DNA from: a virus
DNA: 29,056 bases
Direction: 5' to 3' (one strand)
Virus record (IMG/VR): IMGVR_UViG_3300044997_000835
Coordinates: 1-29,056 of that record
The translations under genes and the position numbers were made by a program. Of this stretch, positions 1-29,056 are shown piece after piece (positions within the stretch are counted from its first letter, which is position 1; each line of letters starts with the position of its first letter). A model generated the notes under the pieces. The model saw only the letters and a program-made list of their open reading frames with translations, was not told the origin of the DNA and searched no databases.

Positions 1-493
1 CAGCCCGCATACTTAAAAAAGGCTCTGTATAAGTATTTAGAGCAACAATATTTTTAAACATATCGTGCGTCATACCCAGTATATCATCTAAATCTTTTTG
101 TGTTTCCCTAACGTCACCTTGGCTTTCATCAATTACTTCTTGTTCTTCACCATTTATATAAAACTTTAAAACATTGGGCTTACGTCCACGTTCTATTTTA
201 TAGAAGGTGTCGTTCTTTTCAAAATTCAGTGTGACCAACATATTTTTATTATTGGTCTTGTTTACGAGATTATCCTTTTTAATGTTGGTTAGTGCTTGTC
301 CAAAAAGAGCGTAACTTAGTGCATTGATGATAGTAGTTTTACCTGTACCATTACGACTGCCATTGTCATCCCCACCTTGATCTAGGTTCTCACCCAAGAC
401 CAATGTTAGTTGTTCCCTACAGAAATCTACTGCTTGAGTATTATTACCAACACTCATAAAATTTCTAACTGTTAAGTTTTTAATTTTAATCAT
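1..493 (-). CDS. gp46: gp46-like recombination endonuclease subunit (SbcC/Rad50-type ATPase), N-terminal part
   Basis: Translating the minus strand from the ATG at 493 gives an open frame that runs off the window edge (about 164 residues seen). It begins MIKIKNLTVRNFMSVGN, the usual first strand of an SMC/Rad50/SbcC ATPase. It has a Walker A motif ending NGTGKTT (about residues 48-54), preceded by a Gly/Asp-rich loop. Further on, NIVALNTYTEPF lies where this family has its Q-loop. In T4, gp46 pairs with gp47 to process DNA ends for recombination-dependent replication and host DNA breakdown. The start overlaps the gp47 stop in an ATGA, so translation is probably coupled; no strong Shine-Dalgarno is seen. 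The coiled coil and Walker B lie outside the window. Identity rests on the motif plus the gp47 neighbour. Confidence 0.93.
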   Translation of the reverse strand, partial: MIKIKNLTVRNFMSVGNNTQAVDFCREQLTLVLGENLDQGGDDNGSRNGTGKTTIINALSYALFGQALTNIKKDNLVNKTNNKNMLVTLNFEKNDTFYKIERGRKPNVLKFYINGEEQEVIDESQGDVRETQKDLDDILGMTHDMFKNIVALNTYTEPFLSMRA

Positions 494-1500
494 ATATTTT
501 TATAGATATCCATAAGTAGTTTAATATTATACGTATCACTTTCCAAGTTTGTTAATTGATTTATAACAATTTGATCTAAACTTTCAAATGCTGTAATTTC
601 TAAATCAGTATTAAGTTCAATATCGCGTTTTTCAGGAATTAGAGTAAGTTCGCGTATTGGATAGTTTGCAATAAATTCTTCTTTTATGGCACTCCCCTCC
701 TCATAACTGATAGGAATGTCTAATGTTACACGAAGATGTTGTTTAGATTTTATTAGTGTATCCTTTTCATCAATCAACCTACTCAATGTAATAGTTCTAA
801 AAGTAGGTTGATTAGGCCAAGTATAATATTTAGGTTGTCCACCCCATTCTAGTATCATCATACCTCGGTCATCATCCCAAGAATCTGCATAGTTATGTGG
901 AAAAGCATTACCAATATAGTGCATGTTCTGTTTATTTTGACGTTTGTGAAAATGTCCACTTAGACCAATTTCATATTTTTTAAACTGACTCAGTTGTATT
1001 TCACCATGATCAGGCATCTGTACCATAGCATTCATAAAGAAATTAGGTAATTCAAAATGTCCAAAAATATACCTAGCATCTTTCTTACCTATAGTTTTCC
1101 ATTCATCGCCTACAAGCCAAGGACACATAGTGACTTCACTCTTTGTTATAGGTTTATATACAACGGTGATTCCTGGGATATATTTGCCAAATTCCACACT
1201 ATGAATATCTCGCTTATCTTTATAGTAGAGATCATGGTTGCCAGGAAAGAAAAAAAATTGATCAAATGCTTTACCTAGCTTTTCCAAACTGCGTAAACTA
1301 TAATCCATAGTAACAATATTAAGACTATTGCGATTATGATGCCAATCACCCAAAAAGAATCCAGTATCACAATTATTCTTTTTTGCGATTTTAATAAACC
1401 AGTTTACAAAATCTTCACAATCTTGATTATGTATTTGACTATTAGATTTTAAGCCAAAATGTATGTCTGTAAAAAATGCTGCCTTTTTAAATAAACTCAT
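490..1500 (-). CDS. gp47: gp47-like recombination endonuclease subunit (Mre11/SbcD-type metallophosphoesterase)
   Basis: The 336-residue protein has the calcineurin-like phosphoesterase motifs in order: TDIHFG (D12, H14), LGDWHH (D52), PGNHD (N88-H89-D90), GHFELP (H148) and SGHFHKRQ (H183, H185). These residues bind the two catalytic metals in Mre11/SbcD. The length matches T4 gp47 (339 aa). With gp46 it should form the nuclease/ATPase complex that resects DNA ends in phage recombination and replication. It lies between gp55 and gp46 in a minus-strand operon with 4-base ATGA overlaps at both ends. A good Shine-Dalgarno (GAGGA) sits just upstream of the start, inside the end of gp55. All key residues are present and nothing looks degraded. 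Confidence 0.97.
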   Translation of the reverse strand: MSLFKKAAFFTDIHFGLKSNSQIHNQDCEDFVNWFIKIAKKNNCDTGFFLGDWHHNRNSLNIVTMDYSLRSLEKLGKAFDQFFFFPGNHDLYYKDKRDIHSVEFGKYIPGITVVYKPITKSEVTMCPWLVGDEWKTIGKKDARYIFGHFELPNFFMNAMVQMPDHGEIQLSQFKKYEIGLSGHFHKRQNKQNMHYIGNAFPHNYADSWDDDRGMMILEWGGQPKYYTWPNQPTFRTITLSRLIDEKDTLIKSKQHLRVTLDIPISYEEGSAIKEEFIANYPIRELTLIPEKRDIELNTDLEITAFESLDQIVINQLTNLESDTYNIKLLMDIYKNI

Positions 1501-2318
1501 TCCTCGTCTCTTTCATATCTTTTCAAGCTAGCTGTATATTCAGCATTACTGATTCGTGTATAACTTGGATTCATGTCATTCATTTCGAGAATATCATCTC
1601 TAATATTTTGATTACGTTTTTCAATATTGATTATTCGAACAAAACTATTAGTCACAGCAGCAGTAAAATAAGCAAAAGGATTATTCGATTTGGCTTCATT
1701 AAATTGTAGTCCTACCTGTGTGAGTTGTAATATGGCCTGAGCCTTCATTTCATCATTATAGGTATAGCCACGAACATTGCCACGAGTAGCATAACGTTCA
1801 CATAATTTCATGTACATACGAGCTAAGTTATTAGTTATTTGTCCATGATCTTTACTGAACTTACCATTTTTTATACCACCCTTCCAATGACTTTTGCCTA
1901 CACAGATAAGTTCATCATTTTCATCAAACTTCCAGTGTTGAAAAGGTGGAAAGTTTACACGATCATGATTATCTGCCTCAGTTTTTTGACTTTTCTTACG
2001 TGTTTTGTTTACTGGAATATGTTCATAAGTCATAATTCTAAAGATTAAATCAGTTTTAGCTATTTTTTTATAATCAAATTCGCATTCAGCTAATTTTATT
2101 TTTTCACCTGCTTCTTTACGCTGGACCAACAGTTCATCCCCCATTCTTTTAGCACGATTACGCTTGGCTTCAGCTACAATTCTAATATTAATTTTATCTT
2201 TACTTGGCAAAATAATATCATATTGATGATATTCTGGACGGCTATAGCTACAATAAGTGTTCTTGCTTTTATGTATTTCTTCTAATAAATCTTTATTATT
2301 AAGATAATTTACAGTCAT
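1497..2318 (-). CDS. gp55: gp55-like late-transcription sigma factor
   Basis: The 273-residue protein is recognised by its C-terminal third (about residues 160-240). This is helical and contains MKAQAILQLTQVGLQFNE and NPFAYFTAAVTNSF (from about residue 213), matching the sigma region 2-like core of T4-type gp55. In T4, gp55 is a minimal sigma that directs host RNA polymerase to TATAAATA late promoters. The protein is clearly longer than T4 gp55 (185 aa). About 90-100 extra N-terminal residues starting MTVNYLNNKDLLEEIHKSKN also occur, as I recall, in marine T4-like phages. The start is supported by AAAGGA (plus strand 2328-2333) 9 bases upstream. It is the first gene of the gp55-gp47-gp46 operon, behind a near-consensus sigma-70 promoter. 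The extreme C-terminus (SLKRYERDEE) does not obviously match the clamp-binding tail of T4 gp55. Confidence 0.85.
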   Translation of the reverse strand: MTVNYLNNKDLLEEIHKSKNTYCSYSRPEYHQYDIILPSKDKINIRIVAEAKRNRAKRMGDELLVQRKEAGEKIKLAECEFDYKKIAKTDLIFRIMTYEHIPVNKTRKKSQKTEADNHDRVNFPPFQHWKFDENDELICVGKSHWKGGIKNGKFSKDHGQITNNLARMYMKLCERYATRGNVRGYTYNDEMKAQAILQLTQVGLQFNEAKSNNPFAYFTAAVTNSFVRIINIEKRNQNIRDDILEMNDMNPSYTRISNAEYTASLKRYERDEE

Positions 2319-2338
2319 GTATACTTGTCCTTTATACT

Positions 2339-2367
2339 ATTATAAACTACGTAGATTAAAAAGTCAA
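2339..2367 (-). promoter_or_regulatory. host sigma-70-type promoter for the gp55-gp47-gp46 operon
   Basis: Read on the minus strand, TTGACT (2362-2367) is followed after exactly 17 bases by TATAAT (2339-2344). That is one mismatch from the full bacterial consensus at ideal spacing. Transcription should start near 2332, just at the gp55 ribosome binding site (2328-2333), giving a very short leader before the ATG at 2318. A promoter readable by unmodified host polymerase fits early or middle expression of a sigma factor and recombination proteins. It is inferred from sequence only. Confidence 0.75.
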
Positions 2368-2376
2368 ATAAATATT
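2367..2376 (+). promoter_or_regulatory. T4-like late promoter (AATAAATATT) before the baseplate operon
   Basis: AATAAATA (2367-2374, extended by TT) differs from the T4 late promoter TATAAATA by one base and lies 19 bases before the ATG at 2394. The same 10-mer recurs at 8242 and 27438 at nearly the same distance from a start codon. In T4 the box ends about 6 bases before +1, which puts the transcript start near 2380, right at the Shine-Dalgarno. It shares base 2367 with the leftward -35 hexamer. Confidence 0.75.
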
Positions 2377-2380
2377 TGCC

Positions 2381-2386
2381 GAGGAG
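2381..2386 (+). promoter_or_regulatory. ribosome binding site fixing the start at 2394
   Basis: GAGGAG is seven bases before the ATG at 2394. An in-frame TTG at 2376 would extend the protein by six residues. However, that codon lies upstream of this Shine-Dalgarno and before the predicted late transcript start, so the ATG is preferred. Confidence 0.8.
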
Positions 2387-2393
2387 ACCTAAA

Positions 2394-3269
2394 ATGGTAA
2401 CAAGTTTAATTGGGACGGTGCAAAATCTACTCCCGGAGATTCTGTCATCAAACCCAGGTTTTAATTTAAGCGATAAGAGAAGTCAAAACATAAAGAAAGA
2501 AATGCAGTCTAATCAAGACGCTCAGCCCGTTACACCTAGCTTTGATACGGGTAGTGCAGCTGATTGGCGTGTAAGATTGAGTCTTCCATCAAGTTCTATG
2601 TGGAAAAGTAGTTTATTTACTCCATTAAAAGAAGCCGGCGGACTAATTTTTCCATACACCCCAACAATAACAATTAGCCACCAAGCTAATTATCAAGAGC
2701 AGCCAATTACACATCAAAACTATCAATTTGTTGCTTATCAATATAGTAGAGTAAGTGAAATACAAATTGTGGGGGATTTTATTGTAGAAAATGCACTACA
2801 AGCTCAATATTGGATATCTACAATACATTATTTAAGAAGTGTAACTAAAATGTATACTGGAGAAGATCAAGAAGCAGCTGGAAATCCGCCACCTATAGTT
2901 TTATTCAATGCTTATGGTGATTATGTTTTTAAAAATATCCCAGTAGTAGTAAAAAGTTTTAATCTAACATTACCAAAAGAAGTAGACTATATTACCACTA
3001 ATATGCAATCTTTACCAAAGCCAAAAACTGTCGCAGGCAGCATGGCTTCCCAATTATTAGGTCAACCTAGTACACCAGGCTCAACAAAAATACAAAGTTT
3101 TTCAGGCAGTGTACAACCTGAAAGTAAAAGCGGTCCAGATGATAGTCATGTACCAACTCAAAGTGCTATTTCAGTTACACTACTGCCAGTATATAGTAGA
3201 ACTAGGGTTAGGCAATTTAGTCTCGCTAAGTTTGTAGAAGGAAAATATGTAAAGGACGGTTATTTATAA
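2394..3269 (+). CDS. baseplate tail-tube cap/initiator protein (gp48/gp54-like)
   Basis: This is a 291-residue protein using the ATG that follows GAGGAG. The middle (about residues 60-205) carries WRVRLSLP, then IFPYTPTITISHQANY, AYQYSRVSEIQIVGDF and YWISTIHYLRSVTKMY. This pattern is familiar from gp48/gp54-type proteins of marine T4-like phages, which close the baseplate hub and seed the tail tube. T4 gp48 and gp54 are 364 and 320 aa, so the length fits. The ends are low-complexity (Ser/Pro/Gln-rich) and may be flexible. It heads the rightward baseplate operon and overlaps gp53 by one base (TAATG). The assignment is by recalled family pattern and synteny with gp53 and gp5. Whether it corresponds to gp48 or gp54 cannot be decided here. 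Confidence 0.68.
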   Translation: MVTSLIGTVQNLLPEILSSNPGFNLSDKRSQNIKKEMQSNQDAQPVTPSFDTGSAADWRVRLSLPSSSMWKSSLFTPLKEAGGLIFPYTPTITISHQANYQEQPITHQNYQFVAYQYSRVSEIQIVGDFIVENALQAQYWISTIHYLRSVTKMYTGEDQEAAGNPPPIVLFNAYGDYVFKNIPVVVKSFNLTLPKEVDYITTNMQSLPKPKTVAGSMASQLLGQPSTPGSTKIQSFSGSVQPESKSGPDDSHVPTQSAISVTLLPVYSRTRVRQFSLAKFVEGKYVKDGYL

Positions 3270-3571
3270 TGCCTGCTCGTTATTCAAGTTCTAGCCCATG
3301 GTTTAATACTCCTATAATAAGAAATCAACTTAGTATACTGAGTATAAGACCAGTAAGTGCCGAAATGGACGATTATCTTTACACAATAGAAAGTCAATAT
3401 GCACTTCGGCCAGATTTATTAGCCTATGATCTTTATGGTGATCATGGTTTATGGTGGGTATTTACTCAAAGAAATTTAGATGTGTTACAAGATCCAATAT
3501 TTGATTTTGTTGCAGGAATACAAATCTTTATACCCAAACCTCATCAGTTAAGTCAAGTTTTAGGAACATAA
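3269..3571 (+). CDS. gp53: gp53-like baseplate wedge protein
   Basis: This 100-residue protein contains AYDLYGDHGLWWVFTQRN (about residues 52-69) followed by VLQDPIFDFVAGIQIFIPK (72-90). This is the LysM-like core of the gp53 family, in which an aromatic WW segment precedes a D-P-x-D-F turn and a final strand. T4 gp53 is 196 aa, so this is a compact form keeping mainly the conserved domain, as in other marine T4-like phages. In T4, gp53 holds neighbouring wedges together around the hub. Its start overlaps the previous stop (TAATG), with AAGGA about a dozen bases upstream. It is complete, with no sign of damage. Confidence 0.9.
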   Translation: MPARYSSSSPWFNTPIIRNQLSILSIRPVSAEMDDYLYTIESQYALRPDLLAYDLYGDHGLWWVFTQRNLDVLQDPIFDFVAGIQIFIPKPHQLSQVLGT

Positions 3572-3572
3572 T

Positions 3573-6134
3573 ATGCCCCTAGGAATAAAAGAAATACTTA
3601 AAACTGCGGTAAAGACTGCAATTGCTGGAAGTGCTGTTGGAGCTGTTACTCTAGCATTAAAAGAGGCTGGTTCTGGAAAAGTATTAAATGGTGCAAGTTT
3701 AGTAGGTGGAATTAACGGAGATTTATTAGATTCAGCACTTAATAAACTAGGAAGCAATTTAAACGGAAGACTTAATAATATTACAGGGATACCTGGAATT
3801 CCTAATACTTCCCGTAATCCTTCTAACCCTAATAGTGTTAATAGTTTAGATGGACCTTTTAATGAAGTTAGTGATTTACGTTTTAATAACAATGCAGGTA
3901 ATTCCCAAAGTAAAGCACAATTTTCTAAGACTCTCCCCTTGCAAAATGTTCTACATGATTATGCAAGTTACAATTATATTTGGACACTAAGTGCTCTGAG
4001 TAGAGGTCATTTGAATTTTCCAGATGATAGTTATAGAAAAGGTATACTTGGGCCCATAATTTTAAAATCTGCTAGTGGGCAACCTAATAACAGAGTAGCT
4101 CTAAGTCCCTATGAAAGTCAAGCCAATCCTAGTGGAAAGTATGATTATTTTATTGATAATATTAGAATAAAAGGTGTAATTGGTTTAGATAAAAATACAG
4201 GTAATACAAACAGTACAGGCATCAATTTTACCGTAATTGAACCTTATAGTATAGGATTATTTTTTCAAACTTTACAAGTAGTTGCTAGTAAAGTAGATTA
4301 TAAAAACTGGGTTGAAATGCCTGTTCTCTTACGTGTAGAATTTTTTGGACATCACGACTATTTAAACCAAAATATAAAAAGTGTGAGTACAAAATATTTT
4401 CCATTAAAAATTGCTCAAATATCTATGAAAGTCACAGACAAAGGTAGCGTATATGACTGTACGGCTATTCCTTGGAATGAAAGAGCGTATAGTAGATCAA
4501 CCAGTACAATAAAAAGTGATATAAAATGTAGTGGCCGTACAGTTCAAGAAATGTTACAAAAAAACACTAAAGAAACAATAAGTTTTCAAAGTGTAATAAA
4601 TGATCAATTAGCATCAGCAGCCTTAGCAGCATCTCAAGGTAAAAATGAAGCAATAATTGCTGATAAAGTATTAATTTTATTTCCAATGCAGGTCGCTACT
4701 GGTGGTTCTAGTGGATCTACAAATAGTGATGTAAGTAATCCACAAGGTGCTACAACTATGAGTAATCAAGGTGGAGGTTCTAATAACAAAGTTGTAGAAC
4801 AAAAATTAGGAGTAGAATTAGAAGGTATAAATTATGTTCAAAATAGTGGAGTAAATATACTAGGCACAGCAGAGATGGGGTTTATTGATCAGAAAAAAGC
4901 AGAAGAAAGTTTTAGCAAAGATAATGCTGTTTGGGATCCTGGAAAAAAAGTGTATGTTAGAGGTGATTTAACCATAACAGAAAAATCTGGTATTGCTGCT
5001 TTTAAACAAGGTCAAAGTATACCTAATGTTATAAATCAAATTTTACTAAGTAGTGATTATGGTCGTCAAGCATTAGATCCTAAAAACTTTGATTCAAATG
5101 GATTTGTACATTGGTGGAGAATAGACAGCCAAATGTACATGTTAGACGGTGAATCAAATATGAAGCAAACTGGCAAATATCCTATGCTAACAGTGTTTAG
5201 AGTAATTCCACATATGGTTCATCACAGTAGATTTTTACAATCAGACCAAACTGCTAAATCAAAAGCAATAAAACAATCTGCAATAAAAGAATATAACTAC
5301 ATTTACACTGGTAAAAATATAGATGTATTAGATTTTCAAATTAATTTCAATGCTAGTTTCTATACAGCTTTGGCAGCAGATAATGGTAAATTCAATAAAG
5401 ATATGCAAAATAGGAGTCAACAAGCCGCCGATGCTACCAAAAGTAAGCCTGTAATTGAAAAAGGTGTGTTAAGTTCAAAACGCATAGATGCAAATGGTAA
5501 AGAATATGATGCAAGCGCAGGATATGCAGCCGGCACGTATGGCAATTTTAGAGTAGGTGATCCTATGGATAAAATTGTTCAAATTAGGAATGCAGAGATT
5601 GATGTAGGATCAAATCAAGGTGGTACAACAGGAGAAGATCCTGGGAGATTAGCAGCAAGACAATTTCATAAAGCAATTAATACAATTGCAGACATGGTAC
5701 AATTACAAATGAAAATACTTGGAGATCCATTTTACATGGGTGATAGTGGAATGGGTAATTACAGTGCAGGTGATAGTAATATTCGAGGTTTAAATAGTGA
5801 TGAGGCCATAAATTATCAAGAAGGTGAAGTATATATTACAGTGAATTTTAGAAATCCTATTGATATTAACTACAAAACAGGACTTTATGACTTTCCTTCA
5901 GGAAAAGTGCCTACATTTAGCGGTCTTTATCGTGTAGGTACTGTAGAAAGCACCTTTACTAATGGTGTTTTTAGTCAAACTTTAGATTTATTACGTATGC
6001 CAAATCAAACTCCAGAAGGTGGTCCAGATGGAATTCCAGATACTGCGTTAACTGATCAAATTAATAACTTTGAGCCTGGATTACCTTATGAAGGAATATT
6101 GTATGACGATGCAGATGCAGGGGAGTGGAATTAA
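3573..6134 (+). CDS. large baseplate hub-like structural protein (gp27 position)
   Basis: The 853-residue protein directly precedes gp5, the place of a hub subunit. Residues about 1-45 are Ala/Gly-rich and hydrophobic (TAIAGSAVGAVTLALKEAG). Residues about 125-310 contain a beta-rich domain with FTVIEPYSIGLFFQTLQVVA, LLRVEFFGH and YDCTAIPWNERAY. This resembles the first domain of gp27/gpD-type hub proteins. A Ser/Gly/Asn-rich linker follows (about 374-410). A second hub-like part has HWWRIDSQMYMLDGESN, MLTVFRVIPHMVHHSR and NIDVLDFQINFNASFYT. It is about twice the length of T4 gp27 (391 aa). Proteins like this are usually labelled only virion structural protein in marine T4-like phages. The hub role is inferred from context and the faint domain pattern. 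Confidence 0.6.
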   Translation: MPLGIKEILKTAVKTAIAGSAVGAVTLALKEAGSGKVLNGASLVGGINGDLLDSALNKLGSNLNGRLNNITGIPGIPNTSRNPSNPNSVNSLDGPFNEVSDLRFNNNAGNSQSKAQFSKTLPLQNVLHDYASYNYIWTLSALSRGHLNFPDDSYRKGILGPIILKSASGQPNNRVALSPYESQANPSGKYDYFIDNIRIKGVIGLDKNTGNTNSTGINFTVIEPYSIGLFFQTLQVVASKVDYKNWVEMPVLLRVEFFGHHDYLNQNIKSVSTKYFPLKIAQISMKVTDKGSVYDCTAIPWNERAYSRSTSTIKSDIKCSGRTVQEMLQKNTKETISFQSVINDQLASAALAASQGKNEAIIADKVLILFPMQVATGGSSGSTNSDVSNPQGATTMSNQGGGSNNKVVEQKLGVELEGINYVQNSGVNILGTAEMGFIDQKKAEESFSKDNAVWDPGKKVYVRGDLTITEKSGIAAFKQGQSIPNVINQILLSSDYGRQALDPKNFDSNGFVHWWRIDSQMYMLDGESNMKQTGKYPMLTVFRVIPHMVHHSRFLQSDQTAKSKAIKQSAIKEYNYIYTGKNIDVLDFQINFNASFYTALAADNGKFNKDMQNRSQQAADATKSKPVIEKGVLSSKRIDANGKEYDASAGYAAGTYGNFRVGDPMDKIVQIRNAEIDVGSNQGGTTGEDPGRLAARQFHKAINTIADMVQLQMKILGDPFYMGDSGMGNYSAGDSNIRGLNSDEAINYQEGEVYITVNFRNPIDINYKTGLYDFPSGKVPTFSGLYRVGTVESTFTNGVFSQTLDLLRMPNQTPEGGPDGIPDTALTDQINNFEPGLPYEGILYDDADAGEWN

Positions 6135-7772
6135 ATGGCTGAAGACGCAAGAGACCCGATTGAACAAGATAGCAAGGATCCTGGCCCGTTTTTGGCAAAG
6201 GTTATAAGCCATCTTGACCCTAAATTTATGGGTAGTCTAGAAGTACAATTATTAAGACCAGTTGGTAATGCTCCTAAGGCTGAAGGACAATTACGCATAG
6301 TAAAATATGCCAGTCCATTTTGGGGTCAAACAGGTTTTGAATTTAATAACGAAGAAAATACTTATGATGGAACACAAAAAAGTTATGGCTTTTGGATGAT
6401 ACCACCAGATGTAGGCAGCACTGTGATTGTGATATTCATTGAAGGTGATCCTAAACAAGGCTATTGGATAGCATGTACTCAAGATCTTGAAATGAACTTT
6501 ATGACTCCTGGTTATGCTACTACGAGCTTTCATGTTGATGGTGACGAAGAACGTGTACCTGTCGCTGAGTATAATAAAAAAGTAGAACAACCTTTACCTA
6601 AAGATACGACTAAGGTTAAAAAACCTAAGCACAAATATTTTGTGGACATACTTAAAGAGCAAGGTCTTACACTAGATGATATAAGAGGTGTAACTACAAG
6701 TAGTGCTCGTAGAGAAGTCCCCAGTATGGTATTTGGTGTGAGTACTCCTGGACCTATTGATAAAGATGGACCAACAGGCAAAGTAGGTAAGGCAGAACAT
6801 GAAATTACTGGTGCTCCTATAAGCAGATTAGGTGGTTCAAGTTTTGTTATGGATGATGGTGATGACAAATTTGAAAGGAAAAAGAAGGCAAGTGAAGGTC
6901 CACCAGATTATGCAACTGTAGAGGATGGTGAGAAAGGTAATAATAAATTACCCCACAATGAACTAATACGCATACGCACAAGAACTGGACATCAAATCCT
7001 ATTACATAATAGCGAAGATTTGATTTACATAGGTAATGCTCGTGGTACAGCATGGATAGAACTGACTAGTGATGGCAAGATGGATATATTCTGCGAAGAC
7101 AGCATAAGTGTACATACCAAAAATGATTTTAATCTATATGCTGATCGAGATATCAATATGGAAGCAGGACGTAACTTTAATATAAAAGTTAAAGAAGAAA
7201 TGCATACTCATGTATTGAAAGATCATATTTTAATAGTAGATGAAAATCAAAAGATACACATTAAAATGAAACGTGATGAAACTATAGAACAAGAATACTT
7301 TCAAAAAGTAGTTGGAAAAGTAGACATTTTTCATAGCAACATCTTTAGACATTATGCTGCTGACTATTATGATGTTAATGTTGGTGGACATATTTATATG
7401 ACCAGTGGCGGCAGCAATGAAACATTAGCAGGCGGTAATATAATAGAAACTGCGCCCAACATACATATGAATGGCCCAGGTGCAGCACAAGCTAGTGTAG
7501 CAGATGAGGCAGAATTACCTAAAATACTAAAAGTTCATAGTGTGCCAGATCAAGAAGGAGCAGAATTATTCCAAACTATAGTGCGTCGTGTCCCTATTAA
7601 GGAGCCTTGGCAGCATCATGAAAATTTGGATCCTCTAGAATTTAAACCTGATAAAATTGATAGAGATCTTGAAGGTAGATATGAGGATGTAAGTAATTTC
7701 TTATTTAAACCTGAATATTTTAAAAAGTATACTACAAAATTGGATACTTTTGCAAAGAACAAACGTGATTAA
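6135..7772 (+). CDS. gp5: gp5-like baseplate hub/central spike protein lacking a lysozyme domain
   Basis: The 545-residue protein has an N-terminal OB-fold region (about residues 15-130) with GPFLAKVISHLDPKFMGSLE, YGFWMIPPDVGSTVIVIFIE and GYWIACTQD, as in gp5/VgrG hubs. After a linker comes RLGGSSFVMDDGDDKF (about 232-247). Then comes a repetitive beta-prism segment including IRIRTRTGHQILLHNSED and AWIELTSDGKMDIF (about 275-440), the gp5/VgrG needle stem. T4 gp5 carries a lysozyme between these parts. Here that stretch is short, charged and without lysozyme motifs, so wall digestion must come from elsewhere. The ATG directly follows the preceding stop, with GGGAG upstream. The gene lies between the hub-like gene and gp25, consistent with the spike at the centre of the baseplate. 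Confidence 0.88.
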   Translation: MAEDARDPIEQDSKDPGPFLAKVISHLDPKFMGSLEVQLLRPVGNAPKAEGQLRIVKYASPFWGQTGFEFNNEENTYDGTQKSYGFWMIPPDVGSTVIVIFIEGDPKQGYWIACTQDLEMNFMTPGYATTSFHVDGDEERVPVAEYNKKVEQPLPKDTTKVKKPKHKYFVDILKEQGLTLDDIRGVTTSSARREVPSMVFGVSTPGPIDKDGPTGKVGKAEHEITGAPISRLGGSSFVMDDGDDKFERKKKASEGPPDYATVEDGEKGNNKLPHNELIRIRTRTGHQILLHNSEDLIYIGNARGTAWIELTSDGKMDIFCEDSISVHTKNDFNLYADRDINMEAGRNFNIKVKEEMHTHVLKDHILIVDENQKIHIKMKRDETIEQEYFQKVVGKVDIFHSNIFRHYAADYYDVNVGGHIYMTSGGSNETLAGGNIIETAPNIHMNGPGAAQASVADEAELPKILKVHSVPDQEGAELFQTIVRRVPIKEPWQHHENLDPLEFKPDKIDRDLEGRYEDVSNFLFKPEYFKKYTTKLDTFAKNKRD

Positions 7773-7780
7773 ATATAAAT

Positions 7781-8221
7781 ATGCCTATTCAAAGACTTTA
7801 TGAAAAATTAGTTGTAAAAGGCAATTCAATTAAAGATTTGCCACCTTTACCTAGAACTTATAGAGGATTTAGTACTATTAGTCAAGATAGTGAAAATTTT
7901 AGTCTATATGATTTAAGCTTAATTAAACAGGATTTAATAAATCATTTCCATATAAGACAAGGTGAAAAGTTAAGTGATCCTTCATTTGGTACTATAATTT
8001 GGGAAATTATTTTTGAGCCGCTTACAAATGAAATGATAGATTTAATCACTAAAGATGTGGAAAAAATTATTAATTATGACCCAAGAGTTAGAGCACAAAA
8101 TGTTACTATTACATCATATGAATCTGGACTACAAATTGAATGTACTTTAACTTATTTGCCATATAATGTAAGTGAGGTATTGAAATTTAGATTTGACGAA
8201 AGTGCTGGGCTGATTGGTTAA
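7781..8221 (+). CDS. gp25: gp25-like baseplate wedge protein
   Basis: The 146-residue protein belongs to the GPW/gp25 family. The diagnostic stretch is IRQGEKLSDPSFGTIIWEI (about residues 58-76), then FEPL and DPRVRAQNVTI (100-110), ending in a beta-strand with YLPYNVSEVLKFRFD. T4 gp25 is 132 aa. In contractile tails this protein joins the gp6-gp7 wedge core and starts the sheath. It is eight bases downstream of gp5 and is followed by a 45-base gap holding a late-promoter box before gp6. The start is the only ATG consistent with the family's usual length. A perfect TATAAATA overlaps this ATG, but it is badly placed to drive this gene. Confidence 0.93.
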   Translation: MPIQRLYEKLVVKGNSIKDLPPLPRTYRGFSTISQDSENFSLYDLSLIKQDLINHFHIRQGEKLSDPSFGTIIWEIIFEPLTNEMIDLITKDVEKIINYDPRVRAQNVTITSYESGLQIECTLTYLPYNVSEVLKFRFDESAGLIG

Positions 8222-8241
8222 CTTAGCAGTTAATAATACCT

Positions 8242-8251
8242 AATAAATATT
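8242..8251 (+). promoter_or_regulatory. T4-like late promoter (AATAAATATT) before gp6
   Basis: AATAAATATT lies in the 45-base gap between gp25 and gp6, with its 8-base core ending 17 bases before the gp6 ATG at 8267. A Shine-Dalgarno (AAGGA, about 8256-8260) follows, as at the other two copies. It would give gp6 and the giant downstream gene their own late transcript. Confidence 0.7.
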
Positions 8252-8266
8252 AGATAAGGATAATAT

Positions 8267-11200
8267 ATGTCAGCCACTGATAGACAAAATAGATTATTCG
8301 TTGCAGAAGACTGGCGTAGAATATATCAAAGTTTTCGTAATGCAGATTTCCAAAGCTATGATTTTGAGAATTTACGCAGAGTAATGATTGATTATTTGCG
8401 TCAAAATTATCCAGAAGATTTCAATGATTATATAGAAAGCAGTGAATATCTTGCTTTAATAGATATGATTGCGTTTCTTGGGCAGAGTTTTGCTTTTAGA
8501 GTAGACTTAAATGCTCGTGAAAACTTTTTAGAACTTGCAGAACGTAGAGAAAGCATATTAAGATTAGCACGTACATTAAGCTATAATGCTAAAAGAAATA
8601 CTCCTGCTAGTGGTTTATTAAAATGGCAGAGTATAAGTACAACTCAAACCGTTATAGATAGTAACGGTAGAAATTTAGCAGGACAAGAAATACTATGGAA
8701 CGACCCCAGTAATAATGAATGGTTTGATCAGTTTGTTAGAATAATAAATGCAGCTATGCCTATTACTACTCAATTTGGTGATCCAATTAATAAAGCAGTA
8801 GTTTATAGTATACCTACTGAGCAGTATAGAATACAAACTACTGGTACTACAATTCCTGTATACACATTTAATAAAATTGTTGACGGTCGTACAATGAATT
8901 TTGAAATTACTGGTACAATAATTAAAGATGGAGAAGATATTGTAGAAGATCCACCCATAAGTGGAAATACAATGAGTTTTATATTTAGAGATGATGGTAA
9001 AGGATATGCTAGCAATAGTAATGGATTTTTTAGTAATTTTAAACAAGGTACATTACAAACAGGTACGTTTGGTATAACTCAGCCAAGCACTAATGAAATA
9101 ATTGATATAGATGCTACTAATATTAATAATACAGATATATGGTTATATAAACTTGACTCACGTGGTGTTGAAAATGAATTTTGGGTACAAGTACCAAGTC
9201 TTGAATCAAATAATGTCATATACAATAGTTTAGATAAGAATATTAGAAACATATACAATGTAATAACAAGAGTTAATGATCGCGTTAGTATAGCATTTAG
9301 TGATGGAATATTTGGTAATTTACCTTTAGGAAATTTTAGAATATTTTATAGAGTAAGTAATGGCCTAAGTTATATTATAAATCCTAAAGACATGCGTAAT
9401 GTTAGTGTAGAAATATCTTATTTTTCTAATTCAGGTCAATCAGAATTTTTAACTATATCAATGAATTTACCAACGTCAGTGTCTAATAGCGGAGGTACTG
9501 AAAGTAATGAACAAATCAAATTTAATGCTCCAAGTTCGTATTATACTCAAAATAGAATGATTACAGCAGAGGATTATAATCTTAGCCCTTTGACTGTAAA
9601 TCAGGATATACTTAAGATTAAAACGGTTAACAGAAGTAGTAGTGGTATAAGTAGATACTTTGATTTAATTGATCCCACAGGAAAATACAGTAGTACCAAT
9701 TTGTTTAGTGATGATGGTGTCATTTACAAAGAAGAATATGAAGAAATTTTTAAATTTAATTATAACAGTAGGATAGATATTGAAGGAATTATATATAACA
9801 AAGTTTTGCCAGTATTACGGGAAATAAACTTAAGAAACTTTTATTATGATAAATTTGGTCGAATTAAAATTGGATCTGATTTAAATTATAAATGGGTACA
9901 AATAACATCAAGCACTAACGAATCTACAGGATATTTCACAGGAGAGGCTGACGATATTGTAGGATATGATGTCACTTCCATCTTAAGGAATTTAGAAGTT
10001 GGAGCTAATTTAAAATTTGTTCCACCATTAGGCAAATACTTTATCTCCAATAAAGGTAATATTTTAGAAATTATCAATGAAAATAGTCCAAATGCTTCAA
10101 AGTATGTTTGGGCTAAAATAGTTAGTATAGCTAATAATGGAACCATAGCTAGGCTTGCAGATGGTACAGGGCCAATTAAATTAACAAGTGAAATACCTTC
10201 AAATGCAATTTTAGAGCAAATTATACCTGTTTGGAGGACTAATTTAGACAATAATATTATTAGAACTATGGTAAATCTTATTTTTTCTAATAAACCCTTT
10301 GGATTAAGATACGATTTAAGCGAAAAAAAATGGAAAATTATTTTTGAACAAAATATTAATAGATTAAGTACATTTAAAATAGGTAAAGCAGGGGATACAA
10401 CAAATCAAAAATTAGATGCAAGTTGGTTATTATTATTTGAAACTGATGGTGAATTGTATACCGTTAGATCAAGAAGACTAAGGTATATTTTTGAAAGTGA
10501 TAAAAAAATTAGATTTTATTTTAATAAAACTAATAAAATTTTTGACACAAGGTCAAATGTAATAATTAAAGATAAAATTAAAATATTAGGGGTTAACAAT
10601 AAACCAAATCAAACTAATAGTTTTACCTACGATTTAGAATGGGAAATAACAGACGAATTTATTGGTGCAGATGGTTATACAGATAGCAAAAAAATAGAAA
10701 TTAGTTTTAATGATTTTAATGATGATGGTGTTGTGGATGATCCTGATTTATTTGACACTATAGTAAGCCCACCTGCATCAACGTGGGATAGTTCAGTTAC
10801 ATATACTAAAAATTCTTATGTATTTTATGCTAATCAATTATTCATTAGTTTGGTAGATAATAATTTGAATTTTGAACCTAAAGCTGGTCAAAGTTCTAAA
10901 TGGAAAGTTAATTACGGAAATTTTGTCATTTTAGAAAAATATGAAACATTGACTACTCAATATGATTATAGACATAGTTCATTTTTAGACATTTTAATTG
11001 TAGGTTCAGAATCTGATGTAAAATCAAGTCATATTTCTGATCAATATTATTATTTCACTGATAATGAAACTTTGGCGAAATTTAGTATGCAAGAAGGTAG
11101 ACTAATTTATAATTTAGATTATAAGGTTTACTTAGGTAGAAATAATTTAAAGTTTCAATATGTACATAGTGCAGATTATAATACACGGATAGATCCTGGA

Positions 11201-11824
11201 CAAATAAATTTAATGGATTTATATGTTTTAACTAAAAATTATGATTTAGAATATAGAAGATACATAGCAGGAGCAATAGAAAACGAACCATTACCTCCAA
11301 GTAGTGATCAATTGTATATTACCATGAATCCATTTTTAAATCAAATTAAGGCTATGAGTGATGAAATAATTTATCATAGTGTAAAATATAAAGTGTTATT
11401 TGGCTCAATGGCTACTCCAAATCTACGTGCTGTGTTTAAATTAATTAAAAATTCAGAGCAAATTATAAGTGATAATGAAATCAAATCTAGAGTGTTAGCA
11501 GCAATTAATGAATTTTTTTCTATAGAAAATTGGGATTTTGGTGACACTTTCTATTTTAGTGAACTTGTAACATATATTATGAATAGAACAGCGCCTTATC
11601 TAGTCAACATTGTTATTGTACCAAGACAGGTTAATTTATATTTTGGTAGTTTATTTGAAATAAAGAGTGAAAATGATGAAATTTTTATTAACGGGGCTAC
11701 AAGTGATGATATTATGGTTATTGATGCATTAACTGCTAATGAACTTAATGCAGAAGGTGATATAGTAACAAGATCAAATATTTTAAATAAACAAAGTGTA
11801 TCTAGTGGCACAGGTAGTTACTAA
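8267..11824 (+). CDS. gp6: gp6-like baseplate wedge protein, enlarged
   Basis: The first about 110 residues are typical of T4-like gp6: LRRVMIDYLRQNYPEDFNDY, YLALIDMIAFLGQSFAFRVD and ENFLELAERRESILRLARTL. Later blocks include RVSIAFSDGIFGNLPLG and MITAEDYNLSP, the baseplate J/gp6 core. A C-terminal part has LFGSMATPNLRAVFKLIKNS and WDFGDTFYFSELVTYIMNRT. In T4, gp6 dimers form the inner ring of the baseplate that holds the six wedges together. At 1185 residues it is nearly twice T4 gp6 (660 aa). Most extra length is in the middle, with a calcium-loop-like motif (residues 816-827) and a carbohydrate-binding-like module (about 838-888). The start has AAGGA upstream, and the stop overlaps the next ATG by one base. 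Confidence 0.9.
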   Translation: MSATDRQNRLFVAEDWRRIYQSFRNADFQSYDFENLRRVMIDYLRQNYPEDFNDYIESSEYLALIDMIAFLGQSFAFRVDLNARENFLELAERRESILRLARTLSYNAKRNTPASGLLKWQSISTTQTVIDSNGRNLAGQEILWNDPSNNEWFDQFVRIINAAMPITTQFGDPINKAVVYSIPTEQYRIQTTGTTIPVYTFNKIVDGRTMNFEITGTIIKDGEDIVEDPPISGNTMSFIFRDDGKGYASNSNGFFSNFKQGTLQTGTFGITQPSTNEIIDIDATNINNTDIWLYKLDSRGVENEFWVQVPSLESNNVIYNSLDKNIRNIYNVITRVNDRVSIAFSDGIFGNLPLGNFRIFYRVSNGLSYIINPKDMRNVSVEISYFSNSGQSEFLTISMNLPTSVSNSGGTESNEQIKFNAPSSYYTQNRMITAEDYNLSPLTVNQDILKIKTVNRSSSGISRYFDLIDPTGKYSSTNLFSDDGVIYKEEYEEIFKFNYNSRIDIEGIIYNKVLPVLREINLRNFYYDKFGRIKIGSDLNYKWVQITSSTNESTGYFTGEADDIVGYDVTSILRNLEVGANLKFVPPLGKYFISNKGNILEIINENSPNASKYVWAKIVSIANNGTIARLADGTGPIKLTSEIPSNAILEQIIPVWRTNLDNNIIRTMVNLIFSNKPFGLRYDLSEKKWKIIFEQNINRLSTFKIGKAGDTTNQKLDASWLLLFETDGELYTVRSRRLRYIFESDKKIRFYFNKTNKIFDTRSNVIIKDKIKILGVNNKPNQTNSFTYDLEWEITDEFIGADGYTDSKKIEISFNDFNDDGVVDDPDLFDTIVSPPASTWDSSVTYTKNSYVFYANQLFISLVDNNLNFEPKAGQSSKWKVNYGNFVILEKYETLTTQYDYRHSSFLDILIVGSESDVKSSHISDQYYYFTDNETLAKFSMQEGRLIYNLDYKVYLGRNNLKFQYVHSADYNTRIDPGQINLMDLYVLTKNYDLEYRRYIAGAIENEPLPPSSDQLYITMNPFLNQIKAMSDEIIYHSVKYKVLFGSMATPNLRAVFKLIKNSEQIISDNEIKSRVLAAINEFFSIENWDFGDTFYFSELVTYIMNRTAPYLVNIVIVPRQVNLYFGSLFEIKSENDEIFINGATSDDIMVIDALTANELNAEGDIVTRSNILNKQSVSSGTGSY

Positions 11825-14800
11825 TGTCTAACGAAGAATTTCCAGTACCTTTAAATAATAATGAAAAGCGTAAATCTGTAAAATTTTTACCAAGATTTTT
11901 TAGATCTGATGCTAATAAAAAGTTTTTAAGTAGTACAATAGATAATCTTATTCAAAATGGAACAGTTAGACGCATCAATGGTTTTATTGGTAGGCAAAAT
12001 GCTAAAAGCGTCACTAACAATGATGTTTTTATTAAAGAATTGTTAGATGATAGACAAAATTATCAATTAGAACCTGCTTTAGTTGCTGAAGATAATTTAG
12101 GTAATATAACTTTTTTTAAAGATTATATTGATTACATTAATACCATAAATGTTTTAGGTGGTAATTCTATAAATCATGAAAAATTAAATCAACAAGAATT
12201 TTATAGTTTGGAACCTCACATTGATTGGGATAAACTTGTGAATCATTTACAATATTATTGGCTACCTTATGGACCAGATATTGTACCTGTTAGTGGAACC
12301 AAAATTTTAAACACTACAAGTACTTACACAATTACTATAGTAGATGAAGGAGATAATTTTGCTTATTTAATGACACCAAATGGCTTAACAAGAAATCCTA
12401 TTTTAAGTTTATATCGGGGAGAAACTTACAAATTTGATATTAAAACTCCTAATGAACCTTTCAGTATAAAAACTGATAGAGTTAGTGGAAAGTTATTTAG
12501 ATATACTGATGGAGTAGACCAGTTTGCTGTAACGAATGGAACAATAACATTTACTATTCCTTTAGATGCACCTGATGTACTATATTATGTTAGTGAAAAT
12601 AATGTAGATACTAGCGGTATAATTAAAATCTTTGATATTATAGAAAATACCAAAATTAATGTTGAAGAAGAAGTGGCTGGAAAGAAAAATTTTACATTGC
12701 CTAATGGTATAAGTCTTACGAACGGAATGAAAATAAAATTTGTAGGTCAAGTTACACCTAAGGAATATGAAGATCAAGTATTTTATGTAGAAGGTGTAGG
12801 ACAAAATATAAATCTAATCAACGAAAAATATTTAGAAACAAGTGCAAAATATACTGTTAATGTAAATGTTAATTATGATGAAATACCATTTGATAACTTA
12901 GCATTTAATAATGTTAATTACGCGGCACTAGATAAAGATTACATTACAATTAATAGAGCAAGTAGAGATCGTAATCCTTGGAGTAGATACAATAGATGGT
13001 TTCATCAAGACGTCATACAAAAAACTGCTGATATTTTAGGTACACAGCCTATATTTGATCAAAATTTTAGAGCTATTAGACCTATTATAGAATTTAACGC
13101 AAACTTACAACTATTTAATTTTGGAAATTTAAGTAAAAAAAATGTTGATCTTGTAGATAATTTTACAACAGATGTTTTTAGTACAATTAATGGAGCTTTT
13201 GGTTATTATATTGATGGTATTGAATTAGCCAATGGTCATAGAATAATTTTTAATGCAGATACAGATCCGTTAGTAAAAAATAAAATCTTTAAAGTTGAAT
13301 TTAATACTTTACTTGATACGAATACACAATCATATACAAGACGTATAAATTTAGTAGCAGAGGAGGATAGCCAACCAATACAAAACGAATGTGTTCTTGT
13401 GATGTTAGGCGAAAAGTATTCAGGTCAAATGTTCTGGTTTAATGGAAATGATTGGTTATTATCTCAATCAAAAACTAAATTAAATCAACCACCGTTATTT
13501 GATTTATTTGACGAAAACGGAATAAACATTACTGATCCCTTATATTATGAAGGTTCAACATTTCTTGGAAATAAAATATTTTCCTATAAAATTAATAATG
13601 GGCGAGTTGATAAGGAATTAGGATTTGGCATAACATATAAAAATATTAATAATATTGGTGATATTCTTTTTGATTTTAATTTATTAAATGAAAATTTTAT
13701 CTATAAATTAAATCAAAATATTTTAGAAGAAACAACTGATAATAAATTTTTAAAATTATATAATTATGCAGGTGATTCAAAATTAGTAAACGGTTGGGTA
13801 AAAAATGAATTAACTAATACACAACCTATAATTAGAATTTTTAAAAATATAACTAATGAATCTAATCCTAATCGACAAAATATTTTAACAAATAATTTCC
13901 CAATAGATGTATATGATGATATTGAGCAATTAGATGATTTAGTTGTTAAAGTATATGTAAATGGAAAAAGAATTGATAAAAGTAATTTTATCATAGTCAA
14001 ACGCATTAATTATGATTATAAAACTGTTGTTTTTTATAATGATTTAAATGAAACAGATATTTTAACTTTAAAATGCTATTCAAAGCAAAATAAAAATTCT
14101 AATGGGTATTATGAAATACCTATATGTTTACAGAATAATCCAGCAAATAATAATATTAGAAACTTTACTCTTGGTGAAATTATTGATCATGTTGATAGTA
14201 TAGTTGATAATTTATCTAATTTTAAAGGTATATTTCCTGGTTCTAGTAATTTAAGGGATATAGCTAATTTAAGTTCTTATGGAACAAAATTTGTACAACA
14301 TAGTGGTAGTTTAAATTTCGCATTATATCATTTAACTAATCAAAATGCTAACATCCTTTTTGCAATAGAGAAAGCTCGAGACGATTATGGTAAATTTAAA
14401 CGTGCATTTTTGTATAATTGCAAAAATATAAATTACGATAACGATATAAAAGAAACTGTTAATGAAGTTTTATTTAAGGTAAATCAAGGTAAATCTAAAC
14501 AAGGCTCTTATTATTTTAGCGATATGTTGGGATACGGGGCATCTAAGAAATTTGAATTTACAGTAAAAGATGCAAAAACAACCAAGTATCCTTTAGCACA
14601 ACCCTTTAGTTTAAAGCAATTGACTGCCCGTTGTATTTACATATATTTAAATGGCATACAATTATTACACGAAAAAGATTATACATTCACAGATGACGGA
14701 TTTATAAACATTACAAAGCAAAAAGAAGAAAATGATATTATAAGTGTAATTGAGTATGAAACTACAGATGGATGTTTTATACCACCAACACCCACAAGTT

Positions 14801-17800
14801 TGGGATTATACCCTAAGTATGAACCAAAAAAATATTTAGATAGTACATTAATAGTTCCACAAAATGTAATACAAGGTCATGACGGTAGTATAATTCTTGC
14901 TTTTGATGATTTTAGAGATGATCTTATATTAGAGTTGGAATATAGAATATTTAATAATATTAAAATAGATTATGATACAAAAATATTTGACATTTATAAT
15001 TTTATACCTGGTTCAAATAGAAAAACAGTGTACGATAGAGAGGAATTTAATAGAATATTAGCACCTAACTTTTTTAAATGGACAACATTAATTGACACAG
15101 ATTTTAGCAAAAATTTATTATTTCTCACTAACAATCCTTTTACCTATAATTATAGTGATGTTGCAAGCATAAATGGAGATAAACTTCCAGGTTTTTGGAG
15201 GGGGATTTATACTTGGTATTTTGATACTGATCGTATACATATTTGTCCTTGGGAAAGTCTTGGATTTAGCATCATGCCTAAATGGTGGGAGCAAGTATAT
15301 GGACCTGCCCCATATACCAAAGATAATTACATTTTATGGAATGATTTACGTAATGGAGTAATAAGAGAACCAAATAAACCATTAAAAATCAATCAAAAAT
15401 TTGTAAAACCTATATTAGAAAATATTCCTGTTAATCAATATGGCAAACTTATAGATCCTGTTGAATCTAATTTAGCAAGTGGCATAATAACCACAAATTC
15501 AAATAAACCATATATTTTTGGAGATCAAAGTCCAATAGAAAATACATGGCGTAGAAGTAGTTATTATCCTTTTAGTTTAATCAAAACTATAATTTTAATT
15601 AATCCAAATCTTGCTTTTTCTCTTTTATTTGACAGATCTAGAATAGTTAGAAATCAAGCTAATCAATTAGTATATAAAGAAACTGGATTGAGGTTAAAAT
15701 TAAAAGACATTTTAACAACAAGTATTTATAATGACAACACAAGAGTACAGACTAGCGGATTAATCAATTATGTAATAGATTATTTGATTAACGATAATCT
15801 TAATAGTATAAATGAATATAGATATAATCTAAAAAATTTAACTAATAAGCTAAGTTATAGATTAGGAGGATTTAGCAGTAAAGAAAAATTTAACTTAATT
15901 TTAGACAGCAGGAATGCAAAAGCAAGTTCAGGTTTATTTGTACCTAAAGAAAACTATAAAATTTTTCTAAATAGCAGTAGTCCTATTAAAAAATTATTTT
16001 ATAGTGGAGTAATAATTACAAAATTTTTAACCAAATATGGGTTAGGATATGAAATAAAGGGTTATAGTCAAACTGAACCTTATTTTTATTATTATCCTTG
16101 GGATAAGCCTGGATATAATATAAATGTAGGTGGTATTAGCGAAAGTTTTATAAATTGGGATCGAGGACAAAGATATATTGCAGGGAAAATAGTAAAAATT
16201 GAAAAAGATTATTACAGAGTAAAACTAGCCCATACTAGTTCTAATAATCCAAATTTTGATTTACTACAAAAGCTACCTGAATTACCAATAATAGGTGGCA
16301 GAAATGCTAATTTAAGAAGTTTATTCACTAAAATTCCTAAAATTCTTAATTATGGATCTCTTTTAAGTAGTATTCAAGAAGTTGTAGATTTTTTACAAGG
16401 ATATAGTGAATATTTAAAAGATCAAGGGTTTGAATTTGATGAATTTAATCAAACTTTAAAAACAGTTACTAATTGGGAAACAAGTATAAGAGAATTTTTA
16501 TTTTGGACTACGCAAAATTGGAGTTCAGGGGCAGACAGTTATGTTGAATGGAATATTAATACTTATTATAAAATCGATCAAGTAGTTTATTATAATGGTG
16601 AATTTTATAGAAGTATAAAAGAACACACTACTAAAAACTTTTTTGATAGAAATTCCTATAATAAACTAGATAATCTTAATACGGATGGAGCGGCAGCAAT
16701 AAGTTTAAGTCCAGCAGCTCTAAAACTTACCTTAAAACTTAATTACAGTGTAGTTGATGATTTAACAGAAACAAATAATACATATGAAATTTTTTCAGCA
16801 GATGGTGTCAAATATGATCCTCGGGGTTTAAATTATCAAAGAGAAGATGACAAATTCAGTTTATATCCTAAAAATGACTTAGGTATATATGGAGCAAGTA
16901 TCTATCTTGTGCAAAAAGAGCATGTATTAACTATAGACAATGTCAGTCAATTTAGTGATGTAATTTACAATTTAGAAACTGGTTATAGACAAGAAAAAAT
17001 TAAAACTACTGGTTATAAAACTATAAATTGGAACGGAAGTTTTGATGCCCCTGGGTTTCTATATGATCAAGCTAAAATTGAAGAATGGATTCCTTGGACT
17101 GATTATAATTTAGGCGATATAGTCAAGTATAAAGAATACTATTATAGTGCAAATAGTAATATACCAGGAGTAGAAAAATTTGATAATATTCAATGGATAA
17201 AATTAGAAGGAAAACCAGAATCTAAATTGTTACCAAACTGGGATTACAAAGCATTACAATTCACTGATTTTTATGACTTAGATAGTGATAATTTTGATAT
17301 TAATCAACAGCGTATAGCACAACATTTTATTGGCTATCAAAAGAGACAGTATTTAGAAAATATTATTAAAAACGATGTAAGCGAATTTAAATTTTATCAG
17401 GGTATGATCACTGAAAAAGGCAGTGCTAATAGTCTTAATAAACTATTTGATGTTTTAAGTGCAACAAATCAAGACAGTATAGATTTTATAGAAGAATGGG
17501 CAGTTCGTGTAGGTGAGTATGGAGCAAGTGATGCTTTTGAAGAAATAGAATTTGTATTAGATGAATCTAAATTTAGAATAGAGCCTCAAGCTTTTGAATT
17601 ATTATCTATTATAAAGAGTGAATTAACAGATTATGTAATAAGAAAAACAAAAAATGATATCTATTTAAGACCAACAAATTATAGTGACGATATTTGGCCT
17701 ATAAATCAAAATTACAGACCATTTTTAAAGACTCCTGGTTTTTGTAGATTAGATCAGGTGAAATATGCATTAGATAAAAAAGATGATATTCTGTCATTAG

Positions 17801-20800
17801 ATATTAAAACTTTAGAATCTGGGGATTATATTTGGTGTGCATTTGAAGATAAAATTAATGATTTTGGAGATGATTGGAGTATATATAGGTTAAATTATTT
17901 AGACTTAACAGTTAAAAATATTACATATACTAATCAGATTTTAATTGTAACATTTAACATAGATCCAAAAATATTTGTTGGAGACATTGTAGGGTTTAAA
18001 AGCGTAGAAAATTTTAATAAATTACTAAAAGTTACACAAGTTGACAATAAAACTATAAAAATACAAGGACCTATAACAGATATTATAAATGTTGGCAATT
18101 TAAATTTAAATTTAGTTAGAACTTATAAAATATCTGATTATAGATATGAAAATATAGATAGCTTAAATGTTCCTAAATATTTAAATAAAATTACAAACAA
18201 AGGCATAGATTTGGGATCCTATGGAGAATTAGTTTGGTTTAATAATCAAGGTAAGCAAGTTATATGGCAAAATTTACCTGTTTATGGAAAAACAGAAATA
18301 GTAGATAGTATATTAACTAATGAGAGTAAGCTAGGACAATGTGTTTGTATTAATGAAAGTTCAACAATATTACTAGTAAGTTCTGCTAATGAAGTTAGAA
18401 TCTATATAAAAAATAATCTAACTTGGATTAAAACACTAGTAATACAGCCCCCAAATGAGACTGGTATTACTATAACCAATTTTGGTAAATCATTAGCCAT
18501 AGCAGAAAATAACAATCTTATAGCTATTGGATATACTCGTAATGGAAACGGAGCTGTAAATGTTTATAAATTAGACAAAAATATTAATTTAAATTTAAGA
18601 CAGACTATATTTAATCCAGAATATATTTATACTAATTTACCAATTACAGATCAATTTTTTGGATACAAAATAAAATTTAGTAAAAATTTAAATAGTTTAA
18701 GTTTGTTTATCAGTAGTACTAATGGTGTAAGTATATCAGGTAAAATATACATCTATAATAGCACTATTGAAGCAATAGATTCAAGTACAGTAATAAGTCC
18801 TTTTACTATTTTTGATAGATTAGAGCCTAATTCTTGTGAGGAAGAACCCTTTGCATATGATTATGATGTAAACAAAAATGGTTCAATTCTAGTTTTAGGT
18901 GCCTGCTTGAATGATGGTGGTAAAGTATATGTTTATGAACGAAAAATTGATTATTTTTATAGACAGCAAATTATAGATTTACCAGGAAAAGAAGAAAGAT
19001 TTGGATTTGCTTTAGCCTTAAATACCAGTGGTGAATTATTAGCTGTGTCAAGTACTTATGAAACTATAGATTATGTAAATCAAGGTAGAATTAGAATATT
19101 TAAAACTCAAAACACAGAAGATGATTCAACAGTCCCACCAGTAAATTACAACGTAAATCAAATTATAGATAATCGTCGTGCTGAAGCAGATGGAATTCTT
19201 GGTGAACAATATGGTTATAAATTAAAATTCGCTAATGATAGCAAAACTTTAGTAATTTTTAGCAAGTATGGGGATAGCTATCAAGAACAAATTACAGGTG
19301 AAGATTCAACAAAGATTAATAAAGATTCAGGAAGAGTTGATGTTTATGATCGTTATATTACAAAATATATATTTTCTGAATCTATACCTGCTTATAGTAA
19401 AACTGAAGAATATGGATTAGGATTTGATATTGGGAATAATTGTATTGTAGTTGGAGCGCCAGCTGCTATATCAAATGACAAAACAACTGGTAAAGTTTAT
19501 ATACATAATAAAGAAAATAATATTTTTAGTTGGAGAAAGTATTTAGAAGAACAGCCTAAAATTGATATAACTGTATTCAAGAAGATATTTATATATAATA
19601 AAAAAAGTAGTAATTTGCTCTATTATTTAGATATTATAGATCCTGTTCAAGGAAAAATAGCAGGTGAGGCAGATCAAGAAATCAAATATAAAACTTATTA
19701 CGATCCTGCTATATATAACTATCAATCTACAGGTAATGACATCAAAGTAACCATAGATGACGGTATGAATTGGTTAGATAAACAGGTTGGAATGCTATGG
19801 TGGGATTTAAGACGTGCTAAATTCATAGATAGCACTATGGGTAATGTTACATTTAGAAACTTTAGTTGGAATGCATTATATCCTACAGCTAGTATAGATA
19901 TATGTGAATGGGTTGAATCAAAATATACCCCAGAACAATGGGATACTTTATCAGGAACTGAAGAAGGTTATAGTCGAGGTATAGATGGTAAAACTTTATA
20001 TGGAAATAAGGTTTATAGTATAAAGAAAAAATTTGATACTATTAGTAAAACATTTAGTAGTTTATATTATTATTGGATAAAAAATAAAACTACGATTCCC
20101 TATGCTAATGGTAGAAAAATAAGTGCTATTAATTGCAAAGCACAAATTGAAGATCCAAAAAATTATGGTGTAAAATTTATACAATTTTTAAGTCCTAATA
20201 GTTTTGGATTAAGTAATGTTAAAAATCAGTTAGTAGATAAAGATATTAATTTAAATATTCAATACTGGACAGTCCCTGAAAAAGAAAAATTAATTATCCA
20301 TAATGAATGGAAAATTATAAGTGAAAATAACAATACAGATATACCTATTGAGATAGAAAGGAAATGGATTGACAGTTTAACAGGTATTGACGAAAATGGC
20401 TTTATAATTCCAGATTTAAATTTAAGTCCTAAACAAAGATATGGCATAAAATTTAAACCAAGACAAAGTATGTTTGTTAATAGAATAGAAGCTGTTAAAG
20501 AACTTGTAGACAGGTTTAATTCCCAAATAAAAAATATTCAAATTGATAATATTGATCTAAGTGATTTTTTAAGAAAAGATCCGCTTCCTAGTATAATATC
20601 AGGTGAATATGATTTTGTAGTTGATGTAGAAGAAGAACTAAAATTTATAACCTTGCCTATAGAATCTTATAAACAAGCACTTGTTAAACCTATAATACAG
20701 TATGGTAAAATAATTGATGTTGAATTTATAAATCGTGGTGTAGGTTATAATAATGCTCCTTCTATAAAAGTAACAGGTAGTGGACGGAATGCTGTTTTAA

Positions 20801-23800
20801 AAACCCAAATAACTAATGGTGCAGTTAGCAACATTATTATTGATAATGGTGGTCAAGGGTATGATATTAATAATACAATTATATCCATTAGACCAGCAAC
20901 TGTTTTGGTAAAAACTAACGAGTTAGGCCTTTGGTCTATTTTTGCATTTAATCCAAACAGTAGAACTTGGACTAGAATAAAAAGTCAAGAATATGACGTT
21001 ACAAATTTTTGGTATTACATAGATTGGTATGCTCCAGGATATAATCAATTTACTAAAAGTGATTATCTAGTCAAGGGTATTTATGAATTATTTACTTTGA
21101 AAAGCAGTATAGGAAATATTGTAAAAGTCAACAATCCTGGTGGGGATTGGTTACTTCTAGAAAAATATAGTAATAATGTTGATATTGATTATACTAAAAC
21201 GTATAAAGTAGTAGGAAAACAAAATGGAAGTATTCAATTAAGTTCAAAATTTTATGATTTTGATAAAAGTAAATTAGGATTTGCTGGTTCATTATTTGAT
21301 AATAGTCCGTATGATGCAATAGGAAGTGTAGAATTAAGAATAATATTGAAAAGTTTAAAAAATAAAGTACTAATTGATGATCGTAGACAAATCTATATAG
21401 ATTTATTTTTTGTAACTATTAGATACATTCTATCAGAACAAATGTTTGTTGATTGGATTTTTAAAACAAGTTTCATAAAAGCATTGCATAATGTAGGCAA
21501 GTTATATCAAAAAATTAACTTTAATAATGATAATTTACCAGATTTTGAAAGTTATATCAAAGAAGTAAAACCATTTAGAAGTAAAATTAGAGAATTTACC
21601 AGCATTTATTCAAATGTAGAAGATAGTCAAAGCTTAGTAACAGATTTTGATCTTCCTACATATATAGAAAATTTTAAAATACTAACCTTAAACACCATAT
21701 CTAAAAATAATATTGTTGAAGTTAATAATAAAACAATTATAGACCAAAGTCCTTGGAAATTTTGGTATAACAATTTAGGTTTTCAACTTATTGATATTGT
21801 TATTAATGATCCTGGAAGTGGTTATTTACAATTACCTATAGTACGATTTGAAGGTAAATGTATCCGACCAGCAAAAGTTAAACCATTTATAGTAAAAGGA
21901 AGTCTTGTCAAAATTGAGATTTTAGATGCAGGATTTGGATATTTTACCCCTCCTAAAATAATTATTGATAGCAATATTAGTAAAGATGGTAGAATAGCAC
22001 AGGCCTATGCTACTATAGGAAATAACTTAATTAGATCAAACAAAATTTCATTAAAATTTGATAGGTATTTGAAAGAATCTGTTGATGATATTAGGGATAT
22101 TAATTTTACAGAAACTTTTAAAGGTAACGGAGTAAAAACTACGTTCTTATTAAAATATAAACCTGATTTTAAAACTGATACTACAAGTATCAAAATTAAT
22201 AATCAAGCTCAAATTGTAGGAACTTACAGTATAAATCCTAAAATTAGTTTAGAAAAAGGATATAAAGTTCATTATGCAGAACTAGAATTCTTAGATGCAC
22301 CCGAAGATGAATCTATTATAACTATCAATTATGTAAAAGATTTTATACATTTAAATGCTTTAGATCGAATTCATCATTTTTATTCACCAAGAGCTGGTAT
22401 GTTAGGTAAAGATTTTGCACAACTCATGTCAGGTATAGACTATGGTGGTGTTAATATTATGGGTATAGGATTTGAAAAACCTAATACTTGGGATGGACTA
22501 TATAATTGGGGCGAAAAAATCTGGGATGCAAAGGATCTTACTGATGATGAATTATATGACACAATTATAGATGGAGGAAATTTAAAGCAGAATAGTGCCT
22601 ATAGAACTGCAAGTGGTTTATTAGCTGATGATATTATAATTGATGGTGATGGTTTTATCACTGCCAACACCAGTCCAGCACCAGAAGAAATGTTACCAGG
22701 TCACGTTGTTGACACATTAGCAATATCTGTATTTGAAAGGTCTTTGACTACAAGTTCTAAAATAATTTCCAATAATTATGTAAGTGATGGAGTAACAACC
22801 ACCTTTAAAATTAATCAATATCCAAATAATAAAAATGCTATTATAGTTAAAAAAGATAATATTATACAAATTCCTAATGTTGACTATACTTTTAACTACG
22901 ACAAACTTGAAGTGACTATTAATTCACCTGTATTACAAGGACATATTATAAGCATAACCAGTTTAGGTTTTAATGGCGAAAATCTTTTAATCACTGATGT
23001 ACAAGTTGTTGCCACTGCTACTAATGAAATTTATACTAATTTAGATTGGCAAGAAAATATTAAGGCTTACACTTTAGTTTCAGGTGAAGTAGCTAATCAT
23101 GAATTATTTAAAATTGAAGGTGAAACTCTACTAAAAAATAAGATAGGTATAAGATTTCCATTAGAACTTAAAGTAGGCCAAGTAGTAAATTTTAGCATAT
23201 TTTTAGGTAGTGAAATAAACCAAAGTGTAGTTAGTAAAGAAACTTTAAAAACAGACGGAGTATCAACTAAATTTTATCTTAATAATCCAATAGGTAAAAA
23301 AATACCATTAGATCCTAACACTTTAGTTAGAATAGATAACACAATATTAAACTCAATAGACAGTTTTAAATATATATTAACTAACAATCAATTACAATAT
23401 GATATTCCAGCTGGTAAAGCAGATATTGACTTTTATTCATTAAATGATTATGTAATTTATATTGACGGTATTAAAACAGAATTAGGTATAGGATATAATT
23501 TAGATTTAGTAAATTCAAAACTTAATATTAAAGCTAATTATTATAAGAATAATGCTGAAGTAATTGTTACTAATACTAAAGAAGCAGATTATTTTATTGA
23601 TAATGATAATTATGGTAGATATATTTTATTTAAAAACGTATATCCTTTAGATACTGAAATTGAAATTACTGCAATGTTTAATCATGATATTTTAGATTTA
23701 GAAAGAAAATATTATGTAATTGAACCCAAACTTAATAATTTTGTTGACAGCATATATTACTTAAATCTTATTCAAATTAGTGCTGGCATATTTACATTTG

Positions 23801-24753
23801 AAAGAGAAGTTTTAGATACTAGTTACGTTTGGCTAACAAAAAATAAAAAATTATTAACACCTAATATAGATTACATCCTATTAGAAGATAAAAAAAGTGT
23901 TAAAATGGCAGGTCAACCTAAACCAACTGATAAGTTTAGTATTATCACTTTTAGTGGAAATGTAATAAGAAATCCTGTAAATTTTATGAAATTTAAGGAT
24001 ATGCTTAATAGATTTCATTATAAAAGATTGCATAAAAATAGAACTACTAGATTAGAACGAGATTTAAATTATGGAGATAAGGAAATCTTTGTAGAAAATC
24101 CTGACAGAATCAATACCGCACCTGGTGTATTGTACGTAAATGGTGAGCGTATTGAATACTATTTCAAGATTGGCAGTAAATTAGGTCAATTGCGTAGAGG
24201 TACTTATGGAACAGGAGTTCCTAATACACACAAAAAGTTTACTGAAGTGCATGACATAGGTGAATCAGAAACAATTCCTTACAAGGATGAGGACATTATC
24301 TTTCGTATATCAGATGTTGATTTTAATGATTCAACTAAGACTATCAGTATTCCTTTTCTTGCCAATAAGAATAATATTGAAGTTTTTGTGGGAACACGTA
24401 GACTTAGAAAAAACAGTTATACAATACACAATAAAGATGTGCATCCAGAAAGCCCAGAAGGCGATGAAGAACAGCCAGCAGAATTTACAACTGATGGATC
24501 AAATCATGGCACAGAAACTAATAGAATAGGTTATATTATACTAACTGAAGCTCCACCAATAAATGTACCTATCACAGTTATAATTAAACGATTAACTTTA
24601 TGGAGTGATGCTAATAAAGGTCTATCAGAATCCACCAACCAAGTGGCATATTTCTTAAAATATAATGTAGAAGAAATTACAGGTACTGAATTAACTCTTG
24701 ATAGCGGATCATATAGTACAGATACAGATAATGTAAACATGGATGAGGAATAA
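11824..24753 (+). CDS. giant multidomain baseplate wedge-like protein (gp7 position)
   Basis: One uninterrupted frame encodes 4309 residues. Its place directly after gp6, with a TAATG overlap, is that of T4 gp7 (1032 aa), the wedge scaffold, but homology could not be confirmed. Recognisable parts, by residue, are: a cupredoxin-like domain (about 166-275); an aromatic block with LPGFWRGIYTWYF and MPKWWEQVYGPAPYT (about 1121-1166); two carbohydrate-binding-like modules (about 1576-1620 and 1755-1790); and a seven-repeat integrin/FG-GAP-like propeller (about 2170-2565). These are followed by two G-x-GY beta-modules (about 2965-3022 and 3323-3382); repeated GVxTxF beta-modules (about 3433-4045); and a C-terminal block with QLRRGTYGTGVPNTHKK (from about 4074). 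No catalytic motif, signal peptide or membrane segment was recognised. Large proteins of this design occur in marine T4-like phages. It is probably a wedge with outward-facing binding arms. Confidence 0.8.
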   Translation: MSNEEFPVPLNNNEKRKSVKFLPRFFRSDANKKFLSSTIDNLIQNGTVRRINGFIGRQNAKSVTNNDVFIKELLDDRQNYQLEPALVAEDNLGNITFFKDYIDYINTINVLGGNSINHEKLNQQEFYSLEPHIDWDKLVNHLQYYWLPYGPDIVPVSGTKILNTTSTYTITIVDEGDNFAYLMTPNGLTRNPILSLYRGETYKFDIKTPNEPFSIKTDRVSGKLFRYTDGVDQFAVTNGTITFTIPLDAPDVLYYVSENNVDTSGIIKIFDIIENTKINVEEEVAGKKNFTLPNGISLTNGMKIKFVGQVTPKEYEDQVFYVEGVGQNINLINEKYLETSAKYTVNVNVNYDEIPFDNLAFNNVNYAALDKDYITINRASRDRNPWSRYNRWFHQDVIQKTADILGTQPIFDQNFRAIRPIIEFNANLQLFNFGNLSKKNVDLVDNFTTDVFSTINGAFGYYIDGIELANGHRIIFNADTDPLVKNKIFKVEFNTLLDTNTQSYTRRINLVAEEDSQPIQNECVLVMLGEKYSGQMFWFNGNDWLLSQSKTKLNQPPLFDLFDENGINITDPLYYEGSTFLGNKIFSYKINNGRVDKELGFGITYKNINNIGDILFDFNLLNENFIYKLNQNILEETTDNKFLKLYNYAGDSKLVNGWVKNELTNTQPIIRIFKNITNESNPNRQNILTNNFPIDVYDDIEQLDDLVVKVYVNGKRIDKSNFIIVKRINYDYKTVVFYNDLNETDILTLKCYSKQNKNSNGYYEIPICLQNNPANNNIRNFTLGEIIDHVDSIVDNLSNFKGIFPGSSNLRDIANLSSYGTKFVQHSGSLNFALYHLTNQNANILFAIEKARDDYGKFKRAFLYNCKNINYDNDIKETVNEVLFKVNQGKSKQGSYYFSDMLGYGASKKFEFTVKDAKTTKYPLAQPFSLKQLTARCIYIYLNGIQLLHEKDYTFTDDGFINITKQKEENDIISVIEYETTDGCFIPPTPTSLGLYPKYEPKKYLDSTLIVPQNVIQGHDGSIILAFDDFRDDLILELEYRIFNNIKIDYDTKIFDIYNFIPGSNRKTVYDREEFNRILAPNFFKWTTLIDTDFSKNLLFLTNNPFTYNYSDVASINGDKLPGFWRGIYTWYFDTDRIHICPWESLGFSIMPKWWEQVYGPAPYTKDNYILWNDLRNGVIREPNKPLKINQKFVKPILENIPVNQYGKLIDPVESNLASGIITTNSNKPYIFGDQSPIENTWRRSSYYPFSLIKTIILINPNLAFSLLFDRSRIVRNQANQLVYKETGLRLKLKDILTTSIYNDNTRVQTSGLINYVIDYLINDNLNSINEYRYNLKNLTNKLSYRLGGFSSKEKFNLILDSRNAKASSGLFVPKENYKIFLNSSSPIKKLFYSGVIITKFLTKYGLGYEIKGYSQTEPYFYYYPWDKPGYNINVGGISESFINWDRGQRYIAGKIVKIEKDYYRVKLAHTSSNNPNFDLLQKLPELPIIGGRNANLRSLFTKIPKILNYGSLLSSIQEVVDFLQGYSEYLKDQGFEFDEFNQTLKTVTNWETSIREFLFWTTQNWSSGADSYVEWNINTYYKIDQVVYYNGEFYRSIKEHTTKNFFDRNSYNKLDNLNTDGAAAISLSPAALKLTLKLNYSVVDDLTETNNTYEIFSADGVKYDPRGLNYQREDDKFSLYPKNDLGIYGASIYLVQKEHVLTIDNVSQFSDVIYNLETGYRQEKIKTTGYKTINWNGSFDAPGFLYDQAKIEEWIPWTDYNLGDIVKYKEYYYSANSNIPGVEKFDNIQWIKLEGKPESKLLPNWDYKALQFTDFYDLDSDNFDINQQRIAQHFIGYQKRQYLENIIKNDVSEFKFYQGMITEKGSANSLNKLFDVLSATNQDSIDFIEEWAVRVGEYGASDAFEEIEFVLDESKFRIEPQAFELLSIIKSELTDYVIRKTKNDIYLRPTNYSDDIWPINQNYRPFLKTPGFCRLDQVKYALDKKDDILSLDIKTLESGDYIWCAFEDKINDFGDDWSIYRLNYLDLTVKNITYTNQILIVTFNIDPKIFVGDIVGFKSVENFNKLLKVTQVDNKTIKIQGPITDIINVGNLNLNLVRTYKISDYRYENIDSLNVPKYLNKITNKGIDLGSYGELVWFNNQGKQVIWQNLPVYGKTEIVDSILTNESKLGQCVCINESSTILLVSSANEVRIYIKNNLTWIKTLVIQPPNETGITITNFGKSLAIAENNNLIAIGYTRNGNGAVNVYKLDKNINLNLRQTIFNPEYIYTNLPITDQFFGYKIKFSKNLNSLSLFISSTNGVSISGKIYIYNSTIEAIDSSTVISPFTIFDRLEPNSCEEEPFAYDYDVNKNGSILVLGACLNDGGKVYVYERKIDYFYRQQIIDLPGKEERFGFALALNTSGELLAVSSTYETIDYVNQGRIRIFKTQNTEDDSTVPPVNYNVNQIIDNRRAEADGILGEQYGYKLKFANDSKTLVIFSKYGDSYQEQITGEDSTKINKDSGRVDVYDRYITKYIFSESIPAYSKTEEYGLGFDIGNNCIVVGAPAAISNDKTTGKVYIHNKENNIFSWRKYLEEQPKIDITVFKKIFIYNKKSSNLLYYLDIIDPVQGKIAGEADQEIKYKTYYDPAIYNYQSTGNDIKVTIDDGMNWLDKQVGMLWWDLRRAKFIDSTMGNVTFRNFSWNALYPTASIDICEWVESKYTPEQWDTLSGTEEGYSRGIDGKTLYGNKVYSIKKKFDTISKTFSSLYYYWIKNKTTIPYANGRKISAINCKAQIEDPKNYGVKFIQFLSPNSFGLSNVKNQLVDKDINLNIQYWTVPEKEKLIIHNEWKIISENNNTDIPIEIERKWIDSLTGIDENGFIIPDLNLSPKQRYGIKFKPRQSMFVNRIEAVKELVDRFNSQIKNIQIDNIDLSDFLRKDPLPSIISGEYDFVVDVEEELKFITLPIESYKQALVKPIIQYGKIIDVEFINRGVGYNNAPSIKVTGSGRNAVLKTQITNGAVSNIIIDNGGQGYDINNTIISIRPATVLVKTNELGLWSIFAFNPNSRTWTRIKSQEYDVTNFWYYIDWYAPGYNQFTKSDYLVKGIYELFTLKSSIGNIVKVNNPGGDWLLLEKYSNNVDIDYTKTYKVVGKQNGSIQLSSKFYDFDKSKLGFAGSLFDNSPYDAIGSVELRIILKSLKNKVLIDDRRQIYIDLFFVTIRYILSEQMFVDWIFKTSFIKALHNVGKLYQKINFNNDNLPDFESYIKEVKPFRSKIREFTSIYSNVEDSQSLVTDFDLPTYIENFKILTLNTISKNNIVEVNNKTIIDQSPWKFWYNNLGFQLIDIVINDPGSGYLQLPIVRFEGKCIRPAKVKPFIVKGSLVKIEILDAGFGYFTPPKIIIDSNISKDGRIAQAYATIGNNLIRSNKISLKFDRYLKESVDDIRDINFTETFKGNGVKTTFLLKYKPDFKTDTTSIKINNQAQIVGTYSINPKISLEKGYKVHYAELEFLDAPEDESIITINYVKDFIHLNALDRIHHFYSPRAGMLGKDFAQLMSGIDYGGVNIMGIGFEKPNTWDGLYNWGEKIWDAKDLTDDELYDTIIDGGNLKQNSAYRTASGLLADDIIIDGDGFITANTSPAPEEMLPGHVVDTLAISVFERSLTTSSKIISNNYVSDGVTTTFKINQYPNNKNAIIVKKDNIIQIPNVDYTFNYDKLEVTINSPVLQGHIISITSLGFNGENLLITDVQVVATATNEIYTNLDWQENIKAYTLVSGEVANHELFKIEGETLLKNKIGIRFPLELKVGQVVNFSIFLGSEINQSVVSKETLKTDGVSTKFYLNNPIGKKIPLDPNTLVRIDNTILNSIDSFKYILTNNQLQYDIPAGKADIDFYSLNDYVIYIDGIKTELGIGYNLDLVNSKLNIKANYYKNNAEVIVTNTKEADYFIDNDNYGRYILFKNVYPLDTEIEITAMFNHDILDLERKYYVIEPKLNNFVDSIYYLNLIQISAGIFTFEREVLDTSYVWLTKNKKLLTPNIDYILLEDKKSVKMAGQPKPTDKFSIITFSGNVIRNPVNFMKFKDMLNRFHYKRLHKNRTTRLERDLNYGDKEIFVENPDRINTAPGVLYVNGERIEYYFKIGSKLGQLRRGTYGTGVPNTHKKFTEVHDIGESETIPYKDEDIIFRISDVDFNDSTKTISIPFLANKNNIEVFVGTRRLRKNSYTIHNKDVHPESPEGDEEQPAEFTTDGSNHGTETNRIGYIILTEAPPINVPITVIIKRLTLWSDANKGLSESTNQVAYFLKYNVEEITGTELTLDSGSYSTDTDNVNMDEE
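12320..12645 (+). other. cupredoxin-like domain within the giant protein
   Basis: Residues about 166-275 show the phage cupredoxin-like pattern NPILSLYRGETYKFDI, then PFSIKT, ITFTIPLDAPDVLYYVS and SGIIKIFDI. Copper-binding His/Cys/Met residues expected of true cupredoxins are absent, so the fold is probably structural. Confidence 0.6.
18331..19515 (+). other. seven-repeat integrin/FG-GAP-like beta-propeller within the giant protein
   Basis: Seven repeats begin with an aromatic or Leu residue followed by Gly (Ala in one) at residues L2170, F2220, F2279, F2343, F2393, Y2463 and Y2530. Each continues with alternating hydrophobics, a hydrophobic strand (LLVSS, LIAIGY, LSLFISS, ILVLGA, LLAVSS, LVIFSK, IVVGAP) and a G-x-V-x-V-Y type strand (VRIYIK, VNVYKL, KIYIYN, KVYVYE, RIRIFK, RVDVYD, KVYIHN). 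Spacing of 50-70 residues and the count of seven match the integrin-alpha type propeller. The fold is inferred from pattern only. Confidence 0.72.
20717..21970 (+). other. two G-x-GY beta-modules in the giant protein
   Basis: Two copies are seen. The first (20717-20890) has INRGVGYNNAPSIKVTGSG, then GAVSNIIIDNGGQGY. The second (about 21790-21967) has VINDPGSGYLQLPIVRFEG, then GSLVKIEILDAGFGYFTPP. Each is a pair of G-x-GY turns followed by P-x-I strands. Such repeats are common in large marine phage structural proteins; their function is unknown to me. Confidence 0.55.
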
Positions 24754-24756
24754 ACA

Positions 24757-25824
24757 ATGGCAAAACAAATAATCAACGTAGGTACCAAACCTAATGATGG
24801 TACTGGAGACACCTTAAGACGAGCAGCCATTAAAATTAATGATAACTTCACAGAGGTTTATACCACCATACAAAATATAAGCCTATTATCTGGACCACAA
24901 GGTATACAAGGACGTCAAGGTACACAAGGAACTAATGGTACACAAGGACGTCAAGGTACACAAGGTACATTTGGTGTACAAGGTATACAGGGTCTACAAG
25001 GTGCAGGAACACAAGGAGCTAATGGCTATATAGGTATAGATGGCAATCAAGGTGTACAAGGAATACAAGGGATAGAAGGTAGTAAAGGAACGGCTACCCA
25101 AGGTATTCAAGGTATTCAAGGAACTGGCGGCACAAATGGGGTTCAAGGACAGCAAGGAAATTTAGGACTACAGGGCTCTCAAGGACAGCAAGGAAATTTA
25201 GGTATACAAGGTATACAGGGACAACAAGGTACACAAGGTATACAGGGACAACAAGGATTACAAGGTTATGAGGGTACTCAAGGTTTTTATGGCGACACAG
25301 GACCAATAGGACAACAAGGTATACAGGGTCGTCAAGGTACTCAGGCTGCTCAAGGAATCCCAGGTGCCAATGGTATACAAGGTATACAAGGATTTCAGGG
25401 TTTAAATGGATCTCAAGGAACACAAGGCTCTATTGGCACTGGTTTTATAGGAATTCGTACAACTGTAAGTTCTAACACTGGGTTAATTAATGATAGTGCT
25501 AGAGTAAATTTAGAAATGACTGGGTTTAAAGGATATGTCTTATATAAAATTCAAACAAGTCATGCTGCATGGGTAAGACTTTATATAAATTCAGCAAGTC
25601 GAAGTGCCGACGTTGGACGAACTCAAGGCACTGATCCAAGTTATGATGCAGGCGTGATAACTGAAATTATAACCACAGGATCACAAACTATCAAAATGAC
25701 ACCTGCTGTTTTTGGTTTTAACGATGAAACTATTCCAACAACGAATATACCAATAAGTGTAACAAATTTAAGTGGTGCAACTAATAATATTACAGTTTCC
25801 CTAACTTTATTGCAGGCAGAATAA
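24757..25824 (+). CDS. collagen-like virion/tail fibre protein
   Basis: The 355-residue protein has three parts. Residues 1-45 (MAKQIINVGTKPNDGTGDTL, then KINDNFTEVYTTI) match an anchoring domain common at the start of marine T4-like phage fibre and structural proteins. Residues 46 to about 228 are about 56 Gly-X-Y triplets, mostly G-x-Q (GTQ, GIQ, GQQ), with three short breaks (GA, GTATQ, GTQAAQ). The rest is a beta-rich C-terminal head with GYVLYKIQTSHAAWVRLYIN and a final strand TVSLTLLQAE. The likely structure is a trimeric collagen-like rod with a terminal head domain. GAGGA lies about 5 bases before the giant gene's stop and serves this start. The stop overlaps the protease start (TAATG), so the two proteins are probably made together. 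Where it sits on the virion is unknown. Confidence 0.85.
   Translation: MAKQIINVGTKPNDGTGDTLRRAAIKINDNFTEVYTTIQNISLLSGPQGIQGRQGTQGTNGTQGRQGTQGTFGVQGIQGLQGAGTQGANGYIGIDGNQGVQGIQGIEGSKGTATQGIQGIQGTGGTNGVQGQQGNLGLQGSQGQQGNLGIQGIQGQQGTQGIQGQQGLQGYEGTQGFYGDTGPIGQQGIQGRQGTQAAQGIPGANGIQGIQGFQGLNGSQGTQGSIGTGFIGIRTTVSSNTGLINDSARVNLEMTGFKGYVLYKIQTSHAAWVRLYINSASRSADVGRTQGTDPSYDAGVITEIITTGSQTIKMTPAVFGFNDETIPTTNIPISVTNLSGATNNITVSLTLLQAE
24892..25440 (+). repeat. 9-base-periodic collagen-coding repeat tract
   Basis: A degenerate 9-base repeat of the form GGT-ATA-CAA / GGT-ACA-CAA / GGA-CAA-CAA encodes the Gly-X-Gln triplets. Near-identical longer blocks recur, for example the segment encoding GQQGNLG..QG at about 25147 and 25183. 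Phase breaks occur near 25000, 25090 and 25340. Such a tract can expand or contract by slippage or recombination. Confidence 0.85.
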
Positions 25825-27419
25825 TGAGTGATTTAAAAGAATATATAGTTACGTTAATCGATTCTAATAATTTAGATAGTTTCTACGAGGACATGGAAAC
25901 ACCTAGTTGTAATCTTTACATACCAAATAGAATAGTAGAATGTGTTAATCGTAGGCCTATAAGTCGAAATACTCATTATATGTTAACTGAACAGGAAGCT
26001 GAACAAATTAAAAATGATTCAAGAGTATTAGATTGCCAACAATTAGCTCAAAATCTTGGAATTGAAGTTAGACCTTGTTGGACTCAAACAAGTACTTCTT
26101 GGGACAAATCTTTCTCAACCAATAATACAATGAAAAATTGGGCTCTACTTAGATGTACTGAAGGTTCCACTCGTGCTAATTGGGGGTTTGATGGAGCCAA
26201 TTATAGTCAATCTGCAACAGTTGGATCTAGCCTAGAAGGTAAAAATGTGGATGTTGTTGTAGTGGATGGTCTTGCCAATCCTAATCATCCAGAATTTGCA
26301 TTAAATAGCGATGGTACAGGTGGTTCTAGGGTAGTCCAATATAATTGGTATCAGCATAGATCAGGTGGTGGAACACATATCTACGGAAATTATACAGGAA
26401 CTGGTGCTGAAAGTAATAATAATCATGGTTGTCATGTTGCTGGAACTATAGCAGGAAATACTCAAGGTTGGGCTAGAAGTGCTAACATTTACAATATTAG
26501 TCCTTATGGTGATGATGGAAATAATCATACAGCAGAAGAAATATTTGATTTTATAAGAGCTTTTCATCTTAATAAACCTATAAATCCTAATACAGGTAGA
26601 AAAAACCCAACAATAATAAACAATAGTTGGGGATACTTTTTTCTTCCAGTCCCTATAAGTCAAATAACCAGTGTAAATTATAGGGGAATTAATTATAATG
26701 GTCCATTTACAGCTGAAACATTACAGAGTTTAGGTCTTATTGTTAGTAGTTCATCTCTTCCTGGTGTTGGCTATAGATATATAGCGTTGGATACAGATAT
26801 TGCAGATGCCATTAATGACGGTATTATTATAGTTGGTGCAGCTGGCAATTCTAGCTATAAAATTGACATTCCTACAGGTCAAGATTATAATAATCGTTTC
26901 GTTTCTAATGGAAATAGTTATTATTATAATAGAGGAGCAACGCCAACATCATCAAGTACAAACATTTGCGTAGGAGGTATATATAATTCTGTGCAAGAAA
27001 GAAAAAGGACAGATAGTAATTGCGGACCTAGAATAGACATATATGCACCAGGCACAGCTATAATTAGCAGTGTCAATATTGCTGGCGTGACAGATTCAAG
27101 AAATAGTAATTTTTGGTTACAGAAATTAGGCGGCACTAGCATGGCCAGCCCACAAGTTTGTGGAGTGCTTGCTTGTACTTTAGAACTATATCCAGATATG
27201 AATCAAAATGATTGTATAAATTATTTAAATTCTACATCAACAAAAAATCAAATTTATGACACTGGTGGTACTGATACATTAGGACTTCAGCAATCGGTAA
27301 ATAGATATTTGTATCTTTATAAAGAAAGACCTAACATTGGGTCAACTTGGCCAAAACTTAATTATAAACCAAGACCAACTAATGGTAGAATGTTTCCAAG
27401 AGTAAAGGTAAAAAGGTAA
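25824..27419 (+). CDS. subtilisin-family serine protease (peptidase S8) with N-terminal I9-like prodomain
   Basis: The 531-residue protein has the complete subtilase catalytic set: D148 in VDVVVVDGL, H201 in NNHGCHVAGTIAG, oxyanion N342 in IIVGAAGNSS and nucleophile S439 in GGTSMASPQVCG. NNSWG (266-270) and IDIYAPG (404-410) are further family landmarks. Residues 1 to about 72 (starting SDLKEYIVTLIDSNNL, with MLTEQEAEQIKNDSRVL) look like an inhibitor_I9-type prodomain, so autoprocessing is likely. There is no signal peptide. It has eleven cysteines, including C203 within the His motif. It starts at the stop of the collagen-like gene (TAATG) inside the late structural operon. This suggests a virion component, or a maturation enzyme acting on fibres or host surface proteins. 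The substrate is unknown. Confidence 0.93.
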   Translation: MSDLKEYIVTLIDSNNLDSFYEDMETPSCNLYIPNRIVECVNRRPISRNTHYMLTEQEAEQIKNDSRVLDCQQLAQNLGIEVRPCWTQTSTSWDKSFSTNNTMKNWALLRCTEGSTRANWGFDGANYSQSATVGSSLEGKNVDVVVVDGLANPNHPEFALNSDGTGGSRVVQYNWYQHRSGGGTHIYGNYTGTGAESNNNHGCHVAGTIAGNTQGWARSANIYNISPYGDDGNNHTAEEIFDFIRAFHLNKPINPNTGRKNPTIINNSWGYFFLPVPISQITSVNYRGINYNGPFTAETLQSLGLIVSSSSLPGVGYRYIALDTDIADAINDGIIIVGAAGNSSYKIDIPTGQDYNNRFVSNGNSYYYNRGATPTSSSTNICVGGIYNSVQERKRTDSNCGPRIDIYAPGTAIISSVNIAGVTDSRNSNFWLQKLGGTSMASPQVCGVLACTLELYPDMNQNDCINYLNSTSTKNQIYDTGGTDTLGLQQSVNRYLYLYKERPNIGSTWPKLNYKPRPTNGRMFPRVKVKR

Positions 27420-27437
27420 AAGTAGTACTTTAACTTG

Positions 27438-27447
27438 AATAAATATT
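27438..27447 (+). promoter_or_regulatory. T4-like late promoter (AATAAATATT) before the 27464 gene
   Basis: This is the third copy of AATAAATATT, in the 44-base gap after the protease gene. Its 8-base core ends 18 bases before the ATG at 27464. A weak purine-rich ribosome binding site (GGTAGAG, 27450-27456) follows. It implies a separate late transcript for the last two genes. Confidence 0.7.
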
Positions 27448-27463
27448 TTGGTAGAGAATTATT

Positions 27464-28075
27464 ATGCAAAACAAAGATTTTGGTGGCATACATTTAGAAG
27501 GTCACATTAGAATTTGGGATCCAAATACCCGAGAAATCTATATCGAAAAGCGAAATGCTATTCATTATGAAAATATGAGTGTAGCTTTAGCGAACAGTAT
27601 AGCTAACTCTGGCAGCGGAATTATTAATGAAATGGCTTTTGGTAACGGTGGAACTGCTGTAGACCCTACAGGTATCATTACATATCTAACACCAAACACT
27701 ACAGGGATAAATGCAAGTCTATATAATCAGACATACTATAAAATTGTAGATGACACAAGTAGTGCTAATAATAATCCTCTGAGAAATTATATTGAAACAC
27801 GGCACGTAACTGGCACAAACTATACTGATGTTTTTATAACTTGTCTGTTAGATTACGGTGAACCTAGCGGCCAAGAAGCTTTTGATAATACTAACGACAA
27901 TAATAGTTTGTATACATTTGATGAATTAGGTCTATTAGCTAATAATGAGTTAGGACAAAAACGTCTTTTAACTCATGTTCTTTTCCATCCTGTGCAAAAA
28001 AGTTTGAATAGATTGATTCAAATTGATTATACAGTAAGAATACAAAGTTTAACTGGACTTATGGGGAATAGTTAA
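27464..28075 (+). CDS. virion structural protein of unknown position (marine T4-like phage type)
   Basis: This is a complete 203-residue protein. It opens with beta-rich segments GHIRIWDPNTREIYIEKRNA and then IHYENMSVALANSIANSG, followed by INEMAFGNGGTAVDPTGII. It ends with TFDELGLLAN, LLTHVLFHPVQKSLNRLIQI and DYTVRIQS. I recall similar proteins labelled virion structural protein in marine T4-like phages, where the final DYTVRIQ strand is common. No enzyme motif, signal peptide or membrane segment is visible. It is the first gene after a late-promoter box and overlaps the next start by one base (TAATG), so the two are probably one late operon. A tail or baseplate accessory role is inferred from context only. 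Confidence 0.65.
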   Translation: MQNKDFGGIHLEGHIRIWDPNTREIYIEKRNAIHYENMSVALANSIANSGSGIINEMAFGNGGTAVDPTGIITYLTPNTTGINASLYNQTYYKIVDDTSSANNNPLRNYIETRHVTGTNYTDVFITCLLDYGEPSGQEAFDNTNDNNSLYTFDELGLLANNELGQKRLLTHVLFHPVQKSLNRLIQIDYTVRIQSLTGLMGNS

Positions 28076-29056
28076 TGCCTACTAAACTTAATAAATCGGA
28101 CAGTAAAAAGGCTCCTATAGATATACAAGATGGAGCTCTTGATATCAATTCTACATCATTAGTATTCTTAGGTAAAAATTATTCAAAAGGATACACTAAA
28201 CCTATAGGAGAAAATTTTTTACATTTATTAGAAAATTTTGCCAATGCGAGTGAACCTAGAAATCCAATACAGGGTCAGTTATGGTTTAATAATAATATTC
28301 TAGCAAAAGTAGATAGTAATATCGATGATAGTACTGCTAGTTATGGTTTAAAACTATTTGATGGTACTAAATGGCTACCAATAGGTATAACCAAAAAGGT
28401 AGCAGTAACCCCCACCCTTCAAAATTTACAAAGTTCAAATCTTAACAAAGGTGATCTCTATGTAGATACAAGTAAAAATCAATTATACATTTTTAATGGC
28501 GATGCATTTACATTAATTGGACCCACATTCAATGCTGCGGAAAAAACAGGAACAGAAATAGAATATATTAAAGATGCTATTACTAATGAGAGTATACCAG
28601 TAATAAGTATTTTTGTTAAAACTAAAAGAATTGTAATTATAAGTGATACTAAATTTACTCCAAAATCTTTTATACTAGGATTTAAAGAAATAAATCAAGG
28701 TGTAAATTTATCTACAGATAGTTTCAATTCAACAATTAATAAAACTAAATTTTGGGGCATTGCAGAAAAAGCTGAAGCTCTTATAAGTGGTACAGAAATT
28801 GTATCAACTGCTAATTTTTTAAGAAGTGATCAAAATAGTACTACCAATTTTAGTTTTAATGTTAGAAATAATAATGGTATAAGTATAGGTAATGATTTAA
28901 GTTTTAACTTAGGAACTGATACTTCTGGCTCCTACATTTATAACAAAATAGATGGAGCAAGTATTGATATTAGATTACGTCAAAATACCCAAATAAAGAA
29001 TATTATTAGAATTTCTTCTACAACGAATAGTACAGGTGCAGTAGGTATTAATAACA
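28075..29056 (+). CDS. tail fibre/virion structural protein, N-terminal part
   Basis: The ATG at 28075 overlaps the preceding TAA, and the frame stays open to the window edge (about 327 residues seen). Residues about 25-103 contain STSLVFLGKNYSKGYTKPI, GENFLHLLENFANASEPRNP and IQGQLWFN, then LKLFDGTKWLPIG. This is a very common module of marine T4-like phage fibre or structural proteins. A shorter echo of the last part recurs at 125-148 (GDLYVDTSKNQLYIFNGDAF). Downstream, Asn/Ser/Thr-rich segments such as FWGIAEKAEALISGTEI and FSFNVRNNNGISIGND suggest beta-rich fibre repeats. The C-terminus, where host-binding parts usually lie, is outside the window. It is probably cotranscribed with the gene before it from the late promoter at 27438. 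Confidence 0.78.
   Translation, partial: MPTKLNKSDSKKAPIDIQDGALDINSTSLVFLGKNYSKGYTKPIGENFLHLLENFANASEPRNPIQGQLWFNNNILAKVDSNIDDSTASYGLKLFDGTKWLPIGITKKVAVTPTLQNLQSSNLNKGDLYVDTSKNQLYIFNGDAFTLIGPTFNAAEKTGTEIEYIKDAITNESIPVISIFVKTKRIVIISDTKFTPKSFILGFKEINQGVNLSTDSFNSTINKTKFWGIAEKAEALISGTEIVSTANFLRSDQNSTTNFSFNVRNNNGISIGNDLSFNLGTDTSGSYIYNKIDGASIDIRLRQNTQIKNIIRISSTTNSTGAVGINN

Follow-up and report, generated by a model that had tools for sequence, protein, structure and literature searches.

A fibre gene and a proteinase K-like subtilase form a conserved pair in T4-like phages and may act as an exchangeable fibre-tip protease cassette

Introduction

Sugar-cutting enzymes on phage spikes are known, and the known tailspike depolymerases, usually built into the spike polypeptide, cut polysaccharides. 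The locus described here would combine two known kinds of arrangement, an enzyme carried on the virion and a fibre with a tip protein encoded downstream. It resembles the virion-associated depolymerases in that a surface barrier would be removed by an enzyme borne on a fibre or spike, but here the enzyme is a protease and is encoded apart from the fibre. It also resembles the distal fibre of S16-type Salmonella phages with its downstream gp38 adhesin, and Tfa of Mu, where a separate protein encoded downstream is found at the C-terminal end of the fibre (PMC7289586). The genes for fibre chaperones and adhesins typically follow the fibre gene immediately, and some of these proteins remain bound to the tip; phage fibres are also known whose C-terminal chaperone domains are removed by autoproteolysis (PMC7289586).

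In contrast to gp38 and Mu Tfa, the downstream protein at this locus is a proteinase K-like enzyme with an apparent prodomain, the fibre end (a domain that we call ct1) has no clear fold match in the PDB, and the attachment that we propose is through a short C-terminal tag. The fibre and gp38 adhesin of S16-type phages are the nearest working analogy; however, the subtilase is not a member of the gp38 family, as a search for homology to this polyglycine adhesin gave no match in Pfam, PHROGs, or NCBIfam. The Peptidase_S74 and tailspike intramolecular chaperones likewise tie a fibre C-terminus to proteolysis, but S74 cleaves itself in cis, whereas the protease here is an S8 enzyme encoded by its own gene, and protease features are absent from ct1. 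The literature searched contained no published subtilase of a phage fibre.

Results

Genomic setting of the fibre and subtilase genes

The window, which is the whole of a 29,056-base viral fragment from IMG/VR, contains a T4-like late region in which the plus-strand gene order was read from the ORFs together with Pfam and PHROG matches.

Minus strand: gp47- and gp46-type genes (names that we presume from recognised sequence features) and a gp55-type sigma factor gene
Plus strand: gp53-, gp5-, gp25-, and gp6-like baseplate genes, then the giant gene, the fibre gene, the subtilase gene, and two more structural-type genes
11824..24753, plus strand: giant baseplate/virion structural gene (4309 aa), left flank, assigned from the annotation of its homologues
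24757..25824, plus strand: fibre gene (355 aa), from the ORF
25824..27419, plus strand: subtilase gene (531 aa, phrog_9158), from the ORF, Pfam, PHROG, and AlphaFold2
27464..28075, plus strand: conserved downstream structural gene (phrog_11259), right flank

The gp6-like protein is nearest to those of Agrobacterium phage Atu_ph07 (33.9%), Sinorhizobium phage Phosso, Salicola SCTP-2, and the GAP32/RaK2 group. The giant protein is likewise nearest to proteins of jumbo T4-like phages, and the product of the gene at 27464-28075 matches its Phosso homologue at 54.5%. These matches show the 29-kb window to be part of the genome of a jumbo T4-like phage, of the Atu_ph07/RaK2 lineage. The earlier note had thought of marine phages, a label that the backbone genes do not bear out, as they are nearest to jumbo phages of Agrobacterium, Sinorhizobium, Salicola, and enterobacteria. 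Among isolated phages, the subtilase matched only T4-like phages of Synechococcus and Prochlorococcus plus two marine virus records. Since the relatives of the backbone differ from those of the subtilase, the cassette is common to distant T4-like lineages.

Homologues of the giant gene are annotated as "virion structural protein," "baseplate wedge subunit," or "baseplate wedge initiator." In Phosso, the next gene, 29 nt further on, is the homologue of the window gene at 27464-28075, with no fibre or protease gene between them, and in Atu_ph07 the same gap encodes a 237-aa GIY-YIG endonuclease-like protein and a fragment of 42 aa that looks like the beginning of the downstream gene. The order giant gene, fibre, subtilase, downstream gene is found in 27 subtilase loci including the window (i.e., in 26 related contigs), and neither flanking gene is present within the fetched range in 157 of 185 subtilase loci. 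By this comparison of gene orders, the fibre and subtilase genes are an insertable unit, dispensable for the baseplate, and the giant protein is independent of them because Phosso has no cassette between the same flanks.

The fixed partner of the subtilase is the C-terminal domain of the fibre

The two ORFs and their TAATG overlap lie in the sequence where the earlier note had placed them, and the fibre can be divided into three regions.

24757..24888, plus strand: T4 gp9/gp10-type baseplate anchor motif, fibre residues 1-44 (Pfam T4_gp9_10_N, phrog_677)
24892..25440, plus strand: collagen-like, GXQ-rich shaft with short interruptions, fibre residues 46-228 (Pfam Collagen, repeat parsing)
25450..25821, plus strand: C-terminal beta-sandwich domain ct1, fibre residues 232-355 (alignment A3, AlphaFold2)
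25822..25826, plus strand: stop/start overlap TAATG, in which the final A of the fibre TAA (25822-25824) is also the first base of the protease ATG (25824-25826)

The Pfam match to T4_gp9_10_N (3.4e-06, 27.7 bits against a cut-off of 25) spans residues 3-39 only, and the phrog_677 match covers residues 1-44. The shaft matches Pfam Collagen (8e-26, 90 bits against a cut-off of 27.2) with GXY repeats, and it would be approximately 50 nm long provided that a collagen triple helix forms. ct1 was modeled as a compact beta-sandwich of approximately 120 residues (AlphaFold2 pLDDT of 97.4). Its best matches in the PDB were of the jelly-roll type, with Z scores of 7.6 or less and no clear leader among viral capsids, the Tk-SP jelly-roll, and others; because these matches are weak and tied, we claim no fold relation for ct1. 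A kinship with the beta-jelly-roll domains of some subtilases (furin, Tk-SP) was considered and rejected, the similarity lying within the noise of the PDB matches. Alignment A3 was too diverse to be used for scanning.

An ORF ending in ct1 is located directly upstream of 124 of the 138 scored subtilase ORFs, and a second conserved C-terminal type, ct2, precedes five more (P-SSM2, AG-345-E02, S-SCSM1, S-T4, and Sf-CH8). After removal of subtilases more than 80% identical, 93 ct1-subtilase pairs were left, and the spacing was between -20 and +8 nt in every one of them; a 1-nt separation was commonest (52 pairs), and the -4/-1 overlap pattern was found in 19. The earlier note had staked its proposal on conservation of the gene pair, and adjacency in 93/93 dereplicated pairs, with ct1 upstream in the proportion just given, upholds that part of it. 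The pairing of fibre and subtilase is not due to chance. Sampling of ct1 in the viral collection (alignment A4) also gave a subtilase next in 78/78 cases, a figure that is not independent evidence as the seeds were all linked to subtilases. phrog_9158-type subtilases occur in at least several hundred viral contigs.

All 93 upstream partners end in ct1 behind very different front ends. They range in length from approximately 140 to more than 1300 aa and have many different N-termini, with the gp9/gp10-like motif in about a third. The collagen-like fibre that the earlier note had named as the partner of the protease is present in the window; as a conserved feature of the partner it was rejected, for only 18 of the 93 have a long GXX run. 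The fixed element of the fibre partner is thus ct1 and not collagen. A mirror-tree comparison of ct1 and subtilase divergence revealed no co-divergence (Spearman 0.06, with 96 of 500 permutations as high). Synteny and the tag are thus the only signs of co-evolution between the two. This lack of correlation suggests either that the two parts have been exchanged frequently between lineages or that only a small portion of each protein contributes to their interface.

The subtilase has the fold and the catalytic residues of proteinase K

The protease gene encodes an N-terminal region followed by the catalytic domain and its active-site residues.

25824..26078, plus strand: prodomain-like region, protease residues 1-85 (structural alignment)
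26079..27323, plus strand: proteinase K-like catalytic domain (structural alignment, motif residues)
26265-26267, 26424-26426, 26847-26849, and 27138-27140, plus strand: codons of D148, H201, N342, and S439, respectively

The window protease matches Pfam Peptidase_S8 (PF00082; 3.5e-27, 95.9 bits against a cut-off of 21.8), as do 59/59 of its relatives. It is a clear member of phrog_9158 (5e-109), a family without an assigned function whose members are variously named "hypothetical protein," "subtilisin-like serine protease," "peptidase," or "baseplate wedge subunit" in GenBank. The Asp-His-Ser triad and the oxyanion Asn are all encoded, and the four codons were located in the sequence, in agreement with the earlier note's account of an intact active site. 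The AlphaFold2 model (mean pLDDT of 89.5) superimposes through its catalytic domain on proteinase K-type enzymes with Z scores of 34-36 and an rmsd of approximately 2.2 over some 275 residues; the values were Z 36.1 and rmsd 2.2 over 276 residues for 5wsl, and Z 34 for proteinase K.

Residue 1 of the mature proteinase K-type enzymes aligns at approximately residue 86 of the model, which puts residues 1-85 at the position of a prodomain. Their position and secondary structure suggest that they are prodomain-like. Matches to Inhibitor_I9 were weak (3 of 59 relatives, best E value of 0.015), and a PDB profile search with this region gave no match. The region is conserved about as well as the catalytic domain (majority fraction of 0.68 versus 0.60), and it could remain bound as an inhibitor. 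No signal peptide or membrane segment was seen in the protease sequence; the earlier note was correct on the former, but had missed the prodomain-like domain formed by residues 1-85. The window protease resembles proteinase K and aqualysin I (S8) in fold, catalytic residues, and the N-terminal position of a prodomain-like region (Z 34-36), whereas it differs from proteinase K-type S8 enzymes in its lack of a signal peptide, the unusual conservation of its prodomain-like region, its C-terminal tag, and its phage-fibre partner.

Among approximately 210 homologues, the catalytic residues were conserved wherever they could be scored, with His in 208/208, Asn in 197/197, and Ser in 193/193; Asp was kept in 205 and replaced only by Glu, in 6. 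This pattern indicates that purifying selection acts on the catalytic residues. In some relatives, the protease is joined to a LamG lectin, cupredoxin-like, or alpha/beta-hydrolase-like module, as expected for a part that acts at a surface. The 862-aa proteases L046-L049 have an insert between the Asp and His motifs, for which an intein was considered. No relatives were found in plasmids, nor in GTDB genome contigs by use of six short exact patterns, which find close relatives only.

A C-terminal tag accompanies ct1, and an alternative partner can replace the protease

The protease of the window ends in a short motif that we propose as a docking peptide.

27372..27401, plus strand: C-terminal tag RPTNGRMFPR (family form RPx[ST]Gxx[YFW]PR), putative docking peptide

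The tag ends the protease, or stands just after its catalytic domain, in 131 of 143 subtilases paired with ct1, and the other 12 are mostly near-variants (e.g., KPTTGTIYPR) or fragments. It was counted in 0/10 unpaired subtilases, or 0/8 when two misflagged fibre ORFs are removed, but these are few and partly of one clade, and a Fisher comparison of the two groups ignores relatedness. The tag was present in 67 of 71 dereplicated tails, compared to at most 4 of 71 after shuffling.

In seven loci, ct1 is followed by an unrelated family, p2, at the place of the subtilase (S-BM3, Sf-CH1b, ACG-2014i, S-SCSM1, and AG-345-F15, plus the extra ct1 fibres of S-H9-1 and AG-345-P14). No enzyme domain was detected in p2. 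Right after p2, all seven loci encode a small protein of 77-120 aa that has the tag or a close variant of it at its C-terminus (RPGTGQLYPR, RPATGQMYPR, RRPSSGLLYPR, RRPRGILYPR, and others). When the 1823 ORFs of all fetched loci were searched for the strict motif near the C-terminus, it occurred only in subtilases (164) and in five small proteins, of which four are encoded immediately downstream of p2 and the fifth belongs to siphovirus PSS2.

A codon pattern for the tag gave 10 matches in 21 phage records, all at the C-terminal ends of a subtilase or a tagged protein in such clusters, with no match in five phages without ct1 and one match for the reversed control pattern. It was found in 9 of the 16 ct1 phages, the search being insensitive because tag variants escape the pattern. 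A second match in S-SCSM1 ends a "tail fiber protein" encoded after another p2-like gene, and in S-CAM1 a diverged subtilase following ct1 has the tag. The tag accompanies ct1 in most of the occurrences of this domain. Neither ct1, the tag, nor the alternative partner p2 had been noticed in the first reading of the sequence.

A distant relative is labeled as a virion protein

The S-SCSM1 study reports 45 proteins identified by mass spectrometry in purified virions (PMC9602691). In GenBank, the label "virion protein" is attached to the S-SCSM1 fibre 227, the subtilase-lectin fusion 228, the ct1 fibre 231, and the p2 partner 232, and also to ORF213 and ORF214, the two non-structural proteins named in that paper that were checked. 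Protein 228 has an intact triad and a LamG/concanavalin-type domain. The presence of 228 and its fibre in virions is thus supported by the record label together with the published virion proteome; 228 is a distant, fused relative of the window protease, and its fibre ends in ct2.

Discussion

The fibre and subtilase genes constitute a real and strongly conserved module that had no earlier assignment, and the association of the tag with the ct1 domain was unexpected. On balance, we think it probable that the module is an exchangeable cassette of a fibre and a tip protease, in which the proteinase K-like subtilase is mounted on the ct1 end and cuts host surface proteins. The fibre would be anchored in the baseplate by its gp9/gp10-like N-terminus, and the collagen-like trimeric shaft would extend from there and present ct1 at the far end. 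Co-translation through overlapping or adjacent frames would supply the subtilase, whose N-terminal prodomain may help it to fold, and the enzyme would attach to the ct1 end, probably via the C-terminal tag RPxxGxx[YFW]PR, and stay in the mature virion. At adsorption, it would cut host surface proteins and so allow fibre binding or access of the baseplate to the cell envelope. We infer the location at the tip, the contact of ct1 with the tag, the proteolytic activity, and the host-surface substrate. Against this reading count the uncorrelated divergence of ct1 and subtilase, the conserved prodomain-like region, which could remain bound as an inhibitor, and the fact that the virion label belongs to one distant relative whose fibre ends in ct2.

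The gene pair could be read in other ways. The subtilase might bind ct1 during assembly and trim the fibre in trans, e.g., by removing or clipping ct1 or another segment. The strict adjacency of its gene to the C-terminal domain of the fibre fits such a role, as do the stop/start overlap or 1-nt gap, which favour matched and simultaneous synthesis, and some tailspikes offer a precedent in C-terminal chaperone domains that cleave themselves off (PMC7289586). However, some ct1 fibres have the non-protease p2 at the same place, and ct1 does not need the subtilase because p2 replaces it in those loci. Moreover, the S-SCSM1 relative is labeled as a virion protein and is fused to lectin domains, and an enzyme that acts only transiently in processing would not be expected to carry fusions to surface-type modules. 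We therefore regard a role in fibre maturation as unlikely. The occurrence of p2, without a detectable enzyme domain, at the position of the protease would suit a tip adhesin or fibre chaperone that keeps the subtilase fold with proteolysis secondary or absent, in the manner of a gp38-type adhesin or a tail fibre assembly protein, and the gene is located just downstream of the fibre as in known cases (PMC7289586). Yet His, Asn, and Ser are invariant in the scored members and Asp nearly so, which is unexpected if activity were irrelevant, and we consider this reading quite unlikely.

Of the roles that the earlier note had offered, cutting of host surface proteins from the virion fits best, maturation of the giant protein is unlikely given the gene order in Phosso, and a function in lysis is weakly supported. 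The lysis proposal, by which the protease would serve in egress or be released to act on host envelope or debris late in infection, agrees with a protease of active type encoded in a late structural operon, but no signal peptide or membrane segment is seen, the gene is tightly linked to fibre domains and the tag rather than to lysis genes, and the S-SCSM1 relative has its virion label; we judge it very improbable. Processing of the giant baseplate protein is suggested by the position of the giant gene immediately before the cassette in the window and 26 related contigs. It is, nevertheless, hardly credible, as in Phosso and Atu_ph07 this site beside the giant gene lacks the cassette and most subtilase loci (157/185 have neither flanking gene) show no such giant gene in the fetched range.

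The cassette of fibre and tip protease can be extended to a broader proposal, which we offer tentatively and at somewhat less than an even chance. ct1 and RPxxGxx[YFW]PR would be a general plug and socket for swapping fibre-end parts, used to mount unrelated proteins (proteases, or p2 with its tagged companion) in very different T4-like lineages and in siphovirus PSS2, and the protease versions would be the first family of fibre-mounted virion proteases that open the host surface. The association of ct1 with the tag predicts that a ten-residue tag suffices to mount a protein on a fibre end.

The cassette reading would give a function to the PHROG family phrog_9158 and, if true, would describe a new kind of enzyme-armed viral fibre. 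A widespread protease carried on fibres would point to host proteins, such as S-layers, outer-membrane proteins, pili, and adhesins, as a barrier to these phages or as a trigger for them.

Variant subtilases and the neighborhood of the fiber gene

The gene at 11824-24753 of the window encodes a baseplate/virion protein of 4309 aa, and similarly giant homologues were present in S-CREM1, S-H38, Atu_ph07, and Phosso. At the position of the fiber-subtilase cassette, Atu_ph07 (127105-127943; L223:7106-7944 of the compared locus) possessed a GIY-YIG-like endonuclease gene along with a 42-aa ORF similar to the N-terminal part of the structural protein encoded downstream. It looks as though a homing endonuclease inserted itself into a copy of that structural gene which was either duplicated or split.

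The subtilases of the compared loci included several unusual architectures. Four near-identical contigs (L046-L049) encoded 862-aa proteases in which an insert of ∼310 to 330 residues separated the catalytic Asp motif from the His motif. In L020 (4652-9008), one fiber ending in ct1, the conserved C-terminal beta-sandwich domain, was followed by two subtilase genes in tandem, both with intact triads and both terminating in the proposed docking tag (RPxSGxxxPR). Very long C-terminal extensions were observed in two subtilases lacking this tag, one of 2325 aa (L038:56-7033), which begins at the edge of its contig, and one of 2493 aa (L042:6986-14467) with no ct1 upstream. The subtilase at L007:6989-9913 was fused to two further parts, a region resembling alpha/beta-hydrolases and a domain resembling plastocyanin. 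Cupredoxin-like ends were seen in L009-L012 as well. The p2 proteins, a family unrelated to the subtilases that is encoded after the ct1 fiber in some cyanophages, contained a stretch related to this plastocyanin- or cupredoxin-like part.

Diverged ct1 domains occurred in fibers of unrelated phages, namely S-CRES1 (L057), S-CBS2 (L061), Tunturi_5 (L063), and a Nodularia phage (L064), with no subtilase, p2, or recognizable tag beside these domains. In S-BM3 (135315-143261; L055:1-1409), a very large protein annotated as peptidase S8 is encoded immediately upstream of the cluster formed by ct1 and p2, so that in this phage a giant fusion may have taken over the role of the protease.
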